Below are positions 1-64,000 of a stretch of DNA of 64,000 bases, piece after piece. The notes below the pieces were generated by a model. That model ran no database searches. It saw nothing but the letters and a program-made list of their open reading frames with translations, and was not told where the DNA came from. The stretch covers positions 1 through 64,000 of the forward strand of contig NZ_JAKSXY010000100.1 in the NCBI RefSeq assembly GCF_022829445.1, read 5' to 3'. Position 1 is the stretch's first letter. Every line of letters starts with the position of its first letter. The DNA is from Methylobacterium sp. J-068 (lineage in GTDB: Bacteria; Pseudomonadota; Alphaproteobacteria; Rhizobiales; Beijerinckiaceae). The position numbers and the translations under genes are program-made.

Positions 1-120
1 CGGCTACCCGAGGTCCAGAACCGTATCGAGCAACGCTGCCGACACCTCGAAGCCCAGCCAGACACCCTGCGCGCCAACACCCTCTTCCACTGGTGGCCCC
101 AGCAAACCATGCCGAGCTAA
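1..120 (+). CDS. C-terminal fragment of an unidentified protein (possibly transposase)
   Basis: An open frame enters from the left edge and stops at TAA (118-120). It gives 39 residues ending FHWWPQQTMPS. An Arg/His/Glu-rich helix followed by a Phe-x-Trp-Trp-Pro tail is reminiscent of the C-termini of some IS630-type transposases, but I cannot confirm this from 39 residues. No inverted repeat can be assigned because the rest of the gene lies outside the window. It could also be the end of an unrelated gene. Confidence 0.3.
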   Translation, partial: RLPEVQNRIEQRCRHLEAQPDTLRANTLFHWWPQQTMPS

Positions 121-163
121 TCACACGGATTTGGTATGAGACCGTCTTCCGCCTGATCGAAGC

Positions 164-200
164 CCGAATCCGCCATCCCGAAGGGATCAGCCGGACCCGG
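164..200. repeat. REP-like palindromic repeat, family A, copy 1
   Basis: The core AATCCGCCATCCCGAAGGGAT is an imperfect hairpin in which ATCCC pairs with GGGAT. The same core recurs at about 32,878 and 50,705, always between genes. An extra GGATTTGG block, which sits to the right of the other two copies, lies to the left here (126-133), so this copy may be rearranged. Confidence 0.55.
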
Positions 201-223
201 TCCGAGAGGCCGAACGAAGCGAG

Positions 224-256
224 GGAGGCGGGGGCCGCGACGGGGCCCCCGCCTCC
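224..256. terminator. Strong hairpin downstream of the OFA transporter gene
   Basis: A perfect 13-bp GC-rich stem (224-236 pairing with 244-256) has a 7-nt loop. It lies 21 nt beyond the stop codon of the minus-strand transporter gene. Neither side carries a real T-run, so it may be a bidirectional or Rho-assisted terminator. Confidence 0.45.
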
Positions 257-277
257 TTGTCGTGAGTCCCGAACCGC

Positions 278-1987
278 TCAGCCGAACAGGATCAGCGCCT
301 TGGTGAGGGTGGTCCAGATCCCCCAGGCGATGGGAACGCCCACCGCGATCCAGGCGAGGAGCGCCAGCGTCGTCAGGCCTCCGCGTCCGATGCCGAAATC
401 GCCGGCCCGGCCGGGCGCGCCCGTGACACCGCCCTTCGAGACACTGCCCTTCGAGACACCTGCCTTCGAGACACCGGCCTTCGAGACGGCGGCGAGTTCG
501 GCGTCGCTCATGAACCAGCGCGCCGCCAGGGGACGGACCAGGAGGTTGGCCACGAAGCCCGCCGCCAGGAAGGCCGCCAGGATGTACATCGTGCGCGTGT
601 AGAGTTCGGCGCCCTGGATGCCCGCATCCACCTGCGCCTGCCGGATCGCCGTGACCACGAAGGGGCCGACCACGCCCGCCGTCGACCAGGCGGTGAGGAG
701 CCGTCCGTGGATGGCGCCCACGAACTGCGTGCCGAAGACGTCGGCGAGGTAGGCCGGGATGGTGGCGAACCCGCCGCCATACATCGACAGGATCACGCAG
801 AAGAACGCCACGAACAGCGCCTTCGAGCCGATGCCGGCGGCCCAGGGGGCCGCCGCGTAGAGCACGCAGCCCAGCGCGAAGAAGGTGGCGTAGGTCACCT
901 TGCGGCCGATCTTGTCCGACATCGAGGCCCAGAAGAAGCGGCCGAGGATGTTGAACAGCGAGAGCATGCCGACGAAGCCGGCCGCCACGGCGGCGATCTG
1001 CGTCTTCTGTCCGGCATCGAGCTGCGCGAAGCCGAGGCCCGGCTGCCCGATCAGCGCGCCGCCGAAGATCTCCTGAAGCATCGGCGAGGCGAGCGCCAGC
1101 ACGCCGATACCCGCCGAGACGTTGAGGCAGAGTACCGCCCAGAGCAGCCAGAATTGCGGGGTCTTGTGGGCCTTGTCGAGATGGACGTGGCCCGAGGTGA
1201 TCATCGCGCTCTTCGAGGCCGGCGCGGTCCAGCCTTCCGGCTGCCAGCCGGCGGGCGGCACCCGGTAGCCGAAGGCGCCGCAGAGCATCGCCAGGATGTA
1301 GAGGCCGCCCATCACCGCCAGCGTCTGCCAGACGCCGGCCGCGTTCGGGGTCTTGAAGGTGTTGATGAGGAGGGTCGCCAGGGGCGAGCCGATCATGGCC
1401 CCGCCGCCGAAGCCCATGATGGCCATGCCGGTGGCCATGCCGCGCCGGTCGGGGAACCACTTCACCAGGGTCGAGACCGGCGAGATGTAGCCGAGGCCGA
1501 GGCCGATGCCGCCGATCAGGCCCATGCCGAGCCAGATCAGCCAGAGCTGATGGAGATAGACGCCGGCCGAACCGATGAGGAAGCCGCCGCCCCAGCACAG
1601 GGCCGCCGCGAGGCCCGCCTTGCGCGGCCCGGCCCGCTCCAGCCATCCGCCGAACACCGCGGCCGACAGGCCCAGCATGACGATGCCGATGGAGAACACG
1701 ATGACGAGGTCGCTGACGCGCCAGTCGCAGGTCGTCGTGAACAGGGCCGTGGCGAGGCCCATGTCCGGGCATGCGGCGGGGGCCGGTTGGCCGACGCTCA
1801 GCGCCCGCGACAGCGGCAGCCAGAACACGGACAGCCCGTAGGACATCCCGATGCAGAGATGGATGGCGAGCGCCGCGGGCGGCACGAGCCAGCGGTTGAA
1901 GCCCGGCTTGGCGATGATGTTTTCGCGGGAGAGCCAGCCTGGTGCGCGCGCGTCCGCGAGGGACGCGTCACCGACGCGAACATTCAT
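278..1987 (-). CDS. MFS transporter, OFA (oxalate/formate antiporter-like) family
   Basis: This 569-residue inner-membrane carrier has about twelve hydrophobic segments. Segment 1 begins near residue 30 with the OFA-like stretch HLCIGMSYGLSVFWLP, and there is a long central loop. OFA proteins exchange small carboxylates such as oxalate and formate; the substrate here is not shown. The start at 1987 is chosen because GGGGAGAG lies 7 nt upstream; an in-frame ATG at 2014 has no such site. The C-terminal region contains four degenerate copies of a Val-Ser-Lys-x-Gly pentapeptide encoded by 15-bp direct repeats (431-490), which is unusual for the family. It is the last gene of a seven-gene minus-strand run, 247 nt after pyruvate kinase, so it may also have its own promoter. 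Confidence 0.85.
   Translation of the reverse strand: MNVRVGDASLADARAPGWLSRENIIAKPGFNRWLVPPAALAIHLCIGMSYGLSVFWLPLSRALSVGQPAPAACPDMGLATALFTTTCDWRVSDLVIVFSIGIVMLGLSAAVFGGWLERAGPRKAGLAAALCWGGGFLIGSAGVYLHQLWLIWLGMGLIGGIGLGLGYISPVSTLVKWFPDRRGMATGMAIMGFGGGAMIGSPLATLLINTFKTPNAAGVWQTLAVMGGLYILAMLCGAFGYRVPPAGWQPEGWTAPASKSAMITSGHVHLDKAHKTPQFWLLWAVLCLNVSAGIGVLALASPMLQEIFGGALIGQPGLGFAQLDAGQKTQIAAVAAGFVGMLSLFNILGRFFWASMSDKIGRKVTYATFFALGCVLYAAAPWAAGIGSKALFVAFFCVILSMYGGGFATIPAYLADVFGTQFVGAIHGRLLTAWSTAGVVGPFVVTAIRQAQVDAGIQGAELYTRTMYILAAFLAAGFVANLLVRPLAARWFMSDAELAAVSKAGVSKAGVSKGSVSKGGVTGAPGRAGDFGIGRGGLTTLALLAWIAVGVPIAWGIWTTLTKALILFG
431..490. repeat. 15-bp tandem repeat, four copies, inside the OFA transporter gene
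   Basis: Four consecutive 15-bp units share the core CCTTCGAGACAC and encode a degenerate VSKAG-type pentapeptide array in the cytosolic tail just before the last membrane segment. Because the unit is a multiple of three, copy-number change would keep the frame. Confidence 0.8.
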
Positions 1988-2234
1988 GTCCAGTCTCTCC
2001 CCGTAGATGACCATCAGCGGTCATTTTTCCGAGGATTAATACACGCTCCGAAACGTGGCGCCATGCCTCGAGGCCGGAAGATCCGACGGACGAGCCGCAT
2101 CCGAGCGTCATCGGGCGCGGTTTGTCCGGGCTTGTGCCGACTTTCACGACGCCGGCCCGCGGATCTCGCACGGCGATCTCGCGCCACCACGGACACCGCG
2201 CGCACGAGAACGAGCGTCGGGTCCGAGCGAAGGC

Positions 2235-3656
2235 TCAGGCCGGCGGGACCTGGGCGATGCGGATGTTGTTGGTGGTGCCGGCGACCGCGAAGGGGATGCC
2301 GGCGGCGATGACGACGCGGTCGTTGGCCCTGGCGAAGCCCTCCTCCACGGCGTGGGCGACCGCGCCCGCCACCATGGCCTCGTAGGTGTCGACCTCGTCC
2401 GCCCGGACGCTGTGCGCCCCCCAGAGCAGGCAGAGCCGGCGCGAGGTCGCCTCATCCGGCGTCAGCGCCAGGATCGGCACCTCCGGGCGGCGGCGCGCGA
2501 CCCGGGCCGCGGTCGTGCCGCTCAGGGTGTAGGCCACGATGGCCGCCGCCCCCACCGCATCGGCGAGTGTGGCGGTGGCCGTCGCGACCGCGTGGGGCGG
2601 GGTCTCCTCCTCGCCGGGATCGGACGCGGTGATGATCGAGCGGTAGAGCTTGTGCGTCTCGGTGCGGTGGATGATGCGCGCCATCATCGCCACGGTCTCG
2701 ACGGGAAAGCGCCCCGTGGCGGATTCGGCCGAGAGCATCACCGCGTCCGCCCCGTCGTAGATCGCGGTGGCGACGTCCGAGGCTTCCGCGCGGGTCGGCG
2801 TCGGGGCCGAGACCATCGAGTCGAGCATCTGCGTCGCCACCACCACGGGCTTCACGGCCAGGCGACAGGCGCGGATGAGCTCCTTCTGGCGCCCCGGCAC
2901 GTCCTCGTGCGGGATCTCGACGCCGAGATCCCCGCGCGCCACCATCACGGCGTCCGAGAGGCGGATGATGTCCGCGATGCGCTCCAGGGCCTGGGGCTTC
3001 TCGACCTTGGTCATGATGCCGGCCCGGTCCCCGATCAGCCCGCGTGCCTCGATCACGTCGGAGGGCTTCTGCACGAAGGACAGCGCCACCCAGTCGACGC
3101 CGAGGTCGAGGCCGAAGGCGAGGTCGGCCCGGTCCTTGGGCGTCAGGGGCGAGACGTCGAGAAGGGTTCCGGGCAGGTTGACGCCCTTGCGGTTCGAGAG
3201 GGCGCCGCCGATCACCACCTCGGCCGTGAGGCTGTCGGCGGTCAGGCCGGTGACGCGCACGCGCACGCGTCCGTCGTCGATGAGCAGGTCCTGGCCGGGC
3301 GCGATGGCGGCGAAGATCTCGGGGTGCGGCAGCGGGATCGCGTCGCGGTTCCCCTCGGCGCCCTCGAGGACGAAGCGCAGGCGCTCGCCGGGCGCCACGT
3401 CGAGGCGTCCGCCGGCAAGCGTGCCGAGGCGGATCTTGGGCCCTTGCAGGTCCTGCAGGATGCCGATGGGCCGGCCGACGTCGCGCTCCAGGGCGCGGAT
3501 GGCGGCATGCACCGTCGCGTGGTCGTCCTGGCTGCCGTGGCTGAAGTTGAGGCGGAAGGTGTCGACGCCGGCCAGGAACAGGGCGTGCAGCATTTCGGGC
3601 GAGGAGGAAGCCGGCCCGACGGTGGCGACGATCTTGGCGTGGCGGTTGCGGCGCAT
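2235..3656 (-). CDS. pyk: Pyruvate kinase
   Basis: This 473-residue cytosolic glycolytic enzyme converts phosphoenolpyruvate and ADP to pyruvate and ATP. It has the N-terminal KIVATVGPASSS strand, the RLNFSHGS motif, DLQGPKIRLG (about residues 68-77), the family signature IMTKVEKPQALE with the catalytic Lys, and VARGDLGVEIP. Its length is typical of bacterial enzymes. It sits in a run of carboxylate-related genes rather than with glycolytic genes. Pyruvate kinases of this placement are known from tartrate/hydroxypyruvate loci (TtuE of Agrobacterium vitis), so it may serve a dedicated catabolic route; that role is inference. Confidence 0.96.
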   Translation of the reverse strand: MRRNRHAKIVATVGPASSSPEMLHALFLAGVDTFRLNFSHGSQDDHATVHAAIRALERDVGRPIGILQDLQGPKIRLGTLAGGRLDVAPGERLRFVLEGAEGNRDAIPLPHPEIFAAIAPGQDLLIDDGRVRVRVTGLTADSLTAEVVIGGALSNRKGVNLPGTLLDVSPLTPKDRADLAFGLDLGVDWVALSFVQKPSDVIEARGLIGDRAGIMTKVEKPQALERIADIIRLSDAVMVARGDLGVEIPHEDVPGRQKELIRACRLAVKPVVVATQMLDSMVSAPTPTRAEASDVATAIYDGADAVMLSAESATGRFPVETVAMMARIIHRTETHKLYRSIITASDPGEEETPPHAVATATATLADAVGAAAIVAYTLSGTTAARVARRRPEVPILALTPDEATSRRLCLLWGAHSVRADEVDTYEAMVAGAVAHAVEEGFARANDRVVIAAGIPFAVAGTTNNIRIAQVPPA

Positions 3657-3734
3657 GGCTCATCCGGCCGCGAACGGCCGCCTTCTGGGCAAGGAGAATC
3701 GCGGCGGCGAGGCTAGACTTGCGCGCCGCCGATG

Positions 3735-4274
3735 TCAGGTCCCGTCGGACAACGCCCGCAGATCGGCCGCGAAGCGGCGGCCGTTGGCGACGTAGTTCCC
3801 GGCCGTCCGGGCGAGCCCGGCCGCCGCGTCGGGGTCCAGTGTGCGGATGGCCTTGGCGGGGGCGCCGACGATGAGGCTGTTGTCCGGGAACACCTTGCCC
3901 TCGGTCACCAGGGCGTTGGCGCCGACGAGGCAGTTGCGGCCGATGCGGGCGCCGTTGAGGATGGTGGCCCCCATGCCCACCAGGGACCCGGCCCCGATGG
4001 TGCAGCCATGCACGATGGCGCGGTGCCCGACGGTGACGTCGTCGCCGAGTTCCAGCGGAAAGCCCGGATCGGCGTGCAGCACGGCCCCGTCCTGGACGTT
4101 GCAGCGGTCGCCGAGCCGGATCGTGTCGTTGTCCCCCCGCAGCACCGCCCCGAACCAGATCGAGACGTCGAGGCCGAGTTGGACCTGCCCGATGACGTGG
4201 GCGCCGGGCGCGATCCAGGCGCGCGCCGCGTCGGCGAGCCGGGGGTGGTGGGGGCCGAGCGCGTAGAGGGTCAT
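3735..4274 (-). CDS. Gamma-carbonic anhydrase family protein (left-handed beta-helix)
   Basis: This 179-residue protein is built of hexapeptide repeats (for example IGRNCLVGANALV). Three metal-ligand histidines are present at about H67, H84 and H89 in the spacing typical of Cam/YrdA proteins. Such trimers bind Zn or Fe; many are carbonic anhydrases and others have unclear or acyl-CoA-related roles. The start at 4274 is preceded by AAGGA at 7 nt; a longer frame back to 4379 overlaps the crotonase gene and is rejected. It lies 26 nt after the crotonase gene, so it is probably cotranscribed. A supporting role to the CoA-transferase/crotonase genes is inference. Confidence 0.88.
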   Translation of the reverse strand: MTLYALGPHHPRLADAARAWIAPGAHVIGQVQLGLDVSIWFGAVLRGDNDTIRLGDRCNVQDGAVLHADPGFPLELGDDVTVGHRAIVHGCTIGAGSLVGMGATILNGARIGRNCLVGANALVTEGKVFPDNSLIVGAPAKAIRTLDPDAAAGLARTAGNYVANGRRFAADLRALSDGT

Positions 4275-4300
4275 GGATCGTCCTTGGTCGAAGTCCCGGG

Positions 4301-5086
4301 TCAGCCGCCGGTCCAGGCGGCGGGGCGCTTGGCCACGAAGGCCGCGACGCCCTCGGCGAAGTCCCGGCTGCCATAGCATTCCGCGATCAGGTCCGTCGCC
4401 TCGGCCTCGGGGTCGCGTTCGAGGCGGCGCAGCATCTCGCGGGTCACCCGCATCGTCACCGGGGCATGGCCGAGGAGGCGCTCGCAGACCTTGGCCAGCT
4501 CGGCCTCGAGCCCGCCCGGCTCCGTCACGGCGGCGAGGTAGCCCAGCGGCGCCAGGGTCTCGGCGGTGGGCATCTCGGCCAGCAGCATCATGCGGCCGAC
4601 GAGGCTCCGGCCCAGCGTCGCGGTGAGGCGGCGCAGGTTGGCCGGCGAGAGGCAGTTACCGAGGGTCCGGGCGATCGGCACGCCGAAGCGGGCGCCGGCC
4701 TCCGCGATGCGGATGTCGCAGGCATTGGCGATGGCGAGGCCGCCGCCCACCGCGAAGCCCTCGATCACCGCCACGGTCGGCACGCGCGCGCGTTCCAGCC
4801 CGGCGATGTAGCCCTCGATGCGCGCCTCGTAGGCGACGCCGTCCGCCCCGGTGAAGCCGACGAACTGCTCGATGTCGGTGCCGGCCACGAAGGCCTTGCC
4901 GCCGGCCCCGCGCAGCACCGCGACGCGCACGGAGGGGTCGGCCTCGATGCGCGCCAGCCCCTCGGCCAGGGCATCGTACATCGCGAAGGTCATCGCGTTG
5001 CGCGCGGCCGGGCGATCGAAGGTGAGGTGGGCGATGCCGCCCTCGACGCGGTAGCGGACCGCGCCCTCGTGGGGGATCGCACTCAT
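4301..5086 (-). CDS. Enoyl-CoA hydratase/isomerase (crotonase) family protein
   Basis: This 261-residue protein has the two oxyanion-hole segments of crotonases, KAFVAGTDIEQF (about 65-76) and EGFAVGGGLAIANACDIRIA (about 104-124). The region that usually carries the catalytic glutamates reads GVPIARTLGNCLS instead of the standard hydratase pattern, so the reaction may not be simple enoyl-CoA hydration. Its ATG overlaps the stop of the upstream CoA-transferase gene as ATGA, which indicates translational coupling. The pair probably acts on the same CoA thioester in the cytosol. Confidence 0.88.
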   Translation of the reverse strand: MSAIPHEGAVRYRVEGGIAHLTFDRPAARNAMTFAMYDALAEGLARIEADPSVRVAVLRGAGGKAFVAGTDIEQFVGFTGADGVAYEARIEGYIAGLERARVPTVAVIEGFAVGGGLAIANACDIRIAEAGARFGVPIARTLGNCLSPANLRRLTATLGRSLVGRMMLLAEMPTAETLAPLGYLAAVTEPGGLEAELAKVCERLLGHAPVTMRVTREMLRRLERDPEAEATDLIAECYGSRDFAEGVAAFVAKRPAAWTGG

Positions 5087-6306
5087 GCGGTGAAGGCTCC
5101 GGCGGCGCGCAGGGCCTCGACCGCCTCGGCCGAGAGACCGAGTTCGGTCAGGATCTCGTCCGAATGCTCGCCGAGCAGGGGCGCGTGCCGCCGCGCCCGC
5201 GCGGGCGTGCCCAAAAGCTTCACCGGGAAGCCGATGTTCGGCACGCTGCCCTCGATCGGGTGCGGCACCTCGATGCGCATCTCGCGGTGGCGCCCATGCG
5301 CGCTCTCGAAGGCTTCCGGGTAGGTGTTCATGCGCCCGGCCGGGATGCCGGCGGCGAGGAGGTCGGCCACCCAGGCCTCCGCGTCCTTGGCGGCGAAGCT
5401 CGTTTCCAGCTCCGCGATCAGGGCCTCGCGGTTGGCGAGCCGCCCCGCGATGTCGAGGAAGCGTGCATCCGTGAACAGGTCCTCGCGGCCGAGCGTGTCG
5501 CAAAGCAGGCGCCAGAGCTTCTGGTTCGTCGCCCCCATGACGAAGTAGCCGTCCGCCGCCCGCACGGCCTGGTAGGGCGCGCTCATGCGGTTGGCGGTGC
5601 CGAGCGGTTCCGGAATCCGCCCCGTGCCCCAGTATTCCGAGACGTCCCAGATCGAGAAGGCGAGGGCCGAGTCGAACAGGGAGGCGTCGATGTACTGGCC
5701 CTCGCCGCCGGCCTGCCGGCCGATATAGGCGCTCAGGATGCCGTAGACCGCGAAGAGCGCGCAGCCGATATCCGCCACCGGCACGCCGGCCTTGACCGGC
5801 GGTCCGCCGGGATGGCCGGTCACGCTCATCACGCCCGACATCGCCTGGGCCATCAGGTCGTAGCCCGGACGCTTGGCCCAGGGGCCGGTCTGGCCGAAGC
5901 CCGAGATGCTGGCATAGATCAGACCCCGGTTGCGCGCCCGCATCGCCTCGTAGCCGAGGCCGAGCCGGGCCATGACGCCGGGGCGGTAATTCTCCACCAC
6001 GATGTCGGCGCTCTCCGCCATGTCGAGGAGCAGGTCGCGCCCCGCCGGGCTCTTCAGGTTCAGGGCGAGGCTGCGCTTGTTCCGGTTCATGTTGAGGAAG
6101 CCCATGCTGTCGGGCCCCTTCATCTTGAACCCCATGGCGCCCCGGGTCTGGTCCCCCGTGCCCGGCGGCTCGATCTTGATCACGTCGGCCCCGAGATCGG
6201 CGAGCAGCATGCTGCAGACCGGCCCCGCCATCACCTGCGTCACGTCGAGGACGCGCAGGCCCGCGAGGGGGAGGGGGCGGGGTGTGTCGTGCACGGGTTC
6301 GTCCAT
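5083..6306 (-). CDS. CaiB/BaiF (class III) CoA-transferase
   Basis: This 407-residue protein moves CoA between carboxylates. It starts with LAGLRVLDVTQVMAGP, followed by DLGADVIKIEPP, the nucleotide-binding LNMNRNKRSLALNLK and the RPGYDLMAQAMSG motif. The likely catalytic Asp is D179 in VPVADIG, by analogy with D169 of formyl-CoA transferase. The start at 6306 has AGGGAA upstream; the longer frame to 6411 has a low-complexity N-terminus. It is coupled to the crotonase by a 4-nt overlap. An MFS carboxylate carrier upstream suggests that an imported acid is activated here; its identity is unknown. Confidence 0.92.
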   Translation of the reverse strand: MDEPVHDTPRPLPLAGLRVLDVTQVMAGPVCSMLLADLGADVIKIEPPGTGDQTRGAMGFKMKGPDSMGFLNMNRNKRSLALNLKSPAGRDLLLDMAESADIVVENYRPGVMARLGLGYEAMRARNRGLIYASISGFGQTGPWAKRPGYDLMAQAMSGVMSVTGHPGGPPVKAGVPVADIGCALFAVYGILSAYIGRQAGGEGQYIDASLFDSALAFSIWDVSEYWGTGRIPEPLGTANRMSAPYQAVRAADGYFVMGATNQKLWRLLCDTLGREDLFTDARFLDIAGRLANREALIAELETSFAAKDAEAWVADLLAAGIPAGRMNTYPEAFESAHGRHREMRIEVPHPIEGSVPNIGFPVKLLGTPARARRHAPLLGEHSDEILTELGLSAEAVEALRAAGAFTA

Positions 6307-6399
6307 CGTGCTCGGTTCCCTGTGTGGCTCGCGTCGCTCTCCCGCCCCGTGCGAGGCGGCGTTGGATGTGAGGGTCCGTTCGCTTCCCCCTCCGCGGGC

Positions 6400-6425
6400 A
6401 CCCTCTCCCACGGCGGGGAAAGGGT
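6400..6425. repeat. CCTCTCC-type intergenic palindrome, copy 1
   Basis: ACCCTCTCCC pairs with GGGAAAGGGT (9 of 10 positions). It lies between the CoA-transferase start and the stop of the upstream MFS gene, so it may act as a terminator or attenuator inside the run. Related hairpins occur at 7,858, 14,442 and 31,104. Confidence 0.5.
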
Positions 6426-6438
6426 GAGATCCGGGGCG

Positions 6439-7761
6439 CTACTCCGCCGGCACCGCCCGCCCGACGGGTGCGGCCGGCTCCTCCTCGAAGGGGCGCTCCG
6501 GGTGCATGGTGAAGGCGAGGCCGGCGCCCAGCAGGCAGAGGCCGATGGACCCGACGAAGGGCAGGGTCCAGCTTCCCGTCATGTCGACGATCATCCCGAA
6601 CACGATCGGCGAGATGATGGCCGCCACCGCCGAGCCGGTGTTCATCAGGCCGGCGGCCGTGCCCGAATAGGTCGGCGCGATGTCCATCGGCACCGACCAG
6701 ATCGGGCCGATGACGAGTTCGGCGAAGAAGAAGCCCGAGCTGAGCAGCAGCGCCACCAGGGTCAGGTCCTTGGTGAAGAACACGCCCGTCAGGCTCGCCG
6801 CCGCCCCGAGGAAGCCGACGACGATGACGCTCAGCCGGGCGAGCTTGAGGTTGCCGGTGCGCTTGAGGATGCGGTCGCTGAAGACGCCGCCCAGGGTGTC
6901 GCCGACGACGCCGGCGAAGAACACGCCGGAGGCGAACAGGGCCGAGCTCTTCAAGTCGAGGCCGTAATTGAGCTTGAAGAAGCTAGGCAGCCAGCCGAGG
7001 AACAGCCACAGGGTCCAGCCGTAGCAGAAATAGGTCAGCGTCACCGGCAGGATGCGCATCGTCAGCCGCCCCCAGGGGATGGTCTGCTTGGCGCCGACCT
7101 TGCGCGGCTCCGGCAGGACCGCGAGCTCCTCCGGGGTGATGCGGGGGTGATCCTTCGGATCGTCGCGGAAGTAGAGATACCAGACCACGACCCAGGCGAA
7201 GCTCGCCGCGCCGAGGACGACGAAGCCGAGGCGCCAGCCGACATGATAGATCAGGAAGGCCACGATGGGCGGCGCCACGGCGTTGCCCAGCCGCGCGAAG
7301 GCGTGGGTGATGCCTTGCGCGAAGCCGCGCTTGCCCGGCGCCGTCCAGTTCTGCATGGCGCGGGTGGCGGTGGGGAAGGTCGCGCCCTCGCCGAAGCCGA
7401 GGAGCACGCGGGCGAGGAACAGGCTGACGAGGCCGCCGACGAACCCCGTGAGGATCGTCGCCGAGGCCCAGATCAGGCCGCAGACGAGGAGCGTGCGGCG
7501 CGCCCCGAACTTGTCGCCGACCGAGCCGCCGATGACCTGGAAGATGGCGTAAGGGTAGGCGAAGGCGGACAGGATGAGGCCGAACTGGGTGTTCGACATC
7601 CCGAGATCCTTCATGATCTCGCCGCCCGCCGTGGCGATGTTCACCCGGTCGAGATAGGTGACGAAATACATCAGGCAGAGCAGGAACAGCACCATGTTCG
7701 ACGCAGAGACGCGTTTCTTGGTGGTGGCCGACGCGGGGACGCGTCCATTGGCAGGCGTCAT
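6439..7761 (-). CDS. MFS transporter, anion:cation symporter (ACS) family
   Basis: This 440-residue inner-membrane protein has twelve predicted membrane segments. Segment 1 carries CLMYFVTYLDRVNIATA, the ACS-type YxDRVNIA signature, with GDKFGARR in the loop between segments 2 and 3. ACS members include the tartrate (TtuB), phthalate, glucarate and hexuronate carriers and import organic anions with protons. It lies between the aminotransferase and CoA-transferase genes in one strand run, so it probably brings in the acid processed by the neighbours. The exact substrate cannot be read from sequence. Confidence 0.9.
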   Translation of the reverse strand: MTPANGRVPASATTKKRVSASNMVLFLLCLMYFVTYLDRVNIATAGGEIMKDLGMSNTQFGLILSAFAYPYAIFQVIGGSVGDKFGARRTLLVCGLIWASATILTGFVGGLVSLFLARVLLGFGEGATFPTATRAMQNWTAPGKRGFAQGITHAFARLGNAVAPPIVAFLIYHVGWRLGFVVLGAASFAWVVVWYLYFRDDPKDHPRITPEELAVLPEPRKVGAKQTIPWGRLTMRILPVTLTYFCYGWTLWLFLGWLPSFFKLNYGLDLKSSALFASGVFFAGVVGDTLGGVFSDRILKRTGNLKLARLSVIVVGFLGAAASLTGVFFTKDLTLVALLLSSGFFFAELVIGPIWSVPMDIAPTYSGTAAGLMNTGSAVAAIISPIVFGMIVDMTGSWTLPFVGSIGLCLLGAGLAFTMHPERPFEEEPAAPVGRAVPAE

Positions 7762-7857
7762 CGGGGGTTCCTCCGGTTGAACGCGTCCCCCCGCCCGATC
7801 TGATCGCCGGGCTGTTGTCAGGGCGGTGCGTGGATGTTCGGTGTCGTCCGGGCCGTT

Positions 7858-7879
7858 CCCCTCCCCGCGAGGGGGAGGG
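7858..7879. repeat. CCTCTCC-type intergenic palindrome, copy 2
   Basis: CCCTCCCC pairs with GGGGAGGG across a short loop, 10 nt past the stop of the minus-strand aminotransferase gene. It is probably a terminator or attenuator between the aminotransferase and MFS genes. Confidence 0.5.
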
Positions 7880-7888
7880 ACGGTCTCC

Positions 7889-9064
7889 TTAATCGTCCAG
7901 CCCGGTGCGCAGGGCGTCCATGGCGGCCAGCACGCCGCCGCGCTCGTGCGGGACGCCGCCGGCCTTGAGGCCCATCTCGACGCCGGACAGAGCAGCCATC
8001 AGCGTGAGATCGTTGGTCTCGCCGAGATGGCCGATGCGGAACACCTTGCCGGCGACCTTGGCGAGGCCGGTGCCGAGGGAGAGGTCGTACTTCTCGAGGA
8101 TCAGGTTGCGCAGGGCGTCCGCGTCGTGGCCCTCCGGCATCACCACGGCGGTGAGCACGGGGGAATAATCCGCGGGCTCCTGGCACAGGACCTCCAGGCC
8201 CCAGGCCTCGACGGCGGCCCGGGTGGCGGCGGCGAGGTGCTGGTGGCGGGCGAAGACCTGGGGCAGGCCTTCCTCCAGCAGCATGGCGATGGCCTCGCGC
8301 AGGCCGTAGAGCAGGTTGGTGGCGGGCGTGTAGGGGAAGTATCCGGCCGCGTTCGGCTTGAGCATCTCCTGCCAGTCCCAGTAGGAGCGCGGCAGCGTCG
8401 CGGTCTTCGTCGCGGCGAGCGCCTTGTCCGAGAGCGCCACGAGGCCGAGCCCCGGCGGCAGCATCAGGCCCTTCTGCGAGCAGCTCACCGAGACGTCGAC
8501 GCCCCACGCGTCGTGGGCGTACTCGGCCGAGCCGAGGCCCGAGATGGTGTCGACCAGGAACAGGGCGGGATGGTTCGCCCGGTCGATGGCCCGGCGGATC
8601 TCGGCGATCCGGCTCGTGGCGCCGGTGGAGGTCTCGTTGTGGACCACCATCACGGCCTTGATGGACTTGGCGCGGTCCTCGGCCAGGATCGCCTCGACGC
8701 GTGCCGGGTCGACGCCGCGGCGCCAGTCGCCCGGGACGAACTCGACCTCGATGCCCCAGCGCGCCGCCATCCCCCGCCACAGGGTGGCGAAGTGGCCGGT
8801 CTCGAACATCAGCACCCGGTCGCCGGCCGAGAGCGTGTTGACGATGGCGGCCTCCCAGGCCCCCGTGCCGGAGCCCGGATAGAGGATCACCGGCGACCGG
8901 GTCTGGAACACCGCCTGCGACCCCTCCAGCACGGCCCGGCCGAGCTTGGCGAAGTCCGGCCCGCGATGGTCGATCACCGGCATGTCCATGGCGCGCAGGA
9001 CGCGCTCGGGCACCGGGCTCGGCCCCGGAATGTGCAGGAAGTGGCGTCCGGTCCGTGTCGTCAT
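7889..9064 (-). CDS. Serine-glyoxylate aminotransferase-type PLP enzyme (class V)
   Basis: This 391-residue fold-type I aminotransferase has HIPGPSPVPERV at the N-terminus, YPGSGTGAWEAA, VHNETSTGA and VDTISGLGS. The PLP lysine is K198 in SCSQKGLMLPPGLG. The closest known function is transfer of the amino group from serine to glyoxylate, giving hydroxypyruvate and glycine, which is central to the serine cycle of methylotrophs; alanine- or aspartate-using relatives exist. The start at 9064 has GAGG at 5 nt. It is the first gene of the minus-strand run and faces a GntR gene. A second, serine-cycle copy would be expected elsewhere if this is a methylotroph. Confidence 0.88.
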   Translation of the reverse strand: MTTRTGRHFLHIPGPSPVPERVLRAMDMPVIDHRGPDFAKLGRAVLEGSQAVFQTRSPVILYPGSGTGAWEAAIVNTLSAGDRVLMFETGHFATLWRGMAARWGIEVEFVPGDWRRGVDPARVEAILAEDRAKSIKAVMVVHNETSTGATSRIAEIRRAIDRANHPALFLVDTISGLGSAEYAHDAWGVDVSVSCSQKGLMLPPGLGLVALSDKALAATKTATLPRSYWDWQEMLKPNAAGYFPYTPATNLLYGLREAIAMLLEEGLPQVFARHQHLAAATRAAVEAWGLEVLCQEPADYSPVLTAVVMPEGHDADALRNLILEKYDLSLGTGLAKVAGKVFRIGHLGETNDLTLMAALSGVEMGLKAGGVPHERGGVLAAMDALRTGLDD

Positions 9065-9248
9065 CGGGGCCTCGCAGGCTGTTTTGGAGACGGCGCGCGT
9101 CGCCCGTATGGCGATCGGGATCGTCGGCGATCCGGCGCTCGTTCGGTTTGATGGAGCGGAAAATTGCATTCATTTTTGGAAGACACAAGCACTATTTTGC
9201 GAACCGTTCTGCTCGACCTCGGCATGCGAGGCTGCTAGAAATGGAACG
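9065..9248. promoter_or_regulatory. Divergent promoter region, aminotransferase / GntR
   Basis: This 184-bp gap lies between two divergent starts. It contains a relatively AT-rich stretch (about 9,163-9,200) that could hold both promoters and the GntR operator. I could not define a convincing operator palindrome. Confidence 0.45.
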
Positions 9249-10067
9249 ATGATGCTTGATTCCACCCTGGATTCCGCGACCGACGCGGGCGCTGCCACGC
9301 AGCCTGTACCCCCGGCCGGCGTCGCATGGGGCGCATCGCTGCACGGCGCCCTGCTCGCGCATCTGCGCGACTACATCGTCGAGGGAAATCTGGCCCCCGG
9401 GGCGCGGGTGCCGGAGCGGGCCCTGTGCGAGCGCTTCGGCGTCTCGCGCACGCCCCTGCGCGAAGCCCTCAAGGTCCTGGCCTCGGAGGGGCTGATCGAA
9501 CTCCTGCCGAACCGGGGCGCGCGGGTGCGCCAGCTCGGCGCCGACGAGATGGTCGCGCTCTTCGACGTCATGGGCGGTCTCGAGGCCCTGGCCGGCCGGC
9601 TCGCCTGCGAGAAGATCACCGAGTCCGGCTACGCGGTGATCGAGCGCCTGCACCACGACATGTACGCCGCCTACCTGCGCCGCGACCTGCACGGCTACTT
9701 CACCTGCAACCAGGCGATCCACGACCGGATCGTCGAGGCCGCCGACAACGAACCCCTGGCGACGACCTACGCCAACTTCGCCGGGCGCCTGCGGCGGGTG
9801 CGCTACGCGGCCAACCTGGACAAGAACCGGGACCGCTGGGGCGAGGCCATGCGCGAGCACGAGGAGATCCTCGACGCCCTGCGCCGCCGCGCCGGCCCGG
9901 AACTCAGCGACATCCTGTTCCGGCACCTGCGCAACAAGCGCAAGGCGGCGGCCGTTCAGGAGACGGTCGTGCAAGGGACGACCGTGCAAGGGACGACCGT
10001 GCAAGAGGCGGCCGTGCAGGAGACGGGCGCGAAAGAGACGGCCGCGCCGGCTCCGGCCGTTGGCTGA
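9249..10067 (+). CDS. GntR-family transcriptional regulator, FCD (FadR-like) subfamily
   Basis: This 272-residue protein has a winged helix at about residues 30-95 (ERFGVSRTPLREALKVLASEGL) followed by an all-helical FCD effector domain with the usual metal-binding Asp/His positions (NQAIHDRI, EHEEIL). Such regulators bind small carboxylates. The start at 9249 or the adjacent ATG at 9252 follows GGAACG. It diverges from the aminotransferase operon, which it most likely controls. The last 45 residues are odd: a run of x-V-Q-x-T pentapeptides encoded by 15-bp repeats, not part of the fold. Confidence 0.92.
   Translation: MMLDSTLDSATDAGAATQPVPPAGVAWGASLHGALLAHLRDYIVEGNLAPGARVPERALCERFGVSRTPLREALKVLASEGLIELLPNRGARVRQLGADEMVALFDVMGGLEALAGRLACEKITESGYAVIERLHHDMYAAYLRRDLHGYFTCNQAIHDRIVEAADNEPLATTYANFAGRLRRVRYAANLDKNRDRWGEAMREHEEILDALRRRAGPELSDILFRHLRNKRKAAAVQETVVQGTTVQGTTVQEAAVQETGAKETAAPAPAVG
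9954..10043. repeat. 15-bp tandem repeat, six units, at the 3' end of the GntR gene
   Basis: Six degenerate 15-bp units with the core GTGCAAGGGACGACC encode AVQET, VVQGT, TVQGT, TVQEA, AVQET and GAKET. The repeat follows the FCD domain directly and looks like slipped-strand expansion of a disordered tail. Confidence 0.8.
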
Positions 10068-10115
10068 CCGCGCGCCATGGCAGCCTCCCGGTCGGTCGCA
10101 GGGCTTCGTCGGACC

Positions 10116-11165
10116 TCAATCCCCGCGCGGGGTGGACAGGCGCTCGGCCTCGGCGCGGATCGCCGCCGCGGCCCGCAGGATGCCGGCCTCGTCCACCTCC
10201 AGATGGGTGGTGGCGCGGATCTGATACGCGCCGATCGCCCGGACCCGGACCTCGTGCGCCAGGCAGGCCTTCGCGAAATCCGAGGCCGTCACGCCCAGCG
10301 GCTCCACCGAGAAGCACAGGATGTTGGACTGGGCCGCCCCAGCCTCGATGGCGAGCCCCGGCGCCCCCGCGATCCGGTCGCGCAGCAGCGCGGCGTTGGC
10401 GTTGTCGCGGCCGAGCTGGTCGAGATGGTGGTCGAGGGCGTAGAGCCCGGCCGCCGCCAGGATGCCGGACTGGCGCATGGCGCCCCCGAGCCGGTACTTC
10501 CAGCGCCAGGCTTGCACGACGAAGTCGCGCGTTCCGCACAACACCGCCCCGACCGGGCAGCCGAGGCCCTTGCTCAGGTCGATCCAGGCGCTGTCGAACC
10601 CCTGCGCGTAGTCCCGGGCCGGGATGCCGGTGGCGGCCACCGCGTTGAGGAGGCGGGCGCCGTCGATATGCGCCTTCAGCCCGCGCCCCTGGGCGATGTC
10701 GCGGATGCGCCGCATGTCCTCCAGCGCCCAGACCGATCCGCCGGAAAAACTCGTGGTCTGCTCGATGGAGACCAGGGCCGAGCGCGGCGCCGTGCGCGCC
10801 GGCGCCCGGATGGCGGCCTCGAACGCCTCCGGGGTGTAGACCCCCGCCGGGGTCTTCAGGGCCGCCACCGACACCCCCGCGACGGCCGCCGAGCCGGCGG
10901 CCTCCGTGTTGTAGATGTGGGACTGGTCGTCCACGACGATCTCGTCGCCGGGCCGCGTCTGGACCAGGATCGAGACGAGGTTGCACATCGTGCCGGACGG
11001 CATGAACACGCCGGCCTCCAGGCCCAGCAGGTCCGCCACCCGCGCGCACAGGGCCAGGGTCGTCGGATCGGAATCCGACTGCTCGTCGCCCACCTCGGCC
11101 TCCGCCATGGCGGCGCGCATTCCCGCCGTCGGCCGCGTCTGGGTGTCGCTGAACAGGTCGATCAT
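10116..11165 (-). CDS. Low-specificity L-threonine aldolase
   Basis: This 349-residue PLP enzyme splits threonine or allo-threonine to glycine and acetaldehyde. The motifs are DLFSDTQTRPT at the N-terminus, GVFMPSGTMCNL, the cofactor-stacking HIYNTEAAG, HIDGARL (about 167-172) and the PLP lysine K199 in WIDLSKGLGCPVG. The ATG at 11165 matches family N-termini; a longer frame to 11366 runs antisense to the next gene. It diverges from the fused hydroxyacid dehydrogenase across 134 bp. Glycine produced here links to the aminotransferase product of the upstream operon. Confidence 0.93.
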   Translation of the reverse strand: MIDLFSDTQTRPTAGMRAAMAEAEVGDEQSDSDPTTLALCARVADLLGLEAGVFMPSGTMCNLVSILVQTRPGDEIVVDDQSHIYNTEAAGSAAVAGVSVAALKTPAGVYTPEAFEAAIRAPARTAPRSALVSIEQTTSFSGGSVWALEDMRRIRDIAQGRGLKAHIDGARLLNAVAATGIPARDYAQGFDSAWIDLSKGLGCPVGAVLCGTRDFVVQAWRWKYRLGGAMRQSGILAAAGLYALDHHLDQLGRDNANAALLRDRIAGAPGLAIEAGAAQSNILCFSVEPLGVTASDFAKACLAHEVRVRAIGAYQIRATTHLEVDEAGILRAAAAIRAEAERLSTPRGD

Positions 11166-11299
11166 CGTGCGAGTCCGTTTGAATACAAAACTTGGCCCAT
11201 ATCTTAGCCCGAATGGCTGCGACCGCCATCCCGCTCCCGCCCGCCGGACCCGAGCTTTCGGGCGTGGAGCCGTTTTCCGCCACGCGAGGACGATGAAGC

Positions 11300-14275
11300 A
11301 TGACCGCCACGGCTGAGCCCGCGACCACGCCCCGCGCGGCGACCCGTCAGAACGCCGGGCTCGCACGGCGGCTCGCCGAGGCCCTTCAGGGCGAGGCCCG
11401 CTTCGACGCCTTCACCCGGGGCCGCTACGCCACGGATGCCTCGATCTACCAGATCGTGCCGGCCGGCGTGGTCTTCCCCCGGAGCGCGGCCGACATCGCC
11501 GCCACCCTGAAGATCGCCGCCGAGCACGACGTCCCGGTGATCATGCGCGGCGGCGGCACCTCGCAGAACGGCCAGCCCATCGGGCACGGCCTCGTGGTCG
11601 ATTGCTCGCGCCACTTCAACGGCATCACCGCCTACGATTCGGAGCGCGGCACCGTCACGGTGCAGCCCGGCATGGTGCTGGAGCGCCTCAACACGCGGGT
11701 GAAGGCCGATGGCTGGTTCTTCCCCGTGGAGCCCTCCACCGCCACCCGCTGCACCATCGGGGGCATGGCGGGCAACAATTCCTGCGGCGCGCGCTCGCTC
11801 CGTTTCGGCAAGATGAGCGACAACGTCCTCGCGATGGAGGCCCTGTTCCACGATGGCGCGGCCTTCGGCTTCGGGTTGACCGGCAACGACGCCTCGGGCG
11901 TGACCGGGTCCGGCCGGGCCGAATCGCTCGCCGCCGCCATGCTCGCCCTCGCCGAATCGGAGCGCGCCGAGATCCTGGCGCGGTTTCCGCAGGTCCAGCG
12001 CCGGGTCGGCGGCTACAACCTCGACGCCCTGATCGAGCCGCGCCCGAACCTCGCCCATCTCCTCGTCGGCTCGGAGGGGACGCTGGCGGCCACCACCGGC
12101 GTGACCCTGAAGCTGTCGCGCCTGCCGGCCCACCGGGTCATGGGCGTGTGCCACTTTCCCTCCTTCCGCTCCGCCATGGAGACCACGAAGGCGCTGGTCG
12201 ATCTCGGGCCCGTGGCCGTCGAGCTCGTCGACAACAACGTCCTGGTGCTGGGCGCCGACATCCCGCTGTTCCGCACCACGCTCGCCGACATCACGCGGGG
12301 CAGGCCGAACTGCCTGCTGCTGGTGGAGTTCGCGGGCGACGACCGCGACGCGCTGCTGCGCGACCTGAAGCGCCTCGACGCCTGCATGAGCGATCACGGC
12401 TTCGCCCAGGCCGTCGTGGAGGTGCCCGAGCCGGTCCGGCAGAAGTCGGTCTGGGAGGTGCGCGAGGCCTGCCTCAACATCATGATGTCGATGAAGGGCG
12501 ACGCCAAGCCCGTCTCCTTCATCGAGGATTGCGCGGTGCCGCTGGAGCATCTGGCCGACTACACCGACGCGGTGACCGAGGTCTTCACCCGGCACGGCAC
12601 GCGCGGCACCTGGTACGCCCATGCCTCGGTCGGCTGCCTGCACGTCCGGCCCATCCTCGACATGAAGCAGGGCGGCGACGTCGCCAAGATGCGGGCCATC
12701 GCCGAGGAGGCGAGCGCCGAGGTCCGCCGCTTCAAGGGCTCCTATTCCGGCGAGCACGGCGACGGCATCTCGCGCTCGGAATACATCGCGCCGATGTTCG
12801 GCGCGCGCCTGACCCGCGCCTTCGAGGCGGTGAAGGACGGCTTCGATCCGGACAACCGGCTGAACCCCGGCAAGATCGTCCGCCCCCTGCGGATGGACGA
12901 CCGTTCGCTGATGCGCTTCCAGCCCGGCTACGCCGTGACGAAGCCCGACGCGCCGGCCCTCGACTGGTCGGATTGGGGCGGCTTCGGCCCCGCGGTGGAG
13001 ATGTGCAACAGCAACGGCACCTGCCGGAAGCTCGCCGGCGGCGCGATGTGCCCGTCCTATCGCGTCACCGGGGAGGAGCAGCACCTCACCCGGGGCCGGG
13101 CGAATTCCCTGCGGCTGGCGATCTCGGGGCAGCTCGGGCCGGATGCCTTCACCAGCCCCGAGATGAAGCGCACCCTGGATCTCTGCGTCTCCTGCAAGGC
13201 CTGCCGCCGCGAATGCCCGACCGGCGTCGACATGGCCAAGATGAAGATCGAGTTCCTGCACCATTACCACGCCCGGCACGGCCTGCCCCTGAAGGAGCGG
13301 CTGGTGGCGGCCCTGCCGCTCTACGCGAGCACGGCCGCGCGGCTCGCCCCCCTCCTGAACCTGCGCGATCGCCTGCCCGCCCTCGCCCGGTTGTCGGAGC
13401 GCCTGGTCGGCCTCTCCGCGCGCCGGACCCTGCCGCAATGGCGCAGGCCCTGGAGCGAGGGGGGCGAGCCGGCGCATCCGGCGGATGTCACCGGCGATTT
13501 TCGCGACGTCGTCCTGTTCGGCGACACCTTCAACCGGGCCTTCGAGCGCGAGAATCTGGAGGCCGCCGAGCGGGTCCTGATCGCCGCCGGATACCGCCTG
13601 CACCGCGTCTTCCCGAGCCGGGGGCGGCGTCCGCTCTGCTGCGGACGCACCTATCTGGCCTCGGGCCAGACCGATCGGGCCCGCGCGGAGGCGCGGCGCA
13701 CGCTGACGGCGCTGCTGCCCTACGTGCGGGCCGGCGCCCGGGTCGTCGGACTCGAGCCCTCCTGCCTGCTCACCTTCCGGGACGAGTTCGCCTCGCTGCT
13801 GCCCGGCCCCGAGGCGGCCGAACTCGGCAATGCGAGCGTCCTCTTCGAGGAGTTGCTGGCCGTGGACCTCAAGGCCGGGCGCATCGCCCTGCCGCTCGCG
13901 GACCAGCGCGGGCGGGTGGCCCATCTCCACGGCCATTGTCACCAGAAGGCCTTCGCGGCCATGGGGGCGGTCGAGACGGTGCTGCGCGCGGTGCCCGGGC
14001 TCGACGTGCGGATGATCGAGTCGAGCTGCTGCGGCATGGCGGGCGCGTTCGGCTACGGCGCCGACACCATCGACGTCTCCCTGGCGATGGCCGAGCTGTC
14101 GCTGTTCCCGGCCCTGCGCAAGGCGGGCCCCGACGACCTCGTGGTCGCCGACGGCACCAGCTGCCGCCACCAGATCCACGACGGCCTCGGGCTCGAGGCC
14201 CGCCACGTCGCGCGGGTGCTCGACGCGGCTCTGCTGGATCCCTCCGGGGCGCCCTCGCCGGCCGGGATGCCCTGA
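11300..14275 (+). CDS. Fused FAD-linked / Fe-S 2-hydroxyacid dehydrogenase (GlcD-GlcF type)
   Basis: This 991-residue protein fuses two parts usually encoded separately. The N-terminal half has the FAD-binding_4 domain (VPVIMRGGGTSQNGQPIGHG, about 78-97; then CTIGGMAGNNSCGARS) and an FAD-oxidase C domain (GEHGDGISRSEY). The C-terminal half has a ferredoxin-like site CVSCKACRRECP (about 629-640) and two CCG domains (CCGRTYLASG near 780; SSCCGMAGAFGY near 908). Relatives oxidise D-lactate, glycolate or D-2-hydroxyglutarate and pass electrons to the quinone pool; the substrate is undetermined. GAGGA lies 10 nt before the ATG. Glyoxylate from glycolate would fit the aminotransferase nearby, which is inference. 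Confidence 0.92.
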   Translation: MTATAEPATTPRAATRQNAGLARRLAEALQGEARFDAFTRGRYATDASIYQIVPAGVVFPRSAADIAATLKIAAEHDVPVIMRGGGTSQNGQPIGHGLVVDCSRHFNGITAYDSERGTVTVQPGMVLERLNTRVKADGWFFPVEPSTATRCTIGGMAGNNSCGARSLRFGKMSDNVLAMEALFHDGAAFGFGLTGNDASGVTGSGRAESLAAAMLALAESERAEILARFPQVQRRVGGYNLDALIEPRPNLAHLLVGSEGTLAATTGVTLKLSRLPAHRVMGVCHFPSFRSAMETTKALVDLGPVAVELVDNNVLVLGADIPLFRTTLADITRGRPNCLLLVEFAGDDRDALLRDLKRLDACMSDHGFAQAVVEVPEPVRQKSVWEVREACLNIMMSMKGDAKPVSFIEDCAVPLEHLADYTDAVTEVFTRHGTRGTWYAHASVGCLHVRPILDMKQGGDVAKMRAIAEEASAEVRRFKGSYSGEHGDGISRSEYIAPMFGARLTRAFEAVKDGFDPDNRLNPGKIVRPLRMDDRSLMRFQPGYAVTKPDAPALDWSDWGGFGPAVEMCNSNGTCRKLAGGAMCPSYRVTGEEQHLTRGRANSLRLAISGQLGPDAFTSPEMKRTLDLCVSCKACRRECPTGVDMAKMKIEFLHHYHARHGLPLKERLVAALPLYASTAARLAPLLNLRDRLPALARLSERLVGLSARRTLPQWRRPWSEGGEPAHPADVTGDFRDVVLFGDTFNRAFERENLEAAERVLIAAGYRLHRVFPSRGRRPLCCGRTYLASGQTDRARAEARRTLTALLPYVRAGARVVGLEPSCLLTFRDEFASLLPGPEAAELGNASVLFEELLAVDLKAGRIALPLADQRGRVAHLHGHCHQKAFAAMGAVETVLRAVPGLDVRMIESSCCGMAGAFGYGADTIDVSLAMAELSLFPALRKAGPDDLVVADGTSCRHQIHDGLGLEARHVARVLDAALLDPSGAPSPAGMP

Positions 14276-14441
14276 TCCGCTCTTCGATGGATCACCCCGG
14301 TCGTGACAGGCGCGATCCGCCGAAAGGCGAGGCGATCGGATGGGGCGCCACCCGGTCATTCCGGGTCGCTGGAGGCGAGCCCTGCGGCTGTCCTATGCCG
14401 GTTCCGGTTGCTCCCTTCGGAACGATCAGACGCGACGGGCT

Positions 14442-14462
14442 CCCTCTCCTGGAAGGAGAGGG
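14442..14462. repeat. CCTCTCC-type intergenic palindrome, copy 3
   Basis: This is a perfect 8-bp stem, CCCTCTCC with GGAGAGGG, around a TGGAA loop in the 274-nt gap between the convergent dehydrogenase and permease genes. Confidence 0.55.
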
Positions 14463-14513
14463 GACCCGCGAGTCACCACATCACCGAACGGATCAGGCCG
14501 AAACAGTAAGATG

Positions 14514-14547
14514 CCAGACCTCGATGAGCATCCTCATCGAGGTCTGG
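14514..14547. repeat. CAGACCTCG-type palindrome, copy 1 (possible terminator)
   Basis: This is a perfect 15-bp stem, CCAGACCTCGATGAG with its complement, and a 4-nt CATC loop, placed 2 nt past the stop of the amino acid permease gene. There is no T-run on either strand. Two related elements lie at 20,266 and 20,338. Confidence 0.65.
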
Positions 14548-14549
14548 TG

Positions 14550-16022
14550 TCACGCCGCCTCCTCGCGCCCGATGCGGCTGTGGCGCCGGCTCCAGCCGAA
14601 ATAGATGACGAGACCGATGGCGAGCCAGACGACGAGGCGCAGCCAGGTCTCCCCGTCCAGCGACACCATCATGGCAAAGCAGCTCAGGATGCCGAGGATC
14701 GGCACCAGGGGCACCAGAGGGGTCCGGTAGTCGCGCCGCGCATCGGGCTGGGTCCGGCGCAGGATGATCACGCCGACGCAGACCAGGATGAAGGCGAGCA
14801 GGGTGCCGATGCTGGTCATGTGGCCGAGCTGGCTGATCGGCAGGAAGCCGCCGAGCGCGCTGGTGAACACCATGAAGAACAGGTTCGAGCGGTAGGGCGT
14901 CTTCCAGGTCGGGTGGATCTTCGAGAAGAAGCCCGGCAGCAGCCGGTCCTGGCTCATGGAATAGAACACGCGGCTCTGGCCGAGCAGCAGCACCAGGATC
15001 ACCGTGGAGAAGCCCGCGATGACGCCCAGCGTCACGAGGCTGCGCAGCCAGGGAAACGGCGTCTGCGCGATGGCGGTGTTCACCGGGGCGGCGTCGCCCC
15101 GCATCTGGTCGTAATGGACGAGGCCGGTGAGCACGCCCGCGAAGGCGATGTAGATCACCGTGCAGATGGCGAGCGAGCCCAGGATGCCGATCATCATGTT
15201 GCGCTGGGGGTTCTTGGCCTCCTGCGCCGCCGTCGAGACCGCGTCGAAGCCCACATAGGCGAAGAACACCACGCCGGCCCCGCGCATGATCCCGCTCCAG
15301 CCGTACTCGCCGAAGGTGCCGGTGTTCTCGGGGATGAACGGCACGTAGTTCTGCGCCTTGATGTAGAACAGGCCGACGCCGACCACGACCGCCACCACGG
15401 CGAGCTTCACCAGCACCACGACGGCGTTGACCCGGGCGGATTCGCGGATGCCGATCATCAGGAGCGCCGAGGCCGCCACGATGATGAGGATCGCCGGCAG
15501 GTTGACGAGGCCGTGCGCCATTGCCCCGTCGGCGAGCTTGTAGGTCTCGAAGGGCGAGTGGACGAGGCTGGGCGGCAGGTTGATGCCCAGCGTGTCGCGC
15601 AGGAAGCGCGTGACGTAGCTCGACCAGCTCACCGAGACCGTGGCGGCGCCGACCGCGTATTCGAGCACGAGGTCCCAGCCGATGATCCAGGCCACGAACT
15701 CGCCCATGGTGGCGTAGGCGTAGGTATAGGCCGAGCCCGCCACCGGGATCATGCCGGCGAGCTCGCTGTAGCACATGCCCGCGAAGGCGCAGGCGATGGA
15801 GGCGATGGCGAAGGAGATCACCACCGCCGGGCCCGCGTGCTCGGCCGCCGCGATGCCGGTGAGCGAGAACAGGCCGGCGCCGATCACCGCGCCGATGCCG
15901 AGCGCGATCAGGCTCCAGGGGCCCAGGGTGCGGGCGAGCTTGTGTTCACCGCCCTCCGCGTCGCTGTTCAGCCGTTCCAGCGATTTCGTCCGCGTGAGGT
16001 CGCCCGCGAGGCCTGCCGCCAT
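14550..16022 (-). CDS. Amino acid permease, APC superfamily (cationic amino acid transporter type)
   Basis: This 490-residue inner-membrane carrier has about 12-13 hydrophobic helices. The APC signature GIGAVIGAGLFSLTG is in segment 1 (about residues 42-56), followed by CYSELAGMIPVAGSAYTYAY and the conserved FFAYVGFDAVSTAAQEAKNP loop. The arrangement matches YfnA/CAT-type transporters that import amino acids. It is a single gene with a strong palindrome directly after the stop. The upstream side abuts the low-GC island, so the promoter may lie in island DNA. Confidence 0.92.
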   Translation of the reverse strand: MAAGLAGDLTRTKSLERLNSDAEGGEHKLARTLGPWSLIALGIGAVIGAGLFSLTGIAAAEHAGPAVVISFAIASIACAFAGMCYSELAGMIPVAGSAYTYAYATMGEFVAWIIGWDLVLEYAVGAATVSVSWSSYVTRFLRDTLGINLPPSLVHSPFETYKLADGAMAHGLVNLPAILIIVAASALLMIGIRESARVNAVVVLVKLAVVAVVVGVGLFYIKAQNYVPFIPENTGTFGEYGWSGIMRGAGVVFFAYVGFDAVSTAAQEAKNPQRNMMIGILGSLAICTVIYIAFAGVLTGLVHYDQMRGDAAPVNTAIAQTPFPWLRSLVTLGVIAGFSTVILVLLLGQSRVFYSMSQDRLLPGFFSKIHPTWKTPYRSNLFFMVFTSALGGFLPISQLGHMTSIGTLLAFILVCVGVIILRRTQPDARRDYRTPLVPLVPILGILSCFAMMVSLDGETWLRLVVWLAIGLVIYFGWSRRHSRIGREEAA

Positions 16023-16080
16023 GGGTTCGTCCTATTCCTGATCAATCTTGGTCGGAAGCGGGTAATGTCTCAATTTGAAA

Positions 16081-16752
16081 TTAGGGGCGATCGTTCCACG
16101 CAGACATGAATGTGCAGGATGCTTCGGCAAAGGCGTGAGTTGCAGGACACATTGCAGCTACAATCCGCTGGAGATCACGGTGCCGTTGCTCCAAAGGTAG
16201 ACAGAAGATGGGTTCATGATGAGCGATGCGGTTTCTCAAAGATAGAAGCTCATCAGAAATTGTCCAAGCCGATCGTATTTGCAATGCGGCGTCATGTGGG
16301 AAAATGCGCGCTAAGTTGTAGCGCCAGACGTGAGGCACCTCATAGCTCCTAGAAAGTTGAGAAACCCAAAATCCTGCCGAGAGGTCAGCAACAATCGAAG
16401 GTAGAGGAGCGGGTGAAATTCCTCGCGACCTCTCTTGGCGACCCACCGCATCCTGCAGCCGGGATAGATCCATGCGGGTCAATTGTCTCCGTGCCTTTCG
16501 CTCGTCATATGCCCAGGCGGGACTATACTTCCAGCAGAGAAACTCATTCATGCGGTTGCGGAAGCATACTTCCCAAGCCTGCAGATAGATATACATCGCT
16601 TGAGAAAGCTTTGAGTTCCAATGATATAGGCATATTGCCCTAACATCATCGCCTCTAGAGGCCGATAAATACCTCGCAAATCTCGGAGAACTTAGAGAAA
16701 TTTTTAAGGAGCGGGTAAGTATTTGGTTTTCACCAAAAATCTCTTGCATCAT
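16081..16752 (-). CDS. HEPN-domain Abi-like protein (putative RNase, phage defence)
   Basis: This 223-residue protein has low GC and codon use unlike its neighbours. Its N-terminal helices (about 20-75; YLQAWEVCFRNRMNEFL) and the C-terminal LRNRIAHHEPIF (about 172-183) match Abi_2-like proteins, in which R-N-x-x-x-H is the HEPN ribonuclease site (R173, H178). Such proteins give abortive infection or act as toxins with a partner. An XRE regulator lies 147 nt upstream on the same strand. No export signal is seen. The family call rests on this motif and the overall helical layout; the anti-phage role is inference. Confidence 0.65.
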   Translation of the reverse strand: MMQEIFGENQILTRSLKISLSSPRFARYLSASRGDDVRAICLYHWNSKLSQAMYIYLQAWEVCFRNRMNEFLCWKYSPAWAYDERKARRQLTRMDLSRLQDAVGRQERSRGISPAPLPSIVADLSAGFWVSQLSRSYEVPHVWRYNLARIFPHDAALQIRSAWTISDELLSLRNRIAHHEPIFCLPLEQRHRDLQRIVAAMCPATHAFAEASCTFMSAWNDRP

Positions 16753-16874
16753 ACGCTGGACCGCTCTATGTAGGCATGGTGAGCCTCAGGACCCGGTCAC
16801 TGCGCTTTGACGCACACCCCCAAAGGACGGGACTAAGGTGAGGGCGAGCTTGAAAAAGCTCGCCCTTCGCTTTT
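16753..16874 (+). ncRNA. Candidate small RNA ending in the tetraloop terminator
   Basis: This gap is GC-richer than the two genes beside it, has no ORF, contains a small TGCG-CTTTGA-CGCA hairpin (about 16,801-16,814), and ends in a well-formed intrinsic terminator on the plus strand. I see no definite promoter and no match to a known RNA. It could be an antitoxin RNA, an orphan regulatory RNA or a remnant. Confidence 0.3.
16841..16874 (+). terminator. Intrinsic terminator with GAAA tetraloop
   Basis: An 11-bp stem (16841-16851 with 16856-16866) closed by GAAA is followed by TCGCTTTT on the plus strand. No plus-strand CDS ends here, so it implies a short plus-strand transcript from the 16,753-16,841 gap between the two low-GC genes. 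Confidence 0.65.
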
Positions 16875-16899
16875 AAAGATTTATATAATTAGATTGCAT

Positions 16900-17235
16900 C
16901 TATTTTTCAGGAAGTATCTCAAGTCGAAGTTTCACTCTATCAGCGGGAACACCGTTTAGTGCCGCTATTTTTATTTCGGCAAGCCTAATTATCTCGGCCG
17001 GAGCTTGAGCTAGGCTTTCCTTGTCGGACTTATCTCCGCTTATTATGTATTCCTGGCTTACTTGCAGAGCTTTTGCTATTTCCTGCAGAACGTCTTTGCG
17101 CGGTTTTGAGCCATTTTCTTCCCAATTCCAAACGGCCGTCGTTGTTACATTAACGGCACGCGCTAAATCCGCTTTGGAAAGCCCAAGGGATTCCCTTTTG
17201 CACTTTATACGCTCTGCCATAGTTCGAGTGGCCAT
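16900..17235 (-). CDS. XRE-family helix-turn-helix regulator of the low-GC island
   Basis: This 111-residue protein has a Cro/C1-type HTH at about residues 8-62 (LSKADLARAVNVTTTAVWNWEENG) and a short C-terminal tail without a recognised domain. GAGGCG lies just upstream of the ATG at 17235; a longer in-frame ATG at 17259 lacks a ribosome site. Low GC and AT-ending codons mark it as acquired. It probably represses its own promoter and perhaps the HEPN gene downstream. Confidence 0.8.
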   Translation of the reverse strand: MATRTMAERIKCKRESLGLSKADLARAVNVTTTAVWNWEENGSKPRKDVLQEIAKALQVSQEYIISGDKSDKESLAQAPAEIIRLAEIKIAALNGVPADRVKLRLEILPEK

Positions 17236-17545
17236 TAAGCGCCTCGTACGATCTGTCATTGATATATGCAGCGATCTGAAAAATTCGTCAAGCGAAATGA
17301 AGCAAAAAATTCATGTTACGTGATGCGCTTCTTACATTAGTTCCGCTTGCCAGAGACAGGCGCGGCGGTCTCCACAAGTGCCGCCACGTCTTCCATGCTC
17401 CAAGCCGATTGGGCACGCCAGCAGCTATGGCCGGACTCGTGGCGTCCAGGGTCGGCCCGCGATCTCGGTGCTCAATCTTTGCGCATGCCGCAGACGCTGG
17501 CAAACGGCGAATCATGGCATGGCCGGGTTCCGGGCCGCCTCCGCT
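17236..17545. other. Intergenic boundary of the low-GC island
   Basis: The sequence is AT-rich to about 17,345 and then switches abruptly to host-like GC. The AT-rich part should hold the XRE promoter and operator. The GC-rich part (17,346-17,545) holds no gene that I can support. No direct repeats or tRNA flank the switch. Confidence 0.4.
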
Positions 17546-18349
17546 TTACCGGTGCAGGCTCGCCTCGGCGGCGGCTTCGGATTCGGCGATCAGGGACGCG
17601 AGGATCGCCCGCGCCCGCGCGGTGATCGCGGGGCCGGCCGCCTCCGGCGTTCCCGCCGCGAAGGGCGGCGCGGGGGCGTATTCGGCGACCAGCTGACTCG
17701 TGCGGGCCGAATCGGGTCCACGCAGGCGCGCCGCGAGGGCCAGGGCGAAGTCGAGCCCCGCCGAGATCCCCGCCGCCGTGACGCGGTTGCGGTCGAACAC
17801 CACGCGTTCGTTCACCGGGATCGCGCCGAGGCGCGGCAGCACGCGGTCCCGCACGCACCAGTGCGAGGTGGCGCGGTAGCCCTCGAGCAGCCCGGCCGCG
17901 CCGAGGATCAGGGAGCCGGTGCAGACGCTGGTGACCCAGGCCGCCCGCGCGCCCCGGTCGCGCAGGAAGGCGAGGGTCTCGGCGTCGCGCATCTGCGCCG
18001 GGGTGCCGTCGCCGCCCGGCACGAACAGCACGTCGAGGTCGCGCGGGCAGGTTGTGAAATCGTCGCCGGCCATCAGGACGAGGCCGGTGTCGGAGGGCAC
18101 GGGCCCGGCCGCCCGCGCCACGAGGCGCAAGCCGCCCTCCGCGATCCCCGCCAGCAGCGCCTGCGGGCCGACGAGGTCGAGGGCGGTCATGCCGGGATAG
18201 AGCAGCATCGCGATCCGCAGGGGGCCGGTCTCCGTCTCCGCCGCCCGCCCCGCCGCCCGCGTCCGCGCGGTGGCGACGGCCAGCGACGTCCCGGCCGCGA
18301 GGGCGGCGGCGGCGAAGGCGCGCCGGCTCGGGCGGGGCGCGCGGCTCAC
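17546..18349 (-). CDS. Tat-exported DJ-1/PfpI family protein (isonitrile hydratase-like)
   Basis: This 267-residue protein starts at GTG, overlapping the response regulator stop as GTGA. The first 35 residues are a twin-arginine signal (SRRAFAAAALAAG). The mature part is a DJ-1/PfpI domain beginning RIAMLLYPGMTALDLVGPQ, with the nucleophile elbow TSVCTGSLILGAAGLL carrying the reactive Cys and a following SHW. This layout resembles isonitrile hydratase and GlxA amidase-like domains, but no AraC domain is attached. Export and coupling to a two-component system are unusual for this family. Substrate unknown. Confidence 0.83.
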   Translation of the reverse strand: MSRAPRPSRRAFAAAALAAGTSLAVATARTRAAGRAAETETGPLRIAMLLYPGMTALDLVGPQALLAGIAEGGLRLVARAAGPVPSDTGLVLMAGDDFTTCPRDLDVLFVPGGDGTPAQMRDAETLAFLRDRGARAAWVTSVCTGSLILGAAGLLEGYRATSHWCVRDRVLPRLGAIPVNERVVFDRNRVTAAGISAGLDFALALAARLRGPDSARTSQLVAEYAPAPPFAAGTPEAAGPAITARARAILASLIAESEAAAEASLHR

Positions 18350-18723
18350 GCCCCCGGCGCGGCCGTGAGGGACTGGATCGCCCGGATGATGGCGGTGGCG
18401 CGATAGGGCTTGGTGAAGAACAGGCTGCCGTCGATGAGCCGGGGCGGCGTCTGGGAGAAGCCCGTCGCGTAGATGACCGGCAGGTCGGGCCGCAGGGTCC
18501 GGGCGGCCTCCGCGAGCTGCCATCCGTCCATCTGGCCGGGCAGGCGGATGTCCGTGAACAGAAGGTCGACCGACGAGCCAGCCCTAAGGATGTTCATGGC
18601 GCCCTCGGCGGTCTCGGCCTGGAACACGCCGAATCCCGCATCCTCGAGGTCCGCGGTGATGACCTCGAGCAGGAGGGCCTCGTCCTCGACCAGCAGGATC
18701 TGGAGTTTGGGGGGGCCGCTCAT
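18346..18723 (-). CDS. Single-domain response regulator
   Basis: This 125-residue receiver domain has no output domain. The acidic pocket is EDE (13-15), the phosphoacceptor is D58 in FTDIRLPG, the switch Thr/Ser is in YATGFSQ, and the conserved Lys is in FFTKPYRA. The gene begins 32 nt after the kinase gene and overlaps the DJ-1/PfpI start by 4 nt, so the three are one unit. Being CheY-like, it must act through protein contact or a phosphorelay. Confidence 0.93.
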   Translation of the reverse strand: MSGPPKLQILLVEDEALLLEVITADLEDAGFGVFQAETAEGAMNILRAGSSVDLLFTDIRLPGQMDGWQLAEAARTLRPDLPVIYATGFSQTPPRLIDGSLFFTKPYRATAIIRAIQSLTAAPGA

Positions 18724-18755
18724 CGTCGACAGGGTTCCGTCACGTCAAGATTCCG

Positions 18756-20027
18756 TCACGCGAAGCCGAGGCACGGTGGGGGAGAGGTCCGTACAGCCTC
18801 CGCCCCCGGCTGCGCCGACGATAGCCCGGTTCGGTCCCGTGGCAAGTAGAGCCAGACGGTGGTGCCGCTGCCCGGGTGGCTGACGATCTCCGCATGACCG
18901 TCGGATTGCTTGGCGAAGCCGAAGACCTGGGACAGGCCGAGGCCGGTGCCCTCGCCCACGGCCTTGGTGGTGAAGAACGGCTCGAAGGCCCGCGCGATCA
19001 CCTCCGCGCTCATGCCGCTGCCTTGGTCCTCCACCGCGATCCCGACGTGATCGACGGGGTGCAGTCCGGCGATGTCGGCGGCCTCGGCGGCCGGCACGTT
19101 GCGGGTGCGGATCACGGCGCGCCCGCCGCCCGGCATCGCGTCGCGGGCATTCACCGAGAGGTTGAGGAGGGCGTTCTCCAGCTGGTTGGGATCGACGCGG
19201 ACGGGCCACAGATCGGGCGCGAGGGCCATCTCGGGCATCTCGACGGTCCCGAGCGCGCCGCGCAGGAGCTCCGACAGGTCCCCGATGAGCCGGTTCGGCT
19301 CCACCGGGACGGGCTGGAGGGGCTGGCGCCGCGCGAAGGCCAGCATCTTCTGCACCAGCGCGGCGGCGCGCTCGGCCCCGCTCATGGCGCTGCGCAGGGA
19401 GCGGCGGGCGCCGCTCTCGGCGGGCAGGAAGCGCTCGATGCGATCGAGGTTGCTGATGACGACGCCGAGCAGGTTGTTGAAATCGTGCGCGACGCCTCCG
19501 GTGAGGGCGCCGATCGCGTCCATCTTCTGGCTCTGGCGCAGCATGTCCTCGGCGCGGTCGCGCTCGGCATAGGCCTCGCGCAGGGCCTCGAGGGCCGCGT
19601 CGCGCTCGCACACGCGCGCCTCGAGGTCGGCATTGGCCCTGCGCAGCTGTTCGGGCGAGGGAAGGGCGAGCGCCTGGGGCAGCAGCATCCAGAGCAGGAC
19701 CGCGGTGACGATCGAGCCGGAGGCCGTCACCGCCTTGACCGCGGCCTCGGCCGCGTAGTCCGGCACCCACAGCGTCCAGATCGCGAACAGGTGGGTGATG
19801 CCGCAGGCCATGATGAAGACCGCGAAGGCCCAGAACATCCATCGGAACGCGATATCGCGACGCCGCGTCACGAAGAGGCCGAGGGCCACGGGAATCGTGA
19901 AATAGGCGAGCGCGATGGTGGCGTCCGATACCACGTGGGTCCAGATCAACTCCGGCCGCCACAGGAGGCAGATCCCGTGCGGCGCGAGGCTGCTTCGATC
20001 GAGGAAGCCGGTCAGGGTCTCGAGCAT
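18756..20027 (-). CDS. Sensor histidine kinase with ethylene-receptor-like membrane domain
   Basis: This 423-residue protein has three membrane helices (about 32-53, 64-86 and 95-117). They align without gaps to plant ETR1 at an offset of ten: D35, Y42, I45, P46, I72, C75 and H79 match ETR1 D25, Y32, I35, P36, I62, C65 and H69, the residues needed for copper and ethylene binding. A coiled coil (about 125-165), HisKA with H181 in GGVAHDFNNLLG, and HATPase with NLSVNARDAM, DQGSGM and GTGLGLS follow. No GAF domain is present, unlike ETR1. The start at 20027 is chosen because upstream sequence to 20096 is Pro/Arg-rich and non-domain. It is followed by its receiver gene. Confidence 0.88.
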   Translation of the reverse strand: MLETLTGFLDRSSLAPHGICLLWRPELIWTHVVSDATIALAYFTIPVALGLFVTRRRDIAFRWMFWAFAVFIMACGITHLFAIWTLWVPDYAAEAAVKAVTASGSIVTAVLLWMLLPQALALPSPEQLRRANADLEARVCERDAALEALREAYAERDRAEDMLRQSQKMDAIGALTGGVAHDFNNLLGVVISNLDRIERFLPAESGARRSLRSAMSGAERAAALVQKMLAFARRQPLQPVPVEPNRLIGDLSELLRGALGTVEMPEMALAPDLWPVRVDPNQLENALLNLSVNARDAMPGGGRAVIRTRNVPAAEAADIAGLHPVDHVGIAVEDQGSGMSAEVIARAFEPFFTTKAVGEGTGLGLSQVFGFAKQSDGHAEIVSHPGSGTTVWLYLPRDRTGLSSAQPGAEAVRTSPPPCLGFA

Positions 20028-20166
20028 ATCGGGTCTCGACGGATCATGGGCTCGGCCGCGCGCCGAGGGCGGCCGCGGCGGAGGGGAATGCCGCACATCC
20101 TATAGCCGGAAATCTTGTCGCCAGAAGTTGATTCGGCTTCGCAAAGTCGAGAGGTCTCGCCTAAAA

Positions 20167-20183
20167 TGAACTTATTCAGTTCA
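20167..20183. promoter_or_regulatory. Palindrome upstream of the ethylene-receptor-like kinase
   Basis: TGAACT-TATTC-AGTTCA is a perfect 6-bp dyad in the AT-rich stretch 140 nt before the kinase start. It could be an operator. No regulator gene lies next to it. Confidence 0.3.
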
Positions 20184-20265
20184 AATCGGACGCGCGATAC
20201 ACTTTTATCAAGGCGGTCTCGATCGTGGTCTTCGGCCGACTTGGTTAAGGTATGTCATACTGGGT

Positions 20266-20301
20266 CTCGATGAGCCCGACCCATAGGTCGGGCTCATCGA
20301 G
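20266..20301. repeat. CAGACCTCG-type palindrome, copy 2
   Basis: This perfect 16-bp stem with a CATA loop has outer bases CTCGATGAG/CTCATCGAG that match the element at 14,514. It lies between the M48 protease stop and the kinase promoter. Confidence 0.65.
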
Positions 20302-20337
20302 GTTCGGCGGACGCCCGCCGCCGCGCGGTCGCGCGGG

Positions 20338-20370
20338 CAGACCTCGCCGAGTCGGTCTCACCGAGGTCTG
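20338..20370. repeat. CAGACCTCG-type palindrome, copy 3
   Basis: CAGACCTCG and CGAGGTCTG form a 9-bp stem around a 15-nt loop, 37 nt after copy 2. The pair may form a tandem terminator for the protease operon. The remaining 130 nt to the protease stop hold no gene. Confidence 0.55.
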
Positions 20371-20499
20371 GCATCAGGCGCGAACGCCCCGGATCGCGTG
20401 CCGAGAACACGACGCGGCGGCGCGGCGCGGCCTTCGCCGGCGTCTTCCCGTTCCGGGCAGGCATCGTTCCGGCCGGTCCGAGGCTCAGCGCCGGCGGGG

Positions 20500-22035
20500 C
20501 TATTCCACCACGATCTTGTAGCTCTGGCCGGTCCGCACGCTCGCGCCGCGCTCGAGGCCGTTGAGCACCAGGAAGCGCTCCAGGGCCTTGTCGGGCACCG
20601 CCATGCGCTGGGCCAGGGCCTCGGCCGTCTCGCCGGGGCCGGCGGTGACGACGGCGAGCCGCAGGGGGCGCAAGGCGCGGGTCTCGGCGGGGTCGAGCGT
20701 CGACAGGCTCTCGGTCCAGCGCCGGAAGGCGCCGTCCGGATCGGTGCTGCCCTTGGCGGCCATGATCATCCGGAAGGTGGTGTCGCCCACCCGGATCGCG
20801 GCGAGGCGGAAGGTCCAGTCCTTGCCGCGCGACAGGGCGGTCACGCCCGGATTGCCCGCCACCACACGCGCCTCCAGGGAGCCGGGCTCGATGACGTCGT
20901 TCCAGGTTCCCTTGAGCACCGCGTCGAGGCCCTGGCCGGCATGGCTCTCGACCTGGTCGAACAGCAGGCGCCGGCTGCCCTCGCCCGTGGTGCCGAGCAC
21001 CGCGTTCCGGGTGTTCTCGATCGAGAAGCCCTCGGGCACCTCGAAGGCGATGCCGAGGCCGGGATGCAGGAAGCGGCGTCCGCGCACGAGGCCGTCGCCG
21101 GGATTGTCGCCGTAGGCGATGCCGTCGATGGCCGCGAGGTAGCGCGCGCGCTCGTCGACGCCGAGGCCCGGCGCGCCGATGAGGCGGGCGGCGCGGGTCA
21201 CCAGGGTGACGCGCTCCGCGGTGCCCGGATGGGTCGCCAGCATGTCCGGTTCGCCCGCCAGGCCGGTGCCGGTCTTCAGCGCCGTGGTCCGGTTCAGGGC
21301 GGTGAGGAAGCGCCCGGCGCCGAACGGGTCGTAGCCCGCGCGGGCGAGCGTGCGCACGCCGACGCCGTCCGCCTCAAGCTCCTGGTCGCGCGAGAAGCGC
21401 GCCAGGGCGAATTTCGACTGGTTCTGGAGCTGGGCGCCCGTGACGGGGTCGTTGAGCACGTCGGCCACGACCTTGCTGACGAGCTGCGAGCGCAGGGCCA
21501 ACTCGGTGCGCGCGGTGGCGTGGCGCAGGGTGACGTGGGCGATCTCGTGGGCGAGCACCGCCGCGATCTCGGAGGTGTCGCTCGCCAGGGCGAGCAGCCC
21601 ACGCGTGACGTAGAGCCGGCCGCTCGGCAGCGCGAAGGCGTTGACGACGGGCGAATCCAGCAGGGTGACCGCGTAGGTCTCCTCGGGGCGCTCGGTGGCC
21701 CGCACGAGGCGGTCGGTCACCTCCGTGAGGAGCCTGAGGCTCGTGGGCGCCCGGTACTCGCCGCCGAAGGAGGAGACCAGCTTGGCGTGGTCGGCATCCG
21801 AGCTGTTGCGCTCGCGGCCCGTGGTGCGCGGCGCCTCGCGCGGTACCGCGATGGCGGCCGGCTGCACCGTGGCGCCGGTCTGGTCGCCGATGCAGCCCGA
21901 GAGCAGCAGGGGGACGAGCAGGGCCGTGGCGGACCAGATGCGGGTGCGAGTGTGGGTCCAGGCGCACGTGCGCCGGGGGCCGCCGGGTGTCGGTCCGGCG
22001 CGGAGGGTCGGGCGGAGATTCGGGATCGAGGCCAT
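20500..22035 (-). CDS. M48-family metalloprotease lipoprotein with C-terminal LysM-like domain
   Basis: This 511-residue periplasmic protein has a long basic N-region, a hydrophobic stretch and lipobox LLSGC (Cys48). The zinc site is HEIAH (163-167) with third ligand E221 in ELEADGVG, typical of BepA/YfgC-like M48 proteases that clear misassembled outer-membrane proteins. A C-terminal segment (about 465-511, ending GQSYKIVVE) resembles LysM. The frame extends to 22230, but the region before 22035 is antisense-like. It starts 5 nt after the SNase-like gene, so both are one operon, suggesting envelope maintenance. Confidence 0.9.
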   Translation of the reverse strand: MASIPNLRPTLRAGPTPGGPRRTCAWTHTRTRIWSATALLVPLLLSGCIGDQTGATVQPAAIAVPREAPRTTGRERNSSDADHAKLVSSFGGEYRAPTSLRLLTEVTDRLVRATERPEETYAVTLLDSPVVNAFALPSGRLYVTRGLLALASDTSEIAAVLAHEIAHVTLRHATARTELALRSQLVSKVVADVLNDPVTGAQLQNQSKFALARFSRDQELEADGVGVRTLARAGYDPFGAGRFLTALNRTTALKTGTGLAGEPDMLATHPGTAERVTLVTRAARLIGAPGLGVDERARYLAAIDGIAYGDNPGDGLVRGRRFLHPGLGIAFEVPEGFSIENTRNAVLGTTGEGSRRLLFDQVESHAGQGLDAVLKGTWNDVIEPGSLEARVVAGNPGVTALSRGKDWTFRLAAIRVGDTTFRMIMAAKGSTDPDGAFRRWTESLSTLDPAETRALRPLRLAVVTAGPGETAEALAQRMAVPDKALERFLVLNGLERGASVRTGQSYKIVVE

Positions 22036-22040
22036 GCCGT

Positions 22041-22910
22041 TCAGCGCCGCTGCGCCCGCTCCCCATCCAGGACTTCGGCCGCCGGACCTTCGGCGGGCAG
22101 GATTTCGATCATGTCGGCACTCGCGACGTCGAGGGTCGGGCCGCGCCACGCCTCGAGCCGTCCCCGCACGCGGACCTGCCGGCCCCGCAGGTTCGCGGCA
22201 CTCAAACCACGTTCCTGCAACTGGCGCCAAGTGCGTTTCGACACGGTCACGGTGAGCCCGTTCTCACCCTTTCGCGCGAAGTCGAGATAGGTCCGCCGCG
22301 CCCGCTCGCCGACCCACAGCACCGCGCCTTCCGCGACCACGAACCGGCCCATCCGGGCCCGCAGCGCGGCGCCGTCGCGGACCCCCGGCCCCGTCGCGTT
22401 CCAGATGCCCCGTCCCGCCCGGCGGGCACCCGCCTCGACGGCGAGGAGGGCCGGCCGGCACAGGGAGTCACGCTCCCCCGCATCGACCTGCGCGAGCCCG
22501 GCCTCCACCAGGCCGGCCGCGAGATCCGCGACCTCCGCGTCCTCGCTCCGCCCCCCGGGCAGAACACCGGCATCCGCACTGGCGTCGACATGCGCCCGGC
22601 CCCAACGGTCGGTCTCGCCCCGCGCCACGAGGGTGAGGCGGCGGCCGCGATGCCGGAGGAGGCGGGCTTCCGCCGCTTCCGCCTCGGGGCCGGGCTCGGG
22701 CCAGTGGATGCCGTCGAGCACGGCGCGGGCGCCGGAGGCGAGGTGCAGTTCGCCGCGCGGCCCGAGGCCGGCGAGGACGTCCGTGCGCGCGGGCGCCTCC
22801 CGGCACTCGGGAGCGGCGGCCGGGGCCGGACCCGCTGACCCCGGCGCCGCCAGGGCGCCGAGGAGCAGCGCTCCCGGTCCGATCGGCGATCGTCGCTGCG
22901 CGCCCCCCAC
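22041..22910 (-). CDS. Exported thermonuclease (SNase)-like protein
   Basis: A GTG at 22910 with GGGAG 9 nt upstream gives 289 residues with an N-terminal Arg pair and hydrophobic signal (LLLGALAAPGSAGPAPAAA). The centre follows the SNase fold (GRAHVDA, then SLCRPALLAVEAGARRAGRGIWNA), and a C-terminal OB-like stretch (RQVRVRGRLEAWRGPTLDV) is present. The usual SNase catalytic Arg/Glu set is not obvious, so it may be non-catalytic. An upstream in-frame ATG at 23048 would add 46 residues without a signal pattern. It is the first gene of the protease operon. Confidence 0.7.
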   Translation of the reverse strand: MGGAQRRSPIGPGALLLGALAAPGSAGPAPAAAPECREAPARTDVLAGLGPRGELHLASGARAVLDGIHWPEPGPEAEAAEARLLRHRGRRLTLVARGETDRWGRAHVDASADAGVLPGGRSEDAEVADLAAGLVEAGLAQVDAGERDSLCRPALLAVEAGARRAGRGIWNATGPGVRDGAALRARMGRFVVAEGAVLWVGERARRTYLDFARKGENGLTVTVSKRTWRQLQERGLSAANLRGRQVRVRGRLEAWRGPTLDVASADMIEILPAEGPAAEVLDGERAQRR

Positions 22911-23077
22911 GAAGTCGGCTCCCGAAGGTTGTGTGCGAATCCGTTCGTATTGTGCCGCCCGGATACCGGCCCAGGCAAGGAAGGCGGAGCCTCCGGGACG
23001 ACGGTTCGCCCCGCATTGCGGCAGGATCGCCACAGGTCGGCGGGCCATTCGCGGCGCGATCGCGCGGCACGCGCCGG

Positions 23078-23106
23078 TTGGCGGGCCGGCGCGATGATGC
23101 TAGGAC
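23078..23106 (+). promoter_or_regulatory. Putative promoter of tRNA-Arg(CCU)
   Basis: TTGGCG (23078-23083), a 17-bp spacer and TAGGAC (23101-23106) lie 11 nt before the mature tRNA 5' end, the expected geometry for a short tRNA leader. Confidence 0.45.
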
Positions 23107-23117
23107 GCCCTCGGTGA

Positions 23118-23453
23118 GTCTCCGTAGCTCAGCTGGACAGAGCACAGGTTTCCTAAAGTCAAAATTGGGCGTCGCGAGGGGAAACCGCGCGGCGGATCCG
23201 CTCAAATTCGGGGAACGCTCACCGCCCACGGGTCCGTGGACGCAGCCGATCCCGAGCCAAGCCCGGATGTCTCGCCTCGCGGGGCGCCGGGACGGTGTAG
23301 AGACTAGACGGGCGGCACCTAAGGGCCCCGGCGACGGGGCCTACGGTGAAGGGATAGTCCAGACCACGAACGCAGCCCGCGCGGGCTGCGGCGGCGGAAG
23401 CCGAAGTGGGATGAAACCTGGGGTCGCAGGTTCGAGACCTGCCGGGGACGCCA
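23118..23453 (+). tRNA. tRNA-Arg (anticodon CCU) interrupted by a group I intron
   Basis: Exon 1 is 23118-23154 and exon 2 is 23414-23453. Joined, they give acceptor stem GTCTCCG/CGGGGAC, D arm GCTC/GAGC, anticodon stem CAGGT/ACCTG with loop TTCCTAA (anticodon CCT), T arm CAGG-TTCGAGA-CCTG and encoded 3' CCA. The intron splits the anticodon loop just after the anticodon, the site known for tRNA-Arg(CCU) introns of Agrobacterium and other alphaproteobacteria. A run of seven Ts follows at about 23,459. It reads AGG arginine codons. Confidence 0.93.
23155..23413 (+). ncRNA. Self-splicing group I intron in tRNA-Arg(CCU)
   Basis: This 259-nt intron begins after U (23154) and ends in G (23413), as group I introns do. 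The internal guide GGGAAACC (23179-23186) pairs with exon GGTTTCCT (23147-23154), giving the required U-G wobble at the 5' splice site. P7 is formed by GACTA (23302-23306) and TAGTC (23355-23359), the latter inside the conserved GAAGGGATAGTCC. A perfect 9-bp hairpin at 23372-23389 is a likely P9. No homing endonuclease ORF is present. Confidence 0.9.
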
Positions 23454-23499
23454 CCCGCTTTTTTTCGCAGCGCGTTCCGCTGCGCCCGGATCGGCACGC

Positions 23500-23754
23500 A
23501 TGCCCCGCTACTTCTTCCATACCCGGATCGGCGACGATCGCGTCGCGGATGCCGAAGGCACGGACCTGCGTGACCCCGACCGGGCCTGGGAGGTGGCGCG
23601 CGACACGATTCGGGCCGCCATGGCCGAGCCCGGCAATCAGGCGCGCCTGATCGGCGCCTGCCTCGTCGTCACGGATGAGAGCGGCGACGTGATCCTCGAA
23701 TTTCCCTTCGCCGAGGCGATGCTCTCCGGGCCTGGGGACGGACGGCTGCACTGA
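23500..23754 (+). CDS. Small DUF6894-type protein
   Basis: This 84-residue protein begins MPRYFFHTRIGDD and continues EGTDLRDPDRAWEVARD, then a short hydrophobic strand (ACLVVTDESG). This pattern is common in small proteins of unknown function that are abundant in Methylobacterium and Bradyrhizobium. There are no catalytic motifs or export signal. It follows the tRNA by 46 nt and is probably transcribed separately. It converges with the next gene across a shared hairpin. Confidence 0.75.
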   Translation: MPRYFFHTRIGDDRVADAEGTDLRDPDRAWEVARDTIRAAMAEPGNQARLIGACLVVTDESGDVILEFPFAEAMLSGPGDGRLH

Positions 23755-23766
23755 GCGGTCGGAGGG

Positions 23767-23789
23767 CCGCGGCGCGGAAAGCGCCGCGG
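23767..23789. terminator. Shared hairpin between convergent small genes
   Basis: CCGCGGCGC pairs with GCGCCGCGG (9 bp, GGAAA loop), between the stops at 23754 and 23818. There is no strong T-run. Confidence 0.45.
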
Positions 23790-23817
23790 GATGGCGCCCC
23801 GTCGCGGCGGGGCGGCG

Positions 23818-24027
23818 TCAGGGCTTGCGGCCGTGCGAGGCCTCGTCGATCGCCGCCTGATGATACCAGCTGTCGGTGAAGTCCGGCCGCGCGATCCGCT
23901 GCGTCTTGCCCGCGCCGCCCGCCGATCCGGTCGACCGCGCCCCGTGGCCCTCGTCCTTGCCCGAGGCTCGTGCCCGGCCGGGAAAGGGAAGGATCGTCGC
24001 CGTGTGCGGATGATGTCCCGTCGTCAT
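23818..24027 (-). CDS. Small DUF2735-like protein
   Basis: This 69-residue protein has an ATILPFPGRARA block near residue 10 and a C-terminal DSWYHQAAIDEA block, resembling the conserved FPxGGRA and WYHEAAI motifs of DUF2735 proteins of the Hyphomicrobiales. The middle is charged and probably disordered. AAAGGA lies 11 nt before the ATG. Function unknown. Confidence 0.6.
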   Translation of the reverse strand: MTTGHHPHTATILPFPGRARASGKDEGHGARSTGSAGGAGKTQRIARPDFTDSWYHQAAIDEASHGRKP

Positions 24028-24376
24028 GAAGGTGGATGTCCTTTTGTGCGCTGCCCTCGCACCCAGTCAGGATTAGAGTATAGGCACGTCTGCCCGCCTT
24101 TGCATCGCTGGTCGGCGTAGAAAGCGTCATGTTGCGAGAAATATAGGCGTGCCGAACATTCTTCCATCTTCGGTCATGAATGCTGACCGAACCGGGGCCG
24201 TTCGGACGTAACGCTTTCTTCACCCTGCTCGACGCCGGGGCCTCCACCGAAGGGGTCGTCGCGGACGCGTGTGCGCTGGCGCAACGCCGCCGCCCCGAGC
24301 CGAAGCTAGACCGCACGCCCTCGAGCCGGCGGATCGGCTTGCGGGCTGAAGGCGGAAAACCGTGACGTCCCATACG

Positions 24377-24535
24377 ATGATGTCCGAGACGGCCAGGACC
24401 CGGGTGGTTCTGGCTCTGACGCTGATCGTCTTCCTGACGACCGGCCGGGCACCCGGCATGCGGGAATTGCGCAATCCCGATGCGGAGGCGGGGTGGGGCC
24501 GCGTCGCGCATGCCCTCAAGCGGGATCTGGCGTGA
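24377..24535 (+). CDS. Possible 52-residue membrane or secreted peptide
   Basis: ATG-ATG starts a frame with a single hydrophobic stretch (VVLALTLIVFLTTG, about 10-23) and a charged tail ending HALKRDLA. Codon choice is GC-rich in third positions. No clear ribosome site precedes it, so it is tentative. The surrounding 24,028-24,693 gap holds no other gene that I can support. Confidence 0.35.
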   Translation: MMSETARTRVVLALTLIVFLTTGRAPGMRELRNPDAEAGWGRVAHALKRDLA

Positions 24536-24693
24536 CGGCGGCGGCGATCATCGGGCCGGCGCCAGGGACAAATCCGCCCGCCGGGCCGCGGCGGGTTTGA
24601 CGCGCGCGGTGGTGGGACCTACCGTCCCGCGCCTACGGGTTTGGACGCGATCGAGAGCCGTCGCGGGCGTGGGCGGAGCACGGGGCACGCGGA

Positions 24694-25113
24694 ATGGCTG
24701 GGCAGAAGACCGACGCGCGGGACGTCTATGTGGGACAGCGGATCGCCGAGCAGCGCAAGAAGGCGTCGCTGACACAGAAGCGGGTGGCCCAGAGCTTCGG
24801 AATGTCCGCCGCCCAGTTGCAGAAATACGAGAAGGGCACCAATCGCATCAGCGCGATCCATCTCGACACCTTCAGCCGGATGACGGGCATCCCGGTCTCC
24901 TATTTCTTCGACGGGATGGACCGCGGCGGCGAGGCGGCGGCGCCCGGCTTCGCGGAGGCCGAGCAGCAGCCCTACACGCCCGCCGCGACGGCCAATCCCT
25001 GGGAAGGACTTGCCGAGGTCGCGGCCCGCTACGTCGCCGAACACTTTTCCGAACAGGATAAGCAGCGGATCGTGGCCGCCGTGCAGGCCCTCGAGCGCAA
25101 GCTCGGCGGCTGA
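24694..25113 (+). CDS. XRE-family regulator upstream of metK
   Basis: This 139-residue protein has a Cro/C1-type HTH at about residues 12-68 (LTQKRVAQSFGMSAAQLQKYEKG) and an acidic linker, ending in a helical tail (EQDKQRIVAAVQALERKLGG). Small regulators of this type, with the HTH followed by a C-terminal helix, are common in alphaproteobacteria. It lies 145 nt before metK on the same strand and may regulate SAM synthesis, though this is inferred only from position. Confidence 0.9.
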   Translation: MAGQKTDARDVYVGQRIAEQRKKASLTQKRVAQSFGMSAAQLQKYEKGTNRISAIHLDTFSRMTGIPVSYFFDGMDRGGEAAAPGFAEAEQQPYTPAATANPWEGLAEVAARYVAEHFSEQDKQRIVAAVQALERKLGG

Positions 25114-25258
25114 TCTAACGTCCGTTTCGTTCTGTTTGGCGGATTTATCCGGTTTTTCGGCTTGACCGTTCGGAGTCCGACTGCCAGACACGCAGCCTTC
25201 AGACGATCGGGTGAGGCGCCGCGACATCTTGGGCGCGCCCAGACACCGGGGACCCTCC

Positions 25259-26437
25259 ATGCCGCGTTCGAACTATCTCTTCACGAGTGAGTCGGTCTCC
25301 GAAGGTCATCCCGACAAGGTCTGCGACCGGATCTCCGACACCGTCGTGGACGCCTACCTCGCCGTGATGCCGGAGGCCCGGCTCGGCGTCGAGACGCTGG
25401 CCACCACCAACCGCATCGTCATCGCGGGCGAGGTGCGCGGCCCCGATTCCGTGACCTTCGACCACTTGGAGCACCTGACCCGCGAGGCGGTGAAGGACAT
25501 CGGCTACGAGCAGTCGGGCTTCCACTGGAAGAACAACGACATCGCGATCCACCTGCACGCCCAGTCCGCCGACATCGCGCAGGGCGTGGATTCCTCGGGC
25601 AACAAGGACGAGGGCGCGGGCGACCAGGGCATCATGTTCGGCTACGCGTCCGACGAGACGCCCGAGCTGATGCCGGCGCCCATCTACTACGCCCACAAGA
25701 TCCTCAAGGACCTCGCCGACGCTCGCAAGGGCCGGCAGGGCGACGCCGCCAAGCTCGGCCCCGATGCCAAGAGCCAAGTCACCGTGCGCTACGAGAACGG
25801 CCGCCCGGTCGGCGTCACCCAGATCGTGCTCTCCACCCAACACATCGACGAGAGCCTCGACTCGGCCGACGTCCGCGCCATCGTCGAGCCCTACATCCTC
25901 GCCGCCCTGCCGCGGAACTGGGTCTCCGAGGAGACGGTCTGGCACGTGAACCCCACGGGCAAGTTCGTCATCGGCGGTCCCGACGGTGACGCCGGCCTCA
26001 CCGGCCGCAAGATCATCGTCGACACCTACGGCGGCGCGGCGCCCCACGGCGGCGGCGCCTTCTCGGGCAAGGACCCGACGAAGGTCGACCGCTCGGCCGC
26101 CTATGCGGCGCGCTACCTCGCCAAGAACGTGGTGGCGGCGGGCCTCGCCACCCGCGCCACGATCCAGCTCGCCTACGCCATCGGCGTCGCCAAGCCGCTC
26201 TCGATCTACGTCGATCTGCACGGCACCGGCCAGGTCGACGAGGCCCGGCTCGAGGACGTGCTGATGAACGCCCTCGACCTGTCGCCGCGCGGCATCCGGA
26301 CGAAGCTCGGCCTCAACAAGCCGATCTACGCCCGCACCTCGGCCTACGGCCATTTCGGCCGTGCCCCGGAGGCCGATGGCGGCTTCTCGTGGGAGCGGAC
26401 CGACCTCGCCGACAGCCTCAAGTCGGCCCTGGCCTGA
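25259..26437 (+). CDS. metK: S-adenosylmethionine synthetase
   Basis: This 392-residue cytosolic enzyme makes SAM from methionine and ATP. It begins with the signature [21 protein letters not shown], and contains the P-loop-like [19 protein letters not shown] and the nonapeptide [12 protein letters not shown]. It ends at the usual length. GGGGA lies 6 nt before the ATG at 25259; the upstream ATG at 25211 adds unrelated residues. The 145-nt leader contains a TGGGCGCGCCCA palindrome but no SAM-II riboswitch that I recognise. trmB follows after 4 nt, so SAM maker and SAM user are cotranscribed. Confidence 0.97.
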
Positions 26438-26441
26438 CCCC

Positions 26442-27200
26442 ATGAGCCTGGGGCGGGACCACCTCCCGCCCCATCCGGGCGGGCACGCGTCGGAAAACCA
26501 GGACGCGGAGGCGGCCGGGCGCGCCTTCTACGGGCGGCGCAAGGGCAAGCGCCTGCGCGCCGGTCAGGAGCAGCGCCTCGCCGAATTGCTGCCGGCCCTT
26601 CGGCTGACCTTGCCGCCAACGGGCCAAGCCCTCGATCCGAAGAGCCTGTTTCCCGTGCCGACCGACGAGGTCTGGCTGGAGATCGGCTTCGGCGGCGGCG
26701 AGCACCTCGCGGCGCAGGCGCATGCCAACCCGCGCACCGGCATCATCGGGGCCGAGCCGTTCGTGAACGGCGTCGTCAAGCTCCTGCGGGCGGTGGACGA
26801 GGGGGATCTGCGCAACGTCCGGGTCTGGGACGAGGACGCGACCGCGCTGCTGGCCGCCCTGCCCGATGCGAGCCTCGCCCGCGTCTACCTGCTCTATCCC
26901 GATCCCTGGCCCAAGCGCCGTCAGCGCAAGCGCCGCTTCGTCTCCGACGCCGCGCTCGCCGAGATCGCCCGCGTGCTGAGGCCCGGCGGCGTCTTCCGGT
27001 TCGCCAGCGACATCGACGATTACGCCGGCTGGACGCTGGTGCGCGCCGCGCGCTGCCGGGACCTCGACTGGACCGCCGGGGCGGCCTCCGACTGGACGCG
27101 CCCGTGGGCCGACTGGCCGGGCACGCGCTACGAGGCGAAGGCGCTCGCCGCCGGCCGGCCTCCGAGCTACCTCGAATTCCGCCGCGTCGCCCCCATCTGA
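26442..27200 (+). CDS. trmB: tRNA (guanine-N7-)-methyltransferase
   Basis: This 252-residue SAM-dependent enzyme makes m7G46 in tRNA. It has the SAM site EIGFGGGEHLAAQA (about 79-92), GAEPF, and the catalytic/tRNA motif LLYPDPWPKRRQRKRRF (about 150-166). The N-terminal region FYGRRKGKRLRAGQ is typical of alphaproteobacterial TrmB. The ATG at 26442 is 4 nt past the metK stop. Confidence 0.95.
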   Translation: MSLGRDHLPPHPGGHASENQDAEAAGRAFYGRRKGKRLRAGQEQRLAELLPALRLTLPPTGQALDPKSLFPVPTDEVWLEIGFGGGEHLAAQAHANPRTGIIGAEPFVNGVVKLLRAVDEGDLRNVRVWDEDATALLAALPDASLARVYLLYPDPWPKRRQRKRRFVSDAALAEIARVLRPGGVFRFASDIDDYAGWTLVRAARCRDLDWTAGAASDWTRPWADWPGTRYEAKALAAGRPPSYLEFRRVAPI

Positions 27201-27375
27201 CCTCTGCGACGATGCGCGCGGATGGCCGGGCAAGGGCCGGCGCGCGGGGTGCCCCGATATCCCGCGCTATCGACCGAGGACGGTCTTGTTCCGTCCGATC
27301 TTCGGTTGTCTGATGGCGCCCGACCGGGTTTCGGGCCGGTGGCGCGCGGTTGGCCCCGCTGAGCGAGGATGTGGA

Positions 27376-29151
27376 GTGCAGGACGCATCGAACCCACCCT
27401 CGAGCGCCGGCGGACCTTCGAGCGGCGAGGGGGGTGACGCCCCGGGTGCGGACCTCCACGGGATCGCGTTCGCGCAGGCGCCGGTCGGTATCCTCGTCGT
27501 CGACGGTGCGGGTCTGATCCGCGAGGCCAACCCCGCCCTCTGCGACCTCCTCGGCTACGCCGCCGGGACGCTGGACGGGCGCGCCCTCTCCGTCCTCGGG
27601 GCCGTGGCGCAACGCAGCTGCATCCGGCGCTGGCTGCGGGCGGACGGCACCGGCCTCGACCTGCGCATCCGGCCATCCCCGGCGCGCGGCGACTTCCGGG
27701 TCCTGATCGCCGAGGCCGTGGATGCGGACGAGGTGGTGCGGGCCGAGGAGAACCGCGCCGCCCTGACCGCCGCCGGCCTCGGCGAATGGCGCTACGACTT
27801 CGCCGACGGGCAGGTCGCGCTCTCGCGCCGGGCGGCGCACATCCTCGGCTTCGCCCCCGGCGCGGCCGTGAGCTGGGCGACGATGCAGGCGGCCCTGGAG
27901 GGCGGCGAGACCGGCCGCATCCGGGCCCAGGTCCGCGCCTCCTTGCGCGAGACCAAGCCCTTCGCCCTCGAATGCCGCCTGCGCCGGGACAGCGACGGGG
28001 TCGCGATCGACGCCGAGGTGCGGGGCCAGGCGATCCTCGGTCCGGAGGGCGGGCGGCGCCCGATCGCCGTGGTCGGCGTGATCGAGGACGTCACCACCCG
28101 GGTCGAGGCGCGTAACGCCCTGCGCGACGGCGAGCAGCGCCTGCGCATCGCCACGTCGCTCGCGGCTTTGGGCATCTTCGAGTGGCACATGCTCGACGAC
28201 CAGGCCGTCTGGGAGAACGAGCGCATGTTCGCGATCTTCGGACGCCGTCCCTCCGACGGTGCCCTGGGCAAGCGTGAATTCCTCGACGCCGTGCTCCACC
28301 CGGAGGACCGTCCGGCCTTCCGCGCCGCCATCACCCGCGCGCTGCGCGAGGACAGCGTCCTGGAGGCCACGGGCCGCATCCGCCGGCTCAGCGACGGGGC
28401 CTGGCGGATCCTCGACTTCGCCGGGCGCTTCGAGCGCGACGCCCCCCACCGCCTGCCGCGCCGGCTGATCGGGGTCGTGGCCGACGTGACCGAGCGCCGC
28501 CTCGCCGAGGAGCGCCAGACGCTGCTGATCCGCGAGCTTCACCACCGGGTGAAGAACACCCTCGCCACGGTGCAGGCCATCGTCGGATCGACCGCCCGCA
28601 CCGCCTCCAGCATCGAGAGCTTCTACGAAGCCTTCGTCGGGCGGATCATGTCGCTGGCCCACACCCACTCGGTCCTCACCGAGGACACCTGGCAGACCGC
28701 CTCCCTGCGCAGCCTCCTGGCCAACGAGCTCAAGCCCTATGCGGAGGGGAGTCTGGACGGGTCGGCGGATGGGGATGCCCGGATCCAGCTCGTCGGCCCG
28801 CCCGTCGACATGTCCTCCGAGGTCGCGGTGCCGATCGGCATGGCGATCCACGAACTCACCACCAATGCGGCCAAGTACGGCGCGCTGTCCACCCGCGACG
28901 GCCGGGTCTCGATCGCCTGGGCGCTCGAACCCGGCGGCCCGGCCGGCACCTTGCGCTTCTCCTGGGTGGAGAGCGGCGGGCCGCCGGTGAGCCCCCCGAC
29001 GCGCCAGGGCTTCGGCTCGCGCCTGCTCCAGCGCGTGCTGACCGCTCAAGTCCGGGCCGAGGTGACGATGACCTATCCGCCCGAAGGCTTCGCGCTGACC
29101 ATGCTGGCGCCGCTGCCCGCCCGTAACGACGCGCTGAACCCGCTGGCCTGA
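27376..29151 (+). CDS. PAS-containing HWE-family histidine kinase
   Basis: A GTG at 27376 preceded by GAGGA gives a soluble protein of 591 residues; an ATG at 27286 is the alternative. Three PAS-like modules are visible (about 27-120, 135-255 and 260-375, each ending in a PAC-like segment such as GVVADVTERRLAEE). The kinase core has the phosphoacceptor in ELHHRVKNTLATVQAI and the N-box HELTTNAAKYGALS, the hallmark of HWE/HisKA_2 kinases linked to light or general-stress signalling in alphaproteobacteria. No LOV cysteine motif is seen. No response regulator lies next to it. Confidence 0.88.
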   Translation: MQDASNPPSSAGGPSSGEGGDAPGADLHGIAFAQAPVGILVVDGAGLIREANPALCDLLGYAAGTLDGRALSVLGAVAQRSCIRRWLRADGTGLDLRIRPSPARGDFRVLIAEAVDADEVVRAEENRAALTAAGLGEWRYDFADGQVALSRRAAHILGFAPGAAVSWATMQAALEGGETGRIRAQVRASLRETKPFALECRLRRDSDGVAIDAEVRGQAILGPEGGRRPIAVVGVIEDVTTRVEARNALRDGEQRLRIATSLAALGIFEWHMLDDQAVWENERMFAIFGRRPSDGALGKREFLDAVLHPEDRPAFRAAITRALREDSVLEATGRIRRLSDGAWRILDFAGRFERDAPHRLPRRLIGVVADVTERRLAEERQTLLIRELHHRVKNTLATVQAIVGSTARTASSIESFYEAFVGRIMSLAHTHSVLTEDTWQTASLRSLLANELKPYAEGSLDGSADGDARIQLVGPPVDMSSEVAVPIGMAIHELTTNAAKYGALSTRDGRVSIAWALEPGGPAGTLRFSWVESGGPPVSPPTRQGFGSRLLQRVLTAQVRAEVTMTYPPEGFALTMLAPLPARNDALNPLA

Positions 29152-29173
29152 CCTCCGGGCGTTTGCGGGACGC

Positions 29174-30193
29174 TCAGGCCGCGCCGCGCGCGTCGGTTTC
29201 CCCGCCGGCCTCGACGAAGGCCTTGAGTTCGTCCAGCGACGCGAAGGTGTAGCGCCCGCGCGGCGTCTCGGCCTCGATCACCCCGGTGGAATACATCACG
29301 TAGGTGTTGCCCCCCGACGCGTAGGTGCCCACCACCTGCCGCTCGGCCTCGGTGAAGGGCGCCTCCTCGACCGGCGTCGGCTCGGGCACCGGGTCGGGCG
29401 CGGCGGCCGGAAGCTCGGTGAACTCCGCCGGCTCGGCGAGGGCGGGACGCAGTGGCGGCGGCTCCTCCGGCTGCGGATCGGCGGGCGGCGCCGGTTCGGG
29501 CCGGATCTCGAGGATCGGTTCCGCATAGGGCGCCTGCTGGACATGCGGCGCCGGCTCGACATGCGGCGCCGGCTCGACGTGGGGCGCGGGCTCGGACTCG
29601 ACGAAACGGGGTGCGTCCGAGTCGGGCAGCGCGAACAGCAACTCCTCCTCGGTCGGGTGAGCCGGGGCGGGCGCCACGGCGGTGTCCGGGTGCGGGGCGG
29701 TGTCCGGGTGCGTCCGCTCGGGCGTGGGCTCCGCATGTGTCTCGTGCGGGGGCAGAAGGTCCGGCAGCAGCGGCTCGGCGGAGGCAAGGTCCGCGGCGGA
29801 CGGCTCGGGCGCGGGCGGCGGCGCGGGGTCGAAGAAGCTCGGCTCCCGGCCGGCGCGCAGGGTGGCCGCGCCGCCGAGACCCGCCGCGGTCAGGCCGCCG
29901 AGGCTCGCGGCGGTGGCGGCGAGGCTCGGCCGTTGGCGCGCGGGCTCGGCGCCCTCCGGGTCGAGGCCGGGCGCCTCGGCGCGCGGCGCGGCGCGCCAGG
30001 CCCGCTCCAGGCTGCGCAGGCCGCGCGCGACGACGGCGAGGCCGAGCACGACGGCCCCGGCCGAGGCCGTGGTCGCGCCCGCGATGGTCATGGCGAGGCC
30101 GCTCTCCAGCCGCACGAAGGGGAACCCCTGGATGACCGACACGATGCCACCGACGATCATGACGGCGGCCAGCGCGAACAGCGCGATGCTCAT
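29174..30193 (-). CDS. Membrane protein with Pro/Glu-rich repeat region, unknown function
   Basis: This 339-residue protein has two N-terminal membrane helices (about 3-22 and 30-55). A long Pro/Ala/Glu-rich disordered stretch contains three EPAPHV hexapeptides from 18-bp DNA repeats. It ends in a small conserved-looking module (VGTYASGGNTYVMYSTGVIEA, then ELKAFVEAG). The ATG at 30193 has GAGAAG upstream. The C-terminal module could be a SHOCT- or SPOR-like binding unit, but I do not recognise it. It faces sodB. Confidence 0.75.
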   Translation of the reverse strand: MSIALFALAAVMIVGGIVSVIQGFPFVRLESGLAMTIAGATTASAGAVVLGLAVVARGLRSLERAWRAAPRAEAPGLDPEGAEPARQRPSLAATAASLGGLTAAGLGGAATLRAGREPSFFDPAPPPAPEPSAADLASAEPLLPDLLPPHETHAEPTPERTHPDTAPHPDTAVAPAPAHPTEEELLFALPDSDAPRFVESEPAPHVEPAPHVEPAPHVQQAPYAEPILEIRPEPAPPADPQPEEPPPLRPALAEPAEFTELPAAAPDPVPEPTPVEEAPFTEAERQVVGTYASGGNTYVMYSTGVIEAETPRGRYTFASLDELKAFVEAGGETDARGAA

Positions 30194-30430
30194 GGACTTC
30201 TCGACAAACGCCTGCACTCCGCGTGCGGCGCGCACACTAAAGGCCTGACCGGCATTTGCAAAATCCCGGCTTCCACGAAATCGACCGGACAGGCGATGCG
30301 CCGGCCCGCCCCATCGCGGGCATCGACTTCGCCGAGGCACCGACTTAGGTAACGGCGCGTTGGTGCGGAGACGGTGCGCCGGTTGGCGCGCGCCGTCCCG
30401 CCCGATGTCTCACGAGCCGGAGAGTTGCCC

Positions 30431-31030
30431 ATGACCTTCACCCTGCCCGAACTGCCCTACGCCTACGACGCGCTCGGCCCCTACATGTCGAAGGAAACCC
30501 TCGAGTTTCACCACGACAAGCACCACAAGGCCTATGTCGACACGGGCAACAAGCTGCTCGAGGGCACGGGTCTCGAGGGCAAGAGCGTCGAGGAGGTCCT
30601 GACCTCGGCCTACGGCAACAACCAGCCGCTCTTCAACAATGCCGGCCAGCACTACAACCACATCCATTTCTGGCAGTGGATGAAGCCCAATGGCGGCGGC
30701 GCCGTGCCGGGCGCGCTCGCCAAGAAGATCGACGAGGACCTCGGCGGCCTCGAGAAGTTCAAGGCCGACTTCATCCAGGCCGGCATCGGCCAGTTCGGCT
30801 CCGGCTGGGCCTGGCTCGCGGTCAAGGACGGCAAGCTCGCCATCATGAAGACCCCGAACGGTGAGAACCCGCTGGTCCACGGCGCCAAGCCGATCCTCGG
30901 CGTCGACGTCTGGGAGCACTCCTACTACATCGATTACCGCAACCGCCGCCCCGACTACCTCAAGGCGTTCATCGAGAACCTGGTGAACTGGGAGCACGTC
31001 GAGAAGATGTACGGCGAGGCGACGGCGTAA
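30431..31030 (+). CDS. sodB: Superoxide dismutase (Fe/Mn)
   Basis: This 199-residue enzyme converts superoxide to peroxide and oxygen. Motifs are LPYAYDALGPYMSKETLEFHHDKHHKAY (first His ligands, split by family), NNAGQHYNHIHFW, and the metal-site DVWEHSYYIDY (about 158-168). QFGSGWAWL is typical of the Fe type, but metal choice cannot be settled. GGAG precedes the ATG at 30431. No signal peptide, so cytosolic. Confidence 0.96.
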   Translation: MTFTLPELPYAYDALGPYMSKETLEFHHDKHHKAYVDTGNKLLEGTGLEGKSVEEVLTSAYGNNQPLFNNAGQHYNHIHFWQWMKPNGGGAVPGALAKKIDEDLGGLEKFKADFIQAGIGQFGSGWAWLAVKDGKLAIMKTPNGENPLVHGAKPILGVDVWEHSYYIDYRNRRPDYLKAFIENLVNWEHVEKMYGEATA

Positions 31031-31103
31031 GGCCTACCCGCGCCGATACGGGCTCGCGGCGACACCACCGCCCCCGACACACGGCCTCCAAGCAGAACAG
31101 GTC

Positions 31104-31125
31104 CCTCTCCCCTTGTGGGGAGAGG
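31104..31125. repeat. CCTCTCC-type intergenic palindrome, copy 4
   Basis: A perfect 9-bp stem, CCTCTCCCC/GGGGAGAGG, with a TTGT loop lies 73 nt past sodB. It may terminate sodB. Confidence 0.55.
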
Positions 31126-31169
31126 TTCGGCGTGGGGGCCGGGGCCGTCATCGGTCGACCGAGGGCCGC

Positions 31170-31229
31170 GCGGCGCTTGGCGGCCGAGCGCTTGGCGGCC
31201 GAGCACTTGGCAGCCTAGCACTCGGCAAT
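31170..31229. repeat. 15-bp tandem repeat in the murJ leader
   Basis: About four degenerate units of GCGCTTGGCGGCCGA occur in non-coding sequence 100-160 nt before murJ. Decay increases toward the 3' end. Confidence 0.65.
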
Positions 31230-31327
31230 CTGTGGCTGCGCCGGCTGGGTTCGCGTTTGCGCCCCGCCGCCCGGCATGGTCTAGGGCTCGCCCATCGCAT
31301 CCGAGCCCCCCGTCCGGCAGCCCATCC

Positions 31328-32863
31328 ATGATCCGCAGCATCCTCTCCGTCGGCGGCTGGACGCTGGTCTCGCGCGTCACCGGATTCGCCCGCGACGTGG
31401 TCATGGCCGCGATCCTGGGCGCCGGGCCGGTGGCCGACGCCTTCGTGGTGGCGTTCCGCCTGCCGAACCACTTCCGCGCGATCTTCGGCGAGGGCGCCTT
31501 CAACACGGCGTTCGTGCCGAGCTATGCCGGCCTGTCCGAGACCGAGAAGGCCGAGACCGGGGCCGCCCGGCGCTTCGCCGACCGCATCTTCACGTTGATG
31601 CTCCTCGTGCAGGTCGCCTTCCTGGCGCTGGCCATGCCGGCGATGCCCCTCGTGGTGCGGGCCCTCGCGCCGGGCTTCTCCGAGGACCCGGAGCGCTTCG
31701 CGCTGGCCGTCTCGCTGACCCGGATCACCTTCCCCTACCTCCTGTTCATGACGCTGGTGACCCTGTTCTCGGGGTTGCTCAACGCACACCGGCGCTTCGC
31801 CGTGGCGGCCGGCGCGCCGGTGCTCCTCAACCTGTCCATGCTGGCGGCCCTCGCGCTTTCCGCGTTCTTCCCGAACGCCGCCTACGCCGCCGCCTGGGGC
31901 GTCACGGTCTCGGGCGTGCTGCAACTGGCGCTCGTCTGGTGGGATTGCCGGCGCGCCGGCATCGCGCCCGGGCTGACGACGCCCACCCTGCGCGACCCGG
32001 CCATGCGGCGCTTCTTCCGGGTGCTGGGGCCGGCGGTGATCGGCTCGGCGGGGTTCCAGATCGCCTCGTTCGCCGACACCATCATCGCGAGCTTCCTGCC
32101 CACCGGCGCGGTCTCGGCCCTGTACTACGCCGACCGGCTCTACCAGTTGCCCTTCGGGGTCATCGCCATCGCGGCCGGCACGGTGCTGCTGCCCGAGATG
32201 AGCCGGCGCATCGCGGGCGGCGACGTCGCCGGGGCGCACGCGGCGCAGAACCGGGCGGCGGGCTTCTCCCTCGCCCTCTCGGCGCCCTTCACGGTGGCCT
32301 TCCTCACCCTGCCGGCCCTCATCATGACGGCCCTGTTCCAGCGTGGCGCCTTCGGGGCGGAGGATGCCGCGCGCGCCGCCTCGGTGCTCGCCGCCTACGG
32401 ATTGGCGCTGCCCGCCGTAGTGCTCCTGCGCAGCGCGCTGGCGAGCTTCTACGCCCGCCAGGACACGATGACGCCGCTCATCGCCTCGCTCTCGGCCATC
32501 GCCATCAACGTGGCCCTGAAGGTGGTGCTGACCGGGCCCTACGGCGTCACCGGCCTCGCGCTCGCGACCGCCATCGGGCAGTGGATCAACCTCGCGATCC
32601 TGGTGGCGCTGGCCTGGCGGCGCGGCTGGATGGCGCCGGGCCGGACGCTCGGCGTCACCGCCCTCGGGGTGGTGGTGGCCTGTGCCGCGCTGGCCGCCAC
32701 CGCCCGCTATGGCCTGCCGCTGGTCGAGGCGGCGGTGCCGGCCCTGCCGCGCCTGCGCGAGATCGCCGTCCTGAGCGTCCTCGGGCTCGCCGGAACGCTG
32801 GTCTACGCGGTGCTGTTGTTGGGAACGCTGCGCCTGTTCGGACTTCGCATGACGCGCGCCTGA
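31328..32863 (+). CDS. murJ: Lipid II flippase MurJ
   Basis: This 511-residue MOP-superfamily protein with about 14 membrane helices moves the peptidoglycan precursor lipid II across the inner membrane. It has TLVSRVTGFARDVVMAAILGAG at the N-terminus (split across helix 1), the conserved FGEGAFNTAFVPSY motif, and FYARQDTMTPLIAS in the second half. The ATG at 31328 matches MurJ family starts. The stop is 71 nt from the convergent AsmA gene, with a REP-like element between. Confidence 0.95.
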   Translation: MIRSILSVGGWTLVSRVTGFARDVVMAAILGAGPVADAFVVAFRLPNHFRAIFGEGAFNTAFVPSYAGLSETEKAETGAARRFADRIFTLMLLVQVAFLALAMPAMPLVVRALAPGFSEDPERFALAVSLTRITFPYLLFMTLVTLFSGLLNAHRRFAVAAGAPVLLNLSMLAALALSAFFPNAAYAAAWGVTVSGVLQLALVWWDCRRAGIAPGLTTPTLRDPAMRRFFRVLGPAVIGSAGFQIASFADTIIASFLPTGAVSALYYADRLYQLPFGVIAIAAGTVLLPEMSRRIAGGDVAGAHAAQNRAAGFSLALSAPFTVAFLTLPALIMTALFQRGAFGAEDAARAASVLAAYGLALPAVVLLRSALASFYARQDTMTPLIASLSAIAINVALKVVLTGPYGVTGLALATAIGQWINLAILVALAWRRGWMAPGRTLGVTALGVVVACAALAATARYGLPLVEAAVPALPRLREIAVLSVLGLAGTLVYAVLLLGTLRLFGLRMTRA

Positions 32864-32877
32864 GGAGACCGCATGCC

Positions 32878-32912
32878 CGAATCCGCCATCCCGACGGGAT
32901 CGACCGGATTTG
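32878..32912. repeat. REP-like palindromic repeat, family A, copy 2
   Basis: The core AATCCGCCATCCCGACGGGAT, followed by CGACCGGATTTGG, lies between the convergent murJ and AsmA-like genes. Both arms (ATCCC/GGGAT inside AATCCG/CGGATT) can pair. Confidence 0.6.
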
Positions 32913-32934
32913 GCGTGACCCCGGATGCAGAGCG

Positions 32935-35900
32935 CTACGGCTGGGGCACCGGCGCCGCTTCGCCCGGCGGGGTCTCCGCATCCGGCCGCTGCCGCCGGGC
33001 CGCCTCGGCGTCGCGCGCCTGTTCTCTCGCCTGCTCCCGCGCCTGCGCCTGACGGGCCGCCTCCTCTGCCGCCTGCTGCGCGCGCAGGCGGGCCTGGCGC
33101 GCGGCCTCCTCGGCGGCCGCCTTCTCGGCCGCGAGCTTGTCCGCCGCCGCCTTGTCGGCTGCCGCTTTCAGCGCGGCGGCGCGGGCCTTGTCCATCTCGA
33201 TGCGGCCACGGCGGCGCTGCCGCTCGGTCTGGTCCGCCTCGAACAGCTCGATCTTCTCGAGTTCACGCTGCAGCACCAGGGCCGCGAGGCCGTTCGTCAC
33301 CGGCCCCGCGTCGAGGCTGCGCTGCGGCTCGCGGATCGGCCCGCCGAACCCGAGCTGGATCGCCGGCGCCGCCCCGCTCCAGCCCTTCGGGCTCGCGCCC
33401 GCCGTGAGGGTGCCGCGCGCGTCGAGGCGCGCGTCCCGCAGGTCGAGGCCGAGGGTTCCGGTCCAGCGTGCCGCCCCGAGGTCGAGGGTCAGCGGACCGG
33501 CCCGCAGGGTGCCGCCGACGAGGCTCGCCGGGCTGGTCACGGGGGCCGTGACGGTGAGCGGACCGGCGCCGAGTTCCTCCGCCACCAGCGCGGCGAGACG
33601 TCCCTCCCGCAAGGGATCGTCCTCGGCCAGCGCCCGCGTCAGGGCCCGGGGCAGGCCGGCGGGGTCGGCGCCGGGCAGGCGAAGCCCCGCCAGGGTGAGG
33701 CTGCCGCTGCCCCCGAGATTGTTCGCCAGCCCAATGAGGCTCTCGGCCGAGGCGCCGAAGCGCAGCTGCGCCGTGACCCGGCCCGAGACCGCGCCCTCGC
33801 CGGCCAGACCCGCGATGGTCGCATCCGTGATCGTGCCCTCGCCGGAGATCGCCGCGGCGCCCCCCTGGCGGCTGAGCGTCGCGCTGCCGGCGATGCGGCC
33901 TCCGGCGAGGCTCCCTGAGAGGTCGCGCAGGGTCAGGGTCTCGCCGTCGAGGCTGGCGCCGAGGGCCGCGCCCGTGGCGGTGAGCCCGCGCCCGAGGTCG
34001 AGGGCGTCGACCCGCAGGCTGAGGGCGATCGCGGGCCGGCCGGCCGGCAGGGCGGCGAACCGGGCGCCGCCCGGGTCCAGCGGCAGGACGGTCGCGCTCG
34101 CGAGCTGCGGCAGGGACAGGCGGGCGAGGGTGGCGCTGCCGCCGATCTCGCCCTCCGGGGCCCGCGTCAGGTCGGCCGAGACGGGTTGCCCCGCGATCCG
34201 GCCGACGATGCCGATCCGCGCGTCCGGCCCGGCGCGCGACAGGGTGAGGCTCAGGTCCGCCGGCAGCGGGCCGGGGAGGGGCGCGGCGCTTCCCGCCAGG
34301 GTGAGAAGTGGCGTCAGGTCCGGAATGCCGAGTTGCAGCGCGCCGGCGCGCGGCACGTTCTCGCCGGGTTCGAGCAGCACGGGCTGCACCGTCGCGACGC
34401 TGATGTCGGAAGCCGTCCCGCTGAGACGCAGGGCGAGCGCGCCCGCCGCGATTCCGGCCTGGGACGGTGCCGGGGCGCCGACGAGGCGCAGGCGGCCGGG
34501 GCGGCGCAGGGCGGGAATGTCGGCGCGCCCGAACCAGGGCGCCGCGTTGGCCGCCGCGACCGTGAGGTCGAGGGTCTCGATGCGCCCCGCCCGGCTCAGG
34601 AGGTCGAGGTCGAGGGTACCGCCGGCGGCATTCCCCTTGGCTCCGACCCGCAGGGTGTCGGCGGCGCCCGCATCCCGCTCCAGGTTCACCGCGAGGTCGA
34701 GGGCGCCCGCGCGCAGGAAGGCCGGAACGTGGCGCGCCTCCGCGACCCAGACGCGGTCGAGGAGGGCGAACAGGGGCGCGGCGACGGCGGCCGAGACCCG
34801 GCCGGCGATGCGGCCGGTGCCGTCGGGGGCGATCCGGCCGGAGAGGCGGGCATTGGCGCCGGCCAGATCCGTGACGTCGAGGCTGTCGACCACGAGGCTG
34901 GCGCCGTCCGACTGGATGCTGGCCGCGATGGTGCCGTTGCCCGAATGCGCGGGGCCGTAGCGCACGTCGCGGGCCTGGAAGGTCAGCCCGAGATCGTGGC
35001 CCTTCAACTCCGACAGGGTGCCGCCGAGGGCCGGCAGGGTGGCGATGTCGAGGCCCTGGCCCACGAGCTGCGCGTCGAAGCGGCCCCGGGTTTCGCCCTC
35101 GCCGGCGGTGTAGCGGGCGTTGCCGGTGATGCGGGCCTCACCCAATCCGAGGCGCAGGTTGCGCAGCGACAGGCTGGGGGCCGCCACCGACAGGTCGGTG
35201 GCGACCTGGACCGGGCGCCCGTCCATCACCGCGACCATGGGCCCCTCGACCCCGAGCCGGCGCAGGTAACGGCCGAACCCGTCCGAGGCCGGCGCGTCGA
35301 GGGAGAGGCGGCCGGTGAAGCGCAAGGCCGCCTTTCCCGTCTCCGTCTTCGGCCCCGTCTCGGTGTCGATCTCGCCGCTCGCACCGACGACGGCCGCACC
35401 GGGCGCCGTGACGTCGAGTCGGCGCAGGACGAGGCCTCCGGTGCGGTCGAGGGTGGCGCCGAGCGCGAGGCCGGACCATTCGTCGAGCCCGAGCGCCAGG
35501 CTCTCCACCGCGAGGTCGAGGTCGAGCATGATCGGCAGGCCGAGGCCGTCGCGCCCGCCCAGGCCGGGCACGCCGCGCGCGATCAGCGCCTGTCCGGACG
35601 CCGAGGTCAGGAAGGCGTCGAGGTCGAGGCGCCGGGCGGATAGCGCGAGGCCGCCGCGCCACTGCTTCAGGTCGAGCCGGCCGGTGCCGCCGAGGCGCAG
35701 GGCCTGGCCGCCCGGATCCACCTCCAGGGCGACGTCGCCGAAGCGGGCATTCAGCCCGCGCGCCGTGAACTTGCCGCCGAGGGAGAAGGGCAGGTAGGCG
35801 CCCGCGGCCTGGGTCGGCGGGCCGACGACGATGCGGGCCGTTCCCTCGGCCTCGGGCACCACCGTTCGCAGGCCGGCGGCCTTGGCGGCCGGGGCCGCCT

Positions 35901-36591
35901 TCAGCGTCGCCAGGGTGATGCGGGCATCGGCCTCGAAGCGGGGCTGCGTGTCGCCCCCGCCCGCGATCTTGACGCTGACCCCCTCCGGGCTCGCCTCGCC
36001 GGTCGAGACCCGGAACGGCACGCCCCGGCTCGTCCCCTCCGCGCGCCACGGCCCGAGGATCGCCGGGGCCGAAACCCGCAGGGCCTCGGCGTAGAACTGC
36101 TCGACCCGCCCCGTGGCCGGCACCTGCGTGGTCAGCACGAACTGCTTGATCGCGAGGTCCTCGATCGCGAGGTCGCGCCGCGCGGCGGCGGACAATCCGC
36201 CGGCCGGGAGCAGCATTCCATCGCCGTCGGTGACGGGCAGCCGCACCTCGGCCCGGCCGATCCGTGTCTCGGTGAAGCGGATCTCGCCCTTCAGCAGCGG
36301 CGCCAGGGCGATCTCGGCCTTGAGCCATTGCAGATCGAGACTCGGCAGATCGAGATTCGGCCGGTCGCCGGCGCCCGCGCCGAGCCGCAGGCGGTCGAGC
36401 TTGAGGCGCGGCGAGGGCAGGAGGCGGAGGCCGATCCGCCCCTCGGTGCGGGCCTCCACGCCGAGGGAGCGGGTGATCGTCCGGTCGATCGTGCCGCGAT
36501 AGCCCTCCCAGCCCACGAAGGGCGGAACGGCGAGCGCCGCGACGAGGAGCAGGATGACGGCGCCCGCCAGCGCGGTCAGGATGTCACGCAC
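32935..36591 (-). CDS. Large AsmA-family protein
   Basis: This 1218-residue envelope protein has one N-terminal membrane anchor (about residues 5-27) and the AsmA N-terminal motif TEGRIGLRLLPSPRLKLDRL. A long beta-rich repeat body of the Vps13/AsmA lipid-transfer type follows, and the AsmA C-terminal region is at about 880-1080. The tail is unusual: a coiled coil starting RELEKIELFEADQTERQ, then an Ala/Glu/Lys/Gln-rich repeat segment to the end. AsmA-like proteins bridge the periplasm and support phospholipid transport to the outer membrane. It is a single gene. Confidence 0.88.
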   Translation of the reverse strand: MRDILTALAGAVILLLVAALAVPPFVGWEGYRGTIDRTITRSLGVEARTEGRIGLRLLPSPRLKLDRLRLGAGAGDRPNLDLPSLDLQWLKAEIALAPLLKGEIRFTETRIGRAEVRLPVTDGDGMLLPAGGLSAAARRDLAIEDLAIKQFVLTTQVPATGRVEQFYAEALRVSAPAILGPWRAEGTSRGVPFRVSTGEASPEGVSVKIAGGGDTQPRFEADARITLATLKAAPAAKAAGLRTVVPEAEGTARIVVGPPTQAAGAYLPFSLGGKFTARGLNARFGDVALEVDPGGQALRLGGTGRLDLKQWRGGLALSARRLDLDAFLTSASGQALIARGVPGLGGRDGLGLPIMLDLDLAVESLALGLDEWSGLALGATLDRTGGLVLRRLDVTAPGAAVVGASGEIDTETGPKTETGKAALRFTGRLSLDAPASDGFGRYLRRLGVEGPMVAVMDGRPVQVATDLSVAAPSLSLRNLRLGLGEARITGNARYTAGEGETRGRFDAQLVGQGLDIATLPALGGTLSELKGHDLGLTFQARDVRYGPAHSGNGTIAASIQSDGASLVVDSLDVTDLAGANARLSGRIAPDGTGRIAGRVSAAVAAPLFALLDRVWVAEARHVPAFLRAGALDLAVNLERDAGAADTLRVGAKGNAAGGTLDLDLLSRAGRIETLDLTVAAANAAPWFGRADIPALRRPGRLRLVGAPAPSQAGIAAGALALRLSGTASDISVATVQPVLLEPGENVPRAGALQLGIPDLTPLLTLAGSAAPLPGPLPADLSLTLSRAGPDARIGIVGRIAGQPVSADLTRAPEGEIGGSATLARLSLPQLASATVLPLDPGGARFAALPAGRPAIALSLRVDALDLGRGLTATGAALGASLDGETLTLRDLSGSLAGGRIAGSATLSRQGGAAAISGEGTITDATIAGLAGEGAVSGRVTAQLRFGASAESLIGLANNLGGSGSLTLAGLRLPGADPAGLPRALTRALAEDDPLREGRLAALVAEELGAGPLTVTAPVTSPASLVGGTLRAGPLTLDLGAARWTGTLGLDLRDARLDARGTLTAGASPKGWSGAAPAIQLGFGGPIREPQRSLDAGPVTNGLAALVLQRELEKIELFEADQTERQRRRGRIEMDKARAAALKAAADKAAADKLAAEKAAAEEAARQARLRAQQAAEEAARQAQAREQAREQARDAEAARRQRPDAETPPGEAAPVPQP

Positions 36592-36830
36592 CGTTTCTGT
36601 TCCGCCTCGTCATCCGGGCACAGGCCCCGCGCGCTGAGTCACGCCCCGCTCCGAGGCGGGCCTCGCACCGGGGCCGACATAGCACAGTGGGTGCCGGTGC
36701 GCGCCACGCCGGATTTTCGCATCCTGCCTCGGAGGTCAGGAGGAGGCCGGAGACCGCGCGCGAGGACGCCATAGCGGGGGCAGCGCGCGCGCCCTCGACG
36801 CCGTTCGCGTTTTGGTCCAGGGAAGGGCGC
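36592..36830. promoter_or_regulatory. Divergent promoter region, AsmA-like / uvrD
   Basis: This 239-bp GC-rich gap separates two divergent genes. No clear sigma-70 boxes or operator palindrome is seen. Confidence 0.3.
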
Positions 36831-39203
36831 ATGACCCAGCACTCCGACGCGGCCGGCGCTTCCGCCTCCGACGCCGCCCCGACCTCCATCGCCGCCCGTG
36901 CCATGGCCTCCCTGCGGCCGCAGGGCGGGTCCTACCTCGAAGGGCTGAACGCCGAGCAGCGCCGCGCCGTCGAGGCGACGGACGGGCCGGTGCTCGTGCT
37001 GGCCGGGGCCGGCACCGGCAAGACGCGGGTGCTGACGACGCGCATCGCCCATCTCATCGCCACCGGCAAGGCGCGGCCCTTCGACATCCTCTCGGTGACC
37101 TTCACCAACAAGGCCGCCCGCGAGATGAAGCACCGCATCGGCGGGCTCATCGGCCCGGCCGGGGAGGGCATGCCCTGGCTCGGCACCTTCCACTCCATCG
37201 GCACCAAGATCCTGCGCCGCCACGCGGAACTCGTCGGCCTGCGCTCCGACTTCACGATTCTCGGCATGGACGATCAGCTTCGCCTGATGAAGCAGGTCAT
37301 CGTCGATCAGAACATCGACGAGAAGCGCTGGCCCGCCCGCGCCCTGTCCTCGGCCATCGACGGCTGGAAGAACCGCGGCCTCCTGCCCGAGCAGGTGCCG
37401 CCGGGCGAGGCGGGCGCCTTCGCCTTCGGCAAGGGCGGCGCGCTCTATTCCGCCTATCAGGCCCGGCTCCTGACCCTGAACGCCGCCGATTTCGGCGACC
37501 TGCTGCTGCTCTGCCTCAAGCTCTGGCGCGAGAACCCGGACGTGCTGGAGAATTACCAGCAACGCTTCCGCTACATCCTGGTGGACGAGTACCAGGACAC
37601 CAACGTCGCCCAGTACCTCTGGCTGCGCCTGCTGGCGCAGGGGCACCGCAACGTCGCCTGCGTGGGCGACGACGACCAGTCGATCTACGGCTGGCGCGGA
37701 GCGGAAGTCGACAACATCCTGCGCTTCGAGCACGACTTTCCCGGCGCCGTGGTGGTGCGCCTGGAGCGCAACTACCGCTCCACCGGGCACATCCTGGCCG
37801 CCGCCTCGGGCCTGATCGCCAGGAACGAGGGCCGGCTCGGCAAGACCCTGCGCACCGAGGACGTCGCCGGCGAGAAGGTGACGGTCTCGGGCGCCTGGGA
37901 TTCGGAGGAGGAGGCGCGCCAGGTCGCGGAGGCGATCGAGAGCCTTCAGGTGAAGCAGCACCCCCTCTCCGAGATCGCCGTGCTGGTGCGCATCTCCGCG
38001 CAGATGCGCGAGATCGAGGACCGCTTCGTCCAGCTCGGCCTGCCCTACCGGGTCATCGGCGGCCCGCGCTTCTACGAGCGGGCCGAGATCCGCGACGCGC
38101 TGGCCTACCTGCGCGTCACCGCCAACCCGGCCGACGACCTCGCCTTCGAGCGCATCTTCAACACCCCGAAGCGGGGTTTGGGCGACGCGACGCTTCAGGC
38201 GCTGCACGCCTATGCCCGCGCCGAGCGGGTGCCGCTGCTCCAGGCCGCCCGCCTCGTGGTCGAGACCGACGAGCTCAAGCCCCGCGCCCGCTCCGGCGTG
38301 CGCGCCCTGGTCGAGAGCTTTTCACGCTGGTCGCGCCTCGTCGGCACCCAGCCGCACTCGGAGGTGGCGCAGACCATCCTGGAGGAATCCGGCTACACCG
38401 AGATGTGGCAGAAGGATAAGTCCGCCGACGCCGCCGGGCGGCTCGAGAACCTCAAGGAGTTCGTGCGCTCCATGGAGGAGTTCCCGGATCTGGCCGCCTT
38501 CCTGGAGCACGTCTCCCTGGTGATGGAGGCCAGCGAGCAGGAGGGGGCCGACCGCGTCTCGCTGATGACGCTGCACGCCGCCAAGGGCCTGGAATTCGAC
38601 ACCGTGTTCCTGCCCGGCTGGGAGGACGGCCTGTTCCCGAACCAGCGCGCCCTCGACGAGAGCGGCCGGGCCGGCCTGGAGGAGGAGCGCCGGCTGGCCC
38701 ATGTGGGCCTGACCCGCGCCCGCAAGCGCGCCAAGCTGTCCTTCGCGGTCAACCGGCGCATCCACGGCCTGTGGTCCTCCACCGTCCCGAGCCGCTTCAT
38801 CGACGAGTTGCCGGAGGACAGCGTGGACGTGATCGACGCCCCCGCCCATTTCTCGGCCGGCGCCTCGCGCTTCGACCGCAACCCCGCCCCCTTCGGCTCG
38901 TCCTACGCCACGCCGGGCTGGCAGCGGGCGCAGGCGAACACCGCGGAGGCCGCCAGGGGAAACGCCAACGGCTACGGCGTCGGCAACCGCTCCCCCGCCC
39001 AGCGCGGCGGCCCGCGCCAGATCGAGGGCGAACTCATCGCCAAGTCGACGGGCGCGCCCTCCGCCTTCACGGTCGACATGCGGGTGTTCCACACCAAGTT
39101 CGGCCCCGGCACCGTCGCGGGTGTGGACGGCAACAAGCTCACCGTTGATTTCGACAAGGCCGGCCGGAAGATGGTCCTCGACAGCTTCATCCAGGCGGCC
39201 TGA
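36831..39203 (+). CDS. uvrD: ATP-dependent DNA helicase UvrD/PcrA
   Basis: This 790-residue superfamily 1A 3'-5' helicase acts in nucleotide excision and mismatch repair. Motif I is AGAGTGKTRVLTTR, motif II VDEYQDTN, motif III GDDDQSIYGWRGA, motif IV LERNYRSTG and motif V TLHAAKGLEFDTVFLPG. The C-terminal 100 residues end in a Tudor-like RNA-polymerase-binding module (VFHTKFGPGTVAGVDGNKL). GGAAGG precedes the ATG. The N-terminal 30 residues are Ala/Ser-rich. Confidence 0.96.
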   Translation: MTQHSDAAGASASDAAPTSIAARAMASLRPQGGSYLEGLNAEQRRAVEATDGPVLVLAGAGTGKTRVLTTRIAHLIATGKARPFDILSVTFTNKAAREMKHRIGGLIGPAGEGMPWLGTFHSIGTKILRRHAELVGLRSDFTILGMDDQLRLMKQVIVDQNIDEKRWPARALSSAIDGWKNRGLLPEQVPPGEAGAFAFGKGGALYSAYQARLLTLNAADFGDLLLLCLKLWRENPDVLENYQQRFRYILVDEYQDTNVAQYLWLRLLAQGHRNVACVGDDDQSIYGWRGAEVDNILRFEHDFPGAVVVRLERNYRSTGHILAAASGLIARNEGRLGKTLRTEDVAGEKVTVSGAWDSEEEARQVAEAIESLQVKQHPLSEIAVLVRISAQMREIEDRFVQLGLPYRVIGGPRFYERAEIRDALAYLRVTANPADDLAFERIFNTPKRGLGDATLQALHAYARAERVPLLQAARLVVETDELKPRARSGVRALVESFSRWSRLVGTQPHSEVAQTILEESGYTEMWQKDKSADAAGRLENLKEFVRSMEEFPDLAAFLEHVSLVMEASEQEGADRVSLMTLHAAKGLEFDTVFLPGWEDGLFPNQRALDESGRAGLEEERRLAHVGLTRARKRAKLSFAVNRRIHGLWSSTVPSRFIDELPEDSVDVIDAPAHFSAGASRFDRNPAPFGSSYATPGWQRAQANTAEAARGNANGYGVGNRSPAQRGGPRQIEGELIAKSTGAPSAFTVDMRVFHTKFGPGTVAGVDGNKLTVDFDKAGRKMVLDSFIQAA

Positions 39204-39611
39204 CCTTCGGGCCGTCGGCTGGGCGCGCGGGGCGAACGCCGATGGGGTTTGCGTCTTCCAGGACACGGGACCGCGCGATCGGTGCGCTGCGTGCCGCCAT
39301 CGCTCCCGGATCGCGCAAGCAACGCGAACTTTTTACATCATTCCCAAGAATAGTTGGTGTCACGCCCCTGTCGTGCCCGGCGCGGCATGGTGCGTGCAAC
39401 GCCAGTTCCGGCGGTCGGCGAGGCCGCGTCTGGAAATCCACAGGCTTGAAGGGCCTTCCCGGAACCCGGCTGCGGTCTCCGGATTGGCTTGAAGGGGCGC
39501 GGAAGAAAGGTTCGCCGCGAGACGATCGGTTCGAAGGATGACACGAGACACGTTCAGCAAGTCAGGCTCAGATTGAATCCAGGTTGGCAAGTCCGGTTGG
39601 AGTGTTGATCG
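39204..39611. other. 408-bp gap between uvrD and the PhoH gene
   Basis: I see no gene here. The AT-rich stretch around 39,327-39,360 (TTTTTACATCATTCC) may hold a promoter, implying a leader of over 200 nt for the PhoH gene. GGCTTGAAGGG occurs twice (about 39,444 and 39,486). Confidence 0.3.
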
Positions 39612-40328
39612 ATGAAGAGACGCCGCACACGACTTGAACTCGTTGAGGACCGCCCGGTCCGTCTGCACAAGACCCGCTTCGACGAGGAACGCAACTTAAG
39701 CCCGATCCAACCCCTCACCGACCGGCAGGCGCAATACCTCGACGCCCTCGCCCTGCACAAGCAAGTCATCGTCCTCGGCCCCGCCGGCACCGGCAAGACC
39801 TTCATCGCCGGCACCCGCGCCGCCGACCAGCTCCGCCAGCGCCGCATCGGCAAGGTCATCATCACCCGGCCCAACGTGCCCTCGGGCCGCTCGCTCGGCT
39901 TCTTCCCCGGAACCCTGGAAGAGAAGATCGCCCCCTGGGTCGCCCCGCTCACCGAGACCATGAAGGAGCGCATGGGCGAGGCCGCCTTCGACATCGCGGT
40001 GAAGACCGGCGACATCGAGGTGGTGCCCTTCGAAGTGATGCGCGGGCGCACCTTCAAGAACTGTCTCGTGATCCTCGACGAGGCGCAGAACACCACCACC
40101 GCCGAGATCAAGATGTTTCTCACCCGCATCGGCGACGATTGCCAGGTGATCATCAACGGCGACGTGTCCCAGACCGATCTGCGCGAGACCTCGGGCCTGC
40201 GGACCGTGATCCACCTCATCAAGAGCCGGATGATGCCGATCCCCGTGGTGGAATTCACCCTCGACGACATCGTCCGCTCAGGAATTTGTGCTGAGTGGGT
40301 GCGGGCTTTCGAGGAAACGAATCTCTGA
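39612..40328 (+). CDS. PhoH family ATPase
   Basis: This 238-residue cytosolic P-loop protein has Walker A GPAGTGKTFIA (about 57-67), ITRPNVPSGRSLGFFPG, Walker B VILDEAQN and the downstream GDVSQTDLR. PhoH proteins are ATPases related to the SF1 helicase core, linked to RNA metabolism and stress. This short form, without a PIN or KH domain, is common in alphaproteobacteria. GGAG lies 9 nt before the ATG. Confidence 0.93.
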   Translation: MKRRRTRLELVEDRPVRLHKTRFDEERNLSPIQPLTDRQAQYLDALALHKQVIVLGPAGTGKTFIAGTRAADQLRQRRIGKVIITRPNVPSGRSLGFFPGTLEEKIAPWVAPLTETMKERMGEAAFDIAVKTGDIEVVPFEVMRGRTFKNCLVILDEAQNTTTAEIKMFLTRIGDDCQVIINGDVSQTDLRETSGLRTVIHLIKSRMMPIPVVEFTLDDIVRSGICAEWVRAFEETNL

Positions 40329-40462
40329 CTTGCGGGTTATCAGCGGCGGACCGGAACGGGGTCCGCCGCTCACTCCGGTGCGCGAGACGGTTCCGGCCGG
40401 CCCCCTGGCCGCGGGAACCTGCCGGGGGCCGCGCTCGGACATAAGAGAATGGGAGTCTATAC

Positions 40463-40708
40463 GTGAGGAAACTGACCCTTGCCTTCGCCGTGCTCGCCTC
40501 GCTCGGCGGTGCCAGCCTCGCCACCTCCGCCTCGGCCGCGCCCGGTGCCCCGATGGGCGTGACCGCCCCCGAGACCGTGTCCACCGTGCAGATGCGCATG
40601 GAGCGCCGGATGGAGCGTCGCATGATGCACCGTCGCATGGAGCGCCGCATGATGCGCCGTCACATGGAGCGCCGCATGATGCACCGTCGCATGATGCGCC
40701 GGATGTGA
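40463..40708 (+). CDS. Secreted Met/Arg-repeat peptide
   Basis: A GTG at 40463 with GGGAG upstream gives 81 residues: a signal peptide cut after ASA (about residue 25), a short linker and about 36 residues made almost only of Met, Arg, His and Glu (units such as MERRM and MMHRR). The DNA shows matching imperfect repeats of CGCATGATG and CATGGAGCG. It is closed by a strong intrinsic terminator, so it is a real single-gene unit. Met/His-rich exported peptides can bind copper; high Arg content also allows nucleic acid or membrane binding. No family recognised. Confidence 0.8.
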   Translation: MRKLTLAFAVLASLGGASLATSASAAPGAPMGVTAPETVSTVQMRMERRMERRMMHRRMERRMMRRHMERRMMHRRMMRRM

Positions 40709-40736
40709 TCGGCATCTTCGCCTGATCGTTTCGAAG

Positions 40737-40763
40737 AAGGGTCCCTCGCGGGGCCCTTTTTCT
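40737..40763 (+). terminator. Intrinsic terminator of the Met/Arg peptide gene
   Basis: AAGGGTCCC and GGGGCCCTT pair (9 bp with one T-G), with a TCGC loop and a T-run at 40757-40761, 29 nt past the stop. Confidence 0.8.
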
Positions 40764-40832
40764 TGTGATGGGGGCGCTCGGCGGCCGCTCAGGGTGTATG
40801 CGGGCGGCTCGGCATCCCTGCGGCGAGGCGCC

Positions 40833-41456
40833 ATGACGTTTCACACTTGGTGGCTGTTCCTCGGCGCCGTCTTCGCGCTTTCCGGGACGCCCGGTCCGAA
40901 CATGCTCCACATCCTGGCGCGCAGCGTCCGCGTCGGCCTCCGCCGGAGCGGGGCGGCCATGGCGGGCTGCCTCAGCGCCGTCATCCTGGTCCTGCTGGCT
41001 TCCGCCGCGGGCCTCAGCGCCGTTCTCCTGGCCTCGCCCGTGCTGTTCGATGTCCTGCGCTACGCCGGCGTCGCCTACCTGCTCGTCCTCGGCATCCGGG
41101 CCTGGCGCGGCGACGAGGCTTCGATCACCGTGGAGGGCGGGGCCGGTCCGGCGCCGCTGTCCTTGCGCCGCCTCTACCGCGACGGCCTGCTGATCGGCCT
41201 GAGCAACCCGAAGCTGCTGCTCTTCGCGAGCGCGTTCCTGCCGCAATTCGTCGATCCCGCGCGGCCGCAGGGGCCGCAATTCGCGATCCTCGTGGCGACC
41301 TTCGCGGGCGCGGAGCTGTTCTGGTACGGCGTCTATGCCCTCGGCGGCCGCAAGCTCGCCGCCGCGCTGACCCGTCCGGCGCTGAAGCGCGCCTTCGACC
41401 GGCTCACCGGGGCGATCTTCGTTGGCTTCGGGGCGATGCTGCTCGGCGCGCGCTGA
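40833..41456 (+). CDS. LysE/RhtB family amino acid exporter
   Basis: This 207-residue protein has about six membrane helices and the family N-terminus LFLGAVFALSGTPGPNMLHILARS (GPN motif, split by helix 1). GLSNPKLLLFASAFLPQF is the second conserved loop. LysE-type carriers export amino acids or related compounds. GAGGCG precedes the ATG at 40833. It converges with the transpeptidase gene 16 nt away. Confidence 0.92.
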   Translation: MTFHTWWLFLGAVFALSGTPGPNMLHILARSVRVGLRRSGAAMAGCLSAVILVLLASAAGLSAVLLASPVLFDVLRYAGVAYLLVLGIRAWRGDEASITVEGGAGPAPLSLRRLYRDGLLIGLSNPKLLLFASAFLPQFVDPARPQGPQFAILVATFAGAELFWYGVYALGGRKLAAALTRPALKRAFDRLTGAIFVGFGAMLLGAR

Positions 41457-41472
41457 GCTCCGGGTCGGCGCC

Positions 41473-43005
41473 TCAATTCTTCGGCGTCGTCGAACCCGTC
41501 GTCTTGGGAGCCGGCGCGGCGCTCGCCGCCGACGCGGTCCTGTGGACCGGCTTCGCCTTGTCGTCGTGGGCGGATTTCGCCTTGTCGTCGCCGGCCGGCT
41601 TGGCCTTGTCGTCCCCGGCTGGCTTCGCCTTGGCGGCATGGGCGAGCCTGGTATGCGCCGCCTTCGCGTCCGTCTTGGCGTCCGGCCTCGGCTCGGGGGC
41701 CGCCGGCACCGTCGCGGCGACGGCCGGCACGGTCGCGGCGTCGGTGGCCGGCGTCGCGGGGGCGCCATTGCTGAACAGGTTGCCCAGCAGCTTCTTGTAG
41801 GCCGCCGGATCGCCGTCGGCATCGGCCACCATCACGCGGGCGGGCTTGGCCGGCTCGGCCACCACGGGCTCTGCCTTCGCGGGCGGCGTGGCGCCCTTCC
41901 GGGCGAGGTTCGCGGCGGCGGCCTTGGTGGGGATCGGCGCGGCGGCGGCCATCATGACCGGACGGCCCTTGGCGTCGACCTCGATCTCGCGCTCGCCGGC
42001 CGCGAGGCTCTCGGGCCGGCTGACGTCGCCGAGCTTGTGCAGGGCGTAGTCCTTCGGATCGTAGGGCAGTTCGGGCTCCGGCTTGCCGAGGCTCGCGAAG
42101 GTGAGGGTGTTGGCCGGAGTCTGCTGCTGGCCGCGGAAGACCGGGTTCTGGCTGCCGTCGTCGTAGACGAGGCGCGTGGCCGGCGTGCCCTTGGCGATCA
42201 GCTCGGCGATCTCGTGATTGTCGCGCTCGCGCTTCTCGGCGACCAACGGCTCGACCTTCGGGGTGCAGGAGCCCGCCGCCGCGTCGGCGCCGCCGAAGAC
42301 GTACCGCGTGCCGCACAGGCCCACGCGCGGCTCCTCGCGCAGGGCCTCGAAATAGTCCGAGCCCTCCTTGAGGTTCTTCCAGAACGGCGCGTTGGGATCG
42401 TTGCGGAACTTGGCGACGTTCGCCGCCGTCATCCGGAAGGGATAGGACTGGAACTGGAACGCGCGCTGTCCGCCCGCGAAGGAATCGCGCGCCAGCGCGT
42501 AGATCTCGCCCATCGACTCGTCCGTCATGGCAAAGCAGCCCGAGGACGAGCAGGTGCCGTGCACCATGATGTAGTTGCCGGTGCGTCCGTTCGCCCGGTC
42601 ATAGGCGTTCGGGTAGCCGGTATCGAACGAGAGGTAATAGGACGAGTTCGGGTTCATCTGGCCCGGCGTCACGGTGTAGAAGCCCTCCGGGGCCTGCCGG
42701 TCGCCCTGCTTGGTCTTGGGGCCGAGCTGGCCCGACCAGCGACAGATCGGGAAGGTCTTCAGGAGCGCGTACTGCCCGTTGGTGCCGCGCTTCCAGACCT
42801 CCATCTCGGCCTCGCGCTTGTAGGCGCGGATCAGGATCGGATCGTTCTGGGCCATGCCCTTCTGCGCCATGAGCGCGAGGGTCTTGGGGGGCACGGGCGC
42901 GAGGGCCCGGAGCGGGATGCCACCACCCGTCGAACCGTCCTGGCAGGCGCCGAGCGATAGTGCGAGCACAGCGAAAGCAGCGGCCACGAATGGGCGCATA
43001 GCCAT
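41473..43005 (-). CDS. YafK-type L,D-transpeptidase lipoprotein with repeat tail
   Basis: This 510-residue exported protein has lipobox LSLGAC (Cys21). A YkuD-type catalytic domain spans about 55-240, with H149 and C157 in HGTCSSSGC followed by FAM. Such enzymes cut or form L,D-bonds of peptidoglycan or release bound lipoprotein. The C-terminal 250 residues are Ala/Pro/Lys-rich and disordered, with four AKPAGDD-like heptads near 470-500 encoded by short direct DNA repeats. The ATG at 42999 is an alternative start. Confidence 0.88.
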   Translation of the reverse strand: MAMRPFVAAAFAVLALSLGACQDGSTGGGIPLRALAPVPPKTLALMAQKGMAQNDPILIRAYKREAEMEVWKRGTNGQYALLKTFPICRWSGQLGPKTKQGDRQAPEGFYTVTPGQMNPNSSYYLSFDTGYPNAYDRANGRTGNYIMVHGTCSSSGCFAMTDESMGEIYALARDSFAGGQRAFQFQSYPFRMTAANVAKFRNDPNAPFWKNLKEGSDYFEALREEPRVGLCGTRYVFGGADAAAGSCTPKVEPLVAEKRERDNHEIAELIAKGTPATRLVYDDGSQNPVFRGQQQTPANTLTFASLGKPEPELPYDPKDYALHKLGDVSRPESLAAGEREIEVDAKGRPVMMAAAAPIPTKAAAANLARKGATPPAKAEPVVAEPAKPARVMVADADGDPAAYKKLLGNLFSNGAPATPATDAATVPAVAATVPAAPEPRPDAKTDAKAAHTRLAHAAKAKPAGDDKAKPAGDDKAKSAHDDKAKPVHRTASAASAAPAPKTTGSTTPKN

Positions 43006-43359
43006 GGGGAACCCCGTCCTCAGTCACGCGGTCGCGGGATCTCACCCGTCGAACGCCACTCCCCAACCCCTTAGCGTCGTTAAACTTACCCGGTTGTTAC
43101 CGCAAGGCGAGGCCGTGGGCCGAAGGGCGGCGGTGTGGATTGCGGTCACGGGCGAGGACGTGCCCCGATGCCGCCGCAAAGACCGGCTCGGCCGATCGGA
43201 CGCCGCGTGGGGCGAGACGAGAGGATTGAATTCACTCGCGTTTCACGCGCTGGCATACCAGCCTCGGAGCCGTCACAGTCTCGCCAGGCGCGGTGAAGGA
43301 TTGTTGCTATGGTTCCACCGCTCGTCCGCGCCATAACGCCGCAGATAGAGCGGGCGGTC
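43006..43359. other. 354-bp gap between the transpeptidase promoter and the end of accA
   Basis: No gene is supported. On the minus strand TTGCGG (about 43,105) with TAACGA 17 bp downstream could be the transpeptidase promoter. AT-richer sequence near 43,225-43,250 has no clear signal. Confidence 0.3.
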
Positions 43360-44337
43360 CTACAGCTTGCGGCCGATATCGAGGAACTTCGCCGCGCGCC
43401 GGTCGCGGATCTCGTCGGGGCTCAGGCCGTCGAACTCGCCGAGGGCCGCCTGGATCGCGGCGCCCGCCGCCTCGATGGCCGCCTCGCGCCCGCGATGCGC
43501 GCCGCCCGTGGCCTCGGGCACGATGCCGTCGATGATGCCGAGGCGCAGCAGGTCCTGCGCGGTGATCTTCATGGCTGTGGCGGCATCCGCCGCGCGCCCC
43601 TGGTCGCGCCACAGGATCGAGGCCGCGCCCTCCGGCGAGATCACGCCGTAGATCGCGTGTTCCAGCATCAGCACCCGGTTCGCGGTGGCGATCGCGATGG
43701 CGCCGCCCGAGCCGCCCTCGCCGATGACGAGCGCGACGTTGGGCGTGCCCAGCGCCAGGCAGGCCTCAGTCGAGCGGGCGATGGCCTCGGCCTGGCCCCG
43801 CTCCTCCGCCTCGATGCCCGGAAAGGCGCCGGCCGTGTCGACGAAGGCCAGCACCGGCAGGCCGAAGCGGTCGGCGAGTTCCATCAGGCGGACGGCCTTG
43901 CGGTAGCCCTCGGGCTTGGCCATCCCGAAATTGTGCCGCAGGCGGGTCTCGGTGGTGGAGCCCTTCTCCTGGCCGAGCACGCAGACCGGGCGGCCCCGGA
44001 AGCGCCCGAACCCGCCCACGATGGCCTCGTCCTCGCCGAAGGAGCGGTCGCCCGCCATCGGAGTGAACTCGGTGATGAGGCCGGCGCAGTAATCGATGAA
44101 GTGCGGACGCTGCGGGTGGCGGGCCACCTGCGTCTTCTGCCACGGCGTCAGGCCCGCGTAGATGTCGGAGAGGGCGGCGGCGGCCTTGGCCTCCAGGCGC
44201 CCGACCTCCTCGCTGATCGAGACCGCGCCGTCGCGCGCGCCCATGGCGCGCAGCTCCTCGACCTTGCCCTCGAGTTCGGCGACGGGCTTCTCGAAATCCA
44301 GGTAGGTGCGCATCACCGTCATCGAGGGGGGATCCAT
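43360..44337 (-). CDS. accA: Acetyl-CoA carboxylase carboxyltransferase subunit alpha
   Basis: This 325-residue cytosolic subunit, with AccD, moves CO2 from biotin to acetyl-CoA at the start of fatty acid synthesis. Motifs are YLDFEKPVAELE at the N-terminus, RPHFIDYC, FVDTAGAFPGIEAEERGQAE (about 163-182) and the oxyanion GEGGSGGAIAIA. Its length matches alphaproteobacterial AccA. In-frame ATGs at 44322 and 44313 are possible starts. Confidence 0.97.
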   Translation of the reverse strand: MDPPSMTVMRTYLDFEKPVAELEGKVEELRAMGARDGAVSISEEVGRLEAKAAAALSDIYAGLTPWQKTQVARHPQRPHFIDYCAGLITEFTPMAGDRSFGEDEAIVGGFGRFRGRPVCVLGQEKGSTTETRLRHNFGMAKPEGYRKAVRLMELADRFGLPVLAFVDTAGAFPGIEAEERGQAEAIARSTEACLALGTPNVALVIGEGGSGGAIAIATANRVLMLEHAIYGVISPEGAASILWRDQGRAADAATAMKITAQDLLRLGIIDGIVPEATGGAHRGREAAIEAAGAAIQAALGEFDGLSPDEIRDRRAAKFLDIGRKL

Positions 44338-44510
44338 TTCGTGCTCGGGCGCGGCACCGGGAGGCCCGGGGGCCGCGCGACCGTTCTCATGCAGATCGTG
44401 TCGGGCCTATGGCGCGCGCCGACGACGGCGGCGCGGGCCGGGTGTTGGGGATGGAGGCGCGGGTGTCAACCGCGATCCGGCGCCCGGCCCCGGCCCGTCC
44501 GCGTCGCGCC

Positions 44511-45440
44511 TCACCCGACGAATCCGAGGAGCCCGATCAGGACGATCGGCATGCCGACCCCGGCGAGCACGGTCTGCACGGCGGTGATCCCGGCCATCAG
44601 GGGCGCGTCTCCGCCGAGCTGGCGGGCCATGATGTAGGAGGACGAGGCGGTCGGCAGCGCCTGGAACAGCAGGGCCGTGGCGGCGGCCGGTCCGTGCAGG
44701 CCGAAGGCGAGGCAGGCCGCCAGGGTCGCGAGCGGCATCGCCACGAACTTCGCCGCCGAGGCGACGAGCACGGGCCGCATCCAGCGCCGCGCCGCGCCGA
44801 ATTCCAGGGCGGCGCCCACGCAGAGAAGGCCCAGCGGCAGGGAGGCCTGGCCGAGCGCCCGCAGGACCGGTTCGATCCCGGGCGGGAGGCCGATGCCCGC
44901 GACCTTCAGGCCGATGCCGACGAGGCAGGCGAGGACGAGGGGATTGAGGGCGAGGAGCCGCAGGATTCCGGTGGGCGAGAGCCGGCCGAGGGTGCCGAAC
45001 CGGGCGAAGACCAGCACGCACAGGACGTTCACCGTGGGCACGATGGCGGCGTTGGCCACGGCCGCCATCGCGATGCCCTGGGCGCCGTACAACCCGGCCG
45101 CCACCGAGACGCCGACGTAATTGTTGAAGCGGATGCCGCCCTGGAAGATCGAGGTGAAGGCGGCGCCCTCGAAGCCGAGGAACCGGCGGCTCGCGAGGAG
45201 CCCGGCCGCGACGGCGAGGGTGGAGGCCACCAGCACGCCGGCGAGCGCCCCGATGGGAACGCCCTCCAGGGGTGCGCCGACGAGGCCGTGGACGAACAGG
45301 GCGGGGAGCAGGACGTAGAAGCCCAGCCGTTCCGCCTGCGGCCAGAAGGCCTCGCCGAGGAAGCGCCATCGGCGCAGGGCCGCGCCGAGTCCGATGAGAA
45401 GGACGATGGGCAGCAGCGCGAGGAGGATCGTGCCGGTCAT
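44511..45440 (-). CDS. AEC (auxin efflux carrier) family transporter
   Basis: This 309-residue inner-membrane protein has about ten helices in two halves. It includes FTSIFQGGIRFNNYVGVSVAAGLYG (split, helices 3-4) with the conserved Asn and Gly residues, and a C-terminal LLFQALPTASSSYIMARQLGG typical of the family. Bacterial members move malonate, malate or similar anions; the substrate is not shown. It is a single gene with a 173-nt gap to accA. Confidence 0.9.
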   Translation of the reverse strand: MTGTILLALLPIVLLIGLGAALRRWRFLGEAFWPQAERLGFYVLLPALFVHGLVGAPLEGVPIGALAGVLVASTLAVAAGLLASRRFLGFEGAAFTSIFQGGIRFNNYVGVSVAAGLYGAQGIAMAAVANAAIVPTVNVLCVLVFARFGTLGRLSPTGILRLLALNPLVLACLVGIGLKVAGIGLPPGIEPVLRALGQASLPLGLLCVGAALEFGAARRWMRPVLVASAAKFVAMPLATLAACLAFGLHGPAAATALLFQALPTASSSYIMARQLGGDAPLMAGITAVQTVLAGVGMPIVLIGLLGFVG

Positions 45441-45725
45441 GAATCCGGGTTCCGATCCGGGCCGAGGGAAGGGGCCGGCTTAGCGGCGCCGCGCCGGTTT
45501 CACCACCCGAGCGCGCGGTCCGGCCTCGGCCAAGGGTGACAAAGACCGGGTGGGCGTCTCGCGGATGGGCTGCAGGCCCTGGCCTGCGCGGCCATCTTGC
45601 GTGCTGGTGTCGGCACGACCGACCGTGCGGCGGGACGGACCCGCCGCATGCCCATACGGCCGACCCGTGCACGTGACCCTTGCCCCCGACCCCGCACCTG
45701 ACGTCCCGATCGGAGCCCGACGACC

Positions 45726-46511
45726 ATGAGCTTGAAGAACAAGACCGCCGCCGTGACCGGTTCGACCAGCGGCATCGGCCTCGCCGTGGCCCGGGCCTAC
45801 GCGGCCCAGGGTGCCAACATCGTCCTCAACGGCTTCGGCAAGCCCGAGGACATCGAGGCGGCGCGCAGCGGCATCGAGTCCGAGTTCGGAATCCGGGCGG
45901 TCCACTCGGCCGCCGACATGACGAAGCCCGACCAGATCGAGGGCTTCGTCGGGCTGGCCGAGGAGACCTTCGGCTCCCTCGACATTCTGGTGAACAACGC
46001 CGGCATGCAGTTCGTGTCGCCGATCGAGGATTTCCCGCCGGAGAAGTGGGAGCTGATCCTCGCCCTCAACCTGTCCTCGGCCTTCTACACCATGCGGGCG
46101 GCGATCCCCGGCATGAAGCGGCGCGGCTGGGGCCGGATCATCAACACGGCCTCGGCGCATTCCATGGTCGCCTCGCCGTTCAAGTCGGCCTACGTGGCGG
46201 CCAAGCACGGACTCGTCGGCCTCTCCAAGGCCGCCGCCCTCGAACTCGCGACCCACGGCATCACCGTGAACTGCATCTCGCCGGGCTACGTCTGGACCCC
46301 GCTGGTGGAGAGCCAGATTCCCGACACCATGAAGGCGCGGGGCATGACCGAGGATCAGGTGATCAACGAGGTGCTGCTCAAGGCCCAGCCCACGAAGGAA
46401 TTCGTCACCATCGATCAGGTCGCGGCGCTTGCGGTGTTCCTGGCCTCCGACGCGGCGAGTCAGATCACCGGCGCCAACATGGCGATGGATGGCGGCTGGA
46501 CCGCGCAGTGA
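45726..46511 (+). CDS. D-3-hydroxybutyrate dehydrogenase (SDR)
   Basis: This 261-residue NAD-dependent enzyme has the cofactor loop TGSTSGIG (11-18), NNAG (90-93) and the catalytic triad S143, Y156 and K160 in YVAAK. FVSPIEDFP and MAMDGGWTAQ at the C-terminus are typical of bacterial 3-hydroxybutyrate dehydrogenases, which link PHB breakdown to acetoacetate. GGAG precedes the ATG. Confidence 0.93.
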   Translation: MSLKNKTAAVTGSTSGIGLAVARAYAAQGANIVLNGFGKPEDIEAARSGIESEFGIRAVHSAADMTKPDQIEGFVGLAEETFGSLDILVNNAGMQFVSPIEDFPPEKWELILALNLSSAFYTMRAAIPGMKRRGWGRIINTASAHSMVASPFKSAYVAAKHGLVGLSKAAALELATHGITVNCISPGYVWTPLVESQIPDTMKARGMTEDQVINEVLLKAQPTKEFVTIDQVAALAVFLASDAASQITGANMAMDGGWTAQ

Positions 46512-46577
46512 TCCTGGAGCCCGAGGCCCCGTCCCGCCGCTCTTCCGAGTGACGGCGGCACGGGGCCAGACGGCGCC

Positions 46578-46922
46578 TCAGCGGCGGCCGTGCAGCAGCA
46601 GGGCGAGGCCGTAGCCCACGGCGCCCGCGATCACGAGGGCGATCAGCGGGTTCTCCTCGACGCGGCCGCTGACCGCGCGGCCGCCGTCGCGCAGGTAGTG
46701 GCCGCCGCGATCATAGGCGTCGCCGGCATAATCCGAGACGTTGTCGGCCACGTCGCGCAGCGTGTCCTTGGCCTGTCCGTAGATGTCCTGGGCGCGGCCC
46801 TCCGCCTCGCGGTAGCGGCCCTCCGCCGAACTCCGCGACGACCCCGCGAGGTCTCCTGAGGCGCTCTGCACCTTGCCGCCGAACTCCTTGGCGGCTCCGA
46901 CGATGCGATCCGTATCGACCAT
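46578..46922 (-). CDS. CsbD/DUF883-like stress protein with C-terminal membrane helix
   Basis: This 114-residue protein has a CsbD-like N-terminal helix (IVGAAKEFGGKVQSASGDLAG, in part) and a charged amphipathic middle (GRAQDIYGQAKDTLRDVADN). It ends in a DUF883/ElaB-like hydrophobic helix (IALVIAGAVGYGLALLLHGRR, in part). The ATG at 46922 follows GGAGAGAGACC. ElaB-type proteins are ribosome- or membrane-associated in stationary phase; this role is by analogy only. Confidence 0.82.
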   Translation of the reverse strand: MVDTDRIVGAAKEFGGKVQSASGDLAGSSRSSAEGRYREAEGRAQDIYGQAKDTLRDVADNVSDYAGDAYDRGGHYLRDGGRAVSGRVEENPLIALVIAGAVGYGLALLLHGRR

Positions 46923-47105
46923 GGTCTCTCTCCTGAACGCGGGTGACGCGGGCGATGTCTTCCAGGGAGGCATCGCCTGAAAGGTCGGTGGCGCCCGCAT
47001 CCGACGATCACAGAACGCTCGACCGCCCGAAGCGCACCAATGCGAGGCCGAAAATCTCGTCCGGACGCGACAATCCTGGCGCGCCGGCAAAGGACGGCGC
47101 CGCGC

Positions 47106-47738
47106 TCAGGCCCGGGCGCGGGCCCGCACGGCGAGGCGGCGCGCCACCTCCGCGAAGGCGTCCGCCATCGCGGCCTCCGGTCCCTGCCGGCGCGGCCGCG
47201 CGGGTTTGCCCGGGCGCCGGGTGCGCGGCGGCAGGGGGATGTGCAGGAACAGCACCGGGCAGCCTTCGCGCAGGGCCCGGAAATAGGTCGCGTTGCACAG
47301 GTAGCGGCCGGCATCGTGCGACGGGGTCGCCCGGAGGCCGGCCCGGCGCAGGACCGCGAGGCTCTGCGCCCCGGCCCGGGTCCAGCGGGCGGCCGGGCCG
47401 TCGCGCTCCAGGGCGAGGCGCGCCGCGATCCGCCCCGAGGCGTCGGGAAACAGCCGGCTCGTGCGGTTGCGGCCCCGCATCTCGACCCGCACGCAGCGGG
47501 CGCTCCTGGCGACGCCGAGCATCAGGATGGCGGCCGGACCTTCGGCGAGCGCCGGCTCCAGCAGCTCGGGGATCGCCGCGTAGGTCGTGCGCAGGATCAG
47601 GACCCGCACCGGCATCCCGCCGAGCCTGGCTGCCGCGTGGACGCCGATCCGGCGCGCCAGGGCGGCGCTGGGATTGCGGGGGACGCCCGGGAACGGACCG
47701 AACCCCGTGACCAGCAATCCGCCCCGTGTGCCCGTCAC
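47106..47738 (-). CDS. Pyroglutamyl-peptidase I-like (peptidase C15) protein
   Basis: This 210-residue cytosolic protein has GFGPFPGVPRNPS near residue 12, E86 in VRVE, C148 in SHDAGRYLCNATYF and H166 in FLHIPLP, the expected Glu-Cys-His set of family C15. These enzymes remove N-terminal pyroglutamate. The C-terminal 40 residues are Arg/Ala-rich. The ATG overlaps the meaB stop by 4 nt, an unusual partner. Confidence 0.85.
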   Translation of the reverse strand: MTGTRGGLLVTGFGPFPGVPRNPSAALARRIGVHAAARLGGMPVRVLILRTTYAAIPELLEPALAEGPAAILMLGVARSARCVRVEMRGRNRTSRLFPDASGRIAARLALERDGPAARWTRAGAQSLAVLRRAGLRATPSHDAGRYLCNATYFRALREGCPVLFLHIPLPPRTRRPGKPARPRRQGPEAAMADAFAEVARRLAVRARARA

Positions 47739-48739
47739 AGGCCGATCAGGGTGGCGATGGCCTCCGCGCCGGCGGCGGGCGAGGATTCCCCCCGCGAGAC
47801 CGCGCCCTCGGCCTCCGCGGTCTGGCGGCGCACCTCGGCCGAGCCGACGAGGCGCTGGTGCAGGCGCTCATGCACGAGGGCCCACATCCACTTCACGTCC
47901 TGGGCCCGGCGCTTGCGCGCGATCTCGCCCGTGGCGGTGAGCTTGTCGCGGTGGTCGACCACCCGCTCCCACAGGCCGTCGAGGCCCTTGTTGTTCAGGC
48001 CCGAGATCGTGACCACGGGCGGTGTCCAGGTCGAGCTCGGCGCCGAGAGGATGTGCAGGGCCGCGCGGTACTCGGAGGCGGCGGCGCTGGCCCGGCGCTC
48101 GCCCTCGCCGTCATCGGCCTTGTTCACCGCGATCATGTCGGCGAGTTCCAGGATGCCCTTCTTGATGCCCTGCAGCTCGTCGCCGGCCCCCGGCAGCATT
48201 AGCACGAGGAAGAAGTCCGTGAGGTCGGCCACCGCCGTCTCGGACTGGCCGACGCCCACCGTCTCCACCAGGATGACGTCGAACCCCGCCGCCTCGCAGA
48301 GCAGCATGGTCTCGCGGGTCTTGGCCGCCACGCCGCCGAGCGTGCCCGAGGAGGGGGAGGGGCGGATGAAGGCGTTCGGATCGAGGGCGAGGCGCGCCAT
48401 CCGGGTCTTGTCGCCGAGGATCGAGCCGCCGGTGCGCGTCGAGGACGGATCGACGGCGAGCACCGCCACCCGGTGCCCGGCCGCCGTGAGGTTGGCGCCC
48501 AGCGCGTCGATGGTGGTTGACTTGCCGACGCCCGGGACACCCGTGATGCCGACGCGGATCGCCGTGCCCGTATGGGGCAGGACCGCGTCGATGAGGCCGC
48601 GCGCCGCCGCCCGGTGATCGGCCCGCTTCGATTCGGCGAGCGTGATCGCGCGCGCCAAGGCGGCGCGGTCGCCGGCGAGCAGGCGCTCCCGCAGGGCATC
48701 GATGTCGAGGGCGGGGGGAGGGGCGGAGGACAGGGCCAT
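47735..48739 (-). CDS. meaB: MeaB GTPase, methylmalonyl-CoA mutase chaperone
   Basis: This 334-residue G3E GTPase loads and protects the B12-dependent methylmalonyl-CoA mutase, needed for glyoxylate regeneration in the ethylmalonyl-CoA pathway of methylotrophs. Walker A is GVPGVGKST (about 67-75), then DPSSTRTGGSILGDKTRM, the switch VETVGVGQSE and NKADDGEGERRA. The ATG at 48739 gives the usual length; the frame runs to 48886 without family sequence. It is followed in overlap by the C15 peptidase gene. Confidence 0.95.
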   Translation of the reverse strand: MALSSAPPPALDIDALRERLLAGDRAALARAITLAESKRADHRAAARGLIDAVLPHTGTAIRVGITGVPGVGKSTTIDALGANLTAAGHRVAVLAVDPSSTRTGGSILGDKTRMARLALDPNAFIRPSPSSGTLGGVAAKTRETMLLCEAAGFDVILVETVGVGQSETAVADLTDFFLVLMLPGAGDELQGIKKGILELADMIAVNKADDGEGERRASAAASEYRAALHILSAPSSTWTPPVVTISGLNNKGLDGLWERVVDHRDKLTATGEIARKRRAQDVKWMWALVHERLHQRLVGSAEVRRQTAEAEGAVSRGESSPAAGAEAIATLIGL

Positions 48740-48980
48740 GGCTGTCTTCTTTGCCGGTCCCGCCGGCTTTCGTCGAGGGGGAGTACGGGGTCCGCGCCAC
48801 GTTTGCGCTCCGGGTTTGTGATCCGATCCCTGTGCGCGCGCCGCCACAGGGCGCCCTCTGCCCGCAATCCACATCGCCACGGCCACGCCTCCGCCGCGCG
48901 ATGGTCACGATCTTGATCGACAGGGTAGCCACCACGATTGCCCGTTCCGGGCCGCCAGCGTCAGGGTCGCCTTGCACGAC

Positions 48981-50054
48981 ATGAACCGCCTCAAGCCTTC
49001 GGCCCGAGCCATGCTTCCCCAGCCCGTGTCCCCCAGCCGCCGCGCGCTCCTGCGCTTCGCCGCCCTGTCGGGCGTCGCCGCCCTCGCGCCGGGGCTCGCG
49101 GGTTGCGTGGCCGACGGTCTCGTCACCGGCGCGGTGGGCGGCGCGGCGCCCGAGCGGCAATCCGCCCTCGACGTCAGTCCCGTCCTGCTGGTGGCCACCA
49201 CGCGCAAGCCCGTCGGCACGCCGCCCAAGAGCCCGTATTTCAGCTCCGAGCGCGGACGCGGCCTGAGCTTCGCCGAGGTCCGGCTCTCGGCGCCCGACCG
49301 CTCGCTGATCGGCACGGTCTCGTCCGTGGTGACGGGTGACTGGTCCGTGACGGCGGTGCCGCAGGTCGAGACCGGTCCGGGCGCCGCCGGGGCCTTCGCC
49401 CAGGCGGCCTTCGGGCGCGACGTGCTGATCTACGTCCACGGCTACCGCGAGAGCTTCCAGTCGGCGGCGGTCAGCGCGGCCCGGCTCTCGGACGGCATCC
49501 GCTTCCGGGGCGCCTCGGCCCTGTTCACCTGGCCCTCGGCCGCCGCGACCTTCGATTACGGCTACGACCGCGAGAGCGCCCTGTGGTCGCGCGACGGGTT
49601 CGAGGACCTGCTCAAGGCCCTGGCGAACTCGCCCTCGGGCGGGCGCATCAACATCGTGGCCCACTCCATGGGCACCCTGCTGACGCTAGAGACCCTGCGC
49701 ATGCTCCGGGCCGAGGCCGGCGAGGCCGCGATGGCGCGCATCGGCGCGGTGGTGCTGGCCGCCCCCGACATCGACATCGACCTGTTCACGAGCGCCATCG
49801 AGCGCATGGGGCCGGACGTCAGCAAGGTCACGGTGATCTCGTCGACCAAGGACCGCGCCCTCGAACTCTCGGGCGCCATCGCGGGCGGCGTCGTCCGGGC
49901 CGGGGCCGCCGACCGCGAGCGCCTGGAGGCGCTCGGCGTGCGCGTGGCCGACGCCTCGGATTACGGCGGGGGCTTGATCAACCACGACCTGTTCCTGTCG
50001 AATCCCGACGTGCAGGGCGTGGTCAAGCGCGCGATCGCGCGCGGCAGCGCCTGA
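48981..50054 (+). CDS. DUF900-type alpha/beta hydrolase, Tat-exported lipoprotein
   Basis: Its 357 residues begin with a twin-arginine stretch (SRRALLRFAALSG) and end the signal at lipobox GLAGC. The hydrolase part has YVHGYRESFQSAAV and the nucleophile elbow VAHSMGTLLTLE (Ser near residue 230), with a late NHDLFLSN that supplies the His. DUF900 proteins are esterase-like with unknown substrates. A TTG at 48972, placed 5 nt after AGGG, is an alternative start. It is a single gene. Confidence 0.85.
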   Translation: MNRLKPSARAMLPQPVSPSRRALLRFAALSGVAALAPGLAGCVADGLVTGAVGGAAPERQSALDVSPVLLVATTRKPVGTPPKSPYFSSERGRGLSFAEVRLSAPDRSLIGTVSSVVTGDWSVTAVPQVETGPGAAGAFAQAAFGRDVLIYVHGYRESFQSAAVSAARLSDGIRFRGASALFTWPSAAATFDYGYDRESALWSRDGFEDLLKALANSPSGGRINIVAHSMGTLLTLETLRMLRAEAGEAAMARIGAVVLAAPDIDIDLFTSAIERMGPDVSKVTVISSTKDRALELSGAIAGGVVRAGAADRERLEALGVRVADASDYGGGLINHDLFLSNPDVQGVVKRAIARGSA

Positions 50055-50197
50055 CGCCCGGCCCTTCGCCGCACCCTCGGGCGGCTCCAGCCTCGGCCGT
50101 CACTCTGGCCTTCACCCTCCGCCTTCACTCTTGGCCTCCAGCCCGTTCGCCCCTACACGGACAGCGGCCCTGCGCCACGAAGAGATAAGGATTCGCG

Positions 50198-50575
50198 ATG
50201 TTCACACTCGAGATCGATGGCGTGGCCATCGCGGTCATCAACGGCTCCGAGGAGGTCGCCAACGATCTCTTCACCTGCGATGGCTTCAAGGACGACATCC
50301 AAACCATGAAGAGCGACGGCAAGGTGCTGTGGAACGGCACCTCCCCGCTCAAGATCCGCGCCGCCACCGAGGAGGAGGTCGAGATCTTCGAGGACGCCCT
50401 GGCCGAGGATGATTCCGAGGAGGACGAGCCCTTCGAGCCGGACGCCCACCACGCCCAGGCTTCCAACGACGACAAGGCCTCCAACGACGACGAGTCGGAC
50501 GAGGACGATGAGGAGGACGATGCCGACATCGTGTTCCTGGTCGACATCGACGAGGATGGCGGCCTCGACTCCTGA
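50198..50575 (+). CDS. Acidic hypothetical protein
   Basis: This 125-residue protein has a globular first half (FTLEIDGVAIAVINGSEEVA) and an Asp/Glu/Ser tail (EDDSEEDEPFEP, then SDEDDEEDDAD). It ends in a short hydrophobic strand. No family recognised; highly acidic tails often bind cations or basic proteins. A strong terminator closes the gene. Confidence 0.75.
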   Translation: MFTLEIDGVAIAVINGSEEVANDLFTCDGFKDDIQTMKSDGKVLWNGTSPLKIRAATEEEVEIFEDALAEDDSEEDEPFEPDAHHAQASNDDKASNDDESDEDDEEDDADIVFLVDIDEDGGLDS

Positions 50576-50630
50576 GTTTTTGGACATTCCGGGGGGCTGG
50601 CCGCCCGTCCCTCGGAGGTCTTTTTCGATG

Positions 50631-50658
50631 ACCCCGCCCCCTTCGGGCGGGGTTTTTC
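50631..50658 (+). terminator. Intrinsic terminator
   Basis: ACCCCGCCC pairs with GGGCGGGGT (9 bp), followed by TTTTTC, 55 nt past the acidic protein stop. Confidence 0.85.
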
Positions 50659-50704
50659 GTTTGGGCGGTCCGTGCCTTGAGTGCCGCGCGGGCTGAGCCG
50701 AGCC

Positions 50705-50740
50705 CAGATCCGCCATCCCGAAGGGATCGACCGATTTGGG
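50705..50740. repeat. REP-like palindromic repeat, family A, copy 3
   Basis: The core GATCCGCCATCCCGAAGGGAT, followed by CGACCGATTTGGG, lies in the gap between the acidic protein and the next hypothetical gene. Confidence 0.6.
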
Positions 50741-50782
50741 TGTGATACCCTCCCGTGGACATGTCGCGCGGGGCGGGGGCTC

Positions 50783-51121
50783 ATGACCGGGAATTTGAGG
50801 AAAGACATCCGCACGGATGCGGGGGTGAGAGCCACCCGAACCATCAGGATCGAAGGAAATCCGATTATCCGGCACGCATCCGCCGTCGTCGGCCGTTACG
50901 AGAAGTCGCGCAGCGGCCTGCAGAAACCGGAGACGATCAAGTCGCTGGAAGTTGAGGCCGGCACCTACGGTAAGATCCTGGATTACAACGACACGGAGAT
51001 CCTGATCAAATTCCAGATCGGATCGACGCGCGATACGGCCTCGCACAACACCGTCTCGTTGTGGATCCTGGCGTCCCAGTTCGGCGCCGCGTGCGAGATC
51101 CTGAAGGAGGACGCCGACTGA
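50783..51121 (+). CDS. Hypothetical 112-residue protein
   Basis: No family recognised. The protein is mixed alpha/beta and basic at the N-terminus (NLRKDIRTDAGVRATRTIRI), with ILDYNDTEILIKFQIG and VSLWILASQFGAACEILKED after it. The last segment is more hydrophobic, but there is no clear membrane helix. The start at 50783 follows GCGGGGGC. GC is slightly below that of its neighbours. Confidence 0.6.
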   Translation: MTGNLRKDIRTDAGVRATRTIRIEGNPIIRHASAVVGRYEKSRSGLQKPETIKSLEVEAGTYGKILDYNDTEILIKFQIGSTRDTASHNTVSLWILASQFGAACEILKEDAD

Positions 51122-51223
51122 TCGCCGGACGCGATCGCGTCCCGGCTCCCTGCGGGGAGGAGGGCCGCCGCGGCCTCCGCGCAAGCGTGGTGCGCACCCG
51201 GCCTGCCGGGGCGCGGGGAGCCG

Positions 51224-52891
51224 TCAGTTCATGACCGGGCGCGCCGCCCGGATGGGAATCAGGCCGGGCGGCACCGGGACATCGCTCGGCGGCGCCGCGG
51301 GAGCCGCGAGACCGGCCTCGACCTTGCCCGCGCGCGGCTTGGCCGGCGCCGGACCGGCCGCGTCCGATCTGCTCGCGGCACCCCCCGACGCACCGGTCTT
51401 CTCGAGCGGGACGGTCTTCTGGGGCAGAACGGTCTTCTGGGTTGTTGGTAGGGTCTTGCCCGGCGGCACCGCCGCCTTGGGCCCGATCGCCCCCGTGGTC
51501 GCCACCTCCGGCATCGGCGCGATCGGGCTGTCGATGCCGTAGATGTCGTCGCGGAAATGCGCGCGGCCGTCCGGGGTGGCGTAGCCGGTCAGATACACGA
51601 AGGTCACGGGGATCTGCTTGGGCAGCTTGATGTCCAGGCGCTCGTTGGTGGCGATGCTGGTCTCGATCTCGATCGGGCCCCAGGTCGAGCCGGCGCCGTT
51701 GGGGCCGGGCGTGCCCTCCAGCAGCCAGCCCGCGAGTTCCTTGACCTGGGCGACGCGCACGCAGCCATGCGAGTGGAACCGGACCTCGCGGGCGAACAGC
51801 GATTTCGACGGCGTGTCGTGCATGTAGACCGCCTGTTTGTTCGGCATGTCGATGCGGACCTGACCCAGCGAATTGTCGAGGCCGGAATCCTGCCGCAGGG
51901 TGTAGTTCGCCGCCTTCTCGCTCGACCAGTCGATGGCGGTGGGGTCGACTTGCGTGCCGCCGGGCCCGAGGATGCGGATGCGCTCGCGGGCGAGGTAGCC
52001 CGGATCCTTGCGCATCTTGGGGATGATCTCCTTCTTGATGATGGAGACCGGCAGGGTCCAGGTCGGGTTGAGGTTCACGTCGGTGATGCGCGCCTCGATG
52101 CGGGGCGTCGCCTTGTCGGGCTTGCCCACCACGGCGACGTAGCGGCGCACCACCACGCCGTGGTCCACGGCCTCGACGGTGGCCGAGGGGATGTTCACCA
52201 CCACGTAGCGGTCGCCGTAAGCGAAGTTCGAGCCGATCTGTCGGGCGGCGGAGGCGGCGAGCTGGCGCTGGCGCGTGGCCGCCGGCACGTTCAGCGCCGC
52301 CACGGTCTGGCGCCCGAGGAAGCCGGTCTCGGGTAGCCCGTGCCGGGCCTGGAAGCTTTTCAGCGCCACCACCAGGGGCGCGTCGAGAGCGTCCGACACG
52401 GGCGTGTCGGCGGCCAGGTCGCCCACGAGGGCGAGATGCTTGCGCAGCGCGGGGATCGCCGGATCGCGGGCGCCGGGCTTGACCACCAGCCCCGGCGGCA
52501 GGCTCGCCCAGCCGCCGGCATCGGCGAGCGCCTGATAGCGGTCGGCCATCTTCAGGGTGTCGAGGAAGGTCGCGGGGCTCAAGGTCGGCACCGGATCGGA
52601 CGAGACGCGGGCGACGACGAGGGGCGGCAGCTCGCGCGATTTCTTCGGAGCCGCCTCCTTGGCCAGGGTCTCGGCGTTGGGCGTGCCCGCCGGCACGATG
52701 GCCTGGATGGCGGGCGTCGCCGGAGCGGCGGCGGCCTGGGGGTCGATGCGCGGGGCGTCGGCCTTCGGCGTGGCCTTCGGGGCCGCATCCACGGGGGCCG
52801 GTTCGGCCCGCGCCGCGAGGCCCAGGGGCGACAGGCTCGCGCACAGGGCGGTGACGAAGAGCGTGTGGCGCGAAAGCATCGCGAACCCCAT
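51224..52891 (-). CDS. YcbB-type L,D-transpeptidase
   Basis: This protein of about 555 residues has an N-terminal signal (LFVTALCASLSPLGLAARA), an Ala/Pro-rich linker, a peptidoglycan-binding domain (VVALKSFQARHGLPETGFLG) and a YkuD catalytic domain with FHSHGCVRV (His and Cys). Such enzymes make 3-3 crosslinks in peptidoglycan, which are abundant in Hyphomicrobiales. The C-terminal tail carries TQKTVLPQKTVPLEKT-like repeats (about 51,395-51,450). Starts at 52915 and 52879 are alternatives. Confidence 0.92.
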   Translation of the reverse strand: MGFAMLSRHTLFVTALCASLSPLGLAARAEPAPVDAAPKATPKADAPRIDPQAAAAPATPAIQAIVPAGTPNAETLAKEAAPKKSRELPPLVVARVSSDPVPTLSPATFLDTLKMADRYQALADAGGWASLPPGLVVKPGARDPAIPALRKHLALVGDLAADTPVSDALDAPLVVALKSFQARHGLPETGFLGRQTVAALNVPAATRQRQLAASAARQIGSNFAYGDRYVVVNIPSATVEAVDHGVVVRRYVAVVGKPDKATPRIEARITDVNLNPTWTLPVSIIKKEIIPKMRKDPGYLARERIRILGPGGTQVDPTAIDWSSEKAANYTLRQDSGLDNSLGQVRIDMPNKQAVYMHDTPSKSLFAREVRFHSHGCVRVAQVKELAGWLLEGTPGPNGAGSTWGPIEIETSIATNERLDIKLPKQIPVTFVYLTGYATPDGRAHFRDDIYGIDSPIAPMPEVATTGAIGPKAAVPPGKTLPTTQKTVLPQKTVPLEKTGASGGAASRSDAAGPAPAKPRAGKVEAGLAAPAAPPSDVPVPPGLIPIRAARPVMN

Positions 52892-53020
52892 AAACCGACA
52901 ATCGCCTCCGACCATGCGGGGCGTTGGTTACCAATCCCCTGCCGGTTCGGACGCGCCCCTGACGCAGGGGGGCGCCCGCCCTACCTCAGGCGCGAAACCG
53001 CACACGGGAGCGTTCCCCAC

Positions 53021-53887
53021 ATGACGGACAGCCCAGATTCGCCCCGACACCCCGCCCTCCGCCCCGGCGCCGCGGCCGTCGTCACGGGAGCGGCGAGCGG
53101 CATCGGGCTCGCCGCCGCCACGCGCTTTGCCGCCGAAGGCATGGCCGTCTGGCTCGCCGACCTGCCCGGAGACGCCCTCGACGCGGCGCGCGAGACCGTG
53201 GCGGCGGCGGCCTCCGGGGGCGCGCCCGTCCGGGCCTTGCCCACGGATGTGGGGAATCGCGACGCCATGGACGCCCTGCGCGAGGCGGCCTCGGCCGACG
53301 GCCCTCCGGCCCTCGTGATGCTCAACGCCGGCATCGAGGCCGGCGGAAAACTGTTCTCGGATGCCGGGACCTGGGCGCGCATCCTCGACACCAACCTCTG
53401 GGGCGTGATCAACGGCATCCAGGCCTTCGCGCCCGGAATGATCGCGGGCGGGCAGCCCGGCGCCATCGTGGTCACGGGCTCGAAGCAGGGCATCACCACG
53501 CCCCCGGGCAACACGCCCTACAACGTGTCGAAAGCGGGCGTGAAGGTCGTCACCGAGGCGCTGGCGCACGAGTTGCGGAGCGGTGAGGGCGCGCGGATCA
53601 GCGCCCACCTGCTCATTCCCGGCTTCGTCTATACCGGCCTGACCAAGGCACGCGGCGTCGCCGAGAAGCCCGAGGGCGCCTGGACTCCGGACGAGACGGT
53701 GGCGTTCCTGATCGCCGGGCTGACGCGCGGCGACTTCTACATCCTGTGCCCCGACAACGAGACCACGCGGGCGCAGGACGAGACGCGCATCGCCTGGGCG
53801 GCCGGCGACATCGTCGAGAACCGCCCGGCCCTGTCGCGCTGGCACCCGGACCACGCCGAGGCGTTCCGCCGCTTCAGCGCGGGCTGA
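53021..53887 (+). CDS. Short-chain dehydrogenase/reductase
   Basis: This 288-residue cytosolic oxidoreductase has the cofactor loop TGAASGIG (about 22-29), LNAGIEAGG, the catalytic Ser in VTGSKQ and the Tyr-x-x-x-Lys motif YNVSK. Its C-terminus is longer than the classic SDR, with a TRGDFYILCPDNETTRAQDE extension (split) seen in some SDRs of unknown substrate. GGGAG lies 9 nt before the ATG. zwf follows after 158 nt. Confidence 0.9.
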   Translation: MTDSPDSPRHPALRPGAAAVVTGAASGIGLAAATRFAAEGMAVWLADLPGDALDAARETVAAAASGGAPVRALPTDVGNRDAMDALREAASADGPPALVMLNAGIEAGGKLFSDAGTWARILDTNLWGVINGIQAFAPGMIAGGQPGAIVVTGSKQGITTPPGNTPYNVSKAGVKVVTEALAHELRSGEGARISAHLLIPGFVYTGLTKARGVAEKPEGAWTPDETVAFLIAGLTRGDFYILCPDNETTRAQDETRIAWAAGDIVENRPALSRWHPDHAEAFRRFSAG

Positions 53888-54045
53888 GCGGCCGCGCGGG
53901 GTTCCCGTGCCGGCACCCGCCATGCGTGGCGGACGCCTTGCATCGGGGTGCCGGTCGGCCGACACAGCGGATGCGAATCTCCGCAGCCCGCGCCTGCAGA
54001 CCGACTTGCTTGCAGACCATCGTGCAAACCGAACGGGAGCCGCCC

Positions 54046-55524
54046 TTGGCCACCATCATCCCCGTCGCCTCCTTCGACTGCGTCGTCTTCGGCGCCACCG
54101 GCGACCTGACCACGCGCAAGCTCCTGCCGGCCCTGTATTACCGCTTCAAGGACGGTCAGATTCCGGGCACGAGCCGCATCATCGGCGCCTCGCGCTCGGA
54201 GATGAGCGCCGAGGCCTTCCGCGAGCGCGCCCGCGACGCGATCAAGCGCTTCGTGCCGGCCGATGACATCGGCGAGGACAAGCTCGCCGCCTTCCTCGAT
54301 CACCTCGACTACGTGGCGGTGGACGGGGCCGGCGACGAGGGCTGGGAGGACCTCGCCGCCAAGCTCGCCGAGCGCCCGGACCAGGTCCGGCCCTACTACC
54401 TCGCCACCTCGCCCGACCTCTACGGCTCGATCTGCCAGAACCTCGCGAAGCACGGCCTGATCGGCGAGAAGTCCCGCGTCGTCCTGGAAAAACCCATCGG
54501 CAAGGATCTGAAATCGGCCCGCGCCATCAACGACGCCGTCGGCAAGGTGTTTCCGGAGGAGCAGATCTTCCGCATCGACCACTATCTCGGCAAGGAGACG
54601 GTCCAGAACCTGCTGGCGCTGCGCTTCGCCAACACCATCTTCGAGCGGCTCTGGACGGCGGACGTGATCGACCACGTCCAGATCACCGTGGGCGAGACCG
54701 TCGGCGTCGAGGGCCGGGCGGGCTACTACGACACGTCCGGGGCGCTGCGCGACATGGTGCAGAACCACATGCTTCAGCTCCTCTGCCTGATGGCGATGGA
54801 GAGCCCGCTCTCGCTGGACGCCAACTCGGTGCGCGACGAGAAGCTGAAGGTCCTGCGCGCCCTCAAGCCCATCACCCCGCACGACGTGCAGACCGTCACG
54901 GTGCGCGGCCAGTACGCGCCCGGCGCCGTCGGCGGCAAGCCGGTGGATGGCTACCGCGCCGATCTCGGGGGCGAGACCGACAGCCGGACCGAGACCTTCG
55001 TCGCCCTGAAGCTGGAGGTGCAATCCTGGCGCTGGGCCGGCGTGCCGTTCTACCTGCGCACCGGCAAGCGCCTGCCCCAGAAGCTCTCCGAGATCGTGGT
55101 GCAGTTCCGCGCCTCGCCGTTCTCGATCTTCCCGGCGGAATCCTTCGGGCGTGAGCCGAACCGCCTCGTCATCCGGCTCCAGCCGGAGGAGGGCATCAAG
55201 CTCGAGGTCATGACCAAGGATCCGGGCCCCGGCGGCATGCGCCTGCGGCCGACCAACCTCGACATCTCCTTCGAGGAGACCTTCAAGCAGCGCTATCCCG
55301 ACGCCTACGAGCGCTTGCTGATGGACGTGGTGCGCGGCAACGCCACCCTGTTCATGCGCCGCGACGAGGTCGAGGTGGCCTGGGCCTGGGCCGATTCCCT
55401 GCTCAAGGCCTGGGCCGACCGGCCCGAGGCGCCGCGCCCCTACGCGGCCGGAAGCTGGGGGCCCACCGCCGCGATCGCGCTGATCGAGCGCGACGGCCGC
55501 ACCTGGCACGAGGAGATCCGCTGA
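54046..55524 (+). CDS. zwf: Glucose-6-phosphate 1-dehydrogenase
   Basis: A TTG at 54046 with CGGGAG 8 nt upstream gives 492 residues, the usual length; no ATG fits better. The protein has the Rossmann motif FGATGDLTTRKLLPALY (15-31), the substrate signature RIDHYLGKE (176-184) and FYLRTGKRLPQK. It is the first step of the oxidative pentose phosphate and Entner-Doudoroff pathways, giving NADPH or NADH. The usual partners pgl and edd are not adjacent. Confidence 0.96.
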   Translation: MATIIPVASFDCVVFGATGDLTTRKLLPALYYRFKDGQIPGTSRIIGASRSEMSAEAFRERARDAIKRFVPADDIGEDKLAAFLDHLDYVAVDGAGDEGWEDLAAKLAERPDQVRPYYLATSPDLYGSICQNLAKHGLIGEKSRVVLEKPIGKDLKSARAINDAVGKVFPEEQIFRIDHYLGKETVQNLLALRFANTIFERLWTADVIDHVQITVGETVGVEGRAGYYDTSGALRDMVQNHMLQLLCLMAMESPLSLDANSVRDEKLKVLRALKPITPHDVQTVTVRGQYAPGAVGGKPVDGYRADLGGETDSRTETFVALKLEVQSWRWAGVPFYLRTGKRLPQKLSEIVVQFRASPFSIFPAESFGREPNRLVIRLQPEEGIKLEVMTKDPGPGGMRLRPTNLDISFEETFKQRYPDAYERLLMDVVRGNATLFMRRDEVEVAWAWADSLLKAWADRPEAPRPYAAGSWGPTAAIALIERDGRTWHEEIR

Positions 55525-55681
55525 GCCGCGTCCGCCCGGGGAACGCCGAGCGCCGCCGGCCGGCGGTGCTCGGTCCTGTGCGCAGGCGCGCGGTATAGTT
55601 CCGGACTCCCTCGACAGGCCTCAGTCGGGCGATTAACAGAAGAGAGTATTGTTCCTATCCTCATCCAGACGTCGCGGACCC

Positions 55682-56380
55682 ATGAACAAGATCGAGACGG
55701 GCCTCGGCATCAACCGGCGCTACCTCCACGATGAAGTCGTCGACCGAATGCGCGATCTCATCCGCTCCGGCGAGCTGGAGCCCCGCGCGCGGGTCAACGA
55801 AAGCGAGCTGACCGAGCGCTTCGGCATCTCGCGCACCCCCTTGCGCGAGGCGATCAAGATCCTCGCCACGGAAGGCCTGCTCGAATTGCTGCCCAACCGG
55901 GGCGCACGGGTCGCGAGCCTGTCGCAATCCGAGATCGAGGAGATGATCGAGGTGATCGCGGGCCTGGAGGCGACCGCGGCCGATCTCGCCTGCCGCATCA
56001 TCACCGATGCCGAGATCGAGGGCATCTCGCGCGACCACGATGCCATGGTGGCCGCCTGGAAGGCCGGCGACGAGGGGATGTACTTCGCCCTCAACCGCGC
56101 GATCCACGAGGCGGTGATGCGGGCGAGCCGGAACGCCACCCTCGGGGGCATCTACGACAGCCTCTCGGGGCGCATCCAGCGCTCGCGCTACGCCGTCCAC
56201 CAGACGCCCGAGCAATGGGCGCAATCCGTCGACGAGCACGAGCAGATGATCCGCCTGCTCCGCGCCCGCGACGGCGATGCACTCGCCGTGCTCATGCGGG
56301 CCCATATCCGGGCCCGCACCCCGGTGATCGCGCAGAATTTCGGCGCGGCGCGCCGCGAGGCGACGGCCTCCGAAGCCTGA
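55682..56380 (+). CDS. GntR-family regulator, FCD subfamily
   Basis: This 232-residue protein has an N-terminal winged helix (ERFGISRTPLREAIKILATEGLLELLPNRG, split, about 44-74) and an FCD domain with NRAIHEAV and DEHEQM metal positions. A TTG at 55649 with AGAAGAGAG upstream could add 11 residues. It has no divergent partner; it may act on zwf (157 nt upstream) or at a distance. Its DNA-binding helix is nearly the same as that of the GntR at 9,249, suggesting related operators. Confidence 0.9.
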   Translation: MNKIETGLGINRRYLHDEVVDRMRDLIRSGELEPRARVNESELTERFGISRTPLREAIKILATEGLLELLPNRGARVASLSQSEIEEMIEVIAGLEATAADLACRIITDAEIEGISRDHDAMVAAWKAGDEGMYFALNRAIHEAVMRASRNATLGGIYDSLSGRIQRSRYAVHQTPEQWAQSVDEHEQMIRLLRARDGDALAVLMRAHIRARTPVIAQNFGAARREATASEA

Positions 56381-56401
56381 AACCGAATTCGGTCGGTTTC
56401 G
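56380..56401 (+). terminator. Hairpin after the GntR gene
   Basis: GAAACCGA pairs with TCGGTTTC (8 bp) around ATTCGG, overlapping the stop region; there is no full T-run. Confidence 0.45.
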
Positions 56402-56451
56402 TCGGAACGGTGGATCGGGAATGCGCCGCGCAAGACGGTCGCGAGCCGGCG

Positions 56452-56628
56452 TCACGCTGTCCCGTCGCGCGCCTTCGCCTCCGGCGCGGCATCGTATCCG
56501 CTGATCCACTGCGCGTGGGCCTCGGTGCCCTTCGCATGGGGGCAGGCGTCACGGCCGAGTCCCTTGCCGGGCGCGTGGAAGCCCAGCGCGTAATGGTCGA
56601 GGTGATCGTCCGGCGGGTGTTGATGCAT
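56452..56628 (-). CDS. Rmf/CrpP-like small protein
   Basis: A 58-residue frame starts at ATG 56628. Residues 13-47 (YALGFHAPGKGLGRDACPH, then QWISGYDAA) match the pattern of ribosome modulation factor: a Gly-x-x-x-Gly turn, CP, then W-x-x-G-[WY]. In Gammaproteobacteria, Rmf forms inactive 100S ribosomes in stationary phase; shorter Rmf/CrpP-like relatives exist in alphaproteobacteria. An AGG lies about 10 nt upstream. The N-terminus is His/Asp-rich. Family match is by eye. Confidence 0.6.
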   Translation of the reverse strand: MHQHPPDDHLDHYALGFHAPGKGLGRDACPHAKGTEAHAQWISGYDAAPEAKARDGTA

Positions 56629-56694
56629 GACGTGAGCCTGGAGGCATGTCTCCGGGGGCTCGGACCCCGCGAGACCACTGCCATCCGTGATGAT

Positions 56695-56931
56695 TCAGCG
56701 ACCCGCCGCGCCGTCCGCGGACCCGGCCGCACCGGTCCCGGACGGCTGGGTCGCGATCGTCGAGCCCGTGGTCGCGCCGCGATTCTGCGTGTCTGCGGCC
56801 GAGGGACCGGTGGTCGACCCGCCCGCCACGTTTCCGCCCGAGCCGTTGCCGCCCGGTGCGCCCTGTGCCCAGGCGGCGCCCGAGACGGACAGGGCCAAGG
56901 CGGCGGCGGTGAGGGCTGCTGCGATGCGCAC
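56695..56931 (-). CDS. Small secreted Gly/Thr/Ser-rich protein
   Basis: A GTG at 56931 preceded by CGGAGA at 6 nt gives 78 residues. It has a clear signal peptide (AALTAAALALSVSGAAWAQ, cut after AWA) and a low-complexity mature part rich in Gly, Ser, Thr and Ala with no Cys or aromatic residues. The role is unknown; such proteins are common in Methylobacterium. A longer frame to 57036 lacks a signal. Confidence 0.7.
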   Translation of the reverse strand: MRIAAALTAAALALSVSGAAWAQGAPGGNGSGGNVAGGSTTGPSAADTQNRGATTGSTIATQPSGTGAAGSADGAAGR

Positions 56932-57189
56932 GGTGTTCTCCGTTTTCGTTTCCTCTGCGGCGTCACTCCCATCGCGGCCGATGGTTCTCCGGCAAGAGGC
57001 GCGGCCCGCATGCACCGAATACCTTGAACTGGACACATTCGATGAGCCGCTCTGCCAGGACGCAGGCCGTGGACAAGCGCGACGCTTCTTCGACGAATGT
57101 CAGCCCCTGGTCCGACACCCGGGCCAGGGGAGGCCATCGTGCTCGGCGAACCGCTTCCGAGTGGCTTTGACCTTGTTCGTTCGGCAACC
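56932..57189. other. Gap upstream of the secreted-protein gene
   Basis: I can support no gene here. A 74-residue minus-strand frame (56963-57187) has no start context or family resemblance. The region should hold the promoter of the secreted protein. Confidence 0.3.
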
Positions 57190-57220
57190 TCAGGTTAATA
57201 AATCAATTAGATTAACCTGA
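57190..57220. promoter_or_regulatory. Perfect AT-rich inverted repeat before the unknown 303-residue gene
   Basis: TCAGGTTAAT and ATTAACCTGA form a perfect 10-bp dyad around an 11-nt AT-rich spacer, ending 21 nt before the ATG at 57242. Its position over the likely promoter suggests an operator. Confidence 0.55.
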
Positions 57221-57241
57221 AGTATGGGGAACGGCGGATTC

Positions 57242-58153
57242 ATGGCCACGACAGTCACCCAGTCTATGTCCGCTCAGGAGGTCGCGACGGAGATTGACAG
57301 CTTCTACGCCAGGAATCCGCAACAGACAGTCGGATCTCGATCGAGGGACATCCGGACGGCTTACGGAAAAGTCTCTCCCTTGATGAGGATCAGTATTCCC
57401 TTCATCAAGGCGGCGGTCCTGGAGGTGCCCAGATACGGATCGAAGATCGCCGCGGGCCTGGATACGGTCTTGCTTCTGGCTGATACGGCGTGCCCCGTAT
57501 CCGATCCTGCCCATGGCGATCACTCTGTGCCGAGGACGAAGCATCTCGTCAGTTTTCCAGGTGAAAGCAGCGAGCAGACCGATTACAGTTCATTCCGCAT
57601 CGAGAATGGATATGGTCTGCTGAACAAGGTCGGGATCTCCGTCGCGCCGGGAGCGGAAGCGAATATCGACGTCGACTTCAAGACCTTGACCTTGACCGAT
57701 CGGTCGGTTCGGCAATGGTTCGACAGTGTGAAGGGCGCTTTCGAGGGCGCTGGGACGCGCGCTCTGGAAGAAAAACATGCCTTCGGCGGGTTTTCTGGCA
57801 GCCTGCTCGCGGAGGTCTTCGGTTGCTTCTTCGGTGACGGGACTGACGATTACTACAAGAATCGAAGTGAGGACGTCGAGCTGTCGAATGATCTGATGCG
57901 CCAGGATTGTCTGAAGGCGCTGCATCAGATGCAGAAAACGTATATTCGGCTCACCGGTCGCATGGCGCTGACATCGACGGGTCCTGCTCCCGCCGAGGCG
58001 TTCGTCTTCGTCGAGACGACGACGATCACCTTCAATGATGGGACCGGAATATGTGTCGTCGACACGGCGAGTCCCATCGTGGCGGACCGATATGGTGACA
58101 CGTCCGAAGTGTCCGGCAGGGGAACCATCCGGCCGCTTCCGATCGTCGGTTGA
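57242..58153 (+). CDS. Unknown 303-residue protein
   Basis: No family recognised. The protein is soluble without signal or membrane helices. The N-terminal third is helical (SAQEVATEIDSFYARNPQQ, IPFIKAAVLEVPRYGSKIA); a middle part (QWFDSVKGAFEGAGTRALEE) and a beta-rich C-terminus (AFVFVETTTITFNDGTGICVV, in part) follow. GC is lower and codon choice more relaxed than in the neighbours, suggesting transfer. An alternative start at 57224 lies just after the inverted repeat. It is a single gene. Confidence 0.6.
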   Translation: MATTVTQSMSAQEVATEIDSFYARNPQQTVGSRSRDIRTAYGKVSPLMRISIPFIKAAVLEVPRYGSKIAAGLDTVLLLADTACPVSDPAHGDHSVPRTKHLVSFPGESSEQTDYSSFRIENGYGLLNKVGISVAPGAEANIDVDFKTLTLTDRSVRQWFDSVKGAFEGAGTRALEEKHAFGGFSGSLLAEVFGCFFGDGTDDYYKNRSEDVELSNDLMRQDCLKALHQMQKTYIRLTGRMALTSTGPAPAEAFVFVETTTITFNDGTGICVVDTASPIVADRYGDTSEVSGRGTIRPLPIVG

Positions 58154-58298
58154 ACGGCCATGCGACAACCGCCCGGCGTCCGACGCCTTAGCCGCTTCAC
58201 CGAACCTCATCGGCTAGCCGCGATCGCTCGGTGAGGTTGCGGTGCCCGGTCGGCGGATGAGGGCACCGCGCACATACGCATGAGACTTCCGGCAGTCC

Positions 58299-59975
58299 TC
58301 AGGCCGCCCGCACGGTATCGAGGAAGCGGCTCACCGCGCCGCTGAGATGCTCGGATTCCCGAGACAGTTCGGAGGCCGAGGCCAGGACCTGGGACGCGGC
58401 GGCCCCGGTCTCCTCCGCCGCCCCGGCGACGCCGGAGATGTTTCGCGTCACCTCGCCGGTGCCGGTGGCCGCCGCGTTGACGTTGCGCACGATCTCCTGC
58501 GTCGCCGCGCCCTGCTCCTCGACCGCCGCCGCGATCGAGGTCGCGACCGCGTTGATCTCGCGGATGCGCCCGCTGATGCTCTCGATCGCCGTGACGGCGT
58601 GGCCGGTGGAGCCCTGGATGCGCCCGATCTGGCCGCTGATCTCCTCGGTGGCCCGCGCGGTCTGGTTGGCGAGTTCCTTGACCTCCGCCGCGACCACCGC
58701 GAAGCCGCGCCCCGCCTCGCCGGCGCGCGCCGCCTCGATGGTGGCGTTGAGCGCCAGCAGGTTGGTCTGGCCCGCGATGCTCGCGATCATCGCCACAACG
58801 TCGCCGATCCGCGCGGCGGCGGCGCTCAGCTCCTGCACCTGCGCGGCGGTGCGGGCGGTCTCGTCCACGGCGCGCTGGGCGAGGGTGGCCGAGCCGTCGA
58901 CCTGCCGGCCGATCTCCCCCACCGAGGCGCCGAGTTCCTCGGCCGCCGCCGCCACCATGCCGACATTGGAGGCCGCCTGGTCCGCCGCCGCCGCGACGGT
59001 GCCGGATTGCGCCGCCGTCTCGGCGGCGGTGCCGGCCATGCTCTGCGCCGTGGCGCGAAGCTGGGTCGCGGCCGCCGTCACACGGACGAGGATGCCGCCG
59101 ACGGCGCCCTCGAAGGCGTCTGCCATCTCGCGCATCGCGGCCTTGCGCTGCGCCTCGGCCCCGGCACGGGCAAGCCGGCTCTCCTCCTCCAGGGCGCGGC
59201 TGCGCACGAGGTTGGCGCGGAAGGTCTCGAGGGCGTCGGCCATGGCGCCGATCTCGTCGCGGCGCCCGACGCTCGGGATCTCGGCCTCGGCCCCGCCATC
59301 CGCCACCCGCCGCATCGCCCGCGCCATCGCGCCGAGGGGCCGGGTGACGCCGAGGATCGTATAGCCCATGGCGGCCAGCGCCATCAGGACCGAGAGGCCG
59401 AGCATGATCTGGGTGACCCGCATGGCGCTGGCCTGCTCCGCGCGGGCGGCCGTCCCGGCCGCCTGGCCGGCCTCGCTGTTCATGGCCACGAGCTTGCGCA
59501 TCGTGGCGCCGGTGGCGAGGTAATTGGCGTTCATCGCCCCCCGGAAGACCGTCAGGATCTCGTCGCGCCGGGCCGCGTCGAGGGTCTGGAGGTGGCTCCA
59601 GTCCTGGTTCATCTGGCGGAGCTTGGCGGTGGCGTCGTCGTAGAGGGCCCCTTCCTCCGGCGAGCTGACCAGGGCCTTGTAGGCGGTGCGCTTCGCCTCG
59701 AGTTCCCGGGTCAGCGTCGCCGCCTGGGCGATGCTGTTGGCGCGCTCCTCGGCCGTGTCGGCGATGACGTAGCGGAACTGCCAGAGCCGGATGCGCATCA
59801 CCAGCGCGTTCATCGCGTGCGCGGCATCGACCGAGGGGAGGACGTTGTCCGACAGGGCCGTGATGCGGTCGCCGATGCTGTCGACCTTGGCGAGCGAGAT
59901 CAGGCCCTGCCCGGTGGTGATGACGGCGAGCAGGCCGAAGAGGCCGATGAGCGTCGACTTGAGGGAAGGGCGCAT
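58299..59975 (-). CDS. Methyl-accepting chemotaxis protein
   Basis: This 558-residue membrane receptor has helix 1 at about 7-27, a four-helix-bundle sensor domain in the periplasm (about 30-185), helix 2 at about 187-208, HAMP (about 210-262; [16 protein letters not shown]) and the signalling tip [30 protein letters not shown] (split). It ends without a CheR-binding pentapeptide. The ligand is unknown. It is an orphan, away from che genes. Confidence 0.95.
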
Positions 59976-60156
59976 GATGGGGTGCCGAAATACCGCGTCG
60001 CGAGGGACAACACGTTCCCGGGTATGGGAGGGACCTTAAGATTGGCTTGCGCAAACCTTGCCGGGATCGAGCCACGGCGGAAAGATTTCAGATCCGACAG
60101 TGTCTTGGCCGGGATTTACGGTTAGGAAAAGCGGCGCTCGGAACGCGATTTCCGGA

Positions 60157-60831
60157 TCAGGCGGCGGCGTTGATCGAGCGCAGGCCCGCCACGAGGTCCG
60201 AGAAGCGGTCGCCCTGCACGATGACATGGGCGCGCAGCAGGTCGGACGCGCCCGCCTCGTCGCCCGCCACGATGGCGGCGACGATCGCCGCGTGCTCGGC
60301 CAGGGATTGGCCGAGCCGGTTCCGCGCGCGCAGCTGGAGCCGCCGGAACGGCGCGAGCCGCCGGTGCAGCTGGCGCGCCTGCTCCTCCAGGAAGCCGTTG
60401 CGGCAGGCCCGGTACACCACCGTGTGGAAGATGTAGTTCTCCGCGTAGTAGGTCTCGGGGTCCCCGGCCTCGGCGGACAGGGCGCAGGCGGCGAGGGCCG
60501 CCTTCAGGGCGGCCTCGTCGTCGGGCACGAGGCGGCGCGCCGCGAGGCGTCCGCACGAGGCCTCGATCTCCGCCATCGTCTCGAACATCGCGATCAGGAG
60601 CTGCGGGTCCGGCGCGCTGACGATCGCGCCGCGGCGGGGCTTGACCTCCACGAGCCCGGTCATCGCCAGCTGAAGCAGCGCCTCGCGGATCGGCGTGCGC
60701 GAGACCCCGAAGCGCTCGGCGAGTTCGGTCTCGTCGAGCCGCGCGCCGAGGGCGAGGCGGCCATCCACGATCTCGGTCTCGATGGTCTGCCGGAGGCGCC
60801 GCGATTGGTTCATGCGCTGAGGTCCCAGCAT
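60157..60831 (-). CDS. GntR-family regulator, FCD subfamily, divergent to the TRAP transporter
   Basis: This 224-residue protein has a winged helix (ERFGVSRTPIREALLQLAMTGLVEVKP, split, about 40-70) and an FCD domain with the AENYIFHTVV metal-binding helix. It probably senses the TRAP substrate or a product. GGGA lies about 9 nt before either ATG (60831 or 60813). The 162-bp gap to dctP holds an inverted TATACA/TGTATA pair. Confidence 0.92.
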   Translation of the reverse strand: MLGPQRMNQSRRLRQTIETEIVDGRLALGARLDETELAERFGVSRTPIREALLQLAMTGLVEVKPRRGAIVSAPDPQLLIAMFETMAEIEASCGRLAARRLVPDDEAALKAALAACALSAEAGDPETYYAENYIFHTVVYRACRNGFLEEQARQLHRRLAPFRRLQLRARNRLGQSLAEHAAIVAAIVAGDEAGASDLLRAHVIVQGDRFSDLVAGLRSINAAA

Positions 60832-60885
60832 GATTTTAATCCCGCCGACTCGCAAAAATCATCCGCCCACCATTATTCCCTCGCG

Positions 60886-60921
60886 TTGACAAAATATACA
60901 AGACGTCGTTTCATGTATAAT
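60886..60921. promoter_or_regulatory. Divergent promoter/operator, GntR and TRAP genes
   Basis: TTGACA (60886) and TATAAT (60916) are 24 bp apart, too far for one standard promoter, so they may belong to different promoters. TATACA (60895-60900) and TGTATA (60914-60919) form an inverted pair separated by 13 bp that suits a GntR dimer. Confidence 0.5.
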
Positions 60922-60993
60922 CAAAGTGCGCCGCAGTATAAATGCTGCGCTGCAAAAACGGAGCGGCCCGAGGCCGCCCAGGAGTGACACGCC

Positions 60994-62013
60994 ATGATGT
61001 TGACGCGCCGTGCCCTCGTTGCGGGCGGCCTCGCCGCCCCCGCCCTCCTGTCCCTGGGCTCGCGCGCCCGGGCCGCCACCACCCTGAAGCTCTCGCACCA
61101 GTTCCCCGGCGGCACCATCGACGAGGGTGATTTCCGCGATCGCATGTGCCGGAAGTTCGCCGCGATGCTGGCCGAGCGCTCGAAGGGCGCCCTGGAGGTG
61201 CAGGTCTATCCGGGGTCGTCCCTGATGAAGACGAACGCCCAGTTCGGCGCCATGCGCAAGGGCGCGCTCGACCTGTCGCTCTATCCCTCGCCCTATGCGG
61301 GGGGCGAGGTGGCGGAGATGAATATCGGCCTGATGCCGGCGCTGGTGAGTTCCTACGAGCAGGCCATCGCCTGGAAGAAGGCTCCGGTCGGCCGGAAGAT
61401 CGCCGAGATCCTCGATGCGAAGGGCATCATCCTCGTCTCCTGGGTCTGGCAGTCGGGCGGCGTCGCCAGCCGCGAGCGGCCCCTCTACGCGCCGTCGGAC
61501 GCCAAGGGCCTCAAGGTCCGCGGCGGCTCGCGCGAGATGGACCTGATGATGAAGCAGGCGGGCGCGGCCACCCTGTCGATCCCGTCGAGCGAATCCTACG
61601 CCGCCATGCAGACGGGCGCCTGCGACGCGGTCATCACCTCGTCCACCAGCCTGATCTCGTTCCGCCTGGAGGAGCTGGCGAAGTCCCTGACCTCGGGCCG
61701 CGAGCGCTCCTACTGGTTCATGCTGGAGCCGATCATGATGTCGAAGATCGCGTTCGAGCGCCTGCCCAAGGACCAGCAGGACCTGATCATGGCGATCGGT
61801 GCCGAGCTCGAGCCCTTCGGGCAGGCCGGCGCCAAGGCCGACGACACCAAGGTCGAGGAGATCTTCGGCAAGGCCGGCGCCAAGGTCCAGAACCTTGACG
61901 AGAAGACGCTGGGCCAGTGGCGCGACATCGCCCGCGACACCGCCTGGAAGGACTTCGCCGGCAAGTCCGCGAGCTGCGCCGAGCTCCTCAAGCTGGCGGA
62001 GCAGGTGTCGTGA
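60994..62013 (+). CDS. TRAP transporter substrate-binding protein (DctP family)
   Basis: This 339-residue periplasmic protein has a twin-arginine signal (LTRRALVAGGLAAPALLSL) cut near ARA. The mature part has LKLSHQFPGGTIDEGDF, VYPGSSLMK and the family motif GLKVRGGSREMDLMM. The Arg of this motif usually binds the carboxylate of the ligand. GGAG precedes the ATG. The substrate is probably an organic acid; its identity is unknown. Confidence 0.93.
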   Translation: MMLTRRALVAGGLAAPALLSLGSRARAATTLKLSHQFPGGTIDEGDFRDRMCRKFAAMLAERSKGALEVQVYPGSSLMKTNAQFGAMRKGALDLSLYPSPYAGGEVAEMNIGLMPALVSSYEQAIAWKKAPVGRKIAEILDAKGIILVSWVWQSGGVASRERPLYAPSDAKGLKVRGGSREMDLMMKQAGAATLSIPSSESYAAMQTGACDAVITSSTSLISFRLEELAKSLTSGRERSYWFMLEPIMMSKIAFERLPKDQQDLIMAIGAELEPFGQAGAKADDTKVEEIFGKAGAKVQNLDEKTLGQWRDIARDTAWKDFAGKSASCAELLKLAEQVS

Positions 62014-62654
62014 GCCACGCCTTCGACGCGGCCTCGGCCGCTTCAGAGACCGCGCAGGCTGTGCCCGAGCCCCGGATTCCCGGCGTGCTCGGGCATCTCG
62101 ACCGGGGCATGAAGGCCATCAACCGGGTGATCATGCTGCTCGGCGGCCTCGCCCTGGTCTGCGCCTGCCTCGTGCTCAGCTACAGCGTCGTCGTGCGCTA
62201 CGCCCTGCACGAGCCCACAGACTGGCAGGACGAGATGGCGGTGTTCCTCATCGTGGGCGCGACCTTCTTCTCGGCCGCCGCCGTGCAGGCCAAGCGCGGC
62301 CACGTGGCGATCGAGGCGCTGAGCGGCCTGCTCTCGCCCCGCGTCAACCGCGCCCGCCTGCTGATGGCCGACATCGTCAGCGTGGTGTTCGTGACGTTCT
62401 TCGCCTGGAAGAGCTGGACCCTGCTGCACGAGGCCTGGGTGGACGGGCAGGTCTCGCAATCCTCCTGGGGGCCGCCCCTTTGGATTCCCTACGCCCTGAT
62501 GGCGGTGGGCATGAGCTTCCTCGGCCTGCAATTCGTGCTCCAGATCGTCGAGGCGCTGACCTACGGCCCGCGCGCGGCCGGCTGGGCCGACCCGAAGGTC
62601 GGCCTCGGCGCCGATCTCGGCAAGAAACCCCTCACCACGGGCACCCATCCATGA
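62010..62654 (+). CDS. TRAP transporter small permease (DctQ family)
   Basis: A GTG at 62010 overlaps the dctP stop by 4 nt. The 214-residue protein has four membrane helices with the conserved ALHEPTDWQDEMAVFLIVGATFF region (split) and KRGHVAIEAL. It forms the membrane part with the large permease. The N-terminal 35 residues are cytosolic and Ala-rich. Confidence 0.92.
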   Translation: MSHAFDAASAASETAQAVPEPRIPGVLGHLDRGMKAINRVIMLLGGLALVCACLVLSYSVVVRYALHEPTDWQDEMAVFLIVGATFFSAAAVQAKRGHVAIEALSGLLSPRVNRARLLMADIVSVVFVTFFAWKSWTLLHEAWVDGQVSQSSWGPPLWIPYALMAVGMSFLGLQFVLQIVEALTYGPRAAGWADPKVGLGADLGKKPLTTGTHP

Positions 62655-64000
62655 GCGTCGCGGCCATCGGCTTCCTCTATGCGGGCGCGACGCTCAGCGC
62701 GATGCTCGCCGGCATTCCCATCGCCTTCGCCCTCGGCTTCGTGGCGCTGGCCTTCATGTATGTCTTCATGCCCGGCGCCTCCCTCGATACGGTGGCGCAG
62801 AACGTCTACGAGGAGATGGCCTCCATCACCCTGCTGTCGATCCCGCTCTTCATCCTGAAGGGCGCGGCGATCGGCCGGTCCAGGGCGGGCCAGGACCTCT
62901 ACTCGGCCATGCATGCCTGGATGCACCGCATCCCCGGAGGGCTCGGCATCGCCAACGTCTTCGCCTGCGCGCTCTTCGCCGCCATGGCGGGCTCCTCGCC
63001 CGCCACCTGCTCGGCCATCGGCTCGGCGGGCATCCCGGAGATGAGGAAGCGCGGCTACTCGCCGGGCTTCGCCGCCGGCATCATCGCGGCGGGCGGGACG
63101 CTGGGCATCCTGCTGCCGCCCTCGATCACCATGATCCTCTACGCGGTGGCCGCCGAGCAGTCCCTGGGCCGCCTGTTCCTCGCGGGTATCGGGCCGGGCC
63201 TGCTCCTGGTCGGCCTGTTCGCCACTTGGTCGGTCTACCGCTTCCGCGCGGAATACGCCGCCGCCAAGCAGGCCTACGAGCGCCACGGCACGCCCTCCGC
63301 CATCCTGGCCGAGGACACCTACAGCATGCGCCAGCGCTTCTCGACGCTGCCGCGCGTGCTGCCCTTCGTCATCCTGCTCACCGGCGTGATGATCGCGCTC
63401 TACGGCGGCTACGCCACGCCCTCCGAGACGGCGGGCCTCGGCGGCCTCCTGGCGCTCGGCCTCATCGCGATCATCTACGGCGTCTGGCGCCCCAGGGACG
63501 TGAACCCGATCCTCGCCGCGACCCTGCGGGAATCGACCATGCTGATGCTGATCATCGGCATGTCGCTCCTCTACGCCTACGTGATGAGCTACCTGCACAT
63601 CTCGCAATCGGCGGCCTCGGCCATCGTGGCGATGCAGCTCTCGCCCTGGGTGCTGCTGGTGACGATCCTCGGCCTCGTGATCCTGCTCGGCTTCTTCCTG
63701 CCGCCGGTCTCGATCATCCTGATGACGGCGCCGATCATCCTGCCACCGCTGAAAGCCGCCGGGTTCGACCTCGTCTGGTTCGGCGTGGTGATGACCATCA
63801 CCATGGAGATGGGGCTGATCCACCCGCCGGTGGGCCTCAACATCTTCGTCATCAAGAACATCGCCCCCGACATCCCGCTCAAGGACATCATCTGGGGCAC
63901 GCTGCCCTTCGTGATCCTGATGGGGATCGCGATCCTGATCCTCTGCCTCGTGCCCGGCATCGCCATGTGGCTGCCGAACTGGCTCCTGCCCACCACGCGC
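62651..64000 (+). CDS. TRAP transporter large permease (DctM family), partial
   Basis: The gene starts at ATG 62651, overlapping dctQ by 4 nt, and runs through the window end without a stop; 450 codons are seen, near full length. It has family motifs IPIAFALGFVALAFMY, LLSIPLFILKGAAIGRS, AAMAGSSPATCSAIGS, GGTLGILLPPSI and the late EMGLIHPPVGLNIFV. About twelve membrane helices. It couples uptake to the sodium or proton gradient. Confidence 0.94.
   Translation, partial: MSVAAIGFLYAGATLSAMLAGIPIAFALGFVALAFMYVFMPGASLDTVAQNVYEEMASITLLSIPLFILKGAAIGRSRAGQDLYSAMHAWMHRIPGGLGIANVFACALFAAMAGSSPATCSAIGSAGIPEMRKRGYSPGFAAGIIAAGGTLGILLPPSITMILYAVAAEQSLGRLFLAGIGPGLLLVGLFATWSVYRFRAEYAAAKQAYERHGTPSAILAEDTYSMRQRFSTLPRVLPFVILLTGVMIALYGGYATPSETAGLGGLLALGLIAIIYGVWRPRDVNPILAATLRESTMLMLIIGMSLLYAYVMSYLHISQSAASAIVAMQLSPWVLLVTILGLVILLGFFLPPVSIILMTAPIILPPLKAAGFDLVWFGVVMTITMEMGLIHPPVGLNIFVIKNIAPDIPLKDIIWGTLPFVILMGIAILILCLVPGIAMWLPNWLLPTTR

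Follow-up and report, generated by a model that had tools for sequence, protein, structure and literature searches.

The minus strand of the DNA that we analysed (64,000 nucleotides of Methylobacterium sp. J-068, hereafter the window) encodes an ethylene-receptor-type histidine kinase, a stand-alone receiver and a DJ-1/PfpI protein, all three genes running in the same direction (Table 1). The receptor pair formed by the first two genes is real, well conserved and of a known kind, and the overlapping gene for a predicted exported enzyme, which is specific to one branch of the genus, is a new variation on it. Coordinates and reading frames given in an initial annotation of this DNA proved to be as stated when we reread them on the minus strand. 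The range of 18346-20027 that it gave for the three-gene arrangement does span the kinase and the receiver, but the DJ-1 gene lies just outside. The 4-nt overlap that it described between the receiver and DJ-1 genes is the sequence GTGA, in which the GTG start of the DJ-1 gene lies on the receiver stop codon. The closest named records of the kinase are from Methylobacterium, at 73-81% over the kinase, and Methylorubrum, counted here in the same genus group, comes next at about 60%.

Table 1. Positions of the features discussed, numbered from the first nucleotide of the window.
Feature	Coordinates	Strand	Details
Ethylene-receptor-type histidine kinase, 423 aa	18756..20027	minus	ATG at 20027, stop at 18756; three membrane helices, coiled linker, HisKA, HATPase_c (translation, Pfam, structure model)
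ETR1_N ethylene-binding domain, kinase residues 26-122	19662..19952	minus	Carries D35, Y42, I45, P46, I72, C75, H79, K98
Kinase core, CckA/PRK13557-like	18834..19508	minus	HisKA residues 174-235 (predicted phospho-acceptor H181), HATPase_c 279-398
Stand-alone receiver, 125 aa	18346..18723	minus	Predicted phospho-acceptor D58; without output domain
GTGA, shared over 4 nt by the receiver stop and the DJ-1 start	18346..18349	minus	Kept in 10 of 11 linked genomes (DJ-1 gene directly behind the receptor and receiver)
DJ-1/PfpI protein, 267 aa, predicted Tat signal, isocyanide-hydratase-like group	17546..18349	minus	GTG at 18349, stop at 17546; C143/D58
Perfect 16-bp hairpin, 4-nt loop	20266..20301	.	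Between M48 gene and kinase

We examined whether the membrane domain of the kinase belongs to the ethylene receptors, as the initial annotation had proposed, or to an unrelated sensor family. A Pfam search matched it over the full ETR1_N profile (PF25487) at E 7.4e-37, with 126 bits against a cut-off of 27, and this was the single ETR1_N match in the whole genome. Alignment with relatives and with an ETR1 row revealed all seven residues of the ethylene site in the window sensor. Opposite D35, Y42, I45, P46, I72, C75 and H79 stand, without a gap, D25, Y32, I35, P36, I62, C65 and H69, which we take to be the letters of plant ETR1, and the gapless correspondence proposed earlier was borne out to that extent. 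All 14 members of the sensor alignment matched ETR1_N. K98 is likewise present in the window, and was kept in 38 of 38 genus orthologues with a complete site. According to the available text of PMC11819568, K98 of AzoEtr1 equals K91 of ETR1, the coupling lysine of helix 3, which is paired with the aspartate. Three hydrophobic stretches in the sensor agreed with the three membrane helices predicted at residues 25-55, 62-84 and 91-120 by an AlphaFold model of medium confidence (12 sequences; mean pLDDT 71, about 58-72 in these helices; pTM 0.46), in which one long helix (125-200) after the sensor runs straight into the kinase. PDB sequences searched with the sensor profile gave no match up to E 10. 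By profile and by every site residue tested, the membrane domain is classed as an ethylene-receptor domain. Conservation of the site makes binding of a copper ligand likely; it does not imply that ethylene is the natural ligand.

Distribution of the domain was determined in the genus and beyond. ETR1_N was matched in 40 of the 99 genus genomes, with 42 matches altogether. The site was complete in 38 of the 42 (38 genomes, the window included), and these sensors were at least 70% identical to that of the window. The other four matches, namely the second copies in G006 and G036 and the proteins of G039 and G062, were at most 50% identical and had lost site residues. Such paralogues, of which that of G039 still keeps a related kinase and receiver, would be the precedent for a window domain that has degenerated from ETR1_N and responds to a stimulus other than copper ligands; since the window and its 37 orthologues keep K98 and all seven residues of the site, we consider this exceedingly improbable. 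Outside the genus, a match was found in 28 of 385 class-drawn genomes and in 29 of 398 phylum-drawn genomes, two draws that overlap and contain the window's own genome. Of the 33 sequences from outside the genus that were aligned, namely AzoEtr1, a Novosphingobium protein and 31 class-level loci, 23 had the complete site; L133, an additional locus, yielded no match for the alignment.

As a separate matter, genomes with the receptor seemed to avoid ACC deaminase, which scored above the cut-off in 11 of 38 genomes with the receptor and 51 of 61 without it (Fisher p 1e-7, tree not used). This association was dropped, since the rpoB tree contains only 5 supported independent pairs and the sign test gave a median p of 0.5.

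The remainder of the kinase was matched in Pfam by HATPase_c and by HisKA, the latter with 27.0 bits against a cut-off of 26.9. H181 and the N- and G-box residues were invariant in an alignment of 12 sequences including the window. A motif scan found all four kinase motifs as written in 32 of the 38 genus orthologues; four deviated solely in the written N-box pattern, and two (L072 and L077) had a broken kinase ORF. Neither a PAS domain between sensor and kinase nor a GAF or other further sensor domain was found by Pfam in the window kinase. The receiver has D14, D58, T87 and K105 in place, and Response_reg was its only Pfam domain, as expected from the earlier description of a receiver that lacks an output domain. 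Among the 38 genus orthologues of the kinase, 37 have it directly downstream; the exception is L077, whose kinase ORF is cut short by a stop 235 nt before the end of the contig. Judged by domains and residues, the two genes specify an intact histidine kinase with its partner response regulator.

The origin of the lone receiver was considered in the light of hybrid kinases. PRK13557, an NCBIfam hybrid-kinase model, was matched by the kinase at model positions 146-401 and by the receiver at model positions 417-536, both below the cut-off. At least 6 of the 31 class-level alphaproteobacterial relatives (L105, L109, L114, L115, L120 and L122) encode a related kinase and receiver as a single fused ORF, a lower bound because a more distant receiver would have been missed. 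On account of the shared model and these fused relatives, our best reading of the lone receiver is that it belonged to a hybrid kinase and became detached. Its lack of an output domain is a shared trait with a precedent in AzoEtr1 and not an oddity, because the layout of AzoEtr1, as given in the available text of PMC11819568, is identical.

The explanation that we prefer, and regard as quite probable, is that the window encodes a two-component pair of the AzoEtr1 kind, in which ligand binding at a Cu(I) site would alter the kinase and phosphate would pass from H181 to D58, the DJ-1 protein of this branch being probably co-expressed and not an obligate part of the signalling. As is usual in this family, C75 and H79 would hold Cu(I), and ligand binding would alter kinase output. 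The three-helix membrane domain, as a dimer, would bind the metal in this way, the site being positioned and coupled by D35 and K98. When ethylene or a different small pi-acceptor ligand binds, the effect would travel along the coiled linker to the kinase core and change its activity. For AzoEtr1, ethylene is predicted to lower autophosphorylation (available text of PMC11819568). The kinase would autophosphorylate at H181 and pass the phosphate to D58 of the lone receiver, which, being without an output domain, would have to act via protein contact or a further phosphorelay. Ribosomes finishing the receiver may restart at the overlapping GTG, and the DJ-1 protein would be made alongside the receptor pair and exported by the Tat route; co-expression is probable because the gene lies directly behind the receiver and overlaps it. 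The observations underlying this explanation are the sequence, site conservation, gene order, overlap and distribution, and its predicted steps are copper and ethylene binding, phosphotransfer, co-transcription, export and enzyme activity. Points against it are the absence of the AzoEtr1 PAS domain and a core only about 30% identical to that of AzoEtr1, the lack of a PDB match to the sensor profile together with the medium confidence of the structure model, the two broken ORFs, and a promoter-like site internal to the gene cluster. Searches of the open-access literature turned up neither binding nor phosphorylation data on a Methylobacterium protein.

That promoter-like site came from a scan of positions 17300-20500, which yielded two such sites (shuffles gave a mean of 0.1). 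One, at 18845-18818 of the minus strand, falls within the last part of the kinase gene and could drive the receiver and DJ-1 genes apart from the kinase; the second is on the plus strand. The same scan found no minus-strand promoter-like site before the kinase and no terminator-like site. The hairpin upstream of the kinase lacks a T run and is possibly a boundary of the upstream gene. Rfam gave no match in the window at gathering scores.

We then inspected the third protein, whose sole Pfam domain is DJ-1_PfpI (PF01965, E 2e-23). Its best solved relatives are 3ewn (230 bits) and the isocyanide hydratase InhA (203-205 bits). Cys101 and Asp17 of InhA, whose catalytic roles are described in the available text of PMC10971408, align with C143 and D58. 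D58, C143 and T144 were kept in 43 of 43 distinct DJ-1 orthologues, the window included. A twin-arginine motif near the N-terminus was also found in all 43, and in neither of the two paralogues in the same set; the hydrophobic stretch of the Tat signal was judged by eye, and one orthologue (L269) looks frame-shifted at its N-terminus. The initial annotation's view of a cysteine-nucleophile DJ-1/PfpI protein bearing a Tat signal therefore agrees with the residues present, export being predicted. Family assignment by sequence places the protein in the isocyanide-hydratase-like group, yet not as the InhA counterpart of this genome, since a separate gene on contig C50, which has no such signal, scores 281 bits to InhA. 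Models for two other activities were not matched at their cut-offs: TIGR01383 (DJ-1 family glyoxalase III) gave 43.9 bits against 131, and TIGR01382 (PfpI deglycase) 31.4 bits against 139.

Whether the DJ-1 gene accompanies the receptor was determined across the genus. Some gene of the DJ-1 kind (E 1e-20) is present in 99 of 99 genus genomes, and the DJ-1 orthologue (at least 67% identity) in 66 of them. The orthologue was found in 24 of the 38 genomes with the receptor, leaving 14 without it, and in 42 of the 61 genomes that lack the receptor (Fisher p 0.66). As DJ-1 is thus independent of the receptor across the genus, we rejected the three-gene unit as a general ethylene-response operon. 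The surroundings of the gene were inspected at 66 loci from 65 genomes (G028 counted twice; the fragmented copy of G037 left out). Eleven lie directly behind the receptor and receiver, 30 behind another two-component system together with TenA (a MoxY-like kinase, a LuxR-type regulator and a TenA gene by Pfam), and 25 behind neither. DJ-1 is followed within 4 kb by an amino-acid permease gene at 29 of these 66 loci, whether or not the receptor is present. The three-gene order, for which the initial annotation had suggested a survey of related genomes, is therefore conserved in 11 genomes and its overlap in 10 of them (G045 instead has an ATG 19 nt past the stop), but in one branch only. Strains Leaf117 and Leaf125 (L135 and L145) are among those that carry the linked unit.

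The linked state requires 2 changes on a tree of 96 genomes built from rpoB. Nine linked genomes sit in a supported clade of 13, and the other two, G060 and G093, are off the tree as they gave no rpoB hit. The clade includes four close relatives, G035, G085, G088 and G094, in which the DJ-1 gene is about 8 kb from the sensor. This arrangement may be an insertion into the linked state or its forerunner, the node that joins the four with the linked genomes being open on the rpoB tree. The linked species still have the MoxY-like pair at another place in the genome; all 40 genomes searched contained its regulator, at 80-91% identity in 37 of them. Inspection of 20 such pair loci, with about 4 kb on each side, revealed the kinase in all 20, TenA in 3 and DJ-1 in none. 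All 11 linked genomes are among these 20, and none of the 11 has TenA there. Because the contexts differ across loci and the MoxY-like pair persists without DJ-1, we can conclude that the existence of the DJ-1 gene is not tied to the partner it now has, and that two different sensors precede it at different loci.

These distributions bear on the idea that the DJ-1 protein is a functional partner of the receptor, with ethylene sensing linked to the production of the exported enzyme. The overlap in 10 of 11 linked genomes, the catalytic residues and twin-arginine motif kept throughout the 43 sequences, and the position behind a different two-component system in 30 loci, by which the gene is repeatedly found behind sensors, are all consistent with such a role. 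We nevertheless consider it unlikely, given that the gene is common in genomes without the receptor and absent from 14 genomes with it, that it adjoins the pair in only 11 of 66 loci and lies about 8 kb away in the four close relatives, and that its recurrent permease neighbour appears irrespective of the receptor. A search of the open-access literature found no ethylene receptor together with DJ-1 and PfpI. The pairing, which the initial annotation had put forward as undescribed, is thus new but narrow: it is limited to one branch, in a genus where the DJ-1 gene is as frequent without the receptor and stands more often behind another system.

The family of the enzyme raises a question about the ligand, which might be not ethylene, or not only ethylene, but an isonitrile or carbon monoxide, with the exported DJ-1 protein removing isonitriles. 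The kinship with 3ewn and InhA and the kept equivalents of Cys101 and Asp17 would fit, as would the report that isocyanides and carbon monoxide trigger plant ethylene responses (available text of PMC13012798), and G022 and G019 have isocyanide-hydratase-like genes some 4 kb away from the receptor, as does G432 at 4.9 kb. However, these near cases were noticed after the fact. At E 1e-20, such a gene is absent from 28 of the 51 non-genus genomes with an ETR1_N match, and in 1 it lies within 10 kb of the receptor, although fragmented assemblies may conceal others; given that single case, we do not claim that isocyanide-hydratase-like genes are enriched around receptors, a pattern that was looked for post hoc. 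Furthermore, 3ewn outscores InhA, the closer InhA relative sits on contig C50, and a gene of the DJ-1 kind is found in every genus genome, receptor or not. We judge this ligand assignment very improbable. A bolder version, confined to one branch, is that the copper site senses pi-acceptor ligands such as isonitriles as well as ethylene, that the co-translated exported enzyme clears them from the periplasm, and that the enzyme gene exchanged its sensor in evolution. It is suggested by an InhA relative with an export signal tied to the receptor and by the mimicry of ethylene by isocyanides in plants (available text of PMC13012798). The looseness of that tie, along with the points above on 3ewn and on the non-genus genomes, speaks against it, and it is a very long shot. 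If true, removal of isonitriles from the periplasm would either defend the cell or keep the sensor free for ethylene.

We return to the preferred explanation, a receptor pair of the AzoEtr1 kind. For the gaseous plant hormone ethylene few microbial receptors are proven, and Methylobacterium is common on leaves. With a complete pair in 38 of the 99 genomes of the genus, tractable Methylobacterium strains would allow a direct test of ethylene sensing in leaf bacteria, and the overlapping gene for a predicted exported enzyme is a candidate for a downstream or protective function of the receptor. Many proteobacteria are stated in general to encode such receptors (available text of PMC11819568 and PMC7700396). 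The available text of PMC10452086 names none in Methylobacterium, and none was found for Methylobacterium or Methylorubrum in the open-access literature; subscription papers, mostly outside the search, may name one.

Among known systems, the closest in layout is AzoEtr1/AzoRR-etr1 of Azospirillum brasilense, for which ethylene binding has been demonstrated (available text of PMC11819568). Its regulator AzoRR-etr1 is a lone protein of 135 residues without an output motif, encoded by a gene that overlaps the AzoEtr1 kinase gene (same source). As in the window, a membrane kinase is followed by a lone receiver without an output domain in a plant-associated alphaproteobacterium, and the neighbours of AzoEtr1 named in that text include no DJ-1 gene. 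Our comparison with the DNA of strain Sp7 (L274) showed the same three-helix domain, with the same numbering of D35, C75, H79 and K98 and all seven binding residues, whereas AzoEtr1 has a PAS domain that the window kinase lacks and the kinase cores are only about 30% identical. Plant ETR1 shares the seven binding residues and the helix-3 lysine, and differs in having a GAF domain. Plant ethylene signalling is mainly independent of kinase activity (available text of PMC11819568). SynEtr1 (slr1212) of Synechocystis is, like the window protein, a bacterial ethylene receptor in which a histidine kinase signals to a response regulator; in contrast to the window pair, where no further sensor or output domain was found, it is also light-responsive and its regulator drives a small RNA (available text of PMC11819568). 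On the side of the enzyme, InhA (PDB 3non, 6ni5) and 3ewn share with the window DJ-1 the DJ-1/PfpI family and the catalytic Cys and Asp, at 203-230 bits, and the window protein differs from InhA in its twin-arginine signal and in being closer to 3ewn. Finally, the receptor of Novosphingobium sp. ES2-1 (L275) is carried on a conjugative plasmid, p2, where the 6 annotated features of the stretch inspected include no DJ-1 gene; like that of the window, it has the ethylene-binding domain directly on the kinase core, which is 50% identical to the window's, and it is accompanied by an overlapping lone receiver.

The DJ-1/PfpI gene was found behind another two-component system at 30 of the 66 loci examined, where gene order and Pfam assignments revealed a four-gene cluster comprising a MoxY-like sensor kinase, a LuxR-type regulator, TenA/THI-4 and DJ-1 (L248, L258, L260, L262, L265, L270-L273, L379-L383 and L385-L400). 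The DJ-1 protein of this cluster carries a predicted Tat signal. A tie of the cluster to methanol or cofactor metabolism would be a guess. In other lineages, isocyanide-hydratase-like genes that share 52-55% identity with DJ-1 of the window were located 3-5 kb from an ethylene receptor at L064 and L074 (genomes G022 and G019, respectively), L138 (Methylobacterium oxalidis) and G432:C7. This proximity may be due to chance; L138 and G022, whose contigs are equally long, may be one genome.

Compared with the other 10 genomes in which DJ-1 directly follows the receptor and receiver genes, the window contains about 1.4 kb of additional DNA between DJ-1 and an amino-acid permease gene, placing the permease at an offset of +2207 versus +776 to +865. 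With an HTH_3 gene and an ORF weakly like Abi_2, this segment may be a small cassette for defence or of the toxin-antitoxin type that was inserted here. The inverted repeat upstream of the receptor has no second copy anywhere in the 64 kb searched.

Features of the window and of the MoxY-like kinase cluster
Feature	Position	Context or basis
Additional DNA	16081-17259	DJ-1 to permease
HTH_3 gene	16900-17259	Within additional DNA; Pfam
ORF weakly like Abi_2		Within additional DNA; Pfam 24.8, below cut-off 25.6
Perfect 16-bp inverted repeat, 4-nt loop	20266-20301	Between M48 peptidase gene and receptor
MoxY-like kinase cluster		Kinase (domain LapD_MoxY_N), regulator and TenA/THI-4 upstream of DJ-1

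A receptor paralogue in genome G039 (L101) has a degenerate sensor with the site letters GCVLVCH; its kinase core is 57% identical to that of the window, and a receiver gene lies about 12 nt downstream. Judged from these residues and this arrangement, L101 has lost the copper site and retained the kinase-receiver module.

Across 99 Methylobacterium genomes, ACC deaminase was rarer with the receptor, scoring above the cut-off in 11/38 receptor genomes versus 51/61 receptor-less ones. This contrast, strong in raw counts, was unsupported after allowing for kinship (median p 0.5).

The conjugative plasmid p2 of Novosphingobium sp. ES2-1 (L275) carries an ethylene-receptor kinase and receiver, and genes for Cas9 and for a thermonuclease lie close by. 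In the window, too, a weakly SNase-like gene (below the Pfam cut-off) is situated upstream of the receptor, two genes away.
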